A DNA stretch of 64,000 bases. Source: Nitrososphaerota archaeon (lineage in GTDB: Archaea; Thermoproteota; Nitrososphaeria; Nitrososphaerales; JACQRY01). The position numbers were made by a program, and so were the translations under genes. Position 1 is the stretch's first letter. The number at the start of each line of letters is the position of its first letter. Below, in pieces: positions 1-64,000 of this stretch. The notes under the pieces are model-generated. The model was given only the letters and a program-made list of their open reading frames with translations, searched no databases and had not been told where the DNA came from. Where the stretch lies: assembly GCA_016184315.1 (NCBI GenBank), contig JACPCU010000024.1:1-64000 (forward strand), written 5' to 3'.

Positions 1-193
1 CGAGAAGCCTCTTCAAGTTGTACACTATCTGCGTTATCTGAGCCTTCATGTCACCCTCGCCCACAAGATTACCTTGGGAATCGACAGCTAAGAGACCGGA
101 AACGAAGAGAAGCCTCTTCGGCCTAGCCTCAACAACATAGGAATACGGGCCCCGAGTAGGCAGAGCATTCGTCTTCACAGGTATCCGAGGCAA
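1..193 (-). CDS. RidA-family protein (partial)
   Basis: The gene runs off the left edge, so only the first 64 codons are visible. They read LPRIPVKTNALPTRGPYSY and then a hydrophobic strand with LLFVSGLLAVDSQG, which matches the N-terminal half of the RidA/YjgF (Rid) family: strand, GPYS-type loop, then the conserved F[VI]SG. The family hydrolyses reactive enamine/imine intermediates. The start is taken as TTG at 193 because an AGGTGG ribosome-binding site lies six bases upstream; no ATG is available. The catalytic arginine would lie outside the window. Two other Rid proteins are present at 43.2 and 46.4 kb. Confidence 0.75.
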   Translation of the reverse strand, partial: MPRIPVKTNALPTRGPYSYVVEARPKRLLFVSGLLAVDSQGNLVGEGDMKAQITQIVYNLKRLL

Positions 194-225
194 ACTGAAC
201 CCACCTTTACCCGTGGCTCGAGCTG

Positions 226-1026
226 TTACAGCTTGTCGTAGAAGCGCTCTATGTTGGCAGCTATCCGCTCAGGTCTGCGTTTCTCGGGAAGAGACAGGAG
301 GGCAGGGTTCTCCATCAGGTCCTTCTTGCCGCGGCCCTTTCTCTTCAACGCGGATAGATTGTCTTTGAATGTCCGCAGATAGTTGATCATGTCTTGGATG
401 CCAGCCGTGTCAGTCAAGGAGCCGTGGCCCGGGACAATTATCCGTGCTTTGAAGGTCTTCATTTTTTCAAGAGATTTGACCCAGTCGTCCAAGTCTGAGT
501 CCTCTAACATGGGGTGGTAGCCGACGAACAGCAAGTCACCGGCGAAGACCACTCCGGCTTTGGGAAGCAATACCGCTGCGCTGTCAGAGGTGTGTCCCCC
601 CAAATGTATGAGACTTATCTCAGGCTCGTCTACGAGCTTCATTTCCCCGTCGAACGTCATAGTGGGATACGTCAGCCTGACCTCCTCCAGCCTCTTCCTA
701 GCCTCTCCTTGGAACATTTGGATCCTTCTTTTCAGATCACCGGGCAGATGCGCCTTCATCAATGCGGCAGTGTCTTTGTGGGCGACGATGGGGCAGGAGA
801 ACTCTTGGTTTCCATACGTGTGGTCGGCGTGGAAATGGGTGTTGACGAGATACTTGAAGGGCTTATCAACGGTGGCCTTAGCATCAGCCACAGCTTCCCG
901 GGTGGTGTAGGGGAAGAGAGTGGTGTCGATGAATACCAGCTGCTCGCCGATGTCGACTAGGCCCACATTTGTTCTTCCGTCGGGATCCATCTTACAGTAA
1001 ACTCTGTCCGCTATCTTCTGCATCAA
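226..1026 (-). CDS. MBL-fold metallo-hydrolase
   Basis: This 266-residue protein has the metallo-beta-lactamase fold signature HFHADH (His64, His66, Asp68, His69). Further on come a metal-binding His in HLGGHTSDS near residue 143, a GD(L/I) strand carrying the bridging Asp (VVFAGDLL) and a late PGHG histidine. It therefore has the full set for two zinc or iron ions. It has no signal peptide and is expected to be a cytoplasmic hydrolase of the glyoxalase-II or quinoprotein-relay type, but the substrate cannot be read from sequence. It starts at two consecutive ATG codons. It follows a RidA gene on the same strand with a short gap, so co-transcription is possible but unproven. Confidence 0.85.
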   Translation of the reverse strand: MMQKIADRVYCKMDPDGRTNVGLVDIGEQLVFIDTTLFPYTTREAVADAKATVDKPFKYLVNTHFHADHTYGNQEFSCPIVAHKDTAALMKAHLPGDLKRRIQMFQGEARKRLEEVRLTYPTMTFDGEMKLVDEPEISLIHLGGHTSDSAAVLLPKAGVVFAGDLLFVGYHPMLEDSDLDDWVKSLEKMKTFKARIIVPGHGSLTDTAGIQDMINYLRTFKDNLSALKRKGRGKKDLMENPALLSLPEKRRPERIAANIERFYDKL

Positions 1027-1184
1027 ACCATGGATACGTCAGACGGCTAGGGTCTAAAACTCTTTGCATGCAGAAGTCATAGCATTATGTGGGTAGTGAA
1101 CAGCGTCTTGAAATTTATATTGTAAGGGGGGATCTACACGTCCATGCGAAGAATCGTCAAAAGGATTTGGGAGAATAATTGAGG

Positions 1185-1469
1185 CTATGGGCTTGTTTCT
1201 TCCAGCGTGAATGTGAATCGGGCTCCTACGAACTCTCCTGTGCCTACTCGCTCCCAGTTGACCTTGAAGGATTTGCTTGACCGGGTGCTTCTTATTTCAA
1301 TGGTTTTGGGCAGAGCTGCGAAGAGAGTCTCCACTTTCGCGGGATCTTTGGTCATCAGCAAGCTGCGCCTCCTCTTCATCAGATACTTGATTACCGTAGC
1401 CCTAGGCTCGTGTCCCTCCAGCTCAAAGGTTTCTCCGCCAGTGTTGACCGCGAACTTCCTCTTGGCCAT
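1185..1469 (-). CDS. Conserved-looking small hypothetical protein
   Basis: This is a 94-residue basic protein whose family I do not recognise. It alternates short strands with a basic helix (KYLMKRRRSL near residues 29-37) and ends in a strand-rich half with a run of Arg/Ser/Lys. It has no membrane segment, cysteine cluster or obvious catalytic motif. The basic composition and small alpha-beta pattern would fit a nucleic-acid-binding or ribosome-associated protein, but that is speculation. It is called coding because it has an ATG start, ordinary codon use and no better gene on the other strand. Confidence 0.6.
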   Translation of the reverse strand: MAKRKFAVNTGGETFELEGHEPRATVIKYLMKRRRSLLMTKDPAKVETLFAALPKTIEIRSTRSSKSFKVNWERVGTGEFVGARFTFTLEETSP

Positions 1470-1714
1470 GGCCGTCGGAAGAGCATGTTCCCCTAATATT
1501 TCAAGGATACTCTACATCGACATGAAGATAGAGAAATTAGTGGCTCGGGAAAAGAGTTCTTAATGATCGGTGTAAGAGGGGTTCCGATGGCAGAGGGGTA
1601 TGGTCAGGTCGAGACGAAGGCTGGGCTCAGCCTATGTTTGTCTATTCACAATCTCTTTCTATGACTTGTTCGTGGAAGTTGAGTACCCATGCTACCTGAT
1701 TGGTCATGTAGAGG

Positions 1715-2500
1715 ATGCCTATGAACGTAAGTAGCATTCTGCTTTTGCTCGTATTTTGGGTGATGTGCGATATCCCCTTAATCTATCTCCGTCTGGCAAT
1801 CATGGATATTGCCGTATTTCTCTATTTGACATGGCCTCTAAGCATATATCTCATATGGCGATTATGGACGACCACAAAACGGCTGAGAATATACAGATTC
1901 TTTTTTGCGGCCACCATGATACTGTTTACTTTCTTGTCATATATGCTAGCTCTTGACAAACCCGGAGGAATTGTCTTTGACCCAAACCCTTTGTTGAACA
2001 TGTTTAATCTAACGGTCTTGTTGTTAATTGAATCAGGATTCTTGCTTATTTGGGACCTGAGGAGCCATGGGAAGACCAAGGATGCTGGTCTTCGCTTTGT
2101 CGCCTTCTCCTCAAGTATCCCTTGGATCTCTCCGTTCATTATCGAGATAACATTTCTTGTGCGCTGGTATGTCGAAGGGAATATTCTTATCAAAACCGCG
2201 GGCATGTCATTAGGAGGCCTTTTTCCCCAAGATGTGCTCTTCTCCTTCGGTTTCTTAAATTTTATCACGTCATTCTTGGTGTTTTTAGCGTTTGCTTATC
2301 GCCTGTGGCTTAGAGATAAAAGGCGTCGGGTATCTTCAAGTAATCGGAGCGGGATGACCGAGAAAGAACATGACAAACAGGTTTGGACTAAGTCTATCGA
2401 AGTGCCGCTTCCGTCGTTTGCTCAACATCTTTTGAAGGTTACCACTTCCCAGTTATCCAAGAGAAAAGTTAGCGAACAGTTAAAGAGCCGCTACGTTTAG
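1715..2500 (+). CDS. Multi-pass membrane protein, unknown function
   Basis: The 261-residue protein has about six hydrophobic segments, the first running from residue 5 and the last ending near residue 205 before a positively charged RDKRRR stretch. The C-terminal 60 residues are polar and basic and probably cytoplasmic. I recognise no family motif. The upstream GAGG (1711-1714) is better spaced for the ATG at 1721 than for the one at 1715, so the protein may start two codons later. It converges on the aldehyde oxidoreductase gene that ends at 2508. Confidence 0.65.
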   Translation: MPMNVSSILLLLVFWVMCDIPLIYLRLAIMDIAVFLYLTWPLSIYLIWRLWTTTKRLRIYRFFFAATMILFTFLSYMLALDKPGGIVFDPNPLLNMFNLTVLLLIESGFLLIWDLRSHGKTKDAGLRFVAFSSSIPWISPFIIEITFLVRWYVEGNILIKTAGMSLGGLFPQDVLFSFGFLNFITSFLVFLAFAYRLWLRDKRRRVSSSNRSGMTEKEHDKQVWTKSIEVPLPSFAQHLLKVTTSQLSKRKVSEQLKSRYV

Positions 2501-2507
2501 AAGAAGA

Positions 2508-4367
2508 CTATTCGGCTATTCCTAGGGCAGCCAATTCACGGTAGAGATCACTCAACCCTATGGCCTCAAGTTTCCTGCGCGTAGGCACTCCCTGTGAATC
2601 CCAGCCAGCAACAGCGTAGAAGTCCTCTAACAACGATTCATTGTCTATGATCCTCCCCTTAGCGGGGCCGTCAGGCATAGGTTCCTCCAAGAAACGCTTG
2701 GGCAGATAATCGTCTCTACGCCTAATCCCCTCTCTGACATTATACGCTCTCTCAACATTATTGACCCTCTCCCCAATCACATGCAGCTCGTCAGAACCAT
2801 ACGTCTCCCCTGTAACAGCGGAAAGCATCTCAGCCAGATCCCCAATTCCGTAGCGAGCGAACTTGCAGGCTACCGCGGAATCGCAGGCTCTTCTCTCCTC
2901 CCCATTCTCCTTTACAAGCACTCCTTTGCCCTTCACAGCATAACGATCCACAGACGCCAAGGTCAACTCCTGCGGAATAAGATAGCCCTGCCCATGGTGG
3001 CAACCGCCCCTGCTGCCCAAAGCCATAGAGAAACCTATCCCAGAGGAACCCCTAGGATCGTAGCCTCCGATCTCCAAGCCCTTCACGTGCATGGCGTATC
3101 GCTGAGCCCCTTTCCCCAAGTGTCCGGCAGCCATCTTGACGCCTTCGGCCAACATGTCGCCTATTCCCTGCCTGTACGCGATCATAGGGATCAGCTTCAC
3201 TATTGCTTCATGGTTGCCGAATCTGAGGTCAATGCCATCAGTATCCTTCAGACTCCAAATGCCTCTTTCAAAACACTCCATGGCAAACGAAACCACAACA
3301 CCCGTGGAGATGGTGTCAAGACCCAAAGTGTCGCACAGCATGTCAGCCGCTATCACAGACTCCACATTAGAGTTCCCGCAGTTAGATCCGAGTGAGAAGA
3401 GAGTATCGTAGTCCGGGCCCTCGGTGACTGCACCAGCATAGGGGCCTTTGTCCACCACTGTCAGTCTGCCGCACTCCAAGTGGCAGTTGTAGCAACCGGT
3501 TTTTCCTTTGATGTAGCCTTTCGCCTTCATAGCTTCACCAGAAATGTCTAAGGCTCCTTCGAAGACCCCGGTCTGGAAGTTCCGCGTAGGCAGGACTCCA
3601 TGCTTGTTGCACTTGATTGCGTCGTTGCTCGTCCCAAACTCCTTGAAGTAATTCCTAGTGATCGGAGCATCGTCGACAATCTTCTTAGCTTTCTCAGCCA
3701 CCCTCTCCACTTTGCCGCGATCAGCCACTTCAACTTCTCCTCTGCCCCGGACAGCGATCGCTTTGAGCCGCTTCCACCCCATCACAGAGCCCAGTCCGCA
3801 GCGCGACGCAGTCCGCCTGCCTACTGTAACAGCAGCAAAACGCACAAGGTTTTCGCCTGCGGGACCTATGCAAGCAGTCTTGTAGTATCCTCCTAGTTCC
3901 CTTAACATGAATTCCTGGGTTCTATCAGTAGGCATCCCCCAGTATTTCCCGGCGTCCCTAAACTCCACTTTGTCGTCGTCTACCACCACGTACGTGGGCT
4001 GCTCTGATCTTCCTTCGACAACTATGCCATCGTACCCCGCCTTCTTCAACTCGGGCGAGAAGTGTCCACCCACCATGGCAAGCCCATAGATCCCGGTAGC
4101 CGGAGACTTACTGACAACAGCCATCTGAGCAGCCAATGGCATGGCGGTGCCGCAGATAGGACCTGACATAAGGTAGAGCTTGTTTCCCTCGCTGAAAGGC
4201 TTGTCTTCAGGGCTGACCTCCTTGTAAAGCAGTCTGGAAGCCAGTCCCCTGCCGCCCAAGAACAGTCCAGCCCATTCCTTCGACCACGGCTCAGCCCTCG
4301 ACCTTAGCTTAGACATGTCCAGTCTCAGAAGACGACCCGCGTATCCCGGTGTGCTAGTCAACATCAA
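2508..4367 (-). CDS. Aldehyde:ferredoxin oxidoreductase (tungsten-type)
   Basis: The 619-residue length and order of motifs fit the AOR family, which oxidises aldehydes to acids with ferredoxin as acceptor, using a tungstobis(pyranopterin) cofactor. The N-terminal cofactor-binding domain shows GRLLRLD, FLGGRGLA, the SKSPATG loop, GGHFSPELKKAGYDG and IGPAGENLVRFA. The [4Fe-4S] ligands are Cys292, Cys295 and Cys299 in CYNCHLEC, with the fourth probably Cys501 in DSAVACKF. The substrate class within the family (AOR, FOR, GAPOR, WOR4/5) cannot be assigned by eye. It starts at ATG-ATG. In this window it could serve amino-acid fermentation or the aldehyde steps of the catabolic island further right, which is inference. 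Confidence 0.93.
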   Translation of the reverse strand: MMLTSTPGYAGRLLRLDMSKLRSRAEPWSKEWAGLFLGGRGLASRLLYKEVSPEDKPFSEGNKLYLMSGPICGTAMPLAAQMAVVSKSPATGIYGLAMVGGHFSPELKKAGYDGIVVEGRSEQPTYVVVDDDKVEFRDAGKYWGMPTDRTQEFMLRELGGYYKTACIGPAGENLVRFAAVTVGRRTASRCGLGSVMGWKRLKAIAVRGRGEVEVADRGKVERVAEKAKKIVDDAPITRNYFKEFGTSNDAIKCNKHGVLPTRNFQTGVFEGALDISGEAMKAKGYIKGKTGCYNCHLECGRLTVVDKGPYAGAVTEGPDYDTLFSLGSNCGNSNVESVIAADMLCDTLGLDTISTGVVVSFAMECFERGIWSLKDTDGIDLRFGNHEAIVKLIPMIAYRQGIGDMLAEGVKMAAGHLGKGAQRYAMHVKGLEIGGYDPRGSSGIGFSMALGSRGGCHHGQGYLIPQELTLASVDRYAVKGKGVLVKENGEERRACDSAVACKFARYGIGDLAEMLSAVTGETYGSDELHVIGERVNNVERAYNVREGIRRRDDYLPKRFLEEPMPDGPAKGRIIDNESLLEDFYAVAGWDSQGVPTRRKLEAIGLSDLYRELAALGIAE

Positions 4368-4473
4368 CAGTCCGCAGGCATGCCGTAATAGTTTTTGCCA
4401 TACCTCTGCATTCTAGGGAGCATTCAATCCACAGTAAGACAATTGTTGGCAGGATTCAATCCGTTTTAACGCG

Positions 4474-5430
4474 TTATTCTGCTTCTTCCCTTGCCTTTCC
4501 GAAGGCTAATGCTCTGGCGGCCAACACCCCTGACATGGTCATGAATCCGATCAGAGTGCCGACCATGGCCAAAACGGAGAATCTGCCTAATACTACGCTC
4601 AGCCCGAAGCCTGCCAAAGCATTAGCGGCAGATAGGGCACCATGTATGGTTCTATACTCGATGCTTACAGGGTAGGTTGCGGTTATGACTCGGCCTGTGC
4701 TGGCATCGACATATGCTTCGAAACTCTTGTTTCTGTACTTGTATTGGATGTACCAGATGGGCGCATGAAGATAGAAGATGCTTAGCAGCTCAATCTTGTC
4801 TTCTCTGGAACTGACTTCATAGATTTCTCGGGCGATAAACTCGCCTAGTATGCGGGCAGCCTCCTCCTTGGCTTGTCTCTCTACAGTCTTCTGGTCGAGT
4901 ACTCCGTTATGGATCTTGCCGCCGTATTCCTTAGCGTAGGCTTCGCTGAAGTATTTGCGGCTCCGGGTGGGGAACTGATAGTCTAGAAGCGCGGATGGAA
5001 GCGTCGGTGACGCGGGGTAGGTTAGGCTCAGTCCTCGGTCGATGAAACCCGCGTCAGGCTTGGAGGTGAAACTTATGGAGCGGTATGCGCCTCCACCGGC
5101 AGGGCCGCTGTAGGTGGCGTCTTGCCCTATTCCTGAGAACTTGGTTTCAGCTTTGAGCTCTGCGTGCCAAAACGGGTAATAGTCAAGGGAGACGGACACT
5201 ATTTCCAAGTGTAGGGGAAGGTCTTCTTCCGCACCGATCTGCTTCTTGACCCATAGCACAAGGCTTTCAATGGCTTCGTTGCTCTGATAGTACGCTGAAA
5301 CCAAATAGTGTTCCTTGACGATGGCTCCGTCAACTGTATGACAGGTCTTGCAATAGGGGCAGACGGTAACGACGTCTTGGTCACCGACTTCAGCCACGTT
5401 GCCGCAGGTGGGACACTTGGCTTGGCGCAT
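4474..5430 (-). CDS. Zinc-ribbon membrane protein, YdjG-like paralogue 2
   Basis: The 318-residue protein opens with a zinc ribbon (Cys6, Cys9, Cys24, Cys27; CPTC and CPYC). A soluble beta-rich middle follows, and the C-terminal hydrophobic region at about residues 262-305 can span the membrane twice. It is a diverged paralogue of its upstream neighbour at 5437: both share the N-terminal ribbon, a YFS/VFYSLY-type strand followed by the Tyr-rich element (YKYRNKSFEAYVD versus AKYSYRGKSFRVTLD), and the C-terminal anchor. The genes are six bases apart and surely one operon, divergent from the coiled-coil and SPFH genes at 6581-8070. The layout is like the Bacillus YdjG partner of PspA and YdjH/YdjI. 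Confidence 0.7.
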   Translation of the reverse strand: MRQAKCPTCGNVAEVGDQDVVTVCPYCKTCHTVDGAIVKEHYLVSAYYQSNEAIESLVLWVKKQIGAEEDLPLHLEIVSVSLDYYPFWHAELKAETKFSGIGQDATYSGPAGGGAYRSISFTSKPDAGFIDRGLSLTYPASPTLPSALLDYQFPTRSRKYFSEAYAKEYGGKIHNGVLDQKTVERQAKEEAARILGEFIAREIYEVSSREDKIELLSIFYLHAPIWYIQYKYRNKSFEAYVDASTGRVITATYPVSIEYRTIHGALSAANALAGFGLSVVLGRFSVLAMVGTLIGFMTMSGVLAARALAFGKAREEAE

Positions 5431-5436
5431 GGGTTC

Positions 5437-6441
5437 CTAGCCTCTTTTGACCCGTTGCTCAGAAGTCGCCTTCAAAGTTGACCAAGCTGCTAACGCAGCG
5501 CCACCGAGAATCGGAACAAAGGCCACCAGAGGCTGGTCAGTGTTTCCGAGCAGTAGGCTTGCCACTGCTGCTAAGCCTATGCCGACATATCCTAGGATTG
5601 TGTAGCCCACCCGTAGCCCCAGAGTCATGGGGAGTTCTGCTTTCACCACGGTGCCGGAGACCCCGTCCAAGGTCACCCTGAAGCTTTTGCCTCTGTAGGA
5701 GTATTTCGCTGTGTACAGGGAGTAGAAGACTAGTCTGCATGACTGTACTTCATCATCGGTGTAGCAGTCGAAGATCTTGGTAGTCATGGATTCAACCCGG
5801 TCGCGATGCTCGTCTTCAGCAAGGTTTTCTGCTGTTGCCCTAGCCTCTGATTCTTCAAGGTCCACGTCTAGACAATCGATTTTTTGGCCGAGCATTTTCT
5901 TAACGTCTAGGGGCTTAACCTCGGAGATCAGGGCGCGTTTCTTCAATTCCTCTAATCCGAAGAAGACCGCATGTCTTCTGCCTAGGACAGGATACGACAG
6001 GACTTCGTTGAATTCCCCACGTACAGGAACATAGACGGGGTAGCTCCTTGTTCGCATTTCGCTGCGGCGGCCACCTCTTCCATCTGGGACTCCGACAGAG
6101 TAGGATTCTGTTCGTGTCTCTTGCCGGTATCCGTTGTAACGCGTATGGGCGTGCACTTTGGATACCCAGATGGGTACTGCCTGTCCTTTGAATTCAAGTA
6201 GCGCAGACTGGGTGTATACGTGTTTGAGATTCTTCTTCAAGAAGTCTGTTAACGCTTGCTGAGCATTTTGTTGGGATGTTGGTTCAGCCATGAGCCAGTC
6301 TTTTGTGGAGATGTCTTCTGTGGTTCCCATCCATCCGCAGTATTTGCAGACATATGCAAGTGCGTCCGGGGTGATTTCTAGTGTTGCTCCGCAGTTGGGG
6401 CATTTCACTGTTCGTCCTAGTGCTACCTTGGTTTGGCTCAA
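5437..6441 (-). CDS. Zinc-ribbon membrane protein, YdjG-like paralogue 1
   Basis: The 334-residue protein has an N-terminal zinc ribbon (Cys14, Cys17, Cys32, Cys35), a long soluble region with a Tyr/Arg-rich strand pair around residues 100-140, and two hydrophobic helices near 285-325. The start is TTG at 6441; no ATG fits the ribbon. It reads away from the coiled-coil/SPFH pair across a 140-bp divergent promoter region. Zinc-ribbon proteins anchored at their C-terminus and encoded beside an SPFH protein form the YdjG/YdjH arm of the Bacillus PspA-YdjGHI membrane-stress system. The assignment rests on architecture and neighbourhood, not on a strong sequence match. Confidence 0.7.
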   Translation of the reverse strand: MSQTKVALGRTVKCPNCGATLEITPDALAYVCKYCGWMGTTEDISTKDWLMAEPTSQQNAQQALTDFLKKNLKHVYTQSALLEFKGQAVPIWVSKVHAHTRYNGYRQETRTESYSVGVPDGRGGRRSEMRTRSYPVYVPVRGEFNEVLSYPVLGRRHAVFFGLEELKKRALISEVKPLDVKKMLGQKIDCLDVDLEESEARATAENLAEDEHRDRVESMTTKIFDCYTDDEVQSCRLVFYSLYTAKYSYRGKSFRVTLDGVSGTVVKAELPMTLGLRVGYTILGYVGIGLAAVASLLLGNTDQPLVAFVPILGGAALAAWSTLKATSEQRVKRG

Positions 6442-6580
6442 CAGAACCTGTTCTGCCTTTAAGGAGGTTTAACGTTTTTCCCTATTAAAGGAGGAGACGT
6501 GCAATGAACAGGATTTGAGCTGTAATTCGAGGCTGGTTGAACCCTTTTAAGAAAGATGCTGGCAACAATTATGGTTCGAT

Positions 6581-7096
6581 ATGCCTGACGTGGTTGAGAA
6601 GGTTAAGACCCAGAGGGGGCTTTTTGAGAGAATTGTCCACTATATTCCGGGGTATCGCGGTTACAAGGAGAAGGAGATTAGGCGTGAAAGCGATCGCCTA
6701 GTTAGGCAGCAGGCGGCTGCGTCTCTAAAGAAGGCTTTGGATCTGTATAAGCGATCTCTTTCCGCTGGTGCTGATCTGCCTGAGTCGAAGCGGCTTGCCG
6801 CGGATAGAGTTCTTTCACGACTAGACTTGCTAAAGGAACGTGTAGCTAAGGCTGAAGGTGGTTACTCGGGACTCTTTGACGCGGTTAAGGTGCGTGAAGA
6901 TCGCTTGGACCAGATGATTTCGGTGGACCATGATTTGGTAAGTCTGTGCTCAGAGTTGGCGGGGAAGGTGGAGAAGATGGCTCAGTCCGGTGCTTTGAGC
7001 GCTACTTGGAGTCAGAACCTCGTTGATGTAGAAGCAGTGATAGGCAGGGTTGAAGAAGCGTTGCAGAAACGCGACGCTGTTATTTCGCAGCCATAG
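6581..7096 (+). CDS. Coiled-coil protein of an SPFH/zinc-ribbon module
   Basis: The 171-residue protein is highly charged and almost all helix. The N-terminus has an amphipathic patch (FERIVHYIPGYRGYKEKE) that could dock on a membrane. Two long coiled-coil stretches follow, roughly residues 35-110 and 125-165. It has no catalytic motif. It occupies the place that PspA-like coiled-coil proteins take beside YdjGHI genes, but it is shorter than PspA (about 220-230 residues) and may be a different scaffold. A TATA-like CTTTTAAG lies about 33 nt before the ATG. The SPFH gene begins 14 nt after its stop behind GGGAGG, so the two are co-transcribed. Confidence 0.72.
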   Translation: MPDVVEKVKTQRGLFERIVHYIPGYRGYKEKEIRRESDRLVRQQAAASLKKALDLYKRSLSAGADLPESKRLAADRVLSRLDLLKERVAKAEGGYSGLFDAVKVREDRLDQMISVDHDLVSLCSELAGKVEKMAQSGALSATWSQNLVDVEAVIGRVEEALQKRDAVISQP

Positions 7097-7110
7097 GGAG
7101 GATTTGAAGT

Positions 7111-8070
7111 ATGCCTCAGGTGATTGAGTGGAAGACAGCTGGTGAAAACGAGATCGTTTGGCGCTACCCTATCGAAGACATTACCTGGGGTGCGCAGCTC
7201 ATTGTCCACGAGTTTGAGACAGCAGTTTTTCTCAGGGATGGGAAGGCGTATGACGTATTCGGAGCGGGCCGCCACACAATTACGACGGCTAATCTTCCTT
7301 TGTTGACAAGGCTCCTTAGTGCCGCCGTAGGATTCTCGGAGCAACCGTTCAAGAGCACAGTCATCTACATTTCTCTGAAGCAGTTCACAGGACTCTTCGG
7401 CCTCCAAGCACAGACAACGGAGTACGCTCCTCTGCAGGCCAGAGGCAGATACTGGTACCGCGTCGAGGACCCTAACATGTTCGTGAACCAGATTGTCGGC
7501 GGACAATCTGCCTACACCACTGATCAGGTCACTGACTTTCTTAGAGGATTTCTCAATGAACGTATCATAGACGATCTCTCACACTACGACTTACAGACAG
7601 TGTACACCAGGCTTGATGAAACCTCGTTCAAAGTCAAGAACGCTCTCCTAGACAACATGAAGAGAGTAGGTATCGAGCTGATAGACCTGAAGTTCGAGGG
7701 CATCGATACTTCCCCAGAGTGGCGTGACAGACTATTCTTCATCAAGGCGGGAACCACTAGTGCAGAAGTGCTACGAATGGAGACCGTGAAAAAATCCGCT
7801 GAAGAGCTGGGTAAGAGTCAGGGAGGAGGAGCAGCACTCGGAGCGGGAATGGTGATCATGCAACAGGGAATGGCTCAACCTGCTCAGGCAGGAGTAACCA
7901 TGGTCATATGCCCCAACTGCAAGCAACAGGTGCCCTCCAACTCAAAGTTCTGCCCGAGCTGTGGCTCCAACCTGCAGGCACAGGCTGAAAAGAAGTTCTG
8001 TCCCAACTGCGGAACACAGGTTGCCATCGGAGGCAAGTTCTGCTCCAACTGCGGTAACAAAATCGAATAA
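7111..8070 (+). CDS. SPFH/Band-7 protein with two C-terminal zinc ribbons (YdjI-like)
   Basis: The 319-residue protein begins VIEWKTAGENEIVWRYP, the usual opening of the YdjI-like (virion-core-like Band_7_1) branch of SPFH proteins. The SPFH core follows over about residues 20-235. Then come a Gly/Ala-rich linker and two zinc ribbons with all eight cysteines present (267, 270, 281, 284 and 297, 300, 311, 314). There is no N-terminal membrane helix, so membrane contact would be indirect, perhaps through the divergently encoded zinc-ribbon membrane proteins. SPFH proteins assemble into membrane-associated cages or microdomains. RBS GGGAGG precedes the ATG. The role in envelope stress is inferred from neighbours. 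Confidence 0.85.
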   Translation: MPQVIEWKTAGENEIVWRYPIEDITWGAQLIVHEFETAVFLRDGKAYDVFGAGRHTITTANLPLLTRLLSAAVGFSEQPFKSTVIYISLKQFTGLFGLQAQTTEYAPLQARGRYWYRVEDPNMFVNQIVGGQSAYTTDQVTDFLRGFLNERIIDDLSHYDLQTVYTRLDETSFKVKNALLDNMKRVGIELIDLKFEGIDTSPEWRDRLFFIKAGTTSAEVLRMETVKKSAEELGKSQGGGAALGAGMVIMQQGMAQPAQAGVTMVICPNCKQQVPSNSKFCPSCGSNLQAQAEKKFCPNCGTQVAIGGKFCSNCGNKIE

Positions 8071-8346
8071 AGTAAGGGTATACGCGTGGCAGTTAGGTAA
8101 TCGCAGTCGGGTGAGCATAGGTCTTGGTTAGCTGGGAATAGTGTAGCCAGATGGATGTTCTGAAATTTCTTGAATCCCCTTCTAACATGAACTTGAAGTT
8201 TGAGCTAATAATATTCTGGGTGCTACACTATGCACGGCTGATCCATTGATAATTGTTTTTCTTTGCTTGGGTAATTGTTGCCGACGAAATCTTGTGTCTT
8301 GGGCCATGAAGGTGCAGGGAAACGTAGACTTGGAAAAATGTGGGGA
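8071..8346. other. Intergenic region between convergent genes
   Basis: About 275 bases lie between the SPFH gene (+) and the solute-binding-protein gene (-). No ORF with a credible start is seen. Apart from the hairpin at its right edge I see no repeat or RNA gene. Confidence 0.5.
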
Positions 8347-8366
8347 GGGGCCTTTTATGCGGCCCC
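8347..8366 (-). terminator. Hairpin overlapping the stop of the solute-binding-protein gene
   Basis: The perfect six-base stem GGGGCC / GGCCCC closes an eight-base loop that contains the stop codon of the minus-strand gene ending at 8355. It may help stop transcription or protect the 3' end. Archaeal termination depends mainly on T-rich tracts, so the assignment as terminator is moderate. Confidence 0.4.
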
Positions 8367-9599
8367 GAAGATTGGTACGATCCACTTTTGCATCCATCCG
8401 CTTAGATTCTTGAAGAGGGCTTCTTCGTTAAGGGTGCCTACCATTTCGCTCGGTGGTATTCCTGGGAAGAGCACGTCCAAGGATGATTCAGCCGCGAATC
8501 CTAAGCGTATTGGCGACCTGAGGGTCATGCCGAAGGTGGCTTGTCCTTGTGGAGACATCATGAATTCGATGAAGAGTTTGGCTGCGCTGGGGTGAGGCGC
8601 CAGTTTTGCTACATCCATGCAGCTGAGGTTGAGAACGATTGGCGATAGTGGAATATAGCCTACTGGTGTTCCGAGTTTTCTTTCGCGTAGCACGTCGTGG
8701 GCCAAGCCGATTATGCCTATGTCTCCTTCCTCTGACACGAGAAGCCTGAATATTTGGCTGGTGCTCTTGAATAGCCTTGGCTGCAGCTCGGTGAGCTTCT
8801 TCATGTAGTCCTGCCACTTTGCGTCGTCTTTCATGACCATCTGCATCTCAGCCAGCACTTGGGTGAACGGTCCTCCTCTTGACGGATGGTCCATCAGGAC
8901 TTTTCCTTTGAAGGTCTGTATGAATTCCGGCTTGGCCAGGTCTTCCCATTTCTTTAGTGACTTCAGCAGGGTGAGTTTTTCGCCCTTCACCATATTGGTG
9001 TTGTACATGAGGACGGGTATTGTCGATCCGAAGAACGTTACGTGTCCATTGGGATCGAAGATTGGTGGGAAGAACTTCTCGGTTGCCTGAGGTGATTTGT
9101 ATGGTTGGGTGGCGCCCAGCTCTACGGCTTGCCTGCAGTTGCTTACGTGGAATTCTTGGGCGAAAAGGAGCACGTCTTGCTGGTCTCTAACTGAGTAGAT
9201 GGTTAGTCCTCCTTCGCGGGATGCGGCTGCGACAAGGTTCTGGTCGAAGACGCTGACTTCTTTGAGAAGAGCCTCTCTTTCCGCCAGCTGCTTCTGTAAG
9301 TCTGCCTGGGCCTTCTTCGCCTCGTCTAGTGCCTTTTCCAAGCTTCCTAGTCTTTGTTCTGCCAGAGTCCTTATGGCATTCTGCTCGGTTGTGATGCTTT
9401 GCTGCGCGGTCTTCAGCTGGTTGATGTCGCTGCTTACTTGGGTCTGGGCAGTTTTCACGGTGTTTACGTCTTTTGCGATCGAGTCTGCCTTGTTTCTTAT
9501 TGAGGAGAGGTCTGATGACACTGTTATGGATGTGTATCCAATGGCTCCTGCGGACATCAGGATGGCGACTACGGATGCTACTAATGCGGGGTTAGCCAT
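8355..9599 (-). CDS. Membrane-tethered solute-binding protein with coiled-coil stalk
   Basis: The 414-residue protein starts with an uncleaved-looking hydrophobic helix (about residues 5-28). A coiled coil of some 85 residues (30-115, Lys/Gln/Glu-rich heptads) follows, then a periplasmic-binding-protein domain from about residue 120 that opens NLVAAASREGGLTIYSV. That opening is typical of extracellular iron/polyamine-type (family 1) solute-binding proteins. There is no lipobox; the N-terminal helix would be the anchor, and the coil would lift the binding domain off the membrane or oligomerise it. No permease or ATPase is adjacent, so the transporter partner is unknown. An AT-rich promoter stretch lies upstream around 9700-9730. 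Confidence 0.8.
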   Translation of the reverse strand: MANPALVASVVAILMSAGAIGYTSITVSSDLSSIRNKADSIAKDVNTVKTAQTQVSSDINQLKTAQQSITTEQNAIRTLAEQRLGSLEKALDEAKKAQADLQKQLAEREALLKEVSVFDQNLVAAASREGGLTIYSVRDQQDVLLFAQEFHVSNCRQAVELGATQPYKSPQATEKFFPPIFDPNGHVTFFGSTIPVLMYNTNMVKGEKLTLLKSLKKWEDLAKPEFIQTFKGKVLMDHPSRGGPFTQVLAEMQMVMKDDAKWQDYMKKLTELQPRLFKSTSQIFRLLVSEEGDIGIIGLAHDVLRERKLGTPVGYIPLSPIVLNLSCMDVAKLAPHPSAAKLFIEFMMSPQGQATFGMTLRSPIRLGFAAESSLDVLFPGIPPSEMVGTLNEEALFKNLSGWMQKWIVPIFGAA

Positions 9600-9684
9600 T
9601 AGTCTCGGTTTTCAGAATGCAGGTTACGCTATAAACGTTTTGGGTGAACAGCTTCGAGATGTTAGATGAATACGATAGTTAACA

Positions 9685-9713
9685 TAAGAATTAGCAGTTT
9701 TCCATAATTCTTA
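9685..9713. promoter_or_regulatory. Nine-base perfect inverted repeat upstream of the solute-binding-protein gene
   Basis: TAAGAATTA at 9685-9693 is answered by TAATTCTTA at 9705-9713, with an 11-base spacer. It lies about 90 bases before the start of the minus-strand gene at 9599 and could be an operator or part of a terminator for the gene ending at 9830. No regulator can be named. Confidence 0.35.
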
Positions 9714-11260
9714 CTACCTAAAAAAGTAAAATATTCATCTATTGATATGAACGTGCCAGTGGTCATATTGTACCAGATCTGGGAGTAGGGGCTCATTTGT
9801 GGTGGCTTTGATAGCAGTCGGCTCAGGGGTTATTGTGGTCTTTGGTCGGGACGTTTCCATTTCTGAAGGAAGTGTCCAGCGGGTCCAGTCACAGCAAGAC
9901 TGGGTGTTGCTCGCTTTGCCCTTCTGGCTTTGAAAATGTAGAGTGACAAGGCAAGCAGGAATAAAGCTACAAGCGTGTAGCTTGTATACGCTAATGCGGC
10001 TACACGTTCTGGGAGCTGCTGAGCCTGGGATGCTCTTAGGAAAGGAGGCAGGCTTTGATCAATACGCTCTAGAATAGTGCCAAGTTTGAGTTGTGCCTCA
10101 TCTAGCTGTTTCTGAGTTTGAAATAGCTTGCTTTCTGTCTCCGCTAATAGCGAACGCGTCCTGTCAAACTCCACACTCTTAGACTTGAGCATGCCTCCCA
10201 AGTCAATTTTTTCTTGGGTCAGGGAGCTGAGCTGCGTGGTCAAGGTTTCTATCTGAGCCTTTGCTCCGATGCCAGCTGATCTCAGCGAGTTTATTTGTGA
10301 AGTCAGTCTATCGATCTCTGATTCTGAGGTCCTAATCTTCTGCTTAAGTCCTTCAATGTCGGTTTGAAGAGTCTGCACTAGGGACCTTAACGAATCGGCT
10401 TCGGCCTTAGCGGTTACTACCTGGGTCTCGGACAGGACCTCAACCACAACGGATGAAGGCTTTGCAGATTGGTAGTCATCATTCCCCTGCCATGATGCTG
10501 TGAGAGTCCAATTCCCTGGAATGACTGAGGTTAAGGTAAGCGAGTAGATGCCTCTGTCACTCGGTCTAACGGTTTTTCGCTCTATGATCGCATCAGGCTT
10601 TAGAACAGAGATTTGAATTTCAGCCTTCGAGGCAGTTGCTTTGGCTGAATCTGAAGGCCCATCGAGTGCCAGAACACCCGTTACGACTATGTTTGAGCCC
10701 TCTTTTACCGTAGGCGTATTTGTAGAAAGTGTTAAGCTGGCCGAATGCTTGAGCCAGCCTTCCATTCTGTAGACCAATCTATCCGAGGTCCCCACGTAGA
10801 TGTCTGCCTTGGCTGAAGGCTGTGAAGCGAAGCTGGTGGCACCTTTAACAGCGGGGTTCATCCATTTCACGACTCCTGTCTTGCCGTCCAATCTAGCCGT
10901 GAACGCATCTGTCCCAACAAGAAGATCATCTGCAGAACCACTCGAAGATCCGGCGACAGCTGCCAATGAATAGATTCTCTGCGCACCCTCAGGTCTAGGA
11001 ATCTTCCAGATGGGGGTCGCGGTTACAGAATCGATAAGAGTCACCCAGTCTTCCCCGGTGATCCCCTTAACATCAGGATTCAGCCCATTTACAACCACGC
11101 TCGGACGCCCGTGCGAAGAAACGCCGATAATGTAGCTAACTGGGGATGATGAATATAAACCGCTCTTCTCCCAAATGGTTTGGCCAGAAACCCCGTTAAG
11201 CGCTATCATAGAGTTTTCAAACGTACCACCGTGGGTGGTGGTGTACACTATTACATCATC

Positions 11261-11276
11261 GTAGCCGTCTCCCGAT
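11261..11276. repeat. Left 16-bp target-site duplication
   Basis: GTAGCCGTCTCCCGAT, immediately left of the IS and identical to 12260-12275. It encodes part of the GDGY element of the interrupted propeller gene. A perfect duplicate indicates a recent insertion. Confidence 0.92.
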
Positions 11277-12259
11277 TGTAGGACCAAGGGAGTTATGACA
11301 CCCCCCTTGCGCGACAATCGAAGTGAATCAAACAACGATCATCGTGCAAGGAGAGGTGTACCTTGATGAGAGCCATGATAGGCAGGTCCAAGAGGCAGCT
11401 CCAGCGTCTGGTGAGACGATTCAGGGAGGAGGGCATCGCAGGGTTGAGGTTCAAATCAAAGAGACCTCACACCATACCGAGGAACAAGGTTCCTCCGGAC
11501 ATTGAGCAGAGAGTCATCGAGGTCAGGAGTGCGACGGGATTCGGCTCCGACCAGCTCGCAGCCATAGTGAATGAGAGCCTCAGCCTCGAGTCAAGGAGAC
11601 CGATCACCGACACCACATGCTACAACATCTTGGCAAGGAACGATCTCGTGGTAGCTGAGAGAAGGACGATGAAACGGTACAGGTCGTTCGAGTGGGGTCA
11701 TCCTGACGAACTCATCCAGTGCGACATCACAGAATTCGGTGGCTTCCCCATCCTCACGATGCAGGACGACCACTCGCGGGAGGGGTGGGCTGGACGGATT
11801 GACGGTGCGACCGACGATATGGTTGTGGATGGGATGACATGTCTCCATCCCCACGTCTACGAGAACCTGCTCACGGACAACGGGAAGCAATTCTGCAGGA
11901 TGAACTCGACGATGCGGAAATACTGCGAGAGGCATCTGACTGGTAAGCACATCTGGTCATCAGTACATCACCCTCAGACGTTGGGCAAGCTCTCCGCGTT
12001 CCAGAAGGGATTGAAGAGGTTCCTCGTCCACAGATTGGGAAGGAGCACGGACAAGGATGCCATAGACGAGTGCATCCGCGTCTACGTCGACTGGCACAAC
12101 AACGGGTTGAAGGTCAGGACCACAGGATGCCATCCAGAGGAGAGGTACTCCGGCGAGAGAGATCCTCGCTGGTATGGGAGGCTCGTAAAGGCTCTTAAGC
12201 TCGGGTGGATGTTACCCCTCCCTGCGCAAGGGGGATGACACATCCTCCTTAGTTCTACA
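11277..12259 (+). mobile_element. Insertion sequence, 983 bp, DDE (IS481/IS3-type rve) transposase
   Basis: The element is bounded by 36-bp imperfect terminal inverted repeats at 11277-11312 and 12224-12259, 28 of 36 positions identical. The outer ends are TGTAG and the inner block CCCCCTTGCGC is perfect. It carries one transposase gene (11363-12238) and sits between perfect 16-bp direct repeats. It interrupts a beta-propeller gene. The size and gene organisation resemble the IS481 family, whose target duplications are usually reported as 4-15 bp, so 16 bp is at or just past the known range. I cannot assign a named IS. Confidence 0.9.
11363..12238 (+). CDS. IS481/IS3-like transposase with unusual third catalytic position
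   Basis: The 291-residue protein has an N-terminal helix-turn-helix part (SKRQLQRLVRRFREEGIAGL), a linker and an rve integrase core. The first two acidic residues are Asp121 in CDITEF and Asp172 in LLTDNGKQF. At the position where HPQTxGKxER supplies the third acid, this protein has HPQTLGKLSA, with Ser211 in place of Glu, 39 residues after Asp172. The start is TTG at 11363 with AAGGAGAGG just upstream. The first helix of the usual HTH seems short or absent. The stop lies inside the right inverted repeat. Despite the Ser, the perfect target duplication shows that the copy moved recently, by this protein or by a relative in trans. Confidence 0.85.
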   Translation: MMRAMIGRSKRQLQRLVRRFREEGIAGLRFKSKRPHTIPRNKVPPDIEQRVIEVRSATGFGSDQLAAIVNESLSLESRRPITDTTCYNILARNDLVVAERRTMKRYRSFEWGHPDELIQCDITEFGGFPILTMQDDHSREGWAGRIDGATDDMVVDGMTCLHPHVYENLLTDNGKQFCRMNSTMRKYCERHLTGKHIWSSVHHPQTLGKLSAFQKGLKRFLVHRLGRSTDKDAIDECIRVYVDWHNNGLKVRTTGCHPEERYSGERDPRWYGRLVKALKLGWMLPLPAQGG

Positions 12260-12275
12260 GTAGCCGTCTCCCGAT
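12260..12275. repeat. Right 16-bp target-site duplication
   Basis: GTAGCCGTCTCCCGAT, directly after the right inverted repeat and identical to 11261-11276. Confidence 0.92.
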
Positions 12276-13265
12276 ATATCAGGCAAAGGGAGTAACCTAC
12301 ATGCGATTTCCACGCTTGCACCCCTTTTTTCTTCCTGTTCGGAAGGACTACCACCACTATAAGGCCCCAAGCATGACCTTGTATCTCGCCAGATACTTGC
12401 GCCAGTCAACCCATCAGAGAGTCGCGGAAATGCATTGAATGTTGTTATTACGTCTGGAACTCCATCCCCCGTAACATCCCCTAGAACTCCGATAGATTCA
12501 CGTGGATGCCAGACAACTGAGTAACTATATGTGGGAGGGTTCGCCCAAATACTTCGCCCCGAAGAGGCGTCTACTACACTAAGGGAATGTTCTGTTAGAA
12601 GGACTAATTTTGTTGCTTGAGTTTTTTCGAGTGGCTTCAAGCTGTAGAGTCGGCTACCTAAGTTCATTTCATATATTTTTGTTCCACTCACGCCGTTAAG
12701 TCCATAAATGACGCCTTTTGAAAATCCAACAACCAGGTCGTCGTTGCCATCGCCAGTGAAGTCTCGGACCGCAAAGGAACCTATGGTTGGACTTCCACCA
12801 GTAAAGCTCCAGATCTTTTTGCCAGTGGCGCCATCGAGAAGATATGCGCTAAAGTCACTTGAGCTGACCAGAATGTCTTTCTCTCCATCAGAATTCACGT
12901 CGGCAAAAACGGATACGTCAACTATTACTCCCCCTGTTCCAAAGCTCCACACTAACTGATTGGGGTCACCAGCTGATTGTCCCATCGTAAGAAAACTGAT
13001 TAGAATCATGCTGGATATTAGAAAACGAACTCCCATCCAACAGAGAGACATATGAGAATCATAGCCCGAGTGTCATATAAGATTTGAGTGGGAAGAGTCT
13101 TGAAGTTAAGATTAGATGCGTTATTAGGTGTTAGAAAACTCAGTGTTGTTGCATTTGTTCGGGGTCGAGCATAAGCCCATGCGCATTTTAGAGAACCATC
13201 CTGAACCAACGCAACAGCATTACTATTAGTAATGTCTAAATAATGCTTTAATCCTTATCGCCAGT

Positions 13266-13335
13266 GGTGAGTAAGTCTCTCCCGAAAGGATGATGCTTGT
13301 GGATGCAAGCTGGGACAACTAGGGAGAGGGTCACC
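13266..13335. other. Long imperfect hairpin, possible structured RNA or terminator
   Basis: Three nested stems can be drawn. GGTGA (13266-13270) pairs with TCACC (13331-13335), CTCTCCC (13277-13283) with GGGAGAG (13322-13328), and GCTTG (13295-13299) with CAAGC (13306-13310). It lies just past the DUF3800 gene, overlapping its stop region, and about 200 bases upstream of the propeller gene. It may be a 3' structure, a small RNA or a mobile-element relic. Confidence 0.35.
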
Positions 13336-13984
13336 AGTCTATTTTCCCCCAGTTATGTTTGTATCTGATTTTTGATCCTAGCAGTGAATAATGAGAGTTG
13401 GGCAAATTACGTAGTTTTCTGCTGACCGAGCCCGCAATGTAATCGGCTATTTGCAGTATAGGCATTCCTTCAGAGTTCACATGCTGTGCAGAGTACTTTG
13501 GTTTATTTTTCTCCAATCTCACGCTAGCCATCCAAGTAAGCTTATCGTTCAAATACTTGTTGAAGTCCTTAATTCTCTCAGCAGAATAACGTCTATCAAA
13601 ATAAAACAGTAATTCATCAGGCGAATAATTAGCTAAGACATCTGTAATCATGTAATTAATAGTCAAATAATTATACAATACGTTGGGCTGTTCACGCAGT
13701 TCAGGCTTAACATGTTTCTTATCAACTGCGACGCATCCAGCCTCAAAATCCAATGGCATAATCGAATTTATAACGAGTCGCTTTAGCTTTTCACTGTCAT
13801 GGTTAAATTTGAATTCCTGAACTCCTTTCCACCCAACCTCTTTCGTATGCTTCTTTAGCCGTCTCATCTTAGTTATTAGATAGAACGGGCTATTAGTAAT
13901 CACATATACCACTACAAAATACGGAGTGGCCTTCGAAGAAAAACCCAAATCACCCGACTCATCAACGTATAGGGAAAGACGCAA
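13331..13984 (-). CDS. DUF3800 domain protein
   Basis: The 217-residue protein begins MRLSLYVDESGDLGF, the DESGD signature of DUF3800, a family with an RNase-H-like acidic motif. Later it has FYFDRRYSAER and a C-terminal ILQIADYIAGSVSRK, both usual for the family. DUF3800 genes are common in genomic islands and near restriction or defence genes, but no biochemical role is settled. It is AT-richer than the host genes to its left and sits next to the integrase, so it may belong to the accessory region. The ATG start at 13984 is the natural one because DESGD is always near the N-terminus. Confidence 0.82.
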   Translation of the reverse strand: MRLSLYVDESGDLGFSSKATPYFVVVYVITNSPFYLITKMRRLKKHTKEVGWKGVQEFKFNHDSEKLKRLVINSIMPLDFEAGCVAVDKKHVKPELREQPNVLYNYLTINYMITDVLANYSPDELLFYFDRRYSAERIKDFNKYLNDKLTWMASVRLEKNKPKYSAQHVNSEGMPILQIADYIAGSVSRKLRNLPNSHYSLLGSKIRYKHNWGKIDW

Positions 13985-14069
13985 CTTTTCCGACTGCAGT
14001 TTGAGTCCATATAAGCTTACAGAATCCTATTACCTGACCTGAGCAGTTAACAACTAATTTCAAAGAACA

Positions 14070-14077
14070 TATTTAAG
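14070..14077 (+). promoter_or_regulatory. TATA-like box for the integrase transcript
   Basis: TATTTAAG at 14070-14077 predicts a transcript start near 14100, before the repeat structure at 14114 and the integrase remnant. Nothing else on the plus strand would use it. Confidence 0.45.
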
Positions 14078-14113
14078 ACCGTTACAAACAAAGTGCCAGA
14101 AGAGGGGACGTTG

Positions 14114-14158
14114 CCTAGCAAGGACATAGGCATAACCCATGCCTATTCCCTAGCAAGG
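14114..14158. repeat. Direct and inverted repeat cluster before the integrase
   Basis: Two perfect direct copies of CCTAGCAAGG (14114-14123 and 14149-14158) flank a perfect eight-base inverted repeat, ATAGGCAT (14126-14133) and ATGCCTAT (14139-14146), with a five-base loop. Such an arrangement next to a tyrosine recombinase could be an att core, an accessory-factor site or an operator for the integrase gene. I found no second copy of the whole cluster in the window by eye. Confidence 0.5.
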
Positions 14159-14178
14159 TAAGGCGTTAGCAGCCTATC

Positions 14179-15368
14179 GTGGTTGCCGCTAGGGGCTCCA
14201 GAAGCTGGCTTGAAGATGGGTCAGCTGACCTGTAAAGACACTGGTACGAGAATCTCAGAAGAGGAAGCAAGGTTCACGGCGACCTCAGCTTGAAGAGGTT
14301 GAAGGCGTTTTGCACATGGTCTAAGCTGTCTCCTCAGGAAATAGTGTCCCGCGCGAACTCTAGCATAGATGATTTCCAGCATCGTGTTGAGGACTATGTA
14401 TCGTACCTAGAGGGCTCCGGGAAAAGCCCTGCCTATGTAGGCAATCTACTAAAGCCAATTCGGAGCTGGCTTGACTACAAGCATGCGCCGAAGCTCGCAA
14501 AGATCAAGATAACGGGATCAGGCACTAATCCGACGACTGCTGATGAGCGCGTTCCTTCACAGGAAGAACTTGCCCGAATACTCCGCTTCCTAGACCCCAG
14601 AGGGAGGACGTCTGCAGCACTGATTGCGTTCACGGGGAATAGGATTGAGGTCTTGGGGAATTATGACGGGACAGATGGCTTAGTGCTCGGAGACCTTCCT
14701 GAATTGTCAATCAAGGATAAGGAGGTAGTGTTTGAAACGATTCCAACGATGATTGTGGTGAGACCCTCTCTGAGCAAAGCGGGTCACCGCTACTTCACAT
14801 TCCTTTCCAGCGAGGGGTGCCGCTACGTCAAAGAGTACCTGGAGGGCAGGCTTTCCGGTGGGGAGGCTTTGGACGCGAAGTCCACATTGATCAGTGCTTA
14901 CAGGTCGTATAGGAACCGGTTTCTATATGCTACTAAGGTCGGAGGTCATATCAGAACGGGGATTCGGGCAGCAGGATTCGGCTGGAGACCGTATGTGCTT
15001 AAGGCGTATGCCGATACAGCCTTCGACATAGCTGAGTCGAAGGGGCTGATCACCCATGCTTGGAGACAATTCTTCATGGGACACAAAGGAGACATTGAGG
15101 CCCGATACTCCACGAATAAAGGACGGTTGCCGCCAAACATGGTTCAGGAGATGAGGGATGTCTATAAGCGGTGCGAGCCGTTTATGTCAACTGAGAAGAT
15201 AGAGGGTGCAAGCGAGGAGAAGATCAGGAGAGCCTTCAAGGAACAACTGATAACGGCTCGAAACAAAAGGTTATCCCGATAACGGAAGTTGAGAATCATG
15301 TTTCGCAAGGTTGGGAGTTCGTGGCTGCCATCCCTGACAACAAGGCTATACTGAAGATACCCTACTGA
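14179..15368 (+). pseudogene. Archaeal tyrosine recombinase/integrase, disrupted
   Basis: The open core 14290-15282 (330 codons) holds the catalytic parts: Arg in TGNRIEVLG, the HAWR box, the later His in FMGHKGD and the nucleophile Tyr in EARYST. Conserved sequence continues outside it on both sides. Upstream in the same frame lies RHWYENLRRGSKVHGDLSLK, a typical N-terminal domain stretch, cut off from WLEDGSADL by a TAA at 14233-14235. Downstream, a one-base shift near 15262-15285 leads into EVENHVSQGWEFVAAIP and a stop at 15368, which is the usual tail of thaumarchaeal/bathyarchaeal integrases. With one nonsense and one frameshift it is probably inactive, although the TTG at 14290 could still start a shortened protein. 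Confidence 0.75.
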
Positions 15369-15994
15369 CAAGTCGCAGCTCCTATTTCTCGGCTACGTCA
15401 TGGTCCCTGCGACCTACTCTAAGGCTTCCGAAGATATTCGCAGAAACTTTTGGTGCTGAAGATGGATGTTGATTATTAGGTGGCAAAACCTCTTAATCTT
15501 CTACCTTGATTTATCCTGCTACAATTGAGTGTACCTTCATTATGCAACTTGTTACACTCCATCCTAGTCAAGATTCGCCTTGATGAAAGCAATGGAAGGT
15601 TACAAACACCAATTTGTGTTACTGTAGCGGTTGATAAAAGACAATTTAGAGTTGTGTTTTTTCCATTGGGACAGACAGGGAATAATCCTGTTCTATGTAA
15701 AATAAAGACCTAGACAGAAGCAGTATCTTTTATCTCAAGAATGATTGTCTGGTTGCCCAATCTTGGCTCGGACGAGAACCTTCTTCTAGAGATATAGGAT
15801 TATTGAAGAAAGTATTGCGGGGAGTAAGACTCGACATGATATAGAATTATTCTTCATCATTACAGCATCGACAACCAAAGATTCAACAGAACCCAGAAGG
15901 TTGACAGGTGCTGCGGAACCGAAACCATGACTATGAAGGCAAACGAAGCTCCTGAGAAGGAATATCTGCTTGACGCCGTCAAGCAAGGAGAACG
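15369..15994. other. Region without a convincing gene
   Basis: About 620 bases downstream of the integrase. A 62-codon TTG ORF at 15525-15713 is present but has no visible ribosome-binding site or family features, and a 25-codon ORF starts near 15927. I do not call either. Confidence 0.4.
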
Positions 15995-16165
15995 ATGCTC
16001 TTAGCTCTTGAGGATATTTTGAAAGAGCTTCAGACGTTGAAGATGGGGCTCATTCAGAAGATTGTCACTTCTAACGATTCTTCTTTGATAAAAGGTCGTA
16101 GGATCTGCTACGTCTTAGGTTGCGAGCTCATGAGCAACAAACGAACATCATATTCTTCATGGTAA
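15995..16165 (+). CDS. Small hypothetical protein, 56 residues
   Basis: An ATG at 15995 follows a good AAGGAG (15985-15990) at ideal spacing. The product starts MLLALEDILKELQTLKMGL, an amphipathic helix with leucine spacing, and ends with a basic stretch containing two cysteines. No family is recognised. Its position between the integrase and the HEPN-like gene, in an element full of small ORFs, makes a small regulator or interaction protein plausible, but only the start signal and the helix support it. Confidence 0.4.
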   Translation: MLLALEDILKELQTLKMGLIQKIVTSNDSSLIKGRRICYVLGCELMSNKRTSYSSW

Positions 16166-16198
16166 TGCTCATATATTCATTCTACTGCTGAAGGAGTT

Positions 16199-17425
16199 GT
16201 GTCGTTACCAGAAAGCCCGCGTCGTTACCATGGCACCGGCAAGATACGTTCTCAAGGAGGAATCGAAGGTGAATGTAACTTTACACTCTTGCAATCAGTA
16301 GAAGGAAGAATGGTTCTCACATGTACATGTTCAGACATGACAAAAGCAATCGCATTAATGAAAGAAGATCAAAATAACCCACCATTGCAAGCAAATCTTG
16401 AGGGAGCACTTTTGGACATGCGAGGTGAGATCAAGGTAAGACAGATAGTTCTGAATCAAACAACCATTTCAACCAAATCCGATGAATCTCCATTTACATT
16501 TGAGTTCCTACCGTTCGAACCAGTATTCATAATATTAGATCCCGTTAGTGACAATACGGAAGTCGAATATCGAATGGGACTTACAAATCTCCTTCTCTTG
16601 GGGACTGAATGGATCGAGAGAGGTGAGAATAGACTTCTGAATAAACTGACCCTATCGTTGGATGGACAGACCCTCTCGCTGGAACTCCTCAAACCACATT
16701 CGGAGATTAGTGAAGAGCTAAGACAGAGCCGCTCAACAAAGGTCACTTCACATCTGCTGACAACTGCAGCCCTTGGAAAGGCTGAAATGGTAGAAGAATT
16801 AGCATCCACAATATGCATCCTCCTCTCGTTTGCGACTGGAACGTGGGTCACATGGCTATGGGAAGACTGTTTTTACCAAGGGAAACTTGTCAGAACCACT
16901 CTATTCCCATCAAAAACGATCCCATATCACGGCTCCGACAGCGCAATTGATTGTGAGAACGGTAAAGAACTCCAAGATTTTGTTCAAACTAGCTATCCGA
17001 ACTATCTTACGGCGAAGGATAATCTGGGGCTAAACATAGTAATCGAGTATTACATACATTCAAAGGTTGCTCGACTTCTGGAACTAAAGTATCTCATCGC
17101 TTCTATTGGAATGGAATGTCTCAAAAGTCATGTTCCGCAATATATCAGCACAAAAGGGAAGAAAGCTGATGTTAGCACCTTTCGCAAATCCTTGGAAGTC
17201 CTTTTCGACGAACATTCCATGCCTTACCAGCCATCAGAGCTGGACTTCATAGGGATACGTGATAAGATCATTCATACAGGAAGATTTCCTCCCGGTACAA
17301 ATATCATTGACGAATACCGAAGTCTTATCAACCTATATGACCGAGCGATACTCACAATCCTAGCGTATCGTGGCAAGCCATATCTTAATTGTACAAAAAA
17401 ATATGCAAGGGAACTCATCCCCTAA
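16199..17425 (+). CDS. HEPN-like (ApeA-type) hypothetical protein
   Basis: The 408-residue protein has a beta-rich N-terminal half (about 1-190) and a helical C-terminal half. Near residue 360 the segment IGIRDKIIHTGRFP fits the Rx4-6H motif of HEPN domains, with the Arg and His placed as in ApeA/RiboL-PSP-type HEPN RNases. ApeA-type HEPN proteins are anti-phage or stress ribonucleases. The start is GTG with AAGGAG only two bases upstream, so the true start may be a little further in. The gene is AT-rich and lies alone between the integrase and the replication genes, as cargo of the accessory element would. The nuclease role is inferred from the motif only. Confidence 0.6.
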   Translation: MSLPESPRRYHGTGKIRSQGGIEGECNFTLLQSVEGRMVLTCTCSDMTKAIALMKEDQNNPPLQANLEGALLDMRGEIKVRQIVLNQTTISTKSDESPFTFEFLPFEPVFIILDPVSDNTEVEYRMGLTNLLLLGTEWIERGENRLLNKLTLSLDGQTLSLELLKPHSEISEELRQSRSTKVTSHLLTTAALGKAEMVEELASTICILLSFATGTWVTWLWEDCFYQGKLVRTTLFPSKTIPYHGSDSAIDCENGKELQDFVQTSYPNYLTAKDNLGLNIVIEYYIHSKVARLLELKYLIASIGMECLKSHVPQYISTKGKKADVSTFRKSLEVLFDEHSMPYQPSELDFIGIRDKIIHTGRFPPGTNIIDEYRSLINLYDRAILTILAYRGKPYLNCTKKYARELIP

Positions 17426-17580
17426 GCAATATTATTTCAACAAATTTCGTTGACTTGGATGTGGGAAGAAGCTAGTGATTGGGGATAGGTTCAACGCCTC
17501 TTAACCATAGAGCTATACTAGGGTTCCTTTCTGACCTTCTGGGTCATCGTTTCAACCTAGCTGAAAGTCAGACTCCATCC

Positions 17581-18489
17581 CTAGTCATAGACCCGGTTGA
17601 GAACATCCTTCAAGTCGTCGTATACCTTTCGCCCCTTATCGGTTATGGCGACTACTTTAGCTTGTTCAACGGCACCTCTATGCGGCTCAGTTGTCACTAC
17701 GACCAATCCTTTCTCTTGCATAAATTTTCGATATTGTTCGACCGTCTGGGCAGCTAATCCAGTTTTCACCCTCAACTTGTACTGTGACAATTTTTCCCCT
17801 TTGAGTAAGGCTTCTAACATATTATAAATCACATTGCTATTTGGAAACTTCGATACCGTCTCATAAAGAGAGACAGAATAATAACCGCCTCGCCTTGACA
17901 AATCGGGCAGGAATGAACAAGAGCCATGTCTCTCCCTCGTGACCCAAGCATCATGTACAAGACAATAATACTCAATCACCCTCCCTGCCTTCATATATGC
18001 CTTAACCTCCGTTGGAAGACTTGGCCCAAATTCCACTCCTTCAGGAGGAGGCATCTGAGGCCCATTCATCTGTATAAAGAACTGAGTCCATGGATCGGAT
18101 GATGGAAGAACGGCGTCTTTCTGTATTGTGGAATCTTGTGATACCATAATTACGCCATCAAAACGTAGACCGACAGGCGATAACTTCCCATCAACCTGCA
18201 GTACTTTTCTGCACAAGATTTTTGGCACAGTTCCTATTATCTTGCCTTGTTCGAGAAGAGCTTGTGTTCTCTCGTCTTCGATGTAAAGGTAAGCGTAGAC
18301 CGAATCGTCAAGAACAGCGTCAATGGTATGATTAGCATTTAGTTCCAGAGGTACATTGTCTACCCAAATTCCCCTACCAACAACTGTTCTGGTGGCACGA
18401 TACAGCTCATCTGTTAGGAATATTATCTCATGTTCTACCTTAGTCGAAGCGATAACTACTCTGTAGACCTTTCCAATCTTTACGTGCAC
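17581..18489 (-). CDS. Predicted winged-helix protein of the mobile element
   Basis: The frame is open from 18570, but GTG at 18489 is the most likely start (VHVKIGKVYRVVIAS), giving about 302 residues. The C-terminal 80 residues form a winged helix: a QYKLRVKTGLAAQTVEQYR recognition-helix region, LVVVTTEPHRGA wing and ITDKGRKVYDDL. The N-terminal 210 residues contain strands and a Cys/His pair (YYCLVHDAW) without a recognised family. The 'KGRKVYDDL' ending is usual for archaeal viral and plasmid transcription regulators. It is divergent from the RHH gene at 18560 and shares a palindromic TATA region with it, so cross-regulation is likely. Confidence 0.62.
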   Translation of the reverse strand: MHVKIGKVYRVVIASTKVEHEIIFLTDELYRATRTVVGRGIWVDNVPLELNANHTIDAVLDDSVYAYLYIEDERTQALLEQGKIIGTVPKILCRKVLQVDGKLSPVGLRFDGVIMVSQDSTIQKDAVLPSSDPWTQFFIQMNGPQMPPPEGVEFGPSLPTEVKAYMKAGRVIEYYCLVHDAWVTRERHGSCSFLPDLSRRGGYYSVSLYETVSKFPNSNVIYNMLEALLKGEKLSQYKLRVKTGLAAQTVEQYRKFMQEKGLVVVTTEPHRGAVEQAKVVAITDKGRKVYDDLKDVLNRVYD

Positions 18490-18499
18490 GTGACTTCTA

Positions 18500-18538
18500 C
18501 CAAGTGTGTTGCATCTTGAACTATATAGTATTACTTGG
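18500..18538. promoter_or_regulatory. Bidirectional promoter with palindromic TATA
   Basis: The perfect palindrome ACTATATAGT (18520-18529) lies 36 bases from the GTG at 18489 (-) and 35 bases from the TTG at 18560 (+), so one TATA element is centred between two starts. CCAAGT (18500-18505) and ACTTGG (18533-18538) flank it as an inverted pair, a plausible binding site for the RHH or winged-helix product. Confidence 0.55.
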
Positions 18539-18559
18539 AACACTAAACTGACACCAAGA

Positions 18560-18757
18560 TTGAAGGTCAAGCGCTCGATCTGTTTTCCAGAGAAGCTCTT
18601 TGAGACTATTGAATCATCAAGAGGCGAAATTCCTCGCTCTCGCTATATCTGCAGGATTCTTGCAAGGGAACTCTTCTCAGAAGAGGACCCTAGCTATTCC
18701 AGCCTCCGAACTAATGATTACGCGCCGATCAAATCTCAACGAGGAGATCGATATTAA
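18560..18757 (+). CDS. Ribbon-helix-helix (CopG-like) regulator
   Basis: From the TTG at 18560 the product is 65 residues. It reads VKRSICFPEKLFETIESSRG and then EIPRSRYICRILARELF, a textbook RHH fold: a strand with alternating residues, a helix, the G-x-x-PRS turn and a second helix. RHH dimers bind DNA with the strand. A longer frame begins at GTG 18506, but the RHH strand normally starts within a few residues of the N-terminus. Its stop overlaps the ATG of the next gene by one base, so translation is coupled. It is probably the autoregulator of the replication operon to the right. Confidence 0.7.
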   Translation: MKVKRSICFPEKLFETIESSRGEIPRSRYICRILARELFSEEDPSYSSLRTNDYAPIKSQRGDRY

Positions 18758-19002
18758 TGAAGTCTCCGGAAGCTCTCTTGGTGCGGTCGTCTCAAGAGGT
18801 GCAAATAAGACGACTCAAAGAATTTGTTACGCATCATCTATCTCCTAGCTCTGCACTGCGTCAGCTGATCCTCGCACAAGCGGACGAAATGGATCCCGCC
18901 GAGTTCACCACGGTCGTAGGCGACTGGCTCCTGCTCTTGAACATCGAGTCAAAGAAGGACGACAGCCAATGCAACACCGGTCTCTACAGAAAAAGGCCCT
19001 GA
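18757..19002 (+). CDS. Small hypothetical protein coupled to the RHH gene
   Basis: This 81-residue protein has an ATG at 18757 that overlaps the TAA of the RHH gene. It is mainly helical (LKEFVTHHLSPSSALRQL and a QADEMDPAEFTTVVGDWLL segment) and lacks known motifs. The PSSALRQLILAQADEMDPAEF pattern could be an adaptor or loader for the P-loop ATPase that begins 16 bases after its stop. An overlapping 82-codon frame at 18600 is rejected as a shadow. Confidence 0.5.
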   Translation: MKSPEALLVRSSQEVQIRRLKEFVTHHLSPSSALRQLILAQADEMDPAEFTTVVGDWLLLLNIESKKDDSQCNTGLYRKRP

Positions 19003-19018
19003 TGAATGAGGTTAGAGT

Positions 19019-20509
19019 TTGGTTCTGCTGGACGACTTACTGAGCCACCTTTCGCTTACAGTCAAGCGTGATAACTTAACAAAGGTTATTCTTGCGCTAG
19101 TAGCTCATTCTGCAAACACGTCGAATCCCTTGAATTTGTTCATGAAAGGTGGCTCCTCCATTGGCAAAACTTACACGACAGTTCAAGCTACGCGCTATTT
19201 CCCAGAAAAAGGAGTGTGGTATCTGGGTGGTTTATCCCCCACCGCTCTTGTCCACGGCTATGGTCAATTAGAAGACTACCAGAATAATCCTATAACCGAA
19301 AGCTATGGTGAAGATGGGAAGATTCGCTATTGGGTCAATGATGAGGACGTGACCAAGCAAATACGGGAAATCGTAGGGGAAGCCCACTATGCGATAGACC
19401 TCAAGGGAAAAATCCTGGTTTTCTTGGAATCACCACATATCGAGACCTACAACTTTTTGAGACCAATCCTGAGCCATGATAAGAAAGAGATAACTTACAA
19501 ATTTACTGACAAGACATCAAAAGGAAAGCTGTCGACCCGAACAGTTGTCGTACGTAACTGGCCTGCCACTATTTTTTGCACTACTGATGCAAGATGGATG
19601 GCTGAAATGGTCTCGCGTTCGCTCACTATTTCACCTGAGGAAAGCCAAGAAAAGTACAAGGAAGCTAACAGTCTCACGGCGGGAAAATTTGCATTTCCCG
19701 AATCGTCAGATCTCGAATTAGAAGAGATCCAGATGAGAGTTAGAAAGACTACGCAGGATTCCCTCTATGTAGCCAAGGGATTAATTCCTTTCTCTTACAA
19801 ATTGGTGGAAGTACTACCATCAACAGAAGGTGCGGACATGCGTCACTTTACCCAGTATCTCTCGTTAATTCAGCAATCTGCACTCCTTAACATGGGTAGT
19901 CGCCCAGTGCTCACATTCATTAACCCATCCAACAAATTGGATAGAAAACAATTCGTCGTGGCGACCCGGGATGATTTCTCCCTCTTTGATTCTATCTTCA
20001 GACAATATGCAGCATCTACAAGGGCAGGAATACCAAATCGTGCAATTGAGCTCTTCACCAAAGTGCTATTGCCAAACAAGCATCCTGATGGTCAGCCTGT
20101 CGCATTGTCGGCTAGGGAGATTTCTAATAAAGTCATGGAAGTGCTGAATATAAAACGTTCACAAAAACAGCTGAGAGATTATGAGCTAAAGCATTTAGAG
20201 CAGGCCGACTATGTCAAGAAGTACAAGAATCCTGATAATAAGCGAGAAGTTTTGTATGAAGTAGCGTCGGAAAATGACTTCCTTGGGTTGGAAAAAGGCG
20301 ACAATGGGCGAGCCTCGGAAAATATTGCATTGCTTATGTCCTTTTCCGCAGACGAGGCAAAAAATTGGCTGAATCGATTACACGACGCAATGGGAATACC
20401 GTGCATATTCTCAATTGGGATCGATGGTCAGGCCATAGATGAAACTACGTTCTTGTCGATGATCACAATTACACAAAATTTGTCCCCTTCTGGGAAAGAA
20501 AATTCGTAG
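19019..20509 (+). CDS. P-loop ATPase, probable replication helicase/initiator of the element
   Basis: The 496-residue protein has Walker A GGSSIGKT (residues 44-51) and Walker B KILVFLES (131-138), with an ESP(H) acid in place of DE. A sensor-like NWPATIFCTTDARW strand follows, and an arginine-rich region follows that. The last 130 residues hold a winged-helix-like segment (SAREISNKVMEVLNIKRSQKQLRDYELKHLEQADYV region). The architecture is like plasmid and virus AAA-type primase-helicases and DnaA/Cdc6-like initiators of Archaea, but I cannot name the family. The TTG start is the first possible after an in-frame TAG. It probably drives replication of the integrated element. Confidence 0.7.
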   Translation: MVLLDDLLSHLSLTVKRDNLTKVILALVAHSANTSNPLNLFMKGGSSIGKTYTTVQATRYFPEKGVWYLGGLSPTALVHGYGQLEDYQNNPITESYGEDGKIRYWVNDEDVTKQIREIVGEAHYAIDLKGKILVFLESPHIETYNFLRPILSHDKKEITYKFTDKTSKGKLSTRTVVVRNWPATIFCTTDARWMAEMVSRSLTISPEESQEKYKEANSLTAGKFAFPESSDLELEEIQMRVRKTTQDSLYVAKGLIPFSYKLVEVLPSTEGADMRHFTQYLSLIQQSALLNMGSRPVLTFINPSNKLDRKQFVVATRDDFSLFDSIFRQYAASTRAGIPNRAIELFTKVLLPNKHPDGQPVALSAREISNKVMEVLNIKRSQKQLRDYELKHLEQADYVKKYKNPDNKREVLYEVASENDFLGLEKGDNGRASENIALLMSFSADEAKNWLNRLHDAMGIPCIFSIGIDGQAIDETTFLSMITITQNLSPSGKENS

Positions 20510-20713
20510 GTGAAGAGGATGCAAGAAGCTCTCCGATTGTCGCCTTCCATTGAACAAACAGAGGAGGAATCGAGGACTTTGTATCTCTGCGCAAAAGGCC
20601 CTTGCGGTTCTTTTGTCGAAGAGCAGTCGATACTGCATATATCAATAGTGGACAGTCTCCATCAATTTGATCCTGAACGAGCGTTCCCTAAGCTAGACGG
20701 TGGAATATCATGA
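20510..20713 (+). CDS. Small hypothetical protein between ATPase and ABC-GNAT genes
   Basis: A GTG directly after the ATPase stop opens a 67-codon frame whose TGA overlaps the ATG of the ABC-GNAT gene (ATGA at 20710-20713). The tight overlaps on both sides are the main support. The product is acidic, with a CAKGPCGSF segment (two cysteines) and a C-terminal helix, and resembles nothing I can name. Confidence 0.5.
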   Translation: MKRMQEALRLSPSIEQTEEESRTLYLCAKGPCGSFVEEQSILHISIVDSLHQFDPERAFPKLDGGIS

Positions 20714-22071
20714 GATTTGTCTTGAACAAGTCCTTCACAACCCAAGGGAAGCATGGTGACAGAATAGTCCTAGTTGCTGAGGTCTTTGGTCTGGGATTGG
20801 ATGCGGAAAGGAGCTTCCAGGTCATTGAAAATTTACAGATAGACCTGAGACCAGGTGACATCTGCTATGTGATAGGTGATTCTGGCGGAGGCAAGAGCAC
20901 CCTTCTCAAACTTCTCCAAGACCAGATCCGACAGGCAGGAATCTTCGGGCAAATAGTCGATGACAAATCCTTGCTGATCCCTGAAGATGAGATCCTGATT
21001 GAAGAGGCTGGTGCCACGTTTGAGGAGGCTCTTTCGAATCTCTGCCAAGCAGGCCTCGGAGATGCCTACCTTTTCATCAGAAAGTTCAGCGAGCTAAGTG
21101 ACGGCCAAAGATACCGGTACCGGATAGCCAAGATGCTTAGCTCAGGAGCCAAGGTCATGGTCTTCGACGAGTTCCTCAGCACATTAGATAGGGATACCGC
21201 AAAAGCCGTCGCATACTGTCTTCAGAAACTTATGAGGCGTGAACATAGAACACTTATCGCCGCAACAACCCATGAAGATCTCCTCGAAGACCTGAACCCC
21301 AGCGTAGTGATCAGAAAGGAGTTTGGTTCAGCTGCTCAGATAGAATACAGGAACCCGACTCCAGCGATCAGCCATCGCTTTAGCCTAATTGAGACGATAA
21401 CGATCGCAGAGTCCGGCAGAGAGGATTACGGGCAACTGTCGCAATTCCACTATCGTGCTGGTCTCCCTTCAGCTACGAGGAAAATCTTCTCTATGAGACG
21501 TAGAGGTAAGATCATCGGCGCCATAGCCTATGGCTCCAGTCTTCTAACCTCTTCTGCGAGAACAAGGTTCCTAGGATACTCACCTTTGCCCCAAGAGGTG
21601 AACAGGGACTTCGTGAGGATCACGAGAGTGGTGGTTCACCCGAAGTATCGCAGCCTAGGTTTAGGCGCTAAGCTGGTGAAAGAGACTCTCCCTTTGGTCG
21701 GCGTGAAGTATGTTGAGTCTATGGCGGTTATGGCTCGCTACAATCCGTTCTTCGAAAAGGCGGGGATGACCAAGGTTGAGTCCAAGAGCGGTCTGGTTCA
21801 AGAAGCGAAGGATAGCCTAGAACTCATCGGAGTAGACTTCAGGACAGTCGATCAACTAGGTGAAGAAGAATATCGTAGGGTTATCCAATGTTTGGTGGAG
21901 CACTGCCCTTACCTTGCGCTGACAAACATCTACGGACATCGGACTAAGCTATCCACAGACGGTCTTCTGGAGGACCTTCAAGACCACTCATTCACTAAGA
22001 GAGTGTTGGCTGAACTCTCAACTTTAGCCGAAGAGAAGGCGTATTTCATATGGAGGAACCCAACGCTATGA
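20710..22071 (+). CDS. ABC-ATPase fused to a GNAT acetyltransferase-like domain
   Basis: This 453-residue fusion has an N-terminal ABC ATPase with Walker A GDSGGGKST (56-64), signature LSDGQ (129-133), Walker B VMVFDE (149-154) and a switch His in ATTHEDL. No transmembrane domain is encoded nearby, so it is not a transporter. The C-terminal part (about 230-453) is GNAT-like: strand RVVVHPKYRSLGLGAKLVKE (306-325) is the acetyl-CoA pyrophosphate loop and MARYNPFFEKAGM (341-353) the closing helix. The MARYNPFFxxAGM ending is also seen in Mom-like GNAT proteins that modify DNA bases, so a role in DNA modification or packaging is conceivable (inference). It overlaps the ParB-like gene and is part of the terminase operon. 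Confidence 0.78.
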   Translation: MRFVLNKSFTTQGKHGDRIVLVAEVFGLGLDAERSFQVIENLQIDLRPGDICYVIGDSGGGKSTLLKLLQDQIRQAGIFGQIVDDKSLLIPEDEILIEEAGATFEEALSNLCQAGLGDAYLFIRKFSELSDGQRYRYRIAKMLSSGAKVMVFDEFLSTLDRDTAKAVAYCLQKLMRREHRTLIAATTHEDLLEDLNPSVVIRKEFGSAAQIEYRNPTPAISHRFSLIETITIAESGREDYGQLSQFHYRAGLPSATRKIFSMRRRGKIIGAIAYGSSLLTSSARTRFLGYSPLPQEVNRDFVRITRVVVHPKYRSLGLGAKLVKETLPLVGVKYVESMAVMARYNPFFEKAGMTKVESKSGLVQEAKDSLELIGVDFRTVDQLGEEEYRRVIQCLVEHCPYLALTNIYGHRTKLSTDGLLEDLQDHSFTKRVLAELSTLAEEKAYFIWRNPTL

Positions 22072-22730
22072 AGACAACACCGGTTGCTATAGCCGTAGAT
22101 AGAATCCATGCGAACAGCTGGAACCCAAACTCTATGAAGCCTGAGATCTTCGAGGCACTAGTAGAGGACATCAAGAGAAACGGGTTCCTCGGAGCCATCC
22201 TGGTTAGAAATTGTTCTTGCAGGAATTTTGACAGCGAACACTTCGAGATTGTAGACGGAGAGCACCGGTGGCTCGCCTCACAGGACAGGAGGATCGACCT
22301 ACATAAGATTCCATGCTACATAGTGGAGAGAGACGACATATCTGCAAGAGTAGAAACCGTCACTCGTAACCGTGAACACGGAGACTTCGTCAGAGAGAAA
22401 CTTGTCAAGCTGATAGGAGAGTTGAAAGGTCCTTTCAGCCTCAGAGAAGAAGACATACGGGCAAGAATGATGATCCCTGAAGCAGAGTTCTCTCTGATCC
22501 TGAATCCAGTCAACATGAAGCCTGAGCCAGTCAGGAAGCTGGAGCTCCACGGGAGGCGACCATCATTCACGGTAACAGCCTCAATCTCCTCGAAAGAACA
22601 GTATGACATGATCACGGGAATGTTGGACACAGTGATGCAGGAGGAGCAGTGCGATAAGGGGCATGCCATGGTGAAAGTTTTCACGGCTTTCCGGGCGATA
22701 CGGAATGATACTGTTAGGGGGGAGGGTTGA
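22068..22730 (+). CDS. ParB/Srx-fold nuclease-like protein
   Basis: Using the ATG at 22068, which overlaps the preceding TGA (ATGA) and follows GGAGG, the product is about 220 residues. The first 110 residues form a ParB/sulfiredoxin-fold domain: DRIHANSWNPNSM, the helix EALVEDIKRNGFLGAILVRN, and the IVDGEHRWLA motif that corresponds to the GERR/GEHR nucleotide-binding box (CTPase or nuclease). An HTH-like middle and a short C-terminal domain follow. ParB-fold proteins next to terminase genes are common in tailed viruses, where they may act as DNA-binding packaging factors. Alternative start: ATG at 22050. Confidence 0.8.
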   Translation: MKTTPVAIAVDRIHANSWNPNSMKPEIFEALVEDIKRNGFLGAILVRNCSCRNFDSEHFEIVDGEHRWLASQDRRIDLHKIPCYIVERDDISARVETVTRNREHGDFVREKLVKLIGELKGPFSLREEDIRARMMIPEAEFSLILNPVNMKPEPVRKLELHGRRPSFTVTASISSKEQYDMITGMLDTVMQEEQCDKGHAMVKVFTAFRAIRNDTVRGEG

Positions 22731-23197
22731 TGGCTGAGAACATCGGGATTGCGCGTCGGAGGGAGCAGGTTCAGCGGCTGCTCATTAGGGGATTGTCTGC
22801 AAGCGAGATCGCCAATTCTATTGTTCCTCCTGTTAGCGAGGTTACGGTCAAGCGGGATATTGCTTGGATTCGTAAGATGAATGAGGACTGGTGGAGGAGT
22901 AATTCTCAGGTAAAGGCTAGGATGATGCGGTACTTGAAGGAGAGGCTTGATGCTATGAGGGAGGTGGGGAGGGAAGGCTGGTTGGTGGTGTATGAGGCTA
23001 GGGATGATTTGAGGATGAGGGTATCTGGTTTGAATGTCGTTTTGGGTGCCGAGAAGGCTATTGGTGAACTCTTAGGGTTTACAGGCATCTCGCTTACGGA
23101 TCTTGAGGTTCAGGATAGGTTGGAGAAGATGGATGTGGAGATTACGGATTTGAGGAGGCTTGTGCACCTTGCGGAGAACCATGCTCTCAGCGCTTGA
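22730..23197 (+). CDS. Helix-turn-helix protein, putative small terminase subunit
   Basis: The ATG at 22730 overlaps the ParB-like stop and sits behind GGGGGGAGGG; a TTG just before it is also possible. The 155-residue product starts with an HTH (RREQVQRLLIRGLSASEIA, VSEVTVKRDIAWIR), which recognises DNA. A long helical part (RYLKERLDAMREVGREG, DLEVQDRLEKMDVEITDLRRL) fits oligomerisation. Position directly before the large terminase, size and HTH-plus-coil structure are those of phage small terminase subunits, but no sequence family is recognised. Its end overlaps the large-terminase start by 17 bases. Confidence 0.65.
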   Translation: MAENIGIARRREQVQRLLIRGLSASEIANSIVPPVSEVTVKRDIAWIRKMNEDWWRSNSQVKARMMRYLKERLDAMREVGREGWLVVYEARDDLRMRVSGLNVVLGAEKAIGELLGFTGISLTDLEVQDRLEKMDVEITDLRRLVHLAENHALSA

Positions 23198-24464
23198 CGG
23201 TAGGCTGAGGGAGCTTCAGATGCTGAGAACGGGGCTTGTTCAGAGGATTGCGCATCCTACTGGTTCATCTGAGTTCAATGAGAAGATAGGTTGGCCGAAG
23301 CATCCCCGAACTGGGAGCCCGACTCGTCTCTACCAGTATCAGATGGATATCATGGATGCCGAGCAGAGATTCATCCTTGTAGTTAAGTCGAGGAAGATTG
23401 GGATCACTGAAGCGATTATCAGGAGAGCTGCCTGTCTTTCGCTGTCACGTTACGTTGGTTTTCAGGTGCTCTTCGTGAGTCAGAGGGAGGATAATTCGGA
23501 GATGATGATGAGCAGGCTTCAGGGTCTGTTCTGGAACTCACCTTATGAGAACCTCATCGCTAAGGCAACATCCGACTATCTCCGCCTCCAAAATGGGTGT
23601 GAGATTTACTCCTTACCCAGCACCGCCCAGTCTCTGAGGGGATTCCCCAGAGTGAAGGCGGTCTACTTGGACGAAGCGGCTCATTTTGTTCAGCTTAATG
23701 ACGAGAATATCTATGCTGCTCTCCGGCCTTCAATAGTGAATACACAGGGAGACTTCGTTATCGTTTCGACTCCAAGGGGTCAGAGAGGGTTCTTCTACAA
23801 GCTTTACCGTGATGATGACTCGTTCAGGAAATTCGTTCTTCCGTATCATGTTGCCCCGGGCTTGATAGAACCTGCAACGGTAGAGGCGGAGAGGGCCACA
23901 TTGGGGCCCTTGTTTGCGCAGGAATATGAATGCGCTTTTCTCTCTTCTGAGAACGCTGCTTTTCCGCCTGGGCTTGTGGAACAGAGTTTGTCGGACTATG
24001 AATTGGAGGAGCTGTGATGATCCGACTGGGCGGTCTTGACGATTTGGCCTCACGTCGACTACTCTATCATTGAAACTGACATTTGTAGCTACGCAAATCG
24101 CCATGAGCTGCTCCAGCTCGGAGTTGACGCCACTAATGAGGTGAGCTTCTCTGAGAGGCTTCGCAGTCTCGGACTCCCCGTCAAGCCCGTCAGGTTTACC
24201 ATGTCTCTAAAACAGGAGCTTGTTTCCGACGTCATGCTCTTCCTGAGCCAGAAGAGGCTCTCTATCCCGAGTAGAGGAGCTGAGGAACTGCTAGCACAGA
24301 TGAGAGAGCAAGAACGAATCATATCTCAGGCAGGTAGTATTCGATACGAGCATCCATCAGGGAGGCATGACGATGTTTTCTGGGCTTTTGCGATAATGGT
24401 GCACCTAGCTAAGCCGTATATGCTTGGAACATTGGACTTCAGGATATATCCAATCCATCGCTAA
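23181..24464 (+). pseudogene. Large terminase (ATPase-nuclease), broken
   Basis: The first piece (23181-24017) is a terminase ATPase. It has a KSRKIGIT Walker-A-like loop, VLFVSQREDN, Walker B AVYLDEAAHF and the coupling motif VIVSTPRGQRGFFYKLY. It ends at two tandem in-frame TGA codons (24015-24020). The same frame then continues from TTG 24036 as a C-terminal RNase-H-like nuclease part (VDYSIIETD, then an SGRHDDVFWAFA active-site Asp pair). Around 24020-24050 another frame carries GGLDDL, the expected first nuclease motif, so a small frameshift plus the stops separates ATPase from nuclease. The enzyme that cuts and packages viral DNA is therefore most likely inactive. The start ATG at 23181 follows GCGGAG; an earlier in-frame start would lie at 23160. 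Confidence 0.8.
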
Positions 24465-24539
24465 TTTCTTGCATTTGTTGGTTCTGCTGACTCTTAGGGG
24501 TTTTGATTCCGTCCCGGAGGATCTACCGCTCGCCATGAG

Positions 24540-25019
24540 CTACCGTTGATTTCGGGTAGAGCTAGATGTTTGACTCATCTGCCTGGAGTGAAGGTCGAGC
24601 CATGTGATCCTCTTGACTTTACCATCATCGTTTACGAAAAGAAATTCTAATCCGAGACGTTTCGCAGCCACCCAAGGGACCCTCCTGAACAGCATGTCCC
24701 GATACGTCTCCGGGTAAGCGACTGCATATCTGTAATGCCTCTCGTGTTTCACTCTTTGAACGATCTCTCCCAAACCCGAGACAAAGAATCCCTGCCTTGT
24801 TTTCACCGGGTTTTTCCCCGGAGGCTCGCCCTTACATTCAACGATGAAATAGTTTTGGCTGCCGGTTCTCCTAACCTTGATATCTTCTCCGTGCTCGGAG
24901 AGGGTCTTGACCTTTGAGATAACTCCGTAGCCCTGCTTGCTCAGCCACTCTAAGACTCGGTTGCGGACGAACTCTTCATTCATCTTGGGCAAGCCGGCTG
25001 GGACAGCCATGACACCCAT
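24540..25019 (-). CDS. PD-(D/E)xK restriction-endonuclease-fold protein
   Basis: The 159-residue protein has the core motif of the PD-(D/E)xK superfamily: FVRNRVLEWLSKQGYGV (helix), HGEDIKV with the metal-binding Asp, and then YFIVECKGE, the ExK. Downstream strands and helices (RYAVAYPETYRDMLFRRV) complete the fold. This is the size of Mrr/VSR-like or Hjc-like stand-alone nucleases found in proviruses. The opening MGVMAVPAGLPKMNEEF offers several Met starts (25019, 25010, or near NEEF). It is transcribed against the terminase operon. Confidence 0.72.
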   Translation of the reverse strand: MGVMAVPAGLPKMNEEFVRNRVLEWLSKQGYGVISKVKTLSEHGEDIKVRRTGSQNYFIVECKGEPPGKNPVKTRQGFFVSGLGEIVQRVKHERHYRYAVAYPETYRDMLFRRVPWVAAKRLGLEFLFVNDDGKVKRITWLDLHSRQMSQTSSSTRNQR

Positions 25020-25093
25020 TTATCCCTTTTATGGGCTTAGTCCCGACTACCCTTATTCTCCTATCCATCCACGACCCCATCAGGGACTAAGTA

Positions 25094-25291
25094 GTGAGTG
25101 AAGGAGAGACGATACTTGGAACGAGTAAGATCGACCCACGCTACAGAATCACTTTGATCCAGCCGTTGCCCGACTTGCTGGGCATCACGGATGGCGATCT
25201 AATAGTATTTGTAAGAGACAGGAACGGAAACATCATGATCAAGGCATCGCAAGTCTCTAAGGTCAAGATCAGAAAGGAGGAAAAACGCTGA
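25094..25291 (+). CDS. AbrB/SpoVT-like DNA-binding protein
   Basis: From GTG at 25094 the product is 65 residues. It contains the swapped-hairpin AbrB pattern KIDPRYRITL followed by LGITDGDLIVFVRDRNGNIMI. Such proteins are transcription regulators or antitoxins. It stands alone, with no downstream toxin on the same strand; the flanking genes are on the minus strand and divergent or convergent. Confidence 0.72.
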   Translation: MSEGETILGTSKIDPRYRITLIQPLPDLLGITDGDLIVFVRDRNGNIMIKASQVSKVKIRKEEKR

Positions 25292-25423
25292 CAGCCTCAT
25301 AGTCCAGAAGGCTCGCATCGGTGCTGATAATTCTTCGGGATATGATTTCTCTTATTTCATTTACACAAGGTTTGGCTAATATCCAGTTTAGTTATCGCCA
25401 CTGGGTACAGGATACGCGCTTCT

Positions 25424-26653
25424 TTATGAAGACCCCTCTAGACTTGCCTTGTGCAGGGGCACATCTGGGACTAGCTCTTTAAGGGCTTCAGCCCAAATTG
25501 GGTTCACCAAGGAGGAGTCAATTGTTCTAATGATACTCTCTTTAAAGGCTGGTTTTGAATCCCCGGCCAACAAGAAGATAATAATCGACGTTCTCAGGCA
25601 ATCCCAGACCGTGGATAGCAGCGTCATGACTTTCTCACGTTCTTTTTGGGTAAAGGATGAGCCATGGACCAACATGCTCCTATATCTATAGGCGTCACGA
25701 ATAGTTCTCTGAACTATCTCTCCGTCCAACCCTGTGACGTTCATGAGTCTCGCGATTCTGGTGGCGAGTTTGTAGCCGACTTCGGCTTTGTCCGTAAGGT
25801 ATAGGGCCTCCAAGCCCATGATGGCCGTTGCGAGTCTCCACTCATCTGGGACAAGTCTTAGTAAAGAGTCGCTGTAGTAGTAGAAGGCTATGGATACTGG
25901 ATCACTAGCTTCTCCCCAGCTTTCAGCGATAGTCCATCTCTTGGATAGGGCATCATAGAAACGGTTCAGGTCGCTGCTCTCATCCATCCCTATAACGTAT
26001 TTCGGCTTGGACTGACGGAGGTCTAGGCTGTCTATTTGGTCACCCATGCCTTCGATGCACTGACAGTTGAGGCGATAGCTAATGGTATCTACAGCTCCTT
26101 CTCTGTACAGTCTCAGTATGGCTGTGGTCTGCTTGATGATTTTTTGCACCTCACGTGGATTCTTTGTCTTTACAACAGCTTCGAGGATAGAGTCAGTAGA
26201 CATTGATTCCCCAGAATTAGGAGAGAAAGCGTTTTTCATATCATCCAAGTCTCCTTTAGCAACCTTACGCAGATCTATGTTGGCAGCAATCTTAACTAAC
26301 CCTGACTTCACTATCACTCCCTGTATTAGAGCCCTAGGGGTGTACTCGCATGGTTCACCCTTCAAGTGGCCGATCATCCTTTCGACAAGCCCGTCTACGG
26401 TCTGGACATTGGCGTCATCAAAAAGCAATTCGTTAAAGATTCTAGCGACAAACATGCGGGCGTACCTCTCCTGCTCTGATTGGTTTCCAAATCTTTCCTT
26501 CAGTTTCTTGACGACTCTTGCAAATTCAGTTTGCTTCAACAGAACTCCTAGTGAAGTGTCACCTCTTCGAATCATTTGACCGGCCCTCTTAAGAGTCGAA
26601 TAACCCAGAGTTTTCAGGGCTTCACGTAGACCTTTATCATCAATGTTACTCAT
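25424..26653 (-). CDS. HEPN (ApeA/HEPN-like) domain protein
   Basis: The 409-residue protein is helical. In the C-terminal third the segment AYRYRSMLVHGSSFT carries Arg-x4-His, the Rx4-6H catalytic motif of HEPN RNases, in the context usual for Apea-like HEPN (long helix, LVHG, then a short loop and a second helix). The N-terminal 200 residues are charged helices with no known family. It is one of two HEPN-like proteins in this accessory region (the other at 16199) and may serve in defence or growth arrest. It has a normal ATG start. A-rich TTAATATGTAAATC lies upstream as promoter. Confidence 0.62.
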   Translation of the reverse strand: MSNIDDKGLREALKTLGYSTLKRAGQMIRRGDTSLGVLLKQTEFARVVKKLKERFGNQSEQERYARMFVARIFNELLFDDANVQTVDGLVERMIGHLKGEPCEYTPRALIQGVIVKSGLVKIAANIDLRKVAKGDLDDMKNAFSPNSGESMSTDSILEAVVKTKNPREVQKIIKQTTAILRLYREGAVDTISYRLNCQCIEGMGDQIDSLDLRQSKPKYVIGMDESSDLNRFYDALSKRWTIAESWGEASDPVSIAFYYYSDSLLRLVPDEWRLATAIMGLEALYLTDKAEVGYKLATRIARLMNVTGLDGEIVQRTIRDAYRYRSMLVHGSSFTQKEREKVMTLLSTVWDCLRTSIIIFLLAGDSKPAFKESIIRTIDSSLVNPIWAEALKELVPDVPLHKASLEGSS

Positions 26654-26769
26654 TTACCACAACCTTGACACTTGTCTGCCTTAATATGTAAATCCCAAGA
26701 AATGGTAGTGGAGCACGAAATAGGTAACATAATCCTTTAAGAGTTGACCTAGTTGAAAGCTAGGAGAAT

Positions 26770-26976
26770 TTGCGGAGAGCACAACCCATAGACTTTGCCC
26801 TTGTTGTCGCTGTAGTAATGGTGACTCTGATCCTTGTCGCCGCAATTATCAGTATTCCAATAAGCCCTTCACTTACTCTTAACTTCATAATTGCCAATAA
26901 TGTTTCCCATATCGAGCTTAGTTCGGCCTCATACGAGAGTCCCGCTTCCCAGGACCATATTAGGCGACAAAAATAG
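26770..26976 (+). CDS. Small single-pass membrane protein
   Basis: A 68-codon frame starts at TTG (26770), three bases after AGGAG, with a GATTG/TTTAAG-type promoter stretch about 35 bases before. It has one strong hydrophobic segment (about residues 9-30, ALVVAVVMVTLILVAAIIS) and a polar tail. This looks like a signal-anchor peptide or the start of a degraded secreted protein. No family can be named. Confidence 0.42.
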   Translation: MRRAQPIDFALVVAVVMVTLILVAAIISIPISPSLTLNFIIANNVSHIELSSASYESPASQDHIRRQK

Positions 26977-27193
26977 AACTCTTCCAGTTCACTGAGCCGA
27001 AGACTCCAACGAGGACGCTGATGTTCTCGACAGGATGCCTGAATGGTTCAAGCGACTGGGAGAGGTATATCTGCGCATCGGGAGACTAGCCAGACAGGTC
27101 AGAACCATTAACGCTGGCTAAGAAGCAGGGCTGGGACTTCGAAAGTCGCGGAGTTCTGCGATAAGAATGGCTTGTAGGTTCAAGACGTTCTTC
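26977..27193. other. Intergenic segment with a possible coding remnant
   Basis: One frame reads EDSNEDADVLDRMPEWFKRL and ends with LARQVRTINAG, about 40 codons without a proper start except ATG within it. It may be the end of a lost gene. Nothing else is seen. Confidence 0.25.
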
Positions 27194-28003
27194 TTATTTA
27201 TTGAGCATGCTACCAGAGGTTTTCATCGCGTTGTACGCATAGGCAAACGCTGGTCTCACCACTAGAAGCTTGGCGATTTTTTCTATATCTTTTTTCTTTA
27301 ATAGGATACCCTCATCATTTGTTACGAAGATGGGGCCACCATTTGAGGAACTAGGGAAGGCTGAGGCGTAGGCCAGGTGAGGTGCGTCGCTGCGGTTTAT
27401 ATGTGTCTTCAAGCGGTTTTCAACATCCGCAGAGCAATTCCATTCGCATTTCTTATTGTCTAATTCTAGTCTTAGCTTTTGGAAGTTATCATCGAGAATC
27501 CGGTTCGCTTCAAGAATCAGTTGTTTTAGCGTGTCTCTGAAATCCTCTATAATGATGGTCGTGCCTTTGCTAACTAATTCAGACCACTCTTCCATGACCC
27601 AAGATTCAACCCAGTCAAACATTGCCTTCCACTTTTCAATTTTCTCGGGGGGAAGCTTTTCAAGCTCCTTATAGGTATCGTCAAATGACTTCTCAATTAG
27701 CTCTGTGTCTTTAACATTGACGGTGGAGACCTTAGAAGGGTCCCAAGGGTCGGTCTTGGATGAAGCAAACTTTGACAGAAAGAGATTCACAATATATTCT
27801 GCGGTATCTAATGCTGACTTCAATACGTCTCTAAATTCATTTTGGATTGTTGGTAGAATGGTGCACTCAAGTTTGTGTTGCTTAACTAGCTTGAGAAAAA
27901 GTCGATTTGAAGCTCCGAACCTTTGTTCTTGGAAGACTAATCCGAATAAGATGTTGGTGTCGGGGAAAAATCTTGGTGGTCCTCGAGCTCCCAAGGGGCC
28001 CAC
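27194..28003 (-). CDS. PIN-domain-like protein
   Basis: The 269-residue protein starts at GTG 28003, which overlaps the last base of the upstream stop (TAGTG). The PIN-type acids are visible: Asp15 in FFPDTNILFG (strand then DTN), an Asp in NRSDAPHLAYA near residue 212, and IFVTNDEGI near 230. The middle 100 residues are a long charged helical insertion, so it is larger than the usual VapC (about 130 residues). PIN domains are Mg2+ ribonucleases. The partner gene at 28003-28836 is translated first and coupled, which suggests a two-component toxin/antitoxin or defence pair. Confidence 0.68.
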   Translation of the reverse strand: MGPLGARGPPRFFPDTNILFGLVFQEQRFGASNRLFLKLVKQHKLECTILPTIQNEFRDVLKSALDTAEYIVNLFLSKFASSKTDPWDPSKVSTVNVKDTELIEKSFDDTYKELEKLPPEKIEKWKAMFDWVESWVMEEWSELVSKGTTIIIEDFRDTLKQLILEANRILDDNFQKLRLELDNKKCEWNCSADVENRLKTHINRSDAPHLAYASAFPSSSNGGPIFVTNDEGILLKKKDIEKIAKLLVVRPAFAYAYNAMKTSGSMLNK

Positions 28004-28836
28004 TAGAATAGGTTTGAGTATACTACGCCACTTAGCATTTCAACGGCTCTTGTCGGCATTGTTGGCGTTGTGTATAGTTCAGGTTTCAGTTTCAGAATTG
28101 TGTCTTGTAAGCTGTAAAGCGCATCCTCGAATCTTAGGTAGAGACTGTCAAAGAATTTCTGATCCAATTTTCCTCTATTAAGTGGGTTATCAAGCAATAA
28201 TTCTTCGTATGAAGATACGTTCCAGGTTCTAACGTAAGCGAGAAGGCTGCTGCAGGCCCTGTCAGCCGCGTTTGACGCATCCGCTATCTTATTCGAGACC
28301 TCTGTTGATGGTGTTTCTACGTTCTTATCGAACTTATAATAATCGCCTCGGTAGATGCTTGCTTTGTTTACGAAGCTGTTAACCCAGATCTTTAGGAAAT
28401 CATAGGCTTTGATCTGTGTGTGTTTCAATAGGTCGAGTCTTGAGAGCACTGAGAGCGGAAAATCGGATCTATAAAACGCAGCGGGTCTTCTCTGAAGCTC
28501 TGAAGCAAACATGTCCATCATAGCGTTACAATAGTCGTCCAAAGCAGAGGAATAATTTATGAATGCCTCACCTTTGTTACGGGCAGTCTTTTCGACTCTC
28601 TCTACTCTCTCGTCCAAGCGGCGCTCTATATAGTATTGTTCTGTCTCAAGAGCTAATGTATCTGCAAGTTTCTCAGCGTCACACCACTGGGGAACCGATA
28701 TGCCTAAAACAGATTCTCGCCATGCCTTTAAGAAGGAATTTCGCAGATCCAAAGCTTCTTTCGTGCTTTTTGCTTTATTAGCTGGCGTGGTCATGAGGAT
28801 CTGTGACACGCTTTGCGGAATTTCTTGTTGTCTCAT
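28003..28836 (-). CDS. Hypothetical helical protein upstream of the PIN protein
   Basis: The 277-residue protein is almost entirely helical and charged, with coiled-coil-like stretches (around residues 70-95 and 185-205), and no motif I can identify. Its stop is fused to the start of the PIN gene. As first gene of this pair it may be the cognate antitoxin, sensor or scaffold. AT-rich promoter sequence lies upstream (ATTATCACAAACTACTTAAA region, opposite strand). Confidence 0.6.
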   Translation of the reverse strand: MRQQEIPQSVSQILMTTPANKAKSTKEALDLRNSFLKAWRESVLGISVPQWCDAEKLADTLALETEQYYIERRLDERVERVEKTARNKGEAFINYSSALDDYCNAMMDMFASELQRRPAAFYRSDFPLSVLSRLDLLKHTQIKAYDFLKIWVNSFVNKASIYRGDYYKFDKNVETPSTEVSNKIADASNAADRACSSLLAYVRTWNVSSYEELLLDNPLNRGKLDQKFFDSLYLRFEDALYSLQDTILKLKPELYTTPTMPTRAVEMLSGVVYSNLF

Positions 28837-29013
28837 CTCAAACAGCTACCCTATACGGGGGCTTGATATCTTGTCAGGTTACAAGCCATTATTTAAGTCC
28901 TAGTATTCTTAATTATCACAAACTACTTAAATTTTCTGAAAGAATGTTCAGTCACGCTTCATCCTATGCGGGAAGGAGCCCAGTTTGAGATAAACAATTC
29001 CCTCGGATGTATC

Positions 29014-29308
29014 TTATCGATTTTCCTGGGAAGGATGTAGAACGATGAGCACTTTCCTGTTCTTGGGCACGTAGATGTATTCGCCTCTAACATACTTTGG
29101 CCAAGATTCCACGCATGAAATTTGTCATGTCTTGATAGTCGTTTTTCGCAGCATGCTCCAGTGCCGTCAAAAGATCCCTTTGGATGCCTATTCTGACGCT
29201 TACGATGTTGGAGTCTTTGACGCCTTTTCTGAGTGTGGGTAGAGGCGGCTGTGACTGCTCGTTTTCAGTGCCAGCGGCACCTTGGTTCTGCTCTCCGACA
29301 GTTGCCAG
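29014..29308 (-). pseudogene. Ribbon-helix-helix/CopG-like gene with frameshift
   Basis: Reading from an AAGGAGGGTGA ribosome-binding site (about 29314-29324), one frame gives TLRKGVKDSNIVSVRIGIQ and LLTALEHAAKNDYQDMTNFM, an RHH-like pattern, ending RGILAKVC with a stop at 29087. A one-base shift in an AAA run (GGCCAAAGTATG) gives instead KYVRGEYIYVPKNRKVLIVL and a stop at 29014, which is plainly the true tail. No standard start codon fits the first part; CTG at 29308 is the closest. The gene is therefore frameshifted and probably dead. Confidence 0.6.
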
Positions 29309-29335
29309 TCTAAGTCACCCTCCTTGGCTCTAGTT

Positions 29336-29616
29336 TCAATTTAGGTCTATGACCTCCAGCTCCCTCTTGTGATACTGCGAGACCTGCACCTTGATGGCTC
29401 CGTTCCTGATTTTTCGCTGCGAACTGTTTGAGCTGTACTAGCTCTTTGAGGCCGATTTTCCTACCCTTAACTTGAATCGAACGAACATGGTCGGGGAAGG
29501 CTGCTCTGACATCTATTAACCCGCATGAACCGTATGATCTTGTTACTTCGAGTGCACCCATGTCTTACAGCTTGCGCATTACGCGATACTCCCTTGATCT
29601 CCCCTTCCCGTGGTTG
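29336..29616 (-). pseudogene. Hjc/endonuclease-like pseudogene
   Basis: The conserved stretch GKGRSREYRVMRKL is followed by a TAA (29565-29567) where DMGALEVTRSYGSCGLIDVR would continue. This is the N-terminal pattern of archaeal Hjc-type resolvases or related VSR-like nucleases (RG-x5-E, then GS-x-G-x-xD). After SIQVKGRKIGLKELVQLKQF the open frame is lost; a shift inside GCGAAAAATCAG restores KIRNGAIKVQVSQYHKRELE. With one nonsense and one frameshift it cannot make a full protein. It would have been co-transcribed with the RHH gene downstream. Confidence 0.6.
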
Positions 29617-29624
29617 CTGGTTAA

Positions 29625-29830
29625 CTAGGAAGCCTCTAAGAACCCATTTATCCGATCAAAACACCAGTAGGTTCTCAGGAACAAAGAGCCATATTTCTCC
29701 GAGAGATCTTCACGAGTATAGCGGTCTGAATAGGGCAGGTCTTCGCCGACTCTGAGGCCAGCCCCCTGAGCTGATTGTACTCGGTTAGAAGCTCGTCTTA
29801 CAGCAGCATCAAACAGAGTTAAATACGGGG
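29625..29830 (-). other. Possible remnant of an upstream gene in the same degraded operon
   Basis: The minus frame ends with GEDLPYSDRYTREDLSEKYG and LRTYWCFDRINGFLEAS, which looks protein-like and is in the same frame as the nuclease remnant. The N-terminal half overlaps the plus-strand gene at 29857 and shows no start signal. I record it as a possible fragment only. Confidence 0.3.
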
Positions 29831-29856
29831 CCTGAGATAAGCACCGTTGGACAATT

Positions 29857-30054
29857 TTGTCTGAAAACATCCTTGAACGTCTAAAACAGACAGATTTAGC
29901 AATTTTTGACCAATTGCAGGGCTTAACTAAGGTTTCCCCCGATCGCAAGATCTACATTCCCAAGCAAGCAGACCTTAAACCTGGGGATAGGGCCGCATGG
30001 ATCTGTGTCGACGGAATGTGGTTGCTCAGAAAGGTAGGACAGAAGCAATTATGA
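29857..30054 (+). CDS. Small hypothetical protein
   Basis: The 65-residue product from TTG 29857 (SENILERLKQTDLAIFDQL, then a strand with KIYIPKQADLKPGDRAAW) has AbrB-like or OB-like strands near the end, but is too short to assign. A TATA-like AGTTAAATAC lies about 33 bases before the TTG, and its stop overlaps the next ATG (ATGA at 30051), so it is a real and coupled gene. Confidence 0.5.
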   Translation: MSENILERLKQTDLAIFDQLQGLTKVSPDRKIYIPKQADLKPGDRAAWICVDGMWLLRKVGQKQL

Positions 30055-30728
30055 GTTGGCGAAGAGTCACATCTTCTTTGGAGAGGTATCGCACTCTAGC
30101 TGAAATCTTAGCTAGCTGGGCCACTGTAGCCGCCTTCTTCTTCCTTGCATTTGGAACCTGGCAGACACAAGATACAGTAAGAGCCGCACAGGAACAGCTA
30201 AAGATATCTCGAGAAGAACTCCAGAACAGTCAAGAGCAACTCAAAACTACACAGGATGAAATAGCCGCTAGGTTAAGACCCTGGGTGGGGCGACTTGATA
30301 TGGAAGCAGAAGGTTTTGAGACAATGAACTGTGGATTTACGCCAGACCCAAGATTAGATGTGTTCGCAATCGATCAAGCCAAATGCGGTGCAATCACCAA
30401 ATTTTCTTTCGTATATTTCATTAAGAATTATGGTGCTCTTCCAGCAAAAAATTTGCAACAGAGGAGAGTAAATAGCAGCTCGATTGACTCACTTCTTGAA
30501 AAGCTACGACAGAGTACTCCAGGAAAACCTGCACTGCTATTTCCAGGGGAAGAAGTTCCCGCTAGGTTTGATGTACCTGCTATAGACATCGTAAATGCAA
30601 GCCATGGAAAGAGTTGGTTCGTAGGCTTTCTATTTACATATGAATACGGGGGGGAAAAAGGCTTCTACGAGACGATCAGTGAGTACCATAGTGGATTATG
30701 GACGACGGTTCACGCGGATTCTGGTTAG
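30051..30728 (+). CDS. Single-pass membrane protein with coiled coil
   Basis: Taking the ATG at 30051, the protein has about 225 residues. A hydrophobic helix covers residues 20-40 (LAEILASWATVAAFFFLAF). A coiled coil of two repeated heptad blocks (EEQLKISREELQNSQEQLKT region, 50-72) follows, then RPWVGRLD and a beta-rich C-terminal domain of about 140 residues that I cannot name. N-in/C-out or C-in topology cannot be decided. The pattern (helix, short coil, beta domain) occurs in many small archaeal and bacterial hypothetical membrane proteins. Confidence 0.62.
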   Translation: MSWRRVTSSLERYRTLAEILASWATVAAFFFLAFGTWQTQDTVRAAQEQLKISREELQNSQEQLKTTQDEIAARLRPWVGRLDMEAEGFETMNCGFTPDPRLDVFAIDQAKCGAITKFSFVYFIKNYGALPAKNLQQRRVNSSSIDSLLEKLRQSTPGKPALLFPGEEVPARFDVPAIDIVNASHGKSWFVGFLFTYEYGGEKGFYETISEYHSGLWTTVHADSG

Positions 30729-32101
30729 GTTAAATGTAGAAGATCTAGGAATGCGATGAAGCCCGACTAATAACGATTCCACCAACAAACCATCCACTCT
30801 CGCTACTATTGTGAGAATGGCGACCATCTACGGAAAGCATAAGCTACCCGAACCTTGATGGCCCCTACACGCATCAAGAACCAGCCCGCCTACCATCCCT
30901 ATAGAAATCCGGCTCGGCCCATCAACAACCATCGAGCTGGCCTGCCATTGTCGTAATACTAATTCTTTCATGGTAATCCCCATTTGAGCCTCAGCGGATA
31001 TACCAAATTCAGTACGGAAACCATCGCCCGACGATCCTAGCTTTGATCGCCAAAATATCGGATTTATATCCTCTAAGAGAACAAATCCCCAGTTCACGTA
31101 AACATACCCATGCTACAACACTGATGGTTTATCCCGTATCTTCTTCAGAACCAAAAGCCACCTCACCAGTTTGTTATCCTTCACGAATTCCAGAGTATCG
31201 GGAGGATTCATTAGACCTTAGGTGTAATTAGACCTGCATGTAAAACTTGCAAGTCTTGGCGCCGTTGTCGAAGAGACCCACGTAGTTAATTATAGAATCA
31301 AGACCGATCGTTTGTAAGAATCATAAGATTTCTGCATGGCGTTAATTACGCCTAAGGTCTATTGATGACATTGAAGCCTACTTAATCTATAGATGCAAAC
31401 CCAAATACAACACTCAACACAAAAACACGGAGAAGCAGTATTGGAAGCCATTCCGAATAACTAGCACTCTGAATATATCGATCCCATGAGCAGATGCTAT
31501 CCATTCGCTCCAGCCACAGCGGGACGACTCGATCAAATAACATCAACATCAAATCACTAGCACTTTGAATAGTGGATCCATATCCTTGAAGGTCGTACAG
31601 TGCCAGTACTTTCATCTTTGGCGTGAACAAACCATTCCTAAAGTTTTGTTAATGATCACCTATGGCTACATGACGTAGCTTGATAAACGGAATCATGTCA
31701 TCCTTCCCTAGTCCATGATTTTCTACTACCTGAGTGCAGAGGGCGCGACTATGGAGACTCAGCATACCACGGGAATCAATGCCCATCTAACATCTGCAGA
31801 AAGAAGAAGGGAATCTGGAGCTTAAGCCTATAGAGGATTAAATCCCTCACGGTCCGTTCGGAAGCGCAGGTCGGAATACGACTGCTTCATTTCTTTATAT
31901 AGACTTGAACTGAGATCGGTATAAGAACCACCGTCCCCACCATTCTTTACCCTGACAGGCAATCTGATTAAGAGAATGACAGAGGTTATGGTGTAGGATC
32001 TCGGGAAGGAAGTTCATTGATCTCCTAATAATGACACTCCCACACTAACGTAACCATTGACAGCAAAACCATCTTGATCGCGCGGAGTCTTGTTCCTAAA
32101 T
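30729..32101. other. Gene-poor region with relics
   Basis: About 1.4 kb without a confident gene. Minus-strand frames at 30828-31097 (89 codons) and 31382-31630 (82 codons, one hydrophobic C-terminal stretch) have no recognised motif. Apart from the inverted repeats at 31212-31361 I see nothing else. It probably marks the eroded right edge of the accessory element. Confidence 0.4.
31212..31361. repeat. Pair of 19-bp inverted repeats, possible MITE-like relic
   Basis: TAGACCTTAGGTGTAATTA (31212-31230) and TAATTACGCCTAAGGTCTA (31343-31361) are inverted copies with one mismatch in 19, enclosing 112 bases without a gene. No target duplication is visible at the edges. Confidence 0.45.
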
Positions 32102-33403
32102 TCAGGTCTTGTCGACGCCACAAATGGACATCATGGTAAGAGCGTATGTCTTTGTTGCTGAAACCAAGTCAGAGATCTTCATCGCGCGATCACGAGCGTC
32201 AGTATATGGCTCGTATAAGCGAGGAGCCCCGTAACAGATTGACGGGATGCCAACTTCATTGAAGGCGTTGAGATCTCGCCACATGCTGAGTTCGGATGAC
32301 GGGGGTTGAGGAGGATCGGCGCCGTGGATATATCGGTGCGCTTCTCCAACGGCGTTGATCAGTGTTTCAGCGTTCTGGGCGATGAAACCTCGATTCCATT
32401 GATACAGTGTTACTTTACAGTCAATACCGAGGGATTTGATCAACCGTTGTATCTCCTGCTGTATGGATCTGGGATTGGCACCTGGTGCAAGCCAAACGTC
32501 AATGTAGATGTTGCAATTGCGGCCACTGATTCCTGAATGCCCGTCGCCCCGAATTCCTTCTATCTGGGCTTTTGGGATTATCACGCCGCCGTGAAACTCG
32601 ATTTGCTCTCGTTTTTCGTAGTCAGTAGCCCACTGTTCCAGCGCCAAGGCTACGTGTGCCGCCTTGACAAACGCATTGGGGTTTTCCTGCCAAGACTTGC
32701 CTCGCTCCAGTCTCGGAGTGTAGACTTTTCTGCCTGGAACTTGGATCTTCAATTCCGCCCTTCCACATTCCGCAGTGATTATCCCAAAACCTGAGGTTTC
32801 TCCGATAAGCGCGTAATCCGCCACAATACCACGATCGATTAGCCACCTAGAGCCGAAGCCCTCTCCAGGATAATCGACACCCTGAAACTCGTCTACGGAA
32901 GCCCCACCTGTTTCCGAGGCAACTGCAGCAATGGTAACATCACCCTTAAGATGAACACCTGCCTTCAGCAACGCCCGAGCCGCAATCATGAAGGCTGATA
33001 CTTGGGCTTTACAGTTGATGATACCGTAGCCGTAGATGAACTCGCCATCCACAAATCCTTTTTCAAAACGCTTAGCCATTTCGGTATGGCCCACTGGGCC
33101 TCCGCTCCCCGTATCAATATGGGCGTCACATATCAGACTGGTGCCGTCCCCTGTCCCAGGAATAATACCAAGCGCGTTCGCGCTTTCCTCGGTAATTGGT
33201 TGAAGCCTAGCCTCGATGCCATTTGTCGTCAGCCAATCGACAACAGCTTGAGCGACCTGTTTCTCCTTTCCCCGTGGGCTACGTATCCCACCTAGAAGTA
33301 GACAAAGGTCAAGCAAGTCCTGCCGATCCTTGTCTATGATACCAAGCACTTGATCCCACAAAGGAGAGTGCACACCCTTAGATTGAGGTTGATGGTCAGA
33401 CAA
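32102..33403 (-). CDS. M20-family (ArgE/DapE-like) hydrolase homologue with altered metal sites
   Basis: The 433-residue protein follows M20 order: a helix with the RSPRGKEK box, DAHIDTG (His95, Asp97), a GYGIINCKA segment, VASETGG, GETSG and a dimerisation lid domain around 215-330. Several metal positions differ from active M20 enzymes. The bridging Asp of G-x-G-x-x-D-x-K is Asn130, the second Glu of the EE pair is Thr165 (the catalytic-base Glu164 remains), and the late metal His is not found in the GAPRLYEPYTD region. Either the lineage uses other ligands or it is a degenerate binding protein. Relatives act on N-acyl or N-carbamoyl amino acids, which would suit the catabolic island to its right. 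Confidence 0.72.
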   Translation of the reverse strand: MSDHQPQSKGVHSPLWDQVLGIIDKDRQDLLDLCLLLGGIRSPRGKEKQVAQAVVDWLTTNGIEARLQPITEESANALGIIPGTGDGTSLICDAHIDTGSGGPVGHTEMAKRFEKGFVDGEFIYGYGIINCKAQVSAFMIAARALLKAGVHLKGDVTIAAVASETGGASVDEFQGVDYPGEGFGSRWLIDRGIVADYALIGETSGFGIITAECGRAELKIQVPGRKVYTPRLERGKSWQENPNAFVKAAHVALALEQWATDYEKREQIEFHGGVIIPKAQIEGIRGDGHSGISGRNCNIYIDVWLAPGANPRSIQQEIQRLIKSLGIDCKVTLYQWNRGFIAQNAETLINAVGEAHRYIHGADPPQPPSSELSMWRDLNAFNEVGIPSICYGAPRLYEPYTDARDRAMKISDLVSATKTYALTMMSICGVDKT

Positions 33404-33470
33404 AGCTGCGCTCGAAGTCTCCCACTAATGGGCATTAATTAGTATTCTCAGCAGGGTCAACTGCGGTCTT

Positions 33471-34265
33471 CTAGAAGGTCGATTGTCCAGCTTCAATTCC
33501 TAGAAGCTTCTTCATATTGTTGGCACTATCTATTGCTTTAGCCCTAAAGTGGTTGTTGAACAAGATGTAGGTTACTTTGGTCTTTTCTTGGATCTGTTTT
33601 ATTCGTGGTATCCATTCTTGCAGCTCCTCGGTCGTGTAGACATAGTCATATCGCTCGTAGGTCTGTTCATGCCGCCACCATTTAGCAACATTCCTCCCGT
33701 GGAACCTCACGTAGCCTATTTCCGATGTTGCAACTGCAGAGGGAACGGGCAAGGTCTTGAACCTAGGAGTATCCACGTTGGCGAAGCCTGTCCTCTTCTC
33801 GCGAAGAAACTCGTAGACTTCGTCTTTCTGCCAGTCTCGTTTCCTGAACTCCACGCATAGGGGGGCGTCAAGATTGTTTGCAATGTCCGCTATGTGGGCG
33901 AGACTATCTTTAGAGTAGGGGAAGGAAGAGGGAAACTGAGCTAAATAGCAGGCTAACATGCCCTTCCTTATCATTGGTGCAGTTGCCTTTCTGAAGGGCT
34001 CCAATGTTTCTAGGAATTTGTCTCTTGTATGGGTGAAGGTGCTGGGTGTTTTGACTGTGAACCTGAAGGAGGAGGGAACCTTCTTCGTAAGCGCGTCTAT
34101 GAGAAAGAGGCTTGGAATCCTGTAGTAGGTAGAGTCTATCTCTACGCAATCAAAGAAGTTTGAGTAATGCTTCAGGAAGTCTTTTGATGCGAGGTTCTGT
34201 GGGTAGAATGCTCCTTTCCAGTCTTGATAGCTGTATCCTGAGGTTCCGACCCGAATTTCGCCCAT
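33471..34265 (-). CDS. DUF72 family protein
   Basis: Starting at the ATG at 34265 (GEIRVGTSGYSYQDWKGAFY) rather than the ATG at 34286, this is a DUF72 TIM-barrel-like protein of 264 residues. Family hallmarks are VGTSGYSYxxWKG near the N-terminus, VEIDSTYYRIP, TVKTPSTFTH and the ending YILFNNHFRAKAIDSA(N). The cellular function of DUF72 is not established. It is transcribed against the secreted propeller-like gene to its right. Confidence 0.9.
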   Translation of the reverse strand: MGEIRVGTSGYSYQDWKGAFYPQNLASKDFLKHYSNFFDCVEIDSTYYRIPSLFLIDALTKKVPSSFRFTVKTPSTFTHTRDKFLETLEPFRKATAPMIRKGMLACYLAQFPSSFPYSKDSLAHIADIANNLDAPLCVEFRKRDWQKDEVYEFLREKRTGFANVDTPRFKTLPVPSAVATSEIGYVRFHGRNVAKWWRHEQTYERYDYVYTTEELQEWIPRIKQIQEKTKVTYILFNNHFRAKAIDSANNMKKLLGIEAGQSTF

Positions 34266-34394
34266 TGTCTTTGACAACAGGGGCATGTGATATTTGGGTT
34301 CACCTGTGTTCTTGGAGTGAAGCGATTGTCTGTATGGTGAGGCTGGACAGATTGAAGCTTTATCTAGAATCTTCGATTCATCAAGACTGCAGCC

Positions 34395-35708
34395 ATGTTT
34401 AGAACGCTGGCCTCAGGAATCATCATAGTCACATTTCTGTTATTACCCCAAGTCTTCGGAGAACCAGCAGACTGGAGTAGAGAGCAGGGAACAAGGGTTG
34501 ACGGCGCGGTTCCATTCGTGATGAAACTGTCTGATGGAAGATTTCGGCTCTACTACTGCGGTGCAGGCATGATGAGCGCAACCTCAAGCGACGGCGTGGT
34601 ATTCGTGACTGATAGTGGTGTAAGAGTGAATGGGGGATGTGATCCATCCGTAGTTAGGCTTAGTGACGGATCATACAGAATGTACTACAAAGTGGTGAAT
34701 CGGCCGGGCGGACCCGGTCAAGGACAGCACGACGTCTACAGCGCAATTTCGAAAGATGCTCTTAGCTTCGTGCCTGAAGGATTACGGATCAACGCAACAT
34801 TAAGCGGGGACAACGGGTGGGCCTCAGTGCCTGAGGCGATAAAGCTGCCTGACGGCAGAGTCAGAATATACTATGTCACAGCCAACCCTCATGGGACGAC
34901 CAGCGCCATCTCAACCGACGGCCTACAATTCATCAAAGAACCCGGTCTGCGTATAACGAATGTAGACGGACCGAACTCACTAGTGGATCCTGCGGTCCTG
35001 ATTCTGCCGACAGGAATGTTCCTCATGATCGTCTCAGCGTTCAATCCGCAGATGACGCCAAATATCCCTCAAGGGATCTACGTTGCTAGATCCGAAGATG
35101 GATTGAACTTCAAACTAGACTTCGAAAGGAAGATAGCGCCAGACTCAGGCCTAGGTGAAAACGAACTCTTCGATCCCACCATTATAAGGCTCGACGATGG
35201 ATCATACAGAATCTACTTTGGCGCAGCGGACACCCAGGGTCTAACGGTCACCCGAAGCGCCCGCTGGACACCGGTAAAACCTGTGACCACTCAGAAATTC
35301 ACCGTCTCAGTCGACAACAACGAGTTCACAGTCACCGTGGCTTCAAACTCAACCATCTCGAACATGCGGTTCTCAGTAAAAGAGAAGAGATTAACCTTTG
35401 CAGCAACAGGAGAAGAAGGATTCTACGGCACCGTGGACATAACTATCCCCAACAGACTACTCAACGGAACAATAACGACCCTCATCAACCAGCAAGCAGC
35501 AGCATCCACCTCCAACACAAACCAGACCCATGCCAAAATCCATCTCAACTACACACAAGGAAACCACACAATCACCGTCACAGGGACAAACGTGGTTCCC
35601 GAATTTCCCAGCTACATGATTCTACTGCTAACCCTAACTACGCCACTTCTGATAATAGCCGCCTCCAAGGGGAAGACCAAGCCATCAGCTAGCCGCGTAA
35701 ATCGATAA
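34395..35708 (+). CDS. Secreted beta-propeller-like protein with archaeal C-terminal anchor
   Basis: The 437-residue protein has a signal peptide (about residues 1-22, ending LPQVFG). Five repeats of the form LSDG(R/S)(F/Y)R(L/M/I)YY follow over residues 45-290 (KLSDGRFRLYYCG, RLSDGSYRMYYK, KLPDGRVRIYYV, RLDDGSYRIYFG), as in GH43-like or Asp-box propellers. An Ig-like strand-rich part then leads to a C-terminal VPEFPSYMILLLTL membrane helix with basic tail, a common archaeal surface-anchor signal. Whether it is a glycoside hydrolase or only a binding propeller is not visible. Confidence 0.72.
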   Translation: MFRTLASGIIIVTFLLLPQVFGEPADWSREQGTRVDGAVPFVMKLSDGRFRLYYCGAGMMSATSSDGVVFVTDSGVRVNGGCDPSVVRLSDGSYRMYYKVVNRPGGPGQGQHDVYSAISKDALSFVPEGLRINATLSGDNGWASVPEAIKLPDGRVRIYYVTANPHGTTSAISTDGLQFIKEPGLRITNVDGPNSLVDPAVLILPTGMFLMIVSAFNPQMTPNIPQGIYVARSEDGLNFKLDFERKIAPDSGLGENELFDPTIIRLDDGSYRIYFGAADTQGLTVTRSARWTPVKPVTTQKFTVSVDNNEFTVTVASNSTISNMRFSVKEKRLTFAATGEEGFYGTVDITIPNRLLNGTITTLINQQAAASTSNTNQTHAKIHLNYTQGNHTITVTGTNVVPEFPSYMILLLTLTTPLLIIAASKGKTKPSASRVNR

Positions 35709-35803
35709 ACCCATCAATGCTCGTTATTATCGTCAAAATGGCAACTCCAACTCTATTTTCGTGTCTCTATTTCGACACTATGCCCAACTAAACGGCAAAC
35801 TGC

Positions 35804-35810
35804 TTTTAAA
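35804..35810 (+). promoter_or_regulatory. TATA box of the asparagine-synthetase gene
   Basis: TTTTAAA lies 23-29 bases before the ATG at 35833, which places the transcript start at or next to the start codon (leaderless) and supports that start over GTG at 35761. Confidence 0.55.
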
Positions 35811-35832
35811 CAAAGAACAAACGCTGACACCT

Positions 35833-36819
35833 ATGCCCATAAGCAAAGAACCAGCTACTAGAACATTGGCAATACGCATTCCCAGACCCCTGGAGCAACT
35901 GTCCAAAGACGAATTAGAGAGAAAACAGCACATAGGCAAGGTCACCACTCGAACCCTAAGAACCCTTACTGAGAAATTCGCGAGCAGAGGATTCGAATGG
36001 ACTCTCCCAGTGATATTCGCTAAATCCACAGATCCCTTGTGGCCCGACCCAGGCGCATCCATAGAAACACGAATTGAGACAGAGATCTACGGCGAGACCG
36101 TGAGAACAACCCTGAGTATGATCATACACAAGATAGTCGCATGCTCCCTCCTGCACCCCAAATTCTTCACCCTCTCACCCAATGTCCGAATAGAGAAACG
36201 GGAAAGAAGAGCCACAGGCTGGCACGCCTACGAGTTCACCCAACTGGACTTCGAAGCAAGAAACACAGAGTCAAAAGACATCAGAAGAATAGTAGAAGAC
36301 ATTCTACGCGGATTATTAGAAGACTTGAAGAAGAATAGTAGAGAAGAACTAACTTACTTCAACAGATACAAGAGCCTAGATGCACCATCTTCTCCGTTCA
36401 AAGTCTACGACAGAGAAGACCTTGAAGCCAAATACGGGAAACAATGGGAAACACAGCTACCATCAGCTATCAAGGAACCAACATGGGTAACGAACATCCC
36501 CCGAGAATTCTACGACTACGAAGACTTCGACACAAGGAAATGGGACAACTACGACCTCTTCCTCCCCCGATACGGGGAAGTCCTTTCAGGAGCAAGAAGA
36601 GAATACGAGCATGGCAAGATCACCGCCAAAATGGAGAGGGACGGCGTGAAGAAAGAGAACTACGAGCTCCTCTTGACCCTAGCCAAAGAAGGTAGAGTAA
36701 AGCCTTCAGCAGGAGCAGGCATAGGAGTAGAAAGACTGGTAAGCTGGATAGTGGGTGCAGAGCACATAGGTGAAGTGCAGCTCTTCCCCAAGATACCTGG
36801 AGTAGTCTACGAGCTCTAA
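35833..36819 (+). CDS. Archaeal AsnRS-like asparagine synthetase (class II aaRS paralogue)
   Basis: The 328-residue protein is a class II aminoacyl-tRNA-synthetase catalytic core without an anticodon-binding domain, as in archaeal asparagine synthetase A related to AsnRS. Motif 1 to 3 elements can be followed: helix with FxxRGFEWTLPVI, motif-2-like region with NVRIEKRERR and THxYEF(TQLDFE), and motif 3 GAGIGVERLVSWI. It makes asparagine from aspartate, ATP and ammonia or amide donors. The ATG at 35833 is used because a TATA box sits about 25 bases before it. Confidence 0.85.
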   Translation: MPISKEPATRTLAIRIPRPLEQLSKDELERKQHIGKVTTRTLRTLTEKFASRGFEWTLPVIFAKSTDPLWPDPGASIETRIETEIYGETVRTTLSMIIHKIVACSLLHPKFFTLSPNVRIEKRERRATGWHAYEFTQLDFEARNTESKDIRRIVEDILRGLLEDLKKNSREELTYFNRYKSLDAPSSPFKVYDREDLEAKYGKQWETQLPSAIKEPTWVTNIPREFYDYEDFDTRKWDNYDLFLPRYGEVLSGARREYEHGKITAKMERDGVKKENYELLLTLAKEGRVKPSAGAGIGVERLVSWIVGAEHIGEVQLFPKIPGVVYEL

Positions 36820-36844
36820 CAGAGAGAAACTAAAAGAAAAGGAA

Positions 36845-36864
36845 GGGGCCGGGAGCTAAGCCCC
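36845..36864. terminator. Hairpin between convergent genes
   Basis: GGGGC (36845-36849) and GCCCC (36860-36864) form a short stem in the 57-base gap between the asparagine-synthetase gene (+) and the rhodanese gene (-). Confidence 0.35.
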
Positions 36865-36876
36865 GATTTACGCTGA

Positions 36877-37725
36877 TTATTTCTCTATCGGGTTCCTGAC
36901 CATGTTGCCCCATTCAGTCCATGAGCCGTCGTAGTTCTTCACATTCGGGTAGCCCAATAGGTATTTCAGCACGAACCAGCTGTGAGCGGAGCGCTCCCCT
37001 ATGCGGCAATACGTGATCACAGACTTGTCTGAAGTCACTTTCTTAGGCTCGTAGAGGCCTCTGATATCCTGAGCTGACTTGAATGTGCCATCTTCCTTGA
37101 CTGCTTGGGCCCAAGGCTGGTTTACTGCTCCGGGTATGTGACCGCCTCTCTGTGCGTGTTCATTCGGGTATTCCGCTGGAGCCAAGACTTCGCCTTTGAA
37201 CTCTGCTGGTGACCTTACGTCCACAAGGACGATGCCTGCTTTACCTAGAGCATCTTTGACCTGTGGGAAGAACGCCCTAATGCTTTCGTCTGGATCCCTA
37301 GCAGAGTAGTTTGACGGAGAATAAGTGGGCACATTGGCGGTGAACCTGCGTCCCTCGTCGATCCACTTCTTTCTTCCACCGTTCAGAAGCCTGACACCGT
37401 TGAAACCATAGTATTTGAAGACCCAGAAAGCATATGTTGCGAACCAGTTGTTGAAGTCGCCGTAGAGCACAACGGCAGTGTCCTCTTTGACTCCCAGCCT
37501 GCTCAGCAGTGATCCGAAGCCCTGTTTGTCGATGATGTCCCGTGTGACAGGGTTGTTCACGTCCTTCCTCCAGTCTATTAGAGATGCGCCTTCGATGTGG
37601 CCCTGGTCATATGCAGTAGTTGGATCCCAGTCGACTTCAAGTACCCTTATGTTGGGTTTGCCTGTGTTGTCTGCTACCCATTGGTTTGATACAAGAACCT
37701 CTGGATGAACGTATTCTTGCGACAT
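36877..37725 (-). CDS. Thiosulfate/3-mercaptopyruvate sulfurtransferase (tandem rhodanese)
   Basis: The 282-residue protein has two rhodanese domains. The first, with DFNNWFATYAFW, lacks a catalytic Cys at the loop. The second carries Cys240 in YCRIGERSAHSW, the catalytic loop of thiosulfate sulfurtransferases (CRxGxRxxxxW). The linker LLNGGRKKWIDEGR is typical of the TST/MST group. Sulfur is transferred from thiosulfate or mercaptopyruvate to a thiophilic acceptor. A TAAGGTG site eight bases before the ATG and an AT-rich TTAAATAAAT box upstream mark its own promoter. Confidence 0.9.
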   Translation of the reverse strand: MSQEYVHPEVLVSNQWVADNTGKPNIRVLEVDWDPTTAYDQGHIEGASLIDWRKDVNNPVTRDIIDKQGFGSLLSRLGVKEDTAVVLYGDFNNWFATYAFWVFKYYGFNGVRLLNGGRKKWIDEGRRFTANVPTYSPSNYSARDPDESIRAFFPQVKDALGKAGIVLVDVRSPAEFKGEVLAPAEYPNEHAQRGGHIPGAVNQPWAQAVKEDGTFKSAQDIRGLYEPKKVTSDKSVITYCRIGERSAHSWFVLKYLLGYPNVKNYDGSWTEWGNMVRNPIEK

Positions 37726-37832
37726 GTTTACACCTTAGGAAATAAGGGGTTTTACTATTTATTTAACTATAACTGCGTTATATTTTAGTATTGTTGATTA
37801 TCTGCATGATGGGAGCTGAGGCTTTGAGAACC

Positions 37833-37839
37833 CTTATAG
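37833..37839 (+). promoter_or_regulatory. TATA-like box for the enolase-superfamily gene
   Basis: CTTATAG is centred about 32 bases before the ATG at 37868, so the message has a very short leader or none. Confidence 0.45.
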
Positions 37840-37867
37840 TCAACACTGAAAATCATAGCAAACGTGA

Positions 37868-38989
37868 ATGACCCTCAGGATAAAGAAGGTTGAAGCCTAT
37901 CCGCTGAACATAGGTTACAAACCCGGTTTCGAGTTCACGGTTTCATACGGCACCATAAGCCAAGTCAGCAACATCGTTGTCAAAATCACAACAGAGGAAG
38001 ACATACAGGGCTTGGGCGAAGCGACACCCCTACCCGTCTTCAACGGGGAAACCCAAGAAGCAGTCATGGCAGTCATGAAGATCTTTGCGCCATTGATCAT
38101 AGGTGAAGAAGCATCCAACATATCTAAGATACATGAGAAGATGGACACCATTGTAGGCAACGTTTGTGCAAAAGGCGCGGTAGACATAGCTCTATACGAC
38201 ATTCTGGGCAAGGCTACCAAACTCCCAGTCTACAAGCTTCTGGGCGGAGCCTTCGCCTTCGATGCGCCTATGCATTACACTATCAGCATAAAGAGCCCGG
38301 AAGAAATGGCTGAGGAATCCGTCAGAAGGGTTGACGAGGGATTCAGAACCCTTGAGATCAAGGTGGGGAAGGTCAAGGGCAGGGCTTCCGTCGACGACGA
38401 TGTGGCAAGAGTCAGAGCTGTGCGTGACGCTGTGGGACAGGGCGTTATTTTGATTGTTGACTCCAACATAGGGTGGACTGTGAGGGAAGCCATCGCCGCC
38501 ATCAGGCGGATCGAAGGACTGGATGTTCTGGTTGAACAGCCGGTGCGCACCATGGAAGGCCTCAGGGAAGTGAAGAGCAAGGTATCTGCACCCATAATAG
38601 CTGATGAAAGCTGCCAGAGCGTAGACGACGCAGCCAAGATCATCAGAACCGAGGCGGCAGACATCATCAGTATGAAGATCACGAAGGTGGGAGGCTTCTA
38701 CAGAGCAGTCAAGATCCTATCCATGTGTGAAGCCTTTGGCCTAGGATACCGATATGATAACCAAATACAGACAAGACTTGCGGGCACCGCTGCTCTGCAC
38801 TTGAACATGGCGTTTTCACGCGGAATCCCATCAGGAGGCACCCAGTTCCTAAGACATTCCCAAGACTTCGTGGCTCAAGGAGGACTGAAAATAGAGAAAG
38901 GCGTGTCACGCCTCGACAACCCTGACAGCCCCGGCTTAGGAGTAACAGCCAAGGAAGAACTACTCGGCCCGCCCGCAGTGTACACCTAG
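37868..38989 (+). CDS. Enolase-superfamily dipeptide epimerase / muconate-cycloisomerase-like
   Basis: The 373-residue protein shows MLE-subgroup features. There is an N-terminal capping domain with the 20s loop, then a KVG-containing strand (LEIKVGK, the Lys acid/base), Mg2+ ligands Asp (IVDSNIG), Glu (VEQPV) and Asp (IADES), and the second catalytic Lys in MKITKVGG. The pattern EQP...ADES...KITKVGG is that of L-Ala-D/L-Glu epimerases and related N-acyl amino-acid racemases or cycloisomerases. Which dipeptide or lactone it works on is unknown. It is the first gene of the catabolic stretch and is followed convergently by the USP gene. Confidence 0.85.
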   Translation: MTLRIKKVEAYPLNIGYKPGFEFTVSYGTISQVSNIVVKITTEEDIQGLGEATPLPVFNGETQEAVMAVMKIFAPLIIGEEASNISKIHEKMDTIVGNVCAKGAVDIALYDILGKATKLPVYKLLGGAFAFDAPMHYTISIKSPEEMAEESVRRVDEGFRTLEIKVGKVKGRASVDDDVARVRAVRDAVGQGVILIVDSNIGWTVREAIAAIRRIEGLDVLVEQPVRTMEGLREVKSKVSAPIIADESCQSVDDAAKIIRTEAADIISMKITKVGGFYRAVKILSMCEAFGLGYRYDNQIQTRLAGTAALHLNMAFSRGIPSGGTQFLRHSQDFVAQGGLKIEKGVSRLDNPDSPGLGVTAKEELLGPPAVYT

Positions 38990-38991
38990 TT

Positions 38992-39918
38992 TCACGTCGG
39001 TTCCTTTGTGAGCTTCCTCTTAGGAAAAGCCACTATGACTACGCAAGGAGTTCGCTTAACTACCTCGTATTCATCTCTGGTGAGAAGCTTGTGGAAACCC
39101 GAAGGCTTATCGCTCCAAAGAATCATCGCGTCAGCCCCTATTTCCTGGGCGTATCCCTTCAAGTCTTCGCCAACTTCCCTGACAGGGAGAATCTTCGGGA
39201 TGAAGAGGCGTCCTAGGCTCTTGATGCTGTCAGCGACCTCGTTGGAGAATCTTTGCTCCAATTCGCCCAAGCTCTTCGAGAAGTCGACGGCGTCCAGAGG
39301 CGTGGTGAGAGGCAGTGTCACCACTCTTGCAACCACCAGCTCGGTGTTTGGCGCCGAGGCGGTGCTAGTCAAGGCTGCTGCAACTATGTAGGGGCTGGCA
39401 TCGTGCTTATCCCTCATTATGGGAATCAGTATCTTGCTGGGAGCCAGAGGTATGGTGACACCGGGATGCGGGGACTCGACCAGTAGAACCGTGCGCTTAG
39501 AGTCTCTTACTACCCGATCTGAGATTCTGCCGAAGAGCTCTCTGAAAAAGGATTCTCGGTGGGCCGCCATGATGATGGCTTGACAATCAAGCCGCTCAGA
39601 TGCGGAGACGATTTCTTTTGCAATATCTGATACACTGGGCTCCTTTCTGCCCGTGTCGATCTCAGTTACAGTGTATTTGACTTTGAGAGCGGATGCGAAG
39701 GCTTCAATCCTGTTGAGGAAAGTCTTGACTTTGTCTTGGTCTTCGTTCACCGATTTCACGTGAATCATGTAGATTTGGGACCCTGAGTACTCAGCAAGGA
39801 AGAAAGCTATGTAGACAGCGTTCCATTCCCGTGATTCAAAGGCAAGTGGCATTAGAATAGGTGAGTCATCCCAGCTCCACTCAATCTTCGAAGCTTCACT
39901 GGGCTTGCGTGCAGTCAA
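38992..39918 (-). CDS. Universal stress protein, two-domain
   Basis: The 308-residue protein consists of two USP domains: the first about residues 15-150 (QAIIMAAHRES near its end, before the G-x2-G-type loop region), the second 160-300 (KILIPIMRDKHDASPY). The ATP-binding GxxGxxG[ST] motif is not clear in either, so nucleotide binding is uncertain. Its start ATG overlaps the stop of the permease gene (ATGA at 39915-39918), as in archaeal APC-transporter/USP pairs, where the USP domain regulates transport. Confidence 0.85.
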   Translation of the reverse strand: MTARKPSEASKIEWSWDDSPILMPLAFESREWNAVYIAFFLAEYSGSQIYMIHVKSVNEDQDKVKTFLNRIEAFASALKVKYTVTEIDTGRKEPSVSDIAKEIVSASERLDCQAIIMAAHRESFFRELFGRISDRVVRDSKRTVLLVESPHPGVTIPLAPSKILIPIMRDKHDASPYIVAAALTSTASAPNTELVVARVVTLPLTTPLDAVDFSKSLGELEQRFSNEVADSIKSLGRLFIPKILPVREVGEDLKGYAQEIGADAMILWSDKPSGFHKLLTRDEYEVVKRTPCVVIVAFPKRKLTKEPT

Positions 39919-41399
39919 CTTGTCGCCCCTCCGCTGGGCGCCTTCTGCTCCGAGGATGCTGACATTCTTCCTCTTCTTCTAATAATAAGGTAGGCTATGA
40001 ATCCTACTGCAAACCAAATGCCTCCCAGCAGCCTTCCTAGTTCATGGGTTCCCACAACCAACAGCCACACGGCTAGGCATGAGATGAAGCCCACCACGCC
40101 TATTAGGGGTATTTCATAGGTCTTGCCTCCTCTGGATACCTTGAGGTTCACAGGGCTCTTCCAAGCCCTAGGAGTATGGTCTTTGAACCTTAGGACTATG
40201 AGAGACAAGTTGACGTACATGTAGGCGATCAGTGCACCGAAATTGTAGAGTGAAGCGATTAGGCCGAGCAGATCTACTCCGGGAAGGGAAAGGTTCGCCA
40301 AGATGAGTGCCACGGCGACAAGGGAGAAGATGACGATGGTGACATACGGCGTGCGATACTTTGGATGAAGTTTTGCGAAGAAACTTGGGAAGAGTTTCAG
40401 CCTACCCATAGAGAAAGTGACTCTGGACACGCCGATAACTCCTGTGTTCGTTGAAACATAGCACATTATGAACCCCATAAAAGCAATCCACACACTCAGC
40501 ATGGAGCCCAAGACCGGGATCTGCGCCACAATAGGCACTAAGGGTGCCTGTGAATGGCCGCCCAGCACATCTGGAGATAGAAGCGTCACAGAAAGAAGCG
40601 ATGATGCAACAGTCATGACGACTACGGTCACGATGGCCCATTTGGTAGCCTTTGGTATGATCGTCTGTGGATACTTGGTCTCCTCAGCTGCCTGTGAAAT
40701 CGATTCTATGCCTATGTAGGACACTATTGCCAAAGAAGTTGCATAGGCAAAGCTCGGCCATGTGGGGTTGACACCGATCTTCAGCACCTGCGGAACCCAA
40801 GCTGAGAGACCCCCGCTCATGATTACGAAAGATAGGCCGACAACAAGCACAGAGCCGATAGTCAGTATGTCGACGAACACGACGAGCTGATTGAATCCCG
40901 AAGACCATCTTATGCCCAGCACATTCAACACGATCAGAAAGAGGATTATGACAGCAGCTGTAATCCCATAGTAGGGCGAGGCCAACAGGAAACCTTGGCC
41001 TGTGAAGATCTGAACAAGGAAACCCAAATAGCCTATAGACGCCAACGAGAAAAGAGCGATGTCTATCGTGTAGTCCAACATGAGACCCCATCCTGCGAGG
41101 AAGCCGTGAGCCGGCCCGAAGGCTTTTAGAGAGTAGAACTGGGCTCCGCCTGCCACAGGGTAGGTTGATGCCAGCTCAGCGTAGCTGAGGCCCGTAGCTA
41201 CGTATGTGATTGCTGCTAGAGCGAAGGCGAGTGGAGAAGCATGTCCAGCATACAGAGCTATGAGACCCAAGGCGATATAGATGTCTGCGCCGACATCGGC
41301 GTAGCCCATCGAGAAGGAGCCCCATGGCCCTACTACCCTCTTTAACTGTGACCCCTCGCCGGGGACGCTACGGGTAGTGTCCGGATTCTGCTTTGGCAA
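39915..41399 (-). CDS. APC-superfamily amino-acid permease
   Basis: The 494-residue protein has about 12 membrane helices. The APC signature appears at the N-terminus: GSFSMGYADVGADIYIALGL for the first helix with the unwound G(A/S)G-like region, and ATGLSYAELASTYPVAGGAQFYSL for helix 3. The substrate may be an amino acid, amine or, by neighbours, a purine/pyrimidine derivative. The start is TTG at 41399 after GGTCTGAGAG. The 64-bp element described at 41516 lies about 115 bases upstream, and CATTAAAAAC in between is a likely TATA region. Operon with the USP gene. Confidence 0.88.
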   Translation of the reverse strand: MPKQNPDTTRSVPGEGSQLKRVVGPWGSFSMGYADVGADIYIALGLIALYAGHASPLAFALAAITYVATGLSYAELASTYPVAGGAQFYSLKAFGPAHGFLAGWGLMLDYTIDIALFSLASIGYLGFLVQIFTGQGFLLASPYYGITAAVIILFLIVLNVLGIRWSSGFNQLVVFVDILTIGSVLVVGLSFVIMSGGLSAWVPQVLKIGVNPTWPSFAYATSLAIVSYIGIESISQAAEETKYPQTIIPKATKWAIVTVVVMTVASSLLSVTLLSPDVLGGHSQAPLVPIVAQIPVLGSMLSVWIAFMGFIMCYVSTNTGVIGVSRVTFSMGRLKLFPSFFAKLHPKYRTPYVTIVIFSLVAVALILANLSLPGVDLLGLIASLYNFGALIAYMYVNLSLIVLRFKDHTPRAWKSPVNLKVSRGGKTYEIPLIGVVGFISCLAVWLLVVGTHELGRLLGGIWFAVGFIAYLIIRRRGRMSASSEQKAPSGGATS

Positions 41400-41515
41400 C
41401 TCTCAGACCTTTAGGCAACGCTGAACGGCGTGAGTTAATCGACCCGTTTTTAATGATTCCTACTGATTGACCGTATGACCAAAGCAAATACAGTCAGCTG
41501 ATCATGGAAGATTTA

Positions 41516-41579
41516 GTGCTGTAAAGTTGGCGTGAGATAGCGTTCGGAATAAAAGTATGACCCGAAAACTTGACAGAAC
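41516..41579. repeat. Conserved non-coding element, copy A
   Basis: A 64-base stretch begins GTGCTGTAAAGTTGGCGTG and ends CCCGAAAACTTGACAGAAC. It matches 57219-57286 at about 55 of 64 positions with one 4-base indel. It lies in the intergenic region upstream of the APC permease/USP operon. Confidence 0.75.
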
Positions 41580-41721
41580 TCGGTTTTGAGCATAAGGTGG
41601 GAGACCGCAGAAATTCTGGCGGGGTCTGACGCTGTCTTAACAACATTAGTTTCTGGCTTAGACGTACCTCTGCCTCTGAGCATAGCCACTGGCCTAAGGC
41701 AAAACTTTCTTTGAATTGATT

Positions 41722-43101
41722 TTATTTGGAGACATGTTGCTTAGGCGTTGTCAACCTGCCTGAGCCTGGCTTACCAACTACTTCTCCGTCTTCCATTACA
41801 ATGTTGCCTCTAACTATGGTGAACACTGGTTGACCTTCCACTTCTCTTCCTTCGTAGGGTGTCCATCCGCACTTGGTGTAGACCTTATCATTAGTGATCT
41901 TCTTTCTTTTGTGCAGGTCGATTACTGTGAAGTCTGCATCTGAGCCAATCCGGATCGAACCTTTCTGAGGGTATAGGCCTATCATCTTTGCAGGAGCTTC
42001 CGAGCATACAGTCATCAATCTTTCCAGGCTTATCTTTCCTTTTTTGACCTCTGTTAGCATGATGGATAGGTAGTGTTCCAGCTGAGGGCAGCCGAAGGGT
42101 GCTATCCAAGGGTCCTTCAACGCGGTGTTGACTTCCTCGACGGTGTGAGGCGCGTGATCCGTAGCCAGCACGTCTATGGTTCCGTCGTTTAAGGCGTCCC
42201 AGACTGCTTGAACCCGTTCTTGTCCTATGAGGCCGGCGGGAAGTGCCTTGGGTCCCAGCCGGTCCAGTTCTTCGCGGGTTATTATGAAGTATTTCGGGTC
42301 TACTTGGGCGGAAACGTTTACTCCGTCCTGCTTCGCCCTTCTGATGGCGCGTATGCCTTCAAGAGAGTGTGTATGAAGCAGGTGCATCTTCACCGCTGTT
42401 TGCTTAGCCATCAGCAGCAGGGTTGTTATGGCTGTGCTGTACACTAGATCATTCACATAGACTTGACCGAAGGTTATCCAGTCTTTCTTTCCCTGCGCCC
42501 ATGCTTGTCTCGACAATTCGTCAAACACTTCCATGTTGCATGGATGAATCAGACATGGCAGTCCAGTCTTAGCCACCGCCTGCAGAGTGGCCAGCATCTT
42601 CCCGTGGTCATCGATGCATATCCTAGGGTCGTGTGGATACTCGCCTTTTACCATAAAGATCTTGTAGCCCAAGGCACCAGCCTCAGCTATAGCCGGGATC
42701 TCGTCGAGTGTAGGGAAGACGAAGTGGCCGAAGTCAACCACGGCCTTCGCCTGAGCAAGCTTCTTCTTCTCCTCCAATGTTCTAGCGCTATTGGTGGGAG
42801 GTTCACAGTTGGGCATGTCTACTGCAAGTGTTACTCCTCCTGCAGCAGCTGCTTTCGTCCCTGTTAGAAAATCCTCTTTGTGAGTGTAGCCAGGTTCTCG
42901 GAAATGAGAGTGGGTATCTACAAGCCCTGGAACAACTATCTTGCCCGAGGCATCTATAGTCTTATCCGCTTTCGGAAGACTAGGCTCCTTAGCCACCAAA
43001 ACCACTTTTTCTTCGTTTACAGCTATTCCCGCTTCTAAGAGTCCGTCTGGAAGGAGGACTCGACCATTTCTTATTACAAGGTCTACGGTCATAGTCGGCA
43101 A
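41722..43101 (-). CDS. Cyclic amidohydrolase (dihydroorotase/dihydropyrimidinase/allantoinase family)
   Basis: The 459-residue protein has the metal-dependent amidohydrolase layout: HSHFREPGY after beta-strand 1, GYKIFMVKG, which holds the candidate carboxylated Lys, His in LIHPCN and HTHS, and Asp in ATDHAPHT. The ending R(E)VEGQPVFTIVRGNIVMEDGE is typical of this family. It probably opens a cyclic ureide or imide ring. The product reads with the start at 43101 (MPTMTVDL); the second Met (MTVDLVIRNG) is equally likely. A paralogue lies at 55730. RidA (43167) is encoded next on the same strand. Confidence 0.88.
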   Translation of the reverse strand: MPTMTVDLVIRNGRVLLPDGLLEAGIAVNEEKVVLVAKEPSLPKADKTIDASGKIVVPGLVDTHSHFREPGYTHKEDFLTGTKAAAAGGVTLAVDMPNCEPPTNSARTLEEKKKLAQAKAVVDFGHFVFPTLDEIPAIAEAGALGYKIFMVKGEYPHDPRICIDDHGKMLATLQAVAKTGLPCLIHPCNMEVFDELSRQAWAQGKKDWITFGQVYVNDLVYSTAITTLLLMAKQTAVKMHLLHTHSLEGIRAIRRAKQDGVNVSAQVDPKYFIITREELDRLGPKALPAGLIGQERVQAVWDALNDGTIDVLATDHAPHTVEEVNTALKDPWIAPFGCPQLEHYLSIMLTEVKKGKISLERLMTVCSEAPAKMIGLYPQKGSIRIGSDADFTVIDLHKRKKITNDKVYTKCGWTPYEGREVEGQPVFTIVRGNIVMEDGEVVGKPGSGRLTTPKQHVSK

Positions 43102-43166
43102 AGGAAGGTGAAAGCGGTATTATATAGGATACGCCAAATATTCATGCGCTGAAACAGGCTTGTTCA

Positions 43167-43592
43167 CTATTTTTCAAGTACGGCGAAGGCCTGTACTTCA
43201 ACCATTGATTCTGGAGAGGCGAAGCGTTTTACTTCTACAAGTGTGCTAGTAGGATAAGGCTTCTTGAAGAATTTTCTTCTCACTCCTGATGCTCCCTCAG
43301 AGTAGAACTTCTCTATGCTGGTTGTGAACCAGATGGTGCAGACCACGTTCTTTATTGAGCCTCTTGCGCTTTCTACTACTTTCTTGAGGTTGCTGAGGGC
43401 GAGCTCGGTCTGTTTGACTATGTTGCCCTCGTACAGAATATTTCCCTCTGGCCCTCTAGGTGATTGTCCTGCTATGAAGAGGAGTTTGCCTTCTGCTATG
43501 ATGGCGTGGGACCAAGGTAGGCCCTGCTTGTCGAGGGTCTTGTGTTTACTTGGCTCAAATATTCCTTTAGGCTTAATGAGTTTCTTGACCAT
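43167..43592 (-). CDS. RidA-family protein
   Basis: Taking the ATG at 43592 (VKKLIKPKGIFEPS), the protein has about 141 residues and the RidA fold: LLFIAGQSPRGPEGNI, a strand with VKQTELALSNLKKVVE and the ending STLVEVKRFASPESMVEVQAFAV. The catalytic Arg of RidA is expected at the Lys-Arg of VEVKRFA. Rid proteins hydrolyse enamine/imine or aminoacrylate intermediates, so its place between cyclic amidohydrolase and molybdoenzyme genes fits detoxifying or completing deamination in ring catabolism. Confidence 0.82.
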   Translation of the reverse strand: MVKKLIKPKGIFEPSKHKTLDKQGLPWSHAIIAEGKLLFIAGQSPRGPEGNILYEGNIVKQTELALSNLKKVVESARGSIKNVVCTIWFTTSIEKFYSEGASGVRRKFFKKPYPTSTLVEVKRFASPESMVEVQAFAVLEK

Positions 43593-43741
43593 GAGTGGGA
43601 TGTGAGCAAATCTAAGGATATAAGCCATTTCGGGGAGTGATCCTGTTGCGTTGGTTCGGGATGGTTCTCTAAGACGAGCATGATCTTCTGCTCTATCTTG
43701 AACAAATGCAACAGAACCGCTTGGCGAATCCTTAATATCCC

Positions 43742-46300
43742 ATGAGTTTGTTCTTTGTATTATCCGGCATGCAGGTCTCGAGGCAGGGTCAGGACATGTC
43801 CTCAGTCACTAGGACTGCGTGCGGTCTTTGCCAGAATTTTTGCGGCGTTTTGGTTCATGTTCAGAATGGTAAGGTTGTTAAGGTTGAAGGGGATCCTGAT
43901 AATCCCCGCAACCACGGCCATGCTTGCGCTAAGGGTCTCTCAGGTCACTTCGCTCTCTACTCGCCGAAGCGTATCCGTAGACCTCTGATAAGGACGAATC
44001 CTCAGAAGGGCTTGGGGGTAGACCCGAAGTGGAAGGAGATCACCTGGGACGAAGCAGTAGGCATACTGGCTGACCGAGTGAAGAAGATCAGAGGCAACCC
44101 CAAAGGATTCAGACATAAGATCTTCTTGGTCTGCTTCGACATGTGGTCACGATGGAACGGCCCTATAGTAGGGTTTCTTGACGCTATGCAAGTGCTTCAC
44201 GGACCTTTCGGCGCAGATTGCTTCTGCGGTAATGCAATTCACCCACCTGCGTATCTCAACACAGCTTCCTTCGAAATGATTCAAGACTCAGAATACGCAA
44301 AGTACTACCTGCTTATCGGCGCCCAAGCTGGCTCCATTATTCACTACGACACGATGAACACTGCTCGTCACATAGCTGAGAAGAGGCCTGGCGAAGTCAA
44401 AGTTGTAGCCGTAGATCCGATATGCTCCTTCGCAGCATCGAAAGCCGAGGAATGGGTACCCATTAGACCAGGCACAGATGCAGCATTCATAATGGCAATA
44501 GTCAATCTTCTGGTAAACGAATACAAGATTTACGATGCTGATTTCCTGAAGAACAAGACTAATGCCCCTTATCTGATCGGGACAGACGGCTTGTATGTCA
44601 GAGAACCGAGTGACGATAAGCCTCTCATATGGGATTCTGCCGATAACAAAGCCAAACCTTTTGACGGCAGCATTAAGGATTTTGCTTTGGAAGGGAGCTT
44701 TTCTGTCAACGATGTAGCTTGTCAGCCAGCCTTTCAGAAGGTGAAAGACTATGCTAGCAAATACACTCCTGAATACGCGTCGACTATTACCACGGTTCCA
44801 GCGGATACCATCAGAAAGATAGCTAGAGAGCTGGGGGAGGCAGCATCCATAGGGGCCACGGTGAACATAGATGGGGTTGAGCTGCCTTATCGGCCTGTCT
44901 CAGTTGTCTGGTACAGGGGGCTAGGGGCCCATAGACATGCGTTTATGACAGGTATGGCAGCCCTCATGCTTCCTACGCTACTCGGTGCGATCCAAGTTCC
45001 GGGCGGAGTAATTGGGCATCCCCCCGGGGAGTCGTATGTAACGGATGATGGCTTGCTATCTGTTAAGCTGGACAGGACCCGAGGCTCCTTCACAGGACCT
45101 CCGTATCCTCCGAGACAGGTGAAGAAGCCGTCGAGACTCGACGTATTCGAGCTCTTCCCTGTATCGATCTACTCTTTCCCCATGATTGTGCCAGTAATAC
45201 TTGAACCTGAAAAATTCGGTATGACTGAAGAAATAACGCCGGACTTGGCAGTGATCTGGAGAGATAATCCAGTCGGCAACTCGTTCGCCCCAGAGCAAAT
45301 AGCTGAAACCTTGAAGAAGATTCCCTTCATCGCTTCCATAGCGATTGAGCCTGACGAAACATTGGCGCTTGCTGACCTCGTCATCCCAGACCTGCACCAC
45401 TTTGAGAGGCTTGCTGAAAGCTTGGGGGCCTATCTTCATGGATCAGGCTACTGGTATGCAGCTAAGCCTGCTGTCGCGCCGCCGTTTGACTCTCCTTACA
45501 ACAACTTGGTTAGCGTAGATCAACTCTTCCTTGAAGTCGCGAAGAGGGCGGGTATCTTGGGCGAATGCTACAGGTCTCTTAATAAGATCTGGAAACTTGA
45601 AGACTCGCCTCATGAGCTAGACACCAGTGGTGAGTATTCTTACTTGGAGATCGTGAACAGGAGGCTCAAGTCGTGGCTGGGCCCTGATAAAGACATAAAC
45701 TGGCTCCTCAGCGACGAAGGCGGCTTAACGGTTGGCCAGACAAATATTCAGGAGCATTACGTCGGACCGTTCAGAAAGGGGAGGCTCCACCTGTACTATG
45801 AGTTCATGATCGGCGCTGGGAAAGATGTTGACAGACTAACCAAAGAAATGTCGATACCTTGGGATACGTCTGATTATCAACCGATACCTGACTGGAAGCC
45901 ATGTCCATCTTACTCGCAGCGGCATGGCGAGTATGACCTTTTTGTGATCAATTCTAAGATCCCTATGCAAGTTCATGGCATGAGCAAGTTGAACCCTGTC
46001 TTAGGGCAGCTCACCGATTACCATCGCTTGGACTATGTGTTTCTGAATCCTTCTACGGCTAGGCGCAAGGACATTGAAGAGGGTGATGAGGTGGTTATCG
46101 AAACCACTAAAGGTAGGAAGGCTGTGGCTGTGGCGAGGCTTTCGGAACGTATTCATCCAGAAGTTTTGGCTACAATGCAGCACAGATTGTCTAAAGGAGC
46201 TGACTTTAACGAACTGATAACCTTGGATAAGGAGACTTTGGATTTCGTTGGCTGCGCTGTGGACGCGTGTATCTTAGCAAAGGTCGGGAAGGCGAGGTAG
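43742..46300 (+). CDS. DMSO-reductase-family molybdenum/tungsten oxidoreductase
   Basis: The 852-residue frame has an N-terminal [4Fe-4S] cluster motif (TACGLCQNFCGVL, then HACAKG) and conserved bis-MGD domains (WDEAVGILADRVK, IGAQAGS, VAVDPI, PIRPGTDAAFI, WYRGLGAHRHA, and the late LGQLTDYHRLDYVFLNP). Transhydroxylases and acetylene hydratase in this family also use a cluster near the N-terminus without a twin-arginine signal, and the enzyme here has none. The ATG at 43796 (SSVTRTACGLC) is a better start than 43742, because the CTTAATAT box at about 43730 is too close to 43742 and would start transcription near 43758. No small FeS or membrane subunit is adjacent, so the electron partner is unknown. 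Confidence 0.85.
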   Translation: MSLFFVLSGMQVSRQGQDMSSVTRTACGLCQNFCGVLVHVQNGKVVKVEGDPDNPRNHGHACAKGLSGHFALYSPKRIRRPLIRTNPQKGLGVDPKWKEITWDEAVGILADRVKKIRGNPKGFRHKIFLVCFDMWSRWNGPIVGFLDAMQVLHGPFGADCFCGNAIHPPAYLNTASFEMIQDSEYAKYYLLIGAQAGSIIHYDTMNTARHIAEKRPGEVKVVAVDPICSFAASKAEEWVPIRPGTDAAFIMAIVNLLVNEYKIYDADFLKNKTNAPYLIGTDGLYVREPSDDKPLIWDSADNKAKPFDGSIKDFALEGSFSVNDVACQPAFQKVKDYASKYTPEYASTITTVPADTIRKIARELGEAASIGATVNIDGVELPYRPVSVVWYRGLGAHRHAFMTGMAALMLPTLLGAIQVPGGVIGHPPGESYVTDDGLLSVKLDRTRGSFTGPPYPPRQVKKPSRLDVFELFPVSIYSFPMIVPVILEPEKFGMTEEITPDLAVIWRDNPVGNSFAPEQIAETLKKIPFIASIAIEPDETLALADLVIPDLHHFERLAESLGAYLHGSGYWYAAKPAVAPPFDSPYNNLVSVDQLFLEVAKRAGILGECYRSLNKIWKLEDSPHELDTSGEYSYLEIVNRRLKSWLGPDKDINWLLSDEGGLTVGQTNIQEHYVGPFRKGRLHLYYEFMIGAGKDVDRLTKEMSIPWDTSDYQPIPDWKPCPSYSQRHGEYDLFVINSKIPMQVHGMSKLNPVLGQLTDYHRLDYVFLNPSTARRKDIEEGDEVVIETTKGRKAVAVARLSERIHPEVLATMQHRLSKGADFNELITLDKETLDFVGCAVDACILAKVGKAR

Positions 46301-46389
46301 TTAGACGGGTGTTGAAATCCTGTTAACGCTTGAAACCCGAAGGAATTATATGTGGGTTGCTGAAAGAGGAATGGAAAGGAGCACCAGTC

Positions 46390-46815
46390 TTGCCTTCTGC
46401 AAAACCCTTGAAGAAAGAAATCATCATTTCAAAGAAAGTGATGTCTCCTGTAGGAGCATATGCGCATGCCGTAAAATGCGGAAACATGATCTTCATATCA
46501 GGCGTAGGGCCCTTCGATGAAAAAGGGAGGATCCCCTTTTCAAGCCGCTACGCCAACAAGAATGAAATCAAAACACAGACAAGGCTTACCTTAGAAAATA
46601 TCCGTCGAATACTGGAGGATGCGGGTGCCTCGCTTGACAACCTTGTTCAGCTAACTGCTTATCTTACCTTCTTCGAACGTGACTGGGAAGGCTACAACGA
46701 AGTTATGGGAGAATACTTCAAGGATAAGCCTCCTGCTCGAATGACCTTGTCTGTAAGTCCTCCGCTCTACGGGCTACTAATTGCCATGACGGGCACCGCG
46801 ATGCTCTCAGACTAG
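46390..46815 (+). CDS. RidA-family protein
   Basis: The frame is open from 46330, but the TTG at 46390 sits eight bases after AAAGGAG and gives the usual Rid opening (PSAKPLKKEIIISKKVMSP). Rid hallmarks follow: SPVGAYAHAVKCGNMIFISG, ILEDAGASLDNLVQLTAYL and the C-terminal PPARMTLSVSPPLYGLLIAM; the catalytic Arg is in PPARMT. It lies 90 bases after the molybdoenzyme gene on the same strand and may be co-transcribed with it. The third Rid protein of the window. Confidence 0.82.
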   Translation: MPSAKPLKKEIIISKKVMSPVGAYAHAVKCGNMIFISGVGPFDEKGRIPFSSRYANKNEIKTQTRLTLENIRRILEDAGASLDNLVQLTAYLTFFERDWEGYNEVMGEYFKDKPPARMTLSVSPPLYGLLIAMTGTAMLSD

Positions 46816-46921
46816 ACCTTCTCAGCTAAATAACAAACCTGTATAGACGACCACAATAAAATCAAAAACATCTAAAGTTAGTCTGTAATATCCGCTAAAT
46901 CCAATTATTTCTCATACGAAT

Positions 46922-46930
46922 ACTTAAATA
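46922..46930 (+). promoter_or_regulatory. TATA box of the substrate-binding-protein gene
   Basis: ACTTAAATA lies 23-31 bases before the ATG at 46953 in an otherwise gene-free, AT-rich stretch, indicating a strong own promoter with a leaderless message. Confidence 0.6.
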
Positions 46931-46952
46931 GAAAAACAAAATATCTCCCAAT

Positions 46953-47993
46953 ATGGCAAGTCGAACCATATTATTCGCCGTTCTAGCAGTAATAATCGCT
47001 GGAGCATCTTTCGGAGCCGGCTGGGTCGCAAACTCAATGCTGACACCACCCGCCAGAACAGATAAAGTCATCATGACTACCGACTGGATCCTATGGGGCT
47101 ACACCACACCCTTCTTCGTCGCCAAAGACCAAGGCTTCTACTCGAAAGAGGGACTTGAAGTAGATGTGCTGAGAGGAGTAGGCTCTGCAGACACAGTAAC
47201 CAAAGTAGGCGCAGGCGTAAGCCACTTCGGACTCTCCGACGCAGGCACAGTTCAACAAGTAATCGCCAAAGGCGCAGACGTGAAGATAGTGCAGATGTAC
47301 ACCCACACAAACGCCCTCGGTCTAAGATACATTGAGGAGAAAACCCCAATCAAATCAGCAAAAGACCTAGAAGGTAAAACCGTTGGCGAACCAACGGCAT
47401 CAGCCATCTGGCAGATGTTCCCCGTATTCGCCCAAAAAGCTAACATCGATATCAACAAAGTTAATCACGCTGACATAGCGGCGGGAGTCACAGTCTCTTC
47501 TCTGCTCGCAGGGAAGGTTGACTCCATCGGAGGAAACGCATTCACAACCCCCACAATATCCATCGACGCAGCCAAACAAGGCTTGACAGTGAAAAACCTA
47601 GTCTTCTCAGACTACGGCTTGAACCTCTACGGATACGCCATCTTAAGCCAAAACAAGTTGATCAAGGATAACCCAGACCTAGTTCAGAGATTCGTACGAG
47701 CAACTACTGCAGCTGTTGTCTGGAGTATCAAGAACCCTGACAAAGCCATAGAGATCTACAAGAAATACAACCCTGAAGCAGACCTAGCCATACACACAGC
47801 TGTCTGGAAAGCCACGATCCCCTACCTAATGGACGACCTCGCGAAACAGCAAGGATACGGCTACATGGATGACGCCAAGATGAAGATCACCGTCGACACC
47901 GTAAACCAGGTCTTCAGCCTCTCCGTCAAACCAGACCAAGTCTACACCAACGACTTCGTCTCCAAGGTTCCTAAAGAGCAAAGACTACCCTAA
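46953..47993 (+). CDS. NMT1/THI5-like ABC substrate-binding protein
   Basis: The 346-residue protein has an N-terminal membrane helix (about residues 5-24, no lipobox) and an SBP fold of the NMT1/THI5/SsuA type: DWILWGYTTPFFVAKDQGFY, KEGLEVDVLRG and GLSDAGTVQQVIAKGADVKI. In this family such proteins bind pyrimidine precursors, sulfonates or riboflavin-like compounds, so an aromatic or N-heterocyclic ligand is likely. Its permease (48056) is on the opposite strand and the ATPase (48970) on this strand. The gene is leaderless. Confidence 0.85.
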   Translation: MASRTILFAVLAVIIAGASFGAGWVANSMLTPPARTDKVIMTTDWILWGYTTPFFVAKDQGFYSKEGLEVDVLRGVGSADTVTKVGAGVSHFGLSDAGTVQQVIAKGADVKIVQMYTHTNALGLRYIEEKTPIKSAKDLEGKTVGEPTASAIWQMFPVFAQKANIDINKVNHADIAAGVTVSSLLAGKVDSIGGNAFTTPTISIDAAKQGLTVKNLVFSDYGLNLYGYAILSQNKLIKDNPDLVQRFVRATTAAVVWSIKNPDKAIEIYKKYNPEADLAIHTAVWKATIPYLMDDLAKQQGYGYMDDAKMKITVDTVNQVFSLSVKPDQVYTNDFVSKVPKEQRLP

Positions 47994-48009
47994 GTCAATC
48001 ACTTAGAGA

Positions 48010-48027
48010 GGGGGCGAAGCAGCCCCC
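48010..48027. terminator. GC-rich hairpin followed by T-rich tract
   Basis: GGGGGC (48010-48015) and GCCCCC (48022-48027) form a six-base stem with a GAAGCA loop, followed by CCTTTTATT. It sits between the convergent substrate-binding and permease genes. Confidence 0.55.
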
Positions 48028-48055
48028 AACCCCTTTTATTAAGAAAATCTAACGA

Positions 48056-48817
48056 TTATTGAGCTGAAGCAGACCGCGCCCACCACGGGGCAATGAATCT
48101 TCCCATGACCGCTATTGCTTCAAACAAAACGACACCTATGACGACCAAGACCAGCAGAGATGAATAGGTCATCACCGTCTGCGACTGCCCTCCGGCTACA
48201 AGGATAAGGTATCCAAGACCCTTGTTCCCTGAAACAAATTCGCCGACTACAGCCCCGATTATGGCCAGTGTCATAGCGATCTTTAATCCTTCGATGATGT
48301 AGGGTATCGAGTTCGGTATGCGGGCCTTGGCGAAGACCTGCCATTTGCTGGATTTGAATGCCTGTAGGAGCTCCACCAGCTCGGGTTCAACGGCCTTCAA
48401 GCCTAGGGTCATGTTTATGACAAGGGGGAAGAAGGAGAGGATGAACGCGATGACTATCTTCGGGTAATCAGCGAACCCCAGGTAGATGACCAAGAGGGGC
48501 GCTATCGCGACTTTGGGGATGACCTGCGTCATAACTATGATGGGGTAAACTGTGTCTTCGAATGTTGCTGACCATACTATAGCGATTGACAGGGCGAAGC
48601 CCAACAGGATTGTGAGGACGAAGCCTAGGACGGTTATGAAAATGGTGTACAGGGCGTGGTTGAACATCAAGCTGGCGTTTTCATAGGTGAATATGAGGAC
48701 TCGGGAAGGCGAGGGCAAAAGGAACTCGGGGATCTTGGCTGCGAAGACGATTGCTTCCCATACGATAAGCATGGCGGCTATGGCGAGGCTCGGGAATAAG
48801 GCTCGTCTTATGTTCAA
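48056..48817 (-). CDS. ABC transporter permease (SsuC/TauC-like)
   Basis: The 253-residue protein has about six membrane helices. The EAA motif region ELVELLQAFKSSKWQVFAKA followed by IPNSIPYIIEGLKIAMTLAI is the cytoplasmic coupling loop of importers of the nitrate/sulfonate/taurine type. It pairs with the NMT1-type binding protein (46953) and the ATPase (48970), although it is encoded on the opposite strand from both. Confidence 0.88.
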   Translation of the reverse strand: MNIRRALFPSLAIAAMLIVWEAIVFAAKIPEFLLPSPSRVLIFTYENASLMFNHALYTIFITVLGFVLTILLGFALSIAIVWSATFEDTVYPIIVMTQVIPKVAIAPLLVIYLGFADYPKIVIAFILSFFPLVINMTLGLKAVEPELVELLQAFKSSKWQVFAKARIPNSIPYIIEGLKIAMTLAIIGAVVGEFVSGNKGLGYLILVAGGQSQTVMTYSSLLVLVVIGVVLFEAIAVMGRFIAPWWARSASAQ

Positions 48818-48969
48818 AACTGGATTTGAATGGATATGCCACTGTTATTTGTAATTATCTGCTGTTCGGGGATACGGTTATTTACCGAGGTGCAAAACTA
48901 TCCTAGAAACTCAATATGAGTAACGGGCTTCAATCGCTGCTCCTAGACAAAAGCTGGGAGGTCTAACGC

Positions 48970-49770
48970 ATGGCTCTTTTGACGATTGCCAACCTTTCCA
49001 AGACCTATCGAACAGCAAAGGGAGGCGAAGTAGAAGCCCTCAGGAACGTCAGCATCGATGTCGACGAAGGCCAACTTGTATCGCTTGTCGGCCCCAGCGG
49101 CTGCGGCAAAAGCACCTTGCTCAAGATTCTTGTAGGTGTCTTGTCGAAGACTAGCGGAACGATAAGTCTGAGCGGGCAGGGGGTTTCCGGTCCCACTGGT
49201 AACATGGGCATCGTGTTCCAGACTCCTGTTTTGATGAAGTGGAGAAGCGTGTTGAGCAATGTGTTGCTGCCGATAGAGATTATGGGTCTTGATGGACAGA
49301 AGTATGCTGAAAGGGCTCACTCGCTGCTGGAGATGGTTAATCTCTCGGGATTCGAGTCTCATTATCCTTGGGAGCTTTCAGGAGGCATGCAGCAACGCGT
49401 CTCCATCTGCAGGGCTCTGATCGCTGATCCGCCTATTCTATTGATGGATGAGCCTTTCGGTGCCTTGGACGCTTTGACGAGGGAGGAGATGAACTTGGAG
49501 CTGCTTAGGATCTGGAATGAGACTAAGAAGACGATTCTCTTTGTTACGCACAGCATCCAGGAAGCAGTCTTCCTGTCCGACAAGGTGGTGGTTATGACTC
49601 CTCGACCTGGAAAGGTGGATCAGGTCTATGATATTGATATGCCTCGCCCCAGAGCAACGATGGTCAGATATTCACCGAAGTTCGCTGATTATTGTGAATC
49701 TGTCAGAAAGACGATCTACGGAACCAAAGCTCAAGGCTCCACAGGAACAGGCTTAGCTGGCACCGAGTAG
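48970..49770 (+). CDS. ABC transporter ATP-binding protein (SsuB/TauB-like)
   Basis: The 266-residue protein has Walker A GPSGCGKST, Q-loop FQTPVLMKWRSVL, signature LSGGMQQR, Walker B ILLMDEPFGALDALT and the switch His in VTHSIQEAVFLSDKVVVM. The SxxEAVFLxDKVVVM strand is that of the nitrate/sulfonate/taurine importer ATPases. It should power the 46953/48056 transporter. AGGTCTAACGC lies before the ATG. Confidence 0.93.
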   Translation: MALLTIANLSKTYRTAKGGEVEALRNVSIDVDEGQLVSLVGPSGCGKSTLLKILVGVLSKTSGTISLSGQGVSGPTGNMGIVFQTPVLMKWRSVLSNVLLPIEIMGLDGQKYAERAHSLLEMVNLSGFESHYPWELSGGMQQRVSICRALIADPPILLMDEPFGALDALTREEMNLELLRIWNETKKTILFVTHSIQEAVFLSDKVVVMTPRPGKVDQVYDIDMPRPRATMVRYSPKFADYCESVRKTIYGTKAQGSTGTGLAGTE

Positions 49771-49843
49771 CAGAACGATTTTCGCGGAATGACTGGACAC
49801 ATGTTCACGCTTATATCAGACTCAGCCACGCGGAAGACGCTGT

Positions 49844-50950
49844 ATGACTGATTATGATCTTAGTGTCGATTTCGCCGGGCTCCGACTAAAGAATCCTCTA
49901 CTGGCTGACGCAGCCGGCTACGCCGTCAGCCCTGCTGGACTCAGAAGACTGTTGAAAAGTGGTTTAGGAGCGGTCATAACGAAGTCAAGCACCGGGGAAG
50001 CCTTGCCTGCTTGGCCTAGGAGATGGGAGTGGAGCCCAAGGCCCAGGGTCTACTGGGATGACGTGACTCTTCCCTATCCTCACAGCAAGACTATGGACGG
50101 CACTGAGGCGCTGATAAACCCCGGTTACAAGAGAATGGCATCCTACATCAAGGAGGTTAAACCTCTTGCAGACGAGTTGGATGCTTACATAATCGGCAGT
50201 TTTTCTCCTCGCAGCGAGCAGGAGGCAGCTGAAATCGCGAGGGAATACGAGAAAGCCGGTGCAAGCGCTATACACATGGATCTGGTTTGTTCAACTGCAG
50301 CTTCCTTCAGAGGCAGACAGCACCCCAGTAAAGGCTGGGAGAAGCTCGGAAACTGGTGGTCTGAGACTCCGGAGAGAGCAGCAGGAGTCATGAAGGCAGC
50401 TAAAGACGCTGTTGACATACCTGTAGTTCCGAAGTCCTTCTTCTTAACATGGGCCAAAGAGCGGCCTGAAGCCATCAAGATGATCGAGGAGACCAGTCGG
50501 ATAGACGGCTTGGCAGTGCACACCTATAGTATTCCCGGATGCGTCTGGATCGACATCTTCAGGGGTAAGCCCTATGCCTATCCGAAGTATCCTTCTATGG
50601 ATGCTATCGTGGCTCTTACAGTCGGTAACACGATGAATCTGGCGAAGGTGACCAAGAAACCCATCTTGACTGCGGGAGCTATTTCAACAGTGAGCGATGT
50701 GATCCAACTCATCATGGTAGGTGGAACAGCCATCGGCCTCTGTAGAGCCCTCTACAAAGACATACATGTGGTGAAGCAGATCTGCGACGACTTGGAGTCC
50801 TACATGGCCAGCCAGACGCTGGAAAGCCTTGACGAAATTAGAGGAATAGCTCTCAAGTATCCTTTGAAGGGACCTAGCGGGCTTGCTCCTGAATATGAAG
50901 ATCAGGCTGTGCCGTTGGATCAAGTCAAAGAAACGCGTACTAGGAAGTAA
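49844..50950 (+). CDS. Dihydroorotate/dihydropyrimidine dehydrogenase-like flavoprotein
   Basis: The 368-residue protein begins LSVDFAGLRLKNPLLADAAGY, as in the PreA/DHOD (class 1) group of FMN enzymes. It has a KSSTGEA segment and the late TAGAISTVSDVIQLIMVGG motif, which holds the FMN phosphate. An IHMDLVCS segment sits where the catalytic base region is expected. There is no C-terminal 4Fe-4S extension as in PreA. It probably reduces or oxidises a pyrimidine-type ring and follows the ABC ATPase gene closely, which links it to the catabolic island. Confidence 0.8.
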   Translation: MTDYDLSVDFAGLRLKNPLLADAAGYAVSPAGLRRLLKSGLGAVITKSSTGEALPAWPRRWEWSPRPRVYWDDVTLPYPHSKTMDGTEALINPGYKRMASYIKEVKPLADELDAYIIGSFSPRSEQEAAEIAREYEKAGASAIHMDLVCSTAASFRGRQHPSKGWEKLGNWWSETPERAAGVMKAAKDAVDIPVVPKSFFLTWAKERPEAIKMIEETSRIDGLAVHTYSIPGCVWIDIFRGKPYAYPKYPSMDAIVALTVGNTMNLAKVTKKPILTAGAISTVSDVIQLIMVGGTAIGLCRALYKDIHVVKQICDDLESYMASQTLESLDEIRGIALKYPLKGPSGLAPEYEDQAVPLDQVKETRTRK

Positions 50951-51039
50951 GATCTGAGAGTGAATTTGTCTTCTTAACTGTCAGATACAAGGCCCAGGAT
51001 TAGCCTAATCCTTAGACTATGTGTAACTGCAGACGAATT

Positions 51040-53283
51040 TCAACTCGTCTGACATAGGGCCTTCAATACCTTCTCCGGCGTGATTGGAAGGCTGCAAATC
51101 CTTACACCGATGGCATCGTAAACTGCATTCGCTATTGCGGGGGCCACGGAGACCAACGACGGCTCGCCTAGTCCTTTGGCGCCATATGGGCCAGAAGGGT
51201 CAATGGTTTCAACCAGTATGGCCTCGATCTCCGGCGCCTCCTTCGGGCTGAGGCACTTGTAGTCGCGGAAATCAGGGTTCAGAACCACTCCGTCATCTAC
51301 AACCATTTCTTCGTATAGTGCAAAGCCTATTCCCTGAGCAACCCCACCATGTATCTGGCCCTCTGCGCCTAGAGGATTGATCGCCCTTCCGCAATCAGTA
51401 GCAGTCACGCATCTTAGAACCTTCACTCTACCGGTCTCTCGGTTGACTTCAATCTCAGCGAACTGGGCTGTGAAAGACAGGGAATTCCCTGGGGGCTCAT
51501 ATTCTCCCATGCCGATGATAACATCTTCACCATTGTTTGAATCGCCGAAGACAGCATGGTAATCCATCTTCTCACCAAGTCCGGTCTTCGCGGTGATAAC
51601 GCCATCTGAAATAACGAGATCCGACCGGTTTATGTTCAAGAGGCGAGAAGCTTTCTCTAATAGCTTAGCTTTTGCGTCAAGAGCAGCCAGCTTGACCGCG
51701 TAACCTGCTATCGATGTTGTTCGACTTGCGTATGTTCCGAAGTCAAAGGGCGCTGTCCCCGTGTCTCCTACGTGAACCCGCACCTTGTCGATGTCAATAC
51801 CCAATTCTTCAGCACAGATCTGAGCAAAGACTGTTCGAGACCCCTGCCCTATGTCAGCCGCAGCACTATACACGTGAATCACTCCTTTACCGTCGATAAC
51901 GACCTTGGCCATTGACCTTTCAGGTATAGCTGGTTTAGCACCGGTTGCGTGGCAGTTAAAGGCAACCCCCACTCCCCTTCCGTTTCGCCTACCCTTCTTT
52001 TCCCCCCATCCCATGCGTTCGACACCCTTTCTGACACATTCCTCCAAGCCGCAAGAAGGTATTTGATACCTGTTCACAGGATCGATGTCACCAGCTCGAA
52101 CCGCATTCTTGAGCCTGAACTCAATGGGATCTAGGCCCAGCTCCGCAGCAATTTCATCCATGTGAACCTCATTCGCAAAATTCGACTGAGGGTTCCCGTA
52201 CCCTCTAAAGGCCCCAGCTACAGGTGAATTAGTGTATACCGCGATACCCTCGAAACTTACGTTCGGCGCCTTGTAGAGAGTGGCCCACCTGACTCCAGCT
52301 ACTTTCATCACACTCGGTCCAGCAGTGGAGTAGGCTCCTGTGTTGAAGACAGCCTTCATTTGTTTTGCAACCAGCGATCCATTCTTACTAACCCCTGTCT
52401 TCAACCAGATCTGCGACGGATGCCTGCTGACTGTTGCCCTCATGTCTTCACCTCTAGTATACTGGCTCTTCACCGGCCGACCCGTCTTCATAGACAACAG
52501 TGCACACAAAGCTTCATCTGCCATTTCATCCTTGGAACCAAAACCTCCTCCCACAAAAGGCATGACCACCCTGATCTTCTCAGTCGGCATGGCGAGAGCC
52601 TTCGACAACACATAGCGTACATTGTAGGGCACTTGCGTCGAAGACCAGACTGTGAGCTTCTTCTCCTTATAGTCAAAGTCTGCTATGCAGCCGTGGGTCT
52701 CCAAGGGAACATGTTGAACCCTCTGGGTCTCATACTGCCCTTCGAACACATGGTCAGATTCTCTGAAACCTTCCTCCACATCACCTATGTTGAAGGCTGC
52801 TTTAGCAGCGATGTTCCCATTGAGGTGAATCTTCGGAGCCTCCGGCCGGAGGGCTTCTTCAGGGGAGAATACAGGTGGAAGCACTTTGTATTCGACTTCG
52901 ACATGCTGCAAAGCTTCATCGATTATGGCAGGGTCATCCGCAGCCAAGGCCATGATCTTGTCTCCCACAAATCTAGCTTCCTCAGTGAGGAGGAATTCGT
53001 CTGCGGGCAGCTGGTCAAGGTGAAAGTCTCCTCTCCACGCGCTGTTAAACGGTATTCTAGGCATATCCTTTGGTGTGAGTACTGCTCTGACTCCCGGGAT
53101 CATTGCCTTGCCCGCGTCGATGCTCAGTATTCTGGCATGGGGATAGGGGCTTCTAAGTATCCCAGCGTAAAGCATCTGGTCAAAGCTCATGTCGGCGGTA
53201 TACTTGGCCGAACCTGTAACGGCTTCCAAAGCATCTACTCGGGGATGCCGTTTCCCTACAAAGCGTAGATGCTCGACCGTCAT
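51040..53283 (-). CDS. Xanthine dehydrogenase/molybdenum hydroxylase large subunit
   Basis: The 747-residue protein has the MoCo-domain hallmarks: RVDALEAVTGSAKYTAD at the N-terminus, GGGFGSKDEM, GAFRGYGNPQ, IGQGSRTVFAQIC and the catalytic Glu in GAKGLGEPSLV. The enzyme class hydroxylates N-heterocycles or aldehydes (xanthine, nicotinate, CO or quinoline-type). The FeS and FAD subunits usually encoded beside it are absent within the window. The enamidase-like gene follows on the same strand about 60 bases away, supporting a nicotinate- or purine-like substrate. Confidence 0.9.
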   Translation of the reverse strand: MTVEHLRFVGKRHPRVDALEAVTGSAKYTADMSFDQMLYAGILRSPYPHARILSIDAGKAMIPGVRAVLTPKDMPRIPFNSAWRGDFHLDQLPADEFLLTEEARFVGDKIMALAADDPAIIDEALQHVEVEYKVLPPVFSPEEALRPEAPKIHLNGNIAAKAAFNIGDVEEGFRESDHVFEGQYETQRVQHVPLETHGCIADFDYKEKKLTVWSSTQVPYNVRYVLSKALAMPTEKIRVVMPFVGGGFGSKDEMADEALCALLSMKTGRPVKSQYTRGEDMRATVSRHPSQIWLKTGVSKNGSLVAKQMKAVFNTGAYSTAGPSVMKVAGVRWATLYKAPNVSFEGIAVYTNSPVAGAFRGYGNPQSNFANEVHMDEIAAELGLDPIEFRLKNAVRAGDIDPVNRYQIPSCGLEECVRKGVERMGWGEKKGRRNGRGVGVAFNCHATGAKPAIPERSMAKVVIDGKGVIHVYSAAADIGQGSRTVFAQICAEELGIDIDKVRVHVGDTGTAPFDFGTYASRTTSIAGYAVKLAALDAKAKLLEKASRLLNINRSDLVISDGVITAKTGLGEKMDYHAVFGDSNNGEDVIIGMGEYEPPGNSLSFTAQFAEIEVNRETGRVKVLRCVTATDCGRAINPLGAEGQIHGGVAQGIGFALYEEMVVDDGVVLNPDFRDYKCLSPKEAPEIEAILVETIDPSGPYGAKGLGEPSLVSVAPAIANAVYDAIGVRICSLPITPEKVLKALCQTS

Positions 53284-53341
53284 TCTTAGCTTTCAGCCTG
53301 TTGGAGTAACTTTATGACCTTTTTCTTTCTACTTTAATGTC

Positions 53342-54514
53342 TTAGACTATTGAGATCTTGCATCGCTTGGCTGGTGGCGGGATGTGAGATGGAGGTGGGA
53401 TGGTTATTTCTCCGCCTGCAATCACCATTGCGATGCCAGGCAGATCGCCGATTTCGAAGGAGTTAAGCATGTCCCTTGCTGCTGAACCATGGGATCTGTC
53501 GCCGACAGCCAAGCATGCGGGAGCTCCTTCCTTTAGCAACCCTTCATCTATTCCGAAGACTTTCTTTGTGTTGCCAGTAGCCAAGCAGACAGTCTTTGAG
53601 CCAGGTATTCCGGCCATCGATGAGACTAGTGTGAGGGTGCGGAGGATAGACTTGCAGCCTAGATCGGCGGCTCCACTCGGAGAATCGCTTCCCACGATGG
53701 TTCTATCCAAAGCGTTGTGCTTCTTCACAAGTTCTGCGGCTTCCACAGCAGTCTTCAAGTTTCCGCCATAACATATCTCTACAGCTATCTTGGTTCCGGA
53801 AACGATCTTTTTGATGTCTTCCAATTTCATTGATATGGGCCCACCGTTGACATGCGAAGCAACATCAGGGCTTATCCTGACAACGTCCTCAGCGGCCACA
53901 TCTCTTGCACCCTCATCGGGTGAGCGTCCGCCACAGTGACACGCTATTTTCATACCATGTCTCCGGGCAGTCTTCACTAACTCGACTATCTCTTCAAGGG
54001 TTAGCGTTGTTCGCCCGGCTTCACCTATAAGCCACACTCCCTCTTCTCTGAGCTCTTCGAAATCTTCATCTGAAAAAGGTGCGTCGAGAGAAAGAGCCCC
54101 ACCGTAAACTCTCATTCCACCCGGCTGAAAGTTGTCGAAAGCTTTCTTAGCTAAAATAGCAAGGGCCTTTATCCCAGACGTATCCTTCGGTCGTCCCTCT
54201 AGGTGCACCTCTCCATTAGAAATCATGGCCACTACTCCTCCAAAGAGAGTCTCCTTGAGGTAACCCACTGCCCTGAATCGAGGCGACCAGTCGCCTATGG
54301 TAGGATGAGTATGTGAGTCAACCAAGCCCGGGATCACAGTCATACCCTTAACGTCGATAACGCTGTCTCTAGACTTAGGTTTGAAGTCCTTCCTCTCACA
54401 GATGCTGGAGATACGCCTGTTCTCAATTACAACTGTGTCCTTGCCATCCAGCAAGGGATGAGAAAGTTCGCCGGTGACTACTGTCCCTATGTTGACCAGC
54501 GCAGTAACACTCAT
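53342..54514 (-). CDS. Enamidase-like amidohydrolase
   Basis: With the ATG at 54514 (SVTALVNIGTVVTG) the protein has 390 residues and is an amidohydrolase: DSHTHPTIGDWSP after strand 1, HCGG, SHVNGGP and GSDSPSG. The stretches GEVHLEGRPKDTSGIKALA, AFDNFQPGGMRV, HVNGG, the LATGNTKK helix and the DLPGIAMVI ending recall enamidase of Eubacterium barkeri, which opens 1,4,5,6-tetrahydro-6-oxonicotinate in nicotinate fermentation. I recognise the likeness from memory of the family; the level of identity is not measured. It is encoded with the molybdenum hydroxylase, as in nicotinate catabolism. Confidence 0.75.
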   Translation of the reverse strand: MSVTALVNIGTVVTGELSHPLLDGKDTVVIENRRISSICERKDFKPKSRDSVIDVKGMTVIPGLVDSHTHPTIGDWSPRFRAVGYLKETLFGGVVAMISNGEVHLEGRPKDTSGIKALAILAKKAFDNFQPGGMRVYGGALSLDAPFSDEDFEELREEGVWLIGEAGRTTLTLEEIVELVKTARRHGMKIACHCGGRSPDEGARDVAAEDVVRISPDVASHVNGGPISMKLEDIKKIVSGTKIAVEICYGGNLKTAVEAAELVKKHNALDRTIVGSDSPSGAADLGCKSILRTLTLVSSMAGIPGSKTVCLATGNTKKVFGIDEGLLKEGAPACLAVGDRSHGSAARDMLNSFEIGDLPGIAMVIAGGEITIPPPSHIPPPAKRCKISIV

Positions 54515-54679
54515 TTCCCATCGCAAGATGCACTCATGCTAATAAAGCAGTCACCTACCGGAAGGAAGATGTAGGAGACAGCGTCTTGAAGATGACCTGA
54601 ATCTAAGCTCGTCAGCTAAACTTGGCCGACTAGGCGAGCAATCATCTGCCCATATGAGCCTAATCAGTCAGAAGAAAGG

Positions 54680-55648
54680 TCATTTGAAGAAGGGAGCGAC
54701 TTTCTCCGCAAATAGGCGCATCTTTTCCAATTCCTCCCCGCCCTTGAAGACTATGTTGAAGTAGGAGATTCCTGCATCAACATAGTTCTGCAAAGTAGCG
54801 ACGCACTGCTCGAAGGAGCCCCACACGGGCTTTTCTTGCTCAACGAATTGTTCCCTGGACAGCCCGGAGGATCTTGCGAATCTGTCCATCTTTTCAAGGG
54901 CCTTCTGCTCGCTGGGACCGATGAAGACTCGGATCTGTATGGATCTGCGAACCTCTTCAGGTCTCCTTTCCTCAGCTTTGAGAAGACTGTCTAACACCTG
55001 ATTTTTCCTCTTGCATTCATCAGGAAGAATCTTGTACATGTTGCATCCATCAGCGTGCCTAGCTACCACTCTGAAAGTGAATCTTTCACCCATTCCTCCA
55101 ACCCAAATAGGTGGGTGAGGTTTTTGAACAGGTATAGGCAGGCACACAGCTCCGTCAATCCTATAATATTCGCCTGTGAAAGAGCTTCTGTCTCCACCCC
55201 ACATTTCTTTGATTATCATTAGTGCTTCGTCTAGGCGGCCTGTTCTCTCGGAAGCCTTGGAAGGGAAGGTGATGCCGTAGGCTTTGGCCTCCCTCTCCAT
55301 CCACCCTGTGCCGATCCCGAATTCAAGTCTTCCGCCGCATATTACATCCAGCGTTGATGCCATCTTGGCTACCAGCGAAGGATATCTGAAGAGATTGCAG
55401 CTGGCCATGGTGCCTAATCTGATTCGTCGGGTATGAGCTGCTAACGCGGTTAGAGTTGTCCAGCATTCGGGTTGGGGTTGCCCAAAAGGCTTGTACGCAG
55501 AATACATCAAGTGGTCGTTCATCCATATCGCATGGTAGCCCAATTCTTCAGCCAAAGTTGTTTCGCGAGCAAGATCCCCAAAGGATCGGCCATCTGCCTC
55601 CAGTCTGATGCCGAAGTCTACATTTCTGTTACCAACCATGTTCTGCAC
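54680..55648 (-). CDS. Luciferase-like flavin/F420-dependent oxidoreductase
   Basis: The 322-residue protein is an LLM-class TIM barrel: FGIRLEADGRSFGDL at the N-terminus, AEELGYHAIWMNDH, RIRLGTMASCNLFRYPS, GRLEFGIGTGWME and VCLPIPVQKPHPPIWVGG. The pattern is that of F420-dependent oxidoreductases common in Archaea; an FMN-dependent monooxygenase such as RutA is a less likely alternative. It stands between the enamidase-like and cyclic-amidohydrolase genes on the same strand, so a redox step of the ring pathway is inferred. Confidence 0.85.
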   Translation of the reverse strand: MQNMVGNRNVDFGIRLEADGRSFGDLARETTLAEELGYHAIWMNDHLMYSAYKPFGQPQPECWTTLTALAAHTRRIRLGTMASCNLFRYPSLVAKMASTLDVICGGRLEFGIGTGWMEREAKAYGITFPSKASERTGRLDEALMIIKEMWGGDRSSFTGEYYRIDGAVCLPIPVQKPHPPIWVGGMGERFTFRVVARHADGCNMYKILPDECKRKNQVLDSLLKAEERRPEEVRRSIQIRVFIGPSEQKALEKMDRFARSSGLSREQFVEQEKPVWGSFEQCVATLQNYVDAGISYFNIVFKGGEELEKMRLFAEKVAPFFK

Positions 55649-55729
55649 GCGACCAGTCTGATTCAGATAATCTGTATCTTACGATTGCATGTACGTCCTA
55701 TCTTCACCCGGCGTCAAACGATCCAGCGT

Positions 55730-57163
55730 CTACTCTGAACCACGGGAATAGGCGGGTCCAGGGACCCATTCGCCGTAGCCGGGTTTCACCAAGATCTCGC
55801 TATTCTCCATTACGACTGTTCCGCGGACGATGGTAATTACAGGTACTCCTTTTACCGTCCTCCCCTCATAGGGTGTCCAGCCGCACTTGGTGTAGCCGAC
55901 TTTGATCTTCTCTTCCCTTTTCATATCCACAATTACGAAGTCTGCGTCAGAGCCGATTGAAATAACTCCCTTTCTTGGATAGATTCCGAATATCTTGGCC
56001 ACGTTTTCCGAAACCAGCTTCGAAACTGTCTCCAAGGAAATCCTTCCCCTGTTGACCTCAGTGAGTAACAGTGGGAGATAGTCTTGGATCTCTGGTGCCC
56101 CGTAGGGGATTCCGTGTATGTCTTTCCACCCTGGTTCCATTTCCTCTTTTGTGTGGGGAGCATGATCGGTTGCTATGAGGTCAACTGTGCCGTCATTAAG
56201 CGCCTCCCACAGCGCTTCTATGTTGTCTTCTGTGGTGGCTGTCACAGCAAAGGGGCCCAGTTTCTTGATGTCTGAGGGTTTGATGAAGAGGTGTTGCGGA
56301 TTTGCCTCCACTGTTATACTCTGTCCTTGGGTCTTAGCGCTCCGTATCATGTTAAGACTATCACTTGTGTGGACATGAAGTACATGTAACCTGACTTGAG
56401 TAGCCTTCTGCAGAGGTAGAAGCCTGGCTATTCCACTTGTCCAAACCATGCCGCCGTAATGGTTTCTGGCCTCCCAAAACGATTGTGGATCTGTCCGCCC
56501 TCCTCTACTGAATCTTTCGATGTCATGATCAAGGATCTTGGTGGTATAGGGGTGGACTGACACTGTCAGCCTTGTCTTCTTGACTTCTTCAAAGAGCTCT
56601 AGAAAGATGCCGTCGTCGTCGAGGAAGAGCTCCGCCGGATGTGGATATACGCCGTCAGCCATGAATATTTTGTATCCTGCGGCGCCTGCCTTAGCGAGCT
56701 TAGGGATTTCTTCGAGGAGCGGCACATAGATCACGTTTAGCCTCTCGCCTCTTCTGGCTACTTCCGTCTCCGTCTTGTTGTCCGTGACTCCGACAAGGTG
56801 GTTGAAGTCTATCACTGCTTTACTCTTAGCTATCTTCTTCTTTTCTTCAAAGCGTTCCAGAGTGTTTGTGGGAGGTTTGACGTTAGGCATGTCTATTGCT
56901 GTTGTTACTCCTCCTGCGGCTCCCGCCATGGTTCCGGTAGTGTAGTCTTCTTTGTAGGTTAGTCCAGGCTCTCTAAAGTGGGAATGAGTGTCGATTAAGC
57001 CTGGAAGAACAATTTTTCCGCTTGCGTCAATTACCTTTTGGGCTTGGCTGACCAGGTTTTCAGATCCTAAACCGACTATTTTCCCATCGTTCACAACTAT
57101 ACAGGTTTTCAAAAGTCCGTACGCGGTCAGAACTTCACCATTCTTGATGAGTAGATCTATCAT
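55730..57163 (-). CDS. Cyclic amidohydrolase (dihydropyrimidinase/allantoinase family), paralogue
   Basis: Using the ATG at 57163 (IDLLIKNGEVLTAYGLL), the protein has 477 residues; the frame runs to 57268, but that would add a poorly conserved N-terminus. Motifs: DTHSHFREPGL, GYKIFMADGVYPH (its Lys is the candidate carbamate), VSVHPYT, HVHTSDS and ATDHAPHT. It is a paralogue of the enzyme at 41722. A BRE/TATA pair (CGAAAAAG-TAATTTAT) lies 30-45 bases before the ATG, and the conserved 68-bp element is directly upstream of that. Confidence 0.88.
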   Translation of the reverse strand: MIDLLIKNGEVLTAYGLLKTCIVVNDGKIVGLGSENLVSQAQKVIDASGKIVLPGLIDTHSHFREPGLTYKEDYTTGTMAGAAGGVTTAIDMPNVKPPTNTLERFEEKKKIAKSKAVIDFNHLVGVTDNKTETEVARRGERLNVIYVPLLEEIPKLAKAGAAGYKIFMADGVYPHPAELFLDDDGIFLELFEEVKKTRLTVSVHPYTTKILDHDIERFSRGGRTDPQSFWEARNHYGGMVWTSGIARLLPLQKATQVRLHVLHVHTSDSLNMIRSAKTQGQSITVEANPQHLFIKPSDIKKLGPFAVTATTEDNIEALWEALNDGTVDLIATDHAPHTKEEMEPGWKDIHGIPYGAPEIQDYLPLLLTEVNRGRISLETVSKLVSENVAKIFGIYPRKGVISIGSDADFVIVDMKREEKIKVGYTKCGWTPYEGRTVKGVPVITIVRGTVVMENSEILVKPGYGEWVPGPAYSRGSE

Positions 57164-57218
57164 AAGCAAGAAATCGTATCCACGGCGAAGACGCCATAAA
57201 TTACTTTTTCGGTTTTGG

Positions 57219-57286
57219 GTGCTGTAAAGTTGGCGTGTGATAACGTGCTGAATAGAAGTATGTATCACCCGAAAACTTGGTAGAAC
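57219..57286. repeat. Conserved non-coding element, copy B
   Basis: A 68-base stretch begins GTGCTGTAAAGTTGGCGTG and ends CCCGAAAACTTGGTAGAAC, matching 41516-41579 with one 4-base indel. It lies between the divergent cyclic-amidohydrolase (-) and acyl-CoA-synthetase (+) genes, just upstream of the BRE/TATA of the former. Confidence 0.75.
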
Positions 57287-57350
57287 CGAGGCTAGGAATA
57301 CTGATTAAGAAGCATCGGTAGCCAATGGTGTTCCAAGGCGGATAAAGAGG

Positions 57351-59291
57351 TTGGGTAGAAGCGATTTCGTCTGGACGCCCACAACCAAGCTACTCAAAGA
57401 AAGCAACATTTCAAGATTCATGGAGAAACACGCCATATCATCCTACCGTGAGCTGGTCAAGAGATCGATTGACGAGCCTGAGTGGTTCTGGGACGCAGTA
57501 GCCAAAGACCTTGGCGTAGACTGGTTCCAGCCGTACCACAACGTGCTAGATGCCTCTGCGGGAGCCCCGTGGGCGAAATGGTTTGTAGGCGGCAAGATCA
57601 ACGTCGCATACAACTGTGTCGACAGGCACGCTAAAGGAGAACGAAGAGACAAGGCCGCATACATCTGGGAAGACGAAGACGGTCAAGTCAGAAAACTAAC
57701 ATACCTTGACCTATACAGAGAAACCAACAAAGTGGCCAATTCATTGAAAGAACTCGGTGTCAAGAAAGGCGACACCGCAGGAATACTCATGCCCATGCTT
57801 CCCGAAGCAATCGAAGCATGCTTCGCCTGCATCAAGATAGGAGCAATCTTCGTCCCCATCTTCTCCGGCTACGGGCCTCAGGCAATCGCTTCGAGGCTCC
57901 AAGACAGCGAAGCCAAGATCCTCATCACTTGCGACGGCTTTCTGAGACGTGGGCCCATCGAATTGAAGACCGTGGCCGATAAAGCAGTAGAGTCTTCTCC
58001 ATCCGTTAAGCACATCATAGTCTATGACAGACTCAGCTTGAAAGTGCCTTGGAAAGATGGACGAGACCTCAAGTGGAGCGACCTCGTTGCTAAGAGCTCT
58101 TCAGAGTGTGAACCTGAAGTCACCGATGCGTCAGACCCCTTCCTTCTCGCATACACCTCTGGCACTACAGGCAAGCCTAAGGGCGCTGTCCATGTGCATG
58201 GAGGATTTTCAGTTAAAGTGGCTCAGGAAGTGGCATATCAGTTCGACTTCAAGGATCAAGATGTGTTATGCTGGGTCACTGAAATGGGGTGGATCATGGG
58301 GCCATGGGAGGTCATCGGGGCGGGGATATTGGGCGGAACAGTCTTCATCTTCGAGGGCGCTCCTGACCATCCTTCTCCTGATCGTCTGTGGAGCATGGTT
58401 GAGAAGCATAGGATAACCACCTTGGGTATATCACCTACTCTCATCAGGATGCTGATGAAGTACGGCGAAGACTATGCTAAGAAACATGATTTGAGCAGCC
58501 TGCGCATATTGGGTTCTACAGGCGAACCGTGGAACCCTGACCCATGGATGTGGTTCTTCAGAAACATAGGCGGAGGCAGGTGCCCCATAATCAACATCTC
58601 TGGGGGCACCGAGATAGGCGCATGCTTCCTCTCGCCTTTGCCGATTACCCCTTTGAAGTCCTGCACGCTTGTTGGACCGTCCCTCGGCATGGATGTAGAT
58701 GTTTTCGACGAGAAGGGTAATCCGATAAGGGGGAGCGTAGGTGAGCTCGTCGCCAAGAAACCGTGGCCAGGGATGACGGCGGGCATATGGAGGGATCCGA
58801 AACGGTTCATCGACACTTATTGGTCTAGGTGGCCCAATATTTGGGTTCACGGGGACTGGGCGTCCATCGATGAGGACGGATACTGGTTCCTCCACGGTAG
58901 GTCAGATGACACAATAAAGGTAGCAGGGCGAAGACTGGGGCCTGCTGAGATCGAATCAGCCATGGTGTCTCACCCCGCCGTGCTCGAAGTGGCTGCAGTA
59001 GGAGTGCCAGATGAAATCAAGGGAGAGAACCTGGTTTGCTTAGCTGTTCTGAAACCAGGCTTCAAACCTCAGCTAGAACTCAAGGAAGAACTGAAGCGGC
59101 ACATCGAATCCCAGCTAGGCAAAACTCTGAGACCCGACGACATCAGGTTTGTCCGCTTCCTCCCCAAGACGAGCAGCGCCAAAATCATGCGTAGACTCAT
59201 AAAGGCTAAGCTGATGGGCAAACAGCAGATCGGTGACACCTCAACACTGGAGAATTCCGATGCGTTGGATGAGATAGACCTAGCAGTCTAG
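57351..59291 (+). CDS. Acetyl-CoA-synthetase-like AMP-forming acyl-CoA ligase
   Basis: The 646-residue protein has the ANL-family AMP-binding motif LAYTSGTTGKPKGAVH. The C-terminal part has WVHGDWASIDEDGYWFLHGR, DDTIKVAGRRLGPAEIE and SSAKIMRRLI (adenylation Lys). The length and the GINVAYNCVDRH-like stretch (KINVAYNCVDRHAKG) match the Acs/propionyl-CoA-synthetase branch. It would activate an organic acid, possibly the open-chain product of the ring pathway. The start is TTG at 57351. Confidence 0.9.
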   Translation: MGRSDFVWTPTTKLLKESNISRFMEKHAISSYRELVKRSIDEPEWFWDAVAKDLGVDWFQPYHNVLDASAGAPWAKWFVGGKINVAYNCVDRHAKGERRDKAAYIWEDEDGQVRKLTYLDLYRETNKVANSLKELGVKKGDTAGILMPMLPEAIEACFACIKIGAIFVPIFSGYGPQAIASRLQDSEAKILITCDGFLRRGPIELKTVADKAVESSPSVKHIIVYDRLSLKVPWKDGRDLKWSDLVAKSSSECEPEVTDASDPFLLAYTSGTTGKPKGAVHVHGGFSVKVAQEVAYQFDFKDQDVLCWVTEMGWIMGPWEVIGAGILGGTVFIFEGAPDHPSPDRLWSMVEKHRITTLGISPTLIRMLMKYGEDYAKKHDLSSLRILGSTGEPWNPDPWMWFFRNIGGGRCPIINISGGTEIGACFLSPLPITPLKSCTLVGPSLGMDVDVFDEKGNPIRGSVGELVAKKPWPGMTAGIWRDPKRFIDTYWSRWPNIWVHGDWASIDEDGYWFLHGRSDDTIKVAGRRLGPAEIESAMVSHPAVLEVAAVGVPDEIKGENLVCLAVLKPGFKPQLELKEELKRHIESQLGKTLRPDDIRFVRFLPKTSSAKIMRRLIKAKLMGKQQIGDTSTLENSDALDEIDLAV

Positions 59292-59364
59292 TCTCCATAC
59301 GTTTGGATAAGGCTGATTACGCGGCGCTCTATTTCATCCCTAATCTCTCTAACCTTCTCAGGAG

Positions 59365-59837
59365 ACTTGCCTTTAGGATTGCCCAACAGGTTTCAGAACA
59401 CAAGGGGACGAGCGATGTGAGGCCGATGTTCCGAGAGGCAAAGGAGAGGGTGGAAGCCCAAGGTTCTAATCAGCGATGGAGCGTTCAACTTCCAAGAGGC
59501 CAATACGAAGGAATACTGGACTCGATACAGGGGACGATAGGACAATCCACGTAAGAGACATACGGATGGACGGGACGGTTCATAACAATAAGATGGAACG
59601 ACAGAACGGCGAGGTTCGGGACAGAGAGAAGGTCATGCGTGGACTCAAGCGGGAGGATTCGCCCGTTCTTAGCGGGTTCCAATTCTCCACAACTTCATCA
59701 GAGAACATGAGGGGTTAAACGGAAAGACTCCTGCCGAGGCCGCTGGCATCCGAGTCGAAGGGAATAACAAATGGCTCACAATAATCCAAAACGCAAGTCA
59801 GGTGACGAGAGTTAACACGGAGAAGAATCAGAGGTAA
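59365..59837 (+). pseudogene. Frameshifted DDE transposase remnant
   Basis: Pieces of one transposase appear in all three frames in order: FRIAQQVSEHKGTSDVRPMF; VLISDGAFNFQEANTKEYW (DDE strand); RTIHVRDIRMDGTVHNNKME and RDREKVMRGLKREDSPVL; then EHEGLNGKTPAEAAGIRVEG with WLTIIQNASQ and a TAA at 59835-59837. At least three frameshifts separate them. The family resembles archaeal IS6-like elements. The N-terminus is missing and no inverted repeats were found. Confidence 0.72.
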
Positions 59838-59903
59838 GTAACGCTAAGTTACCAGAACCGACGAACACTTCATTTAAGTATCGTTGCAACATGGAATAGC
59901 GGT

Positions 59904-60536
59904 ATGAAGCAGATTGACGGGAAGCAGATTCGTGAATCCATCGGCGAAATAATAGTTCCGAAAACCACTGCTCTCTTAGTTTGGGATGTCCAATACGATA
60001 TTGCCAGCAGAGCCTTCAACATTCAAGACATGATCGCTAACCTGAAAGAGATCTTGCCAGCTGCAAGATCAGCCGGAGTCACCGTCGCCTATTCGCAGCA
60101 GACAGCGTTTCCATTGGAGCAGGAGAAGCCGGTCTGGATCAGGCAGAGGATGAGGAATGCAGGAGTGGATGATCCTTCAAAGACGCCTTCTAGGAATGTA
60201 GAGGGCACTAGGGGATGGGAGATCTTCGATGAAGTCAAACCTCAGCTCGGTGACTTGGTCTTCAGAAAGAGGCGGCCGACCGCTTTCATCGGAACAGAGT
60301 TCGATTTGGTCTTGAGAAACAGGGGCATAGAGGCTGTGGTGTTGACTGGGGTTTCCACCGAGGGGGGCATAGAGGGCACTGCAAGAGATGGCCTTGCCTT
60401 AGGCTACTACATGGTTGTTGCAAGAGACTGTGTCGGCTCCTCTCGAAAGGAAGCGCATGACATGGCCCTCAAATATATTGAAAGCGTCTTCGACGTAACT
60501 GACTCCAAAACACTGCTACAAATCTGGAGTAAGTAG
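59904..60536 (+). CDS. Isochorismatase-fold hydrolase lacking the catalytic Cys
   Basis: The 210-residue protein has the cysteine-hydrolase fold. Asp28 in ALLVWDVQYD and Lys122 in VFRKRRPTAF are the Asp and Lys of the triad. In TGVSTEGGIEGTARDG the triad Cys position is Gly155. This arrangement is that of isochorismatase (EntB type) rather than nicotinamidase or N-carbamoyl amidases, so the reaction may be vinyl-ether rather than amide hydrolysis, or the protein is a non-catalytic relative. It is last in the island of ring-metabolism genes. Confidence 0.82.
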   Translation: MKQIDGKQIRESIGEIIVPKTTALLVWDVQYDIASRAFNIQDMIANLKEILPAARSAGVTVAYSQQTAFPLEQEKPVWIRQRMRNAGVDDPSKTPSRNVEGTRGWEIFDEVKPQLGDLVFRKRRPTAFIGTEFDLVLRNRGIEAVVLTGVSTEGGIEGTARDGLALGYYMVVARDCVGSSRKEAHDMALKYIESVFDVTDSKTLLQIWSK

Positions 60537-61236
60537 TGGCGAGACAAAACTTTACGGCTCCTAGAACATGCGTATCAATTGTCGTGGCGAAGCCTTTCAT
60601 GGTTGTCTTCAGCCAGTGTCGTTGGATTCTCGTCTGATTCGCTGTGTTAACCCTCGTTTGGCGACAGACGTTTTGCGGTGATATGCTCTCGTACCACTTT
60701 GTCAGGTTCTTTTGAGGAGTTGGGCAGGTGGTTTGGCCTAGCTCCGTGTTACTGCATTTTGTTTTCGCTGTATTAAGATAGAAATGATTGGCCAGTCAGC
60801 CCATATTCCAACAGTTAGTCTAGGGCGTAGAACATTAAGCCAAAGTGAGGAAGGAATGGTTCCAGAACTTGGCGGGGCACGTAAATTCTCTCAAGAACGT
60901 GTTTGGGACCAATTAGACTACAGAAATGGGGGGCGTTACTTAACAGGGATAATATCTCCATAGTCGTTCATTGGATCGTCTGCAGCGTTTGATACTTAGG
61001 ATAGTGCTCGATTTCCACCTCAACACTTGAGGTCTAGGCTTGCCGTTATCGTGGGTTTGTCCACACAAGGCGTCGTTGTTGAGGACGAACGGCCGCACCT
61101 ATTCACATTGTTTTTGACAATGTCAAGTCTTAGGCCTTATCCGCGAATAGATCATGTAGTGTCCAGTCCGATGATGAAAGTTAAAGCTAGTTATCCTTGG
61201 CCTGTATGGCCTCATGGAGAGTAATGCCATGGCCTG
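60537..61236. other. Long intergenic region
   Basis: About 700 bases after the isochorismatase-like gene. No ORF has a believable start or family content, and no tRNA, repeat or strong hairpin was seen. Confidence 0.45.
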
Positions 61237-61800
61237 TCACGGGAAGGAAAAACTGAGGGAGACTGTATCATCCGTAATTTCACTGACAGCTTTTGCGTCA
61301 ATCAACTTGATGAGCGAAAGCAACCCACTAGCTAGATATATTGAAAAACTCTTGTTAATATCATGCTTCAGTATTAATGTGTGCATCCCGTTTCTCTGAA
61401 GATGCCTGCTTTCCCGAAATCGCACGGTGAATAAGAACAAATAATCTAACGTGGATTGCTTTGTAACATTGCCAAATATGTAAGTAATAGTTGCCCTGAT
61501 ATATTTCTCTGTAACCTGCTTTCCAAGGTTGCCAGCATCCTCAGGACTTATATTCCCGAAGAGCTGGCGCAACCCGTTTTGGCTTATAGGTATGTAGCCT
61601 AGTGTTTCTTGAAATTGATACCATGTTAGATATTTTTCTAGACTCGACTCACAGAGGGCGTTTAAGCTCATATGCCTATCCTTCGACAAGTGTCTGAGTC
61701 TGGAGAGAGAGCGTGTTGAAAGCCTTAGCGTCACGGATGCCGTTCTTTTCTTCCCTTCATCATATTCTTCATGTCTGTCTAATCTGTTGGTAGCGCTCAT
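61237..61800 (-). CDS. RHH-type regulator with C-terminal domain
   Basis: The 187-residue protein begins (about residues 18-55) with a ribbon-helix-helix: TASVTLRLSTRSLSRLRHLS and DRHMSLNALCESSLEKYL. A C-terminal domain of 120 residues of unknown family follows; its AVSEITDDTVSLSFSF ending has alternating strand residues. It is a probable transcription regulator with an effector or dimerisation domain. The ATG at 61800 lies right after a TTAGGCTTACCTAATC region that may be its own operator. Confidence 0.6.
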   Translation of the reverse strand: MSATNRLDRHEEYDEGKKRTASVTLRLSTRSLSRLRHLSKDRHMSLNALCESSLEKYLTWYQFQETLGYIPISQNGLRQLFGNISPEDAGNLGKQVTEKYIRATITYIFGNVTKQSTLDYLFLFTVRFRESRHLQRNGMHTLILKHDINKSFSIYLASGLLSLIKLIDAKAVSEITDDTVSLSFSFP

Positions 61801-62006
61801 TGAACCTTATTAGGCTTACCTAATCAAAAGTATCATATTAGGCTTTCGCCTAAACATAACTGGTTCAGATCCCTGAGAGATCGGGTGAGTGTGCGGTAGA
61901 TAGATATTCGTTTCCTGACGAACTGCGACGTATGGATTCTCTCATGCAGGATGTCTCCAGTTGCTTGTCCACAGTTTCCGTCATTCTGACAAATGTTGGC
62001 GCTGAA

Positions 62007-62969
62007 TCAGTAGCAGACAGCATGTATCTTCGCAGGGTTGGATTTGATTTTATCCTCCACATAGCTGCGCAGGAGGCTGAAGTATTCTTCGCCCAAGATT
62101 TCCCGGACAATCCGTTCCCACGCCACGCATCCTTCGCAAGTGGCATGCGATTCGGCGGCATTTGATTCAGGTCCAATCATGATCGGTTGTTCTTTGAATT
62201 TGACGGTCTCACTCTGAGCTGTCCATAAGTCTCCAATATTCCCGTCGCCTTTTCCTATCGTAGTGACCCCTTCATTCGATCCTAATTTTCTGATAATGCA
62301 TGTTCTTACTCCTCTGTTGATAGCCTCAACGGCGCTTCTGAGATCGGCGAAGCTAGTAAGGAGTATTACTGTCATATCGGGATTTGCTTGGCGTATCTTG
62401 GTTAAGAACTCGATGCTATCGGTCCCCAACGCGTCCATATCGAAGAATGCTAATCCATAGGGATTCTCAAGCGAATCCCAAATCTCTTCACGATTAGATA
62501 GAAGCACATGCACTCGCAACCCGTAAGATTCGAGAATTAGTCTAAGGGTATTCCAGACAGGCTTGTCGTCACCAAAGACAAGGATGTCAAACAGACTACC
62601 GTGGCTATCGGAAAAGTCATAGTCATGCGTTGTCCCATTGCTGTGCGCATCGCGGTATTTCATTCTGTACATTGAGGCCCTATACACTAGGTTCAAGGTA
62701 TTCACCAAACGGTAGATGTCTGTCTCCGTACAGTACAATTCCAGTTTTTGAGCTAGTTTCATGACTATCGCCGCTTTCAGCAGCTCTGCTCCTATCCCGA
62801 ACAATGAATCAAGCCTTTTCTCCAGCTGTTTCAAGTCGAGGTTATCTTGACTTAATTCCGACATTACGACATATGCTCCACCTTGACCCAATGCTTCACC
62901 TAAAGCGTCCAAGACGCATCGATCGATGTGGCAATTCGAATCACTTCGATCAGTCCGAGTCAAACTCAT
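62007..62969 (-). CDS. Receiver-domain protein
   Basis: The 320-residue protein has a helical N-terminus (1-115). A receiver-like domain over about 128-235 (LFDILVFGDDKPVWNTLRLIL; phospho-acceptor Asp in YGLAFFDMDALGTDS; Thr/Ser switch in MTVILLTSFAD; Lys/Arg in IIRKLGS) comes next, then an acidic C-terminal part with a Cys pair (ATCEGC). The FDMDALGTDSIEFL pattern replaces the usual D-x-x-M-P loop, and the upstream DD pair is present, so it may be phosphorylated. The kinase partner is not in the window. Confidence 0.68.
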   Translation of the reverse strand: MSLTRTDRSDSNCHIDRCVLDALGEALGQGGAYVVMSELSQDNLDLKQLEKRLDSLFGIGAELLKAAIVMKLAQKLELYCTETDIYRLVNTLNLVYRASMYRMKYRDAHSNGTTHDYDFSDSHGSLFDILVFGDDKPVWNTLRLILESYGLRVHVLLSNREEIWDSLENPYGLAFFDMDALGTDSIEFLTKIRQANPDMTVILLTSFADLRSAVEAINRGVRTCIIRKLGSNEGVTTIGKGDGNIGDLWTAQSETVKFKEQPIMIGPESNAAESHATCEGCVAWERIVREILGEEYFSLLRSYVEDKIKSNPAKIHAVCY

Positions 62970-63080
62970 CTGTTGAACATTTAAACACTAATACTAATAA
63001 GAGTTACGCAAGCATTGCAATCATATCAATGCATCTTATTGCTTATGAGTGCATTCTGCTGCAATCACCTCAACCAGGAA

Positions 63081-63224
63081 ATGAAACATGCAACTACAGA
63101 GTCATCCTCCGATAGCCCAGAACATACTAGGAAAAGGGCCGCCCTCCGGATCTTGGGTCACCTGCCGACCTTAGAGGAACAAACAAAGAGAGTAGAAACC
63201 TTCTCAAAGCTCTTGGTTCACTAA
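63081..63224 (+). CDS. Small hypothetical protein, 47 residues
   Basis: An ATG at 63081 (after AGGAA) opens a 47-codon frame, KHATTESSSDSPEHTRKRAA followed by ILGHLPTLEEQTKRVETFSK. It is helical, charged and ends cleanly. It is divergent from the receiver-domain gene. Codon use looks coding, but no family is recognised. Confidence 0.4.
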   Translation: MKHATTESSSDSPEHTRKRAALRILGHLPTLEEQTKRVETFSKLLVH

Positions 63225-63304
63225 CAGGAAGTCTCGTTGTGGACAGTATCAGATGATCTTCAAAGGATTGACGAAACTTACGTTATAGTCGTTTCTCGAC
63301 ATCG

Positions 63305-63341
63305 GGTTTGACTCGCCAAGCAGACGCGAGGGCGTACAAGC
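63305..63341. repeat. 37-bp direct repeat, copy 1
   Basis: Begins GGTTTGACTCGCCAAGCAGA and is identical to 63377-63413 except for one base (A versus G at position 7). The two copies are 72 bases apart start to start. Confidence 0.8.
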
Positions 63342-63354
63342 ACAGTTTCTCCGT

Positions 63355-63672
63355 TCAAATATGATCTGAGAATGGTGGTTTGGCTCGCCAAGCAGACGCG
63401 AGGGCGTACAAGCCTGGGAAGAGCAATACAAAAAAGAGGGCTTCGAATACACTGTGGACCAACCCATAATAATCCGCAATCACACTGAATTCAATTAAAA
63501 TGTGAAATACCTCTGCAAGTATATGAAATAACGGAGCAACAGTGAAAAACACAAAGGTCTTTCCCATCGTTCCTCCCCGAAACAGTCGAAATAGCCAGTA
63601 GCTATAAAAAGAAAATCCGGCAGACAGGACGATAACCAGTAGATTAGTGATCACTTCGATAACGTTCACCAA
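63355..63672 (-). CDS. Small membrane protein
   Basis: The 105-residue protein has three hydrophobic segments (about residues 5-27, 38-60 and 68-93). Histidines in the middle helix (FHILAEVFHIL) could bind a metal or haem. The family is not recognised. Its last 20 codons (LYALASAWRAKPPF) overlap copy 2 of the 37-bp repeat, so copy 1 downstream is a duplicate of this gene's 3' end. Confidence 0.6.
   Translation of the reverse strand: MVNVIEVITNLLVIVLSAGFSFYSYWLFRLFRGGTMGKTFVFFTVAPLFHILAEVFHILIEFSVIADYYGLVHSVFEALFFVLLFPGLYALASAWRAKPPFSDHI
63377..63413. repeat. 37-bp direct repeat, copy 2
   Basis: Begins GGTTTGGCTCGCCAAGCAGA; it encodes part of the C-terminus of the minus-strand membrane protein (63355-63672). 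See copy 1 at 63305. Confidence 0.8.
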
Positions 63673-64000
63673 TGAACTTCCGCACCAATCATCGTGAGAC
63701 TAGGTGGGCTTCCAGCATTATGATAAACCTTGCTACTGGCGGTTCTGTTAACTCTGCAGGTTGCAGCGTAGGCTGTTTACTGGTTGGTGATGATCAAGTC
63801 TTAGGATGATCCACTTTATTTGGACAATCTTCGGTCGGGAGCATCCCTTGTTCCGCATATCGAACATGTCTTGACGCCAGTGCCCATCTACCCCTTTCAT
63901 GCATTAGCTTCTATCTGAAACTTTCCGTGAGTATATCATTAATGCGATCCTCAATCCAAGAACCTCTAGAATCATATAGAAAAGTATCGAATAACAAAGG
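63673..64000. other. Right end of window, no gene seen
   Basis: About 330 bases with no credible ORF or RNA gene. AT-rich sequence upstream of the membrane-protein start probably holds its promoter. Confidence 0.4.

Follow-up and report, generated by a model that had tools for sequence, protein, structure and literature searches.

The analysed stretch of archaeal DNA (64,000 nt; hereafter, the window) encodes, at positions 20710–22071 of the forward strand, a 453-aa protein in which an ABC-type ATPase is fused to a GNAT acetyltransferase domain. The window protein genuinely belongs to this uncharacterised viral family, which was known already, and it is intact and conserved. Our survey makes two useful additions to prior knowledge: the coupling of the gene to that of the terminase large subunit (TerL) in archaeal viruses and proviruses, and a swap with the phage enzyme Mom at a shared locus. 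A predicted role in modifying DNA bases is the best-supported reading of ABC-GNAT. On balance, we consider it probable that the protein is an ATP-driven DNA-base acyltransferase working at or before packaging, a scheme in which substrate and product are inferred, as are the parts played by ATP and ParB.

Architecture of the locus

ABC-GNAT heads a block of forward-strand genes (20710–24464) that continues with a ParB-fold gene, a gene resembling that of a terminase small subunit (TerS) and TerL. According to the ORF list, every gene overlaps the next, by 22 nt (ABC-GNAT/ParB), 4 nt (ParB/TerS-like) and 38 nt (TerS-like/TerL), and ABC-GNAT itself is overlapped by 4 nt by a small upstream ORF (67 aa; 20510–20713, forward strand) without family match in Pfam or PHROG. 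The first-pass annotation had described such an overlapping arrangement of the fusion with ParB-fold and terminase genes, and coordinates, Pfam and PHROG agree with it. The second gene (22050–22730, forward strand) encodes a ParB/Srx-fold protein with a ParB_N domain (PF02195, 3.8e-10; PHROG ParB, 6.7e-19), besides which Pfam detected no second domain such as the central KorB-type helix-turn-helix of partition ParB proteins; no ParA gene was noticed by eye near the locus. As for the terminase subunits claimed earlier, TerL was recovered by Pfam and PHROG (ATPase half at 23160–24017, forward strand; PF03237, 2.5e-5; phrog_2, 2.2e-21), albeit as a broken gene, whereas the 156-aa product of 22727–23197 (forward strand) is a putative small subunit, named for its position before TerL and its helix-turn-helix-like appearance, with no significant profile match in PHROG (best, 0.0058).

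The element around ABC-GNAT is a decayed provirus remnant of a Nitrososphaeria-type archaeon. Judged by the ABC-GNAT protein, the nearest named relative is 'Thaumarchaeota archaeon NC_groundwater_719' (73% identity), and further relatives are mostly Bathyarchaeota and Nitrososphaeria metagenome-assembled genomes. In the window, a double stop follows the ATPase half of TerL, and the disrupted nuclease half (24018–24464, forward strand) lacks the segment that holds GLDLARYRD in a 73%-identical relative (locus L076), i.e. the first catalytic motif (motif I) is lost. TerL of L076 likewise consists of two genes split at the same site, with both halves present and more same-strand genes downstream. 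Separate ATPase and nuclease ORFs with the same split point thus occur in two archaeal proviruses (L076:10517–11914; window 23160–24464), and the matching split points suggest a naturally split terminase rather than decay alone. Downstream of TerL, no gene within the window was recognisable as encoding a capsid or portal protein.

Several further genes lie in or near the remnant. An IS481-like transposase (11363–12238) is found near its left side, a DUF3800 protein (13331–13984) adjoins it, and the ORF at 14290–15282, without match in Pfam, is recombinase-like by our own reading. Elsewhere in the same genome, a second ABC-GNAT (contig C7:80495–81610; 48% identity) resides away from intact TerL and ParB genes; upstream of it is a 126-aa gene whose family precedes TerS/TerL in archaeal viral contigs. 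In the closest relative, an ASCH-like gene (L076:7660–8004; ASCH E-value of 0.0034, below cut-off) is located directly upstream of ABC-GNAT. ASCH proteins can act on N4-acetylcytidine. An N4-acetylcytosine product, as raised by this gene, would be possible, but the score is sub-threshold and the equivalent window gene has no ASCH match in Pfam.

An intact and conserved ABC-GNAT protein

Pfam assigned the ABC domain to PF00005 (2.5e-13) and the GNAT domain to PF00583 (8.8e-5, above its cut-off), and the protein matched PHROG 293 (3e-34), PHROG 11143 (6e-31) and PHROG 886 (2.6e-12). The ATPase part (all coordinates on the forward strand) carries a Walker A motif (GDSGGGKS, residues 56–63, 20875–20898; G56, S58, G59, G61 and K62 invariant), an ABC signature (LSDGQ, residues 129–133, 21094–21108; L129, S130 and G132 invariant), and the Walker B Asp153 with the catalytic Glu154 (21166–21171). 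The GNAT domain spans residues 222–362 (21373–21795), as delimited by PF00583, PF13673 and PF13508, an AlphaFold model and Foldseek, and includes His247-Tyr248 in its N-terminal loop (21448–21453), the motif A R314-S-L-G317-L-G319 forming the CoA pyrophosphate loop (21649–21666), and a YNPFFEKAGM motif (residues 344–353, 21739–21768), present as well in cellular homologues from Thermoprotei. Residues 363–453 (21796–22068) form a C-terminal extension, mostly helical in the model. An end of the GNAT domain at MARYNPFFEKAGM had been proposed, but these are residues 341–353, and ~100 more residues follow that belong to a confident whole-protein model (mean pLDDT of 86.9; 88.9 for the GNAT part alone).

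Across an alignment of 48 relatives, Walker A, the signature, D153, H247-Y248, R306 and G317 are invariant, and E154, the switch H188, R314, G319 and the NPFF motif are conserved in at least 90%. Within the archaeal set, R314, G317 and G319 are all invariant, and they are invariant or at least 90% conserved once phage members are added. As catalytic and motif positions are this well retained among the relatives, chance similarity is excluded. ATPase and CoA-binding motifs of the window protein are intact; unlike the surrounding provirus, the gene has not decayed.

ATPase motifs, CoA motif A and homology to phage members all place the protein in the ABC-ATPase-coupled viral GNAT family (in phages, PHROG 293 together with 886 or 11143). 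Window protein and phage members have the same two domains and the same motifs, their homology spans both domains (roughly 22–38% identity to phages, 34–48% to archaeal viruses), and they have the ParB/TerL neighbourhood in common. The archaeal viral form is one fused protein with the C-terminal extension, usually without ParB, whereas enterobacterial forms comprise two genes. Cells also have a family member, the MK0520-type 'ABC-type ATPase fused to acetyltransferase'.

Distribution and gene neighbourhood

A tblastn search retrieved ABC-GNAT homologues, as fused or adjacent genes, from 66 phage records and from 901 plasmid records, the latter chiefly of Enterobacteriaceae and Acinetobacter. 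TerL lay within 1.5 kb of ABC-GNAT at 42 of 51 usable archaeal viral or proviral loci (20/21 viral contigs and 22/30 proviruses) compared to none of 25 cellular relatives, figures to be read with the viral contigs having been chosen from IMG/VR for viral genes and with the loci being phylogenetically non-independent. The constant partner of ABC-GNAT in archaeal viruses and proviruses is TerL, which is a new observation. ParB, by comparison, was near ABC-GNAT in none of the viral contigs and one provirus, and was rejected as a constant partner in archaeal viruses. The pairing with ParB suggested for the window is thus rare in archaeal viruses (1/51 loci surveyed), but it proved general in bacterial phages.

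For instance, SSU5-like phages encode ABC and GNAT separately, in the order ParB, ParB, ABC, GNAT, DNA-binding gene, TerL and portal (the SSU5 record stops before TerL). Fused ABC-GNAT genes near ParB are found in Leptospira phage LE4, Pasteurella phage Pmp13, Gordonia phage AnClar and Arthrobacter phage EastWest, the first three also near TerL; in Pmp13, the order is ParB, ABC-GNAT, TerS, TerL, portal. ParB is also present in Mu-like transposable and jumbo phages, and the ParB family next to ABC-GNAT is represented across several bacterial phyla by their phages. In Porphyromonas phage 008a and in P12024S, ABC-GNAT does not adjoin the terminase. In Oenococcus phage Vinitor-27 (MT859305.1, L163:3033–3716), a gene annotated as 'adenine methyltransferase' overlaps the ABC-GNAT start and matches the ParB HMM (8e-23).

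The cellular Thermoprotei clade, to which the 25 loci without TerL belong, comprises proteins of about 650 aa that, unlike the archaeal viral form, have the reversed domain order and a zinc ribbon (zinc ribbon, GNAT, then ABC). These homologues (L074–L116; e.g. L098:7125–9080) are chromosomal and keep [YH]HYAS and YNPFFEKAGF; possibly, they are RNA acetyltransferases. Since the two domains are fused, adjacent or fused in reverse across lineages, ABC and GNAT probably act jointly.

Relationship to Mom

Homologues of Mu Mom, a modifier of adenine N6, were found in 226 phage records. The Mu-like Porphyromonas prophages 008a and 012a are almost the same upstream of the locus, where two tail proteins are 96.5% and 85.8% identical, and the next substantial gene following them is ABC-GNAT in one and a genuine Mom (E-value of 1e-19) in the other. 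This slot matches the location of mom at the right end of phage Mu. The start of Mom in Microbacterium phage Appa is overlapped by a ParB gene that matches the ABC-GNAT-associated ParB profile (7e-17). Swap and shared ParB family together point to a single functional slot for Mom and ABC-GNAT, with the swap consisting of one phage pair and the ParB–Mom pairing having been examined in one phage, Appa, and seen again in its relative Bush. The end of ABC-GNAT in the Porphyromonas Mu-like prophage BK068090.1 is overlapped by a gene with a formyltransferase domain (L140:4931–5404; PF00551, 4e-11), whose product might supply a different acyl group.

By family, however, the GNAT domain is not the Mom-like one it had been called. 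The Mom profile PF25680 matched neither the window protein nor anything else in its genome or in any control genome (a weak match, 0.059, was obtained for the LE4 homologue), and comparison of the Mom and ABC-GNAT alignments showed that the Mom invariants ELxR, SxxD, GxxYxA, N and H183 are absent from ABC-GNAT. H247-Y248 does align with the HYS of Mom, a dyad that is non-specific. Membership in the Mom family was rejected on these grounds, and Mom is retained as a functional analogy: both proteins have the GNAT fold, the HY dyad at an equivalent loop, the right-end slot in Mu-like phages and the same ParB family as a possible partner, but Mom has no ABC domain and a degenerate CoA motif.

Fold and profile matches of the GNAT domain

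When the GNAT model was compared to the PDB by Foldseek, TmcA (2zpa) came out on top (E-value of 1.2e-6), followed by RimI-type enzymes at ranks two and three (2e-6 to 3e-6) and by Mom (8bv8) at rank five (7.7e-6), with Ard1 likewise in the top list; among viral models, Mom of FSL SP-031 ranked fourth. The model comparison proposed earlier hence does place Mom and TmcA among the top folds, but by profile RimI scored slightly better (hhalign of 92% for RimI, 88% for Mom and 76% for TmcA), leaving this comparison indecisive as a discriminator of substrates. When PDB sequences were searched with the GNAT profile, generic GNATs were all that came up.

The His-Tyr pair before strand 2 appears as HY in all nine Mom sequences and as HYR in all 14 TmcA sequences inspected. 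As LPEHY occurs at similar spacing in 3 of 13 RimI/Ard1-type control GNATs, the notion that the motif proves a nucleobase enzyme was rejected. Given the comparable RimI/Ard1 matches and this LPEHY, the GNAT domain on its own fits a nucleobase substrate without proving it. TmcA/NAT10, the tRNA-rRNA cytidine acetyltransferase, resembles ABC-GNAT in joining ATPase and GNAT in one protein, in its HYR motif and in being the best fold match, but its substrate is RNA and its ATPase is of the helicase type, not ABC. PF13718 (GNAT_acetyltr_2) matched neither the window protein nor its own genome, and with its ABC-type ATPase the protein falls outside the TmcA family. RimI and Ard1 N-terminal acetyltransferases have GNAT motif A, the fold and, among the three profiles compared, the highest score, but are stand-alone, protein-acting cellular enzymes with neither an ABC domain nor phage synteny.

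Discussion

An ABC-coupled GNAT has been predicted to acylate a DNA base, as stated in a passage of PMC7824862 citing Iyer 2013; Tenacibaculum phage pT24, mentioned by name in the same source, also belongs to our ABC-GNAT phage matches. With this prediction already in print, the DNA-modification idea drawn from the window represents an independent rediscovery. The literature searched yielded no experimental study or biochemical function of ABC-GNAT.

Three other functions deserve consideration. The GNAT domain could acetylate a protein such as terminase, portal or capsid to tune packaging, with the ABC part as an ATP-dependent switch. The constant TerL neighbour fits this, and profile and fold matches to RimI/Ard1 equal those to Mom or TmcA; yet Mom replaces ABC-GNAT in sister phages, ABC-GNAT pairs with ParB-fold proteins, and in Porphyromonas phage 008a and P12024S the ABC-GNAT gene is not adjacent to the terminase, so we regard a protein substrate as unlikely, if the strongest of the three. 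An RNA-acting, TmcA-like enzyme, e.g. for tRNA or rRNA takeover in infection, appears decidedly improbable: TmcA heads the PDB fold matches and has the HYR motif in common, and a cellular Thermoprotei clade exists without phage links, but the viral genes keep company with ParB and DNA-packaging genes, not with translation genes, and they swap with a DNA enzyme. We give slightly less credence still to a partition or DNA-condensation module of phage-plasmids and proviruses, made of ABC head and ParB and regulated by GNAT. Such a module would agree with the ParB neighbours in SSU5-like phages and the many plasmid homologues, but is at odds with the absence of ParB from 50 of the 51 archaeal loci, with its presence in Mu-like transposable and jumbo phages that have no known plasmid stage, and with Pfam recognising the N-terminal domain only in the window ParB.

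DNA-base acylation draws support from the Mom swap, the ParB–Mom pairing, the TerL linkage, the coupling of ABC and GNAT, the TmcA and Mom folds and the published prediction. Against it count the equal scores of RimI/Ard1, the HY motif of some Ard1 proteins and a packaging linkage that fits terminase or capsid as substrate, too. The DNA-modifying machine envisaged by the first-pass annotation survives as the best-supported reading, stripped of Mom family membership and, in archaeal viruses, of a regular ParB. In such a machine, an ABC-type ATPase dimer would grip and deform viral DNA, and ATP hydrolysis might open or track it, while the GNAT domain would move an acyl group from acyl-CoA onto the exocyclic amino group of a base, for which adenine N6 (as in Mom) and cytosine N4 (as in TmcA) offer two precedents. 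Where present, the ParB-fold partner may load the enzyme onto DNA or steer it there. Replicated concatemers would receive the modification during packaging or immediately ahead of it, a timing that would explain the fixed TerL neighbourhood, and virion DNA might thereby resist host nucleases or carry a packaging mark. More tentatively, and as something we consider possible rather than probable, viruses of archaea and bacteria may share a terminase-tied, ATP-driven enzyme that adds an unseen acyl group to DNA bases at or before packaging and replaces Mom locus for locus.

The family has members in archaeal viruses, in hundreds of plasmid records and in phages that infect many bacterial phyla. 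With the Mom swap and homologues in cultured phages whose hosts are harmless, the proposed DNA modification is testable now. If ABC-GNAT does modify DNA, a common viral base modification would have been overlooked so far, and the link to TerL would mean that viral DNA is marked and packaged in a coupled fashion.
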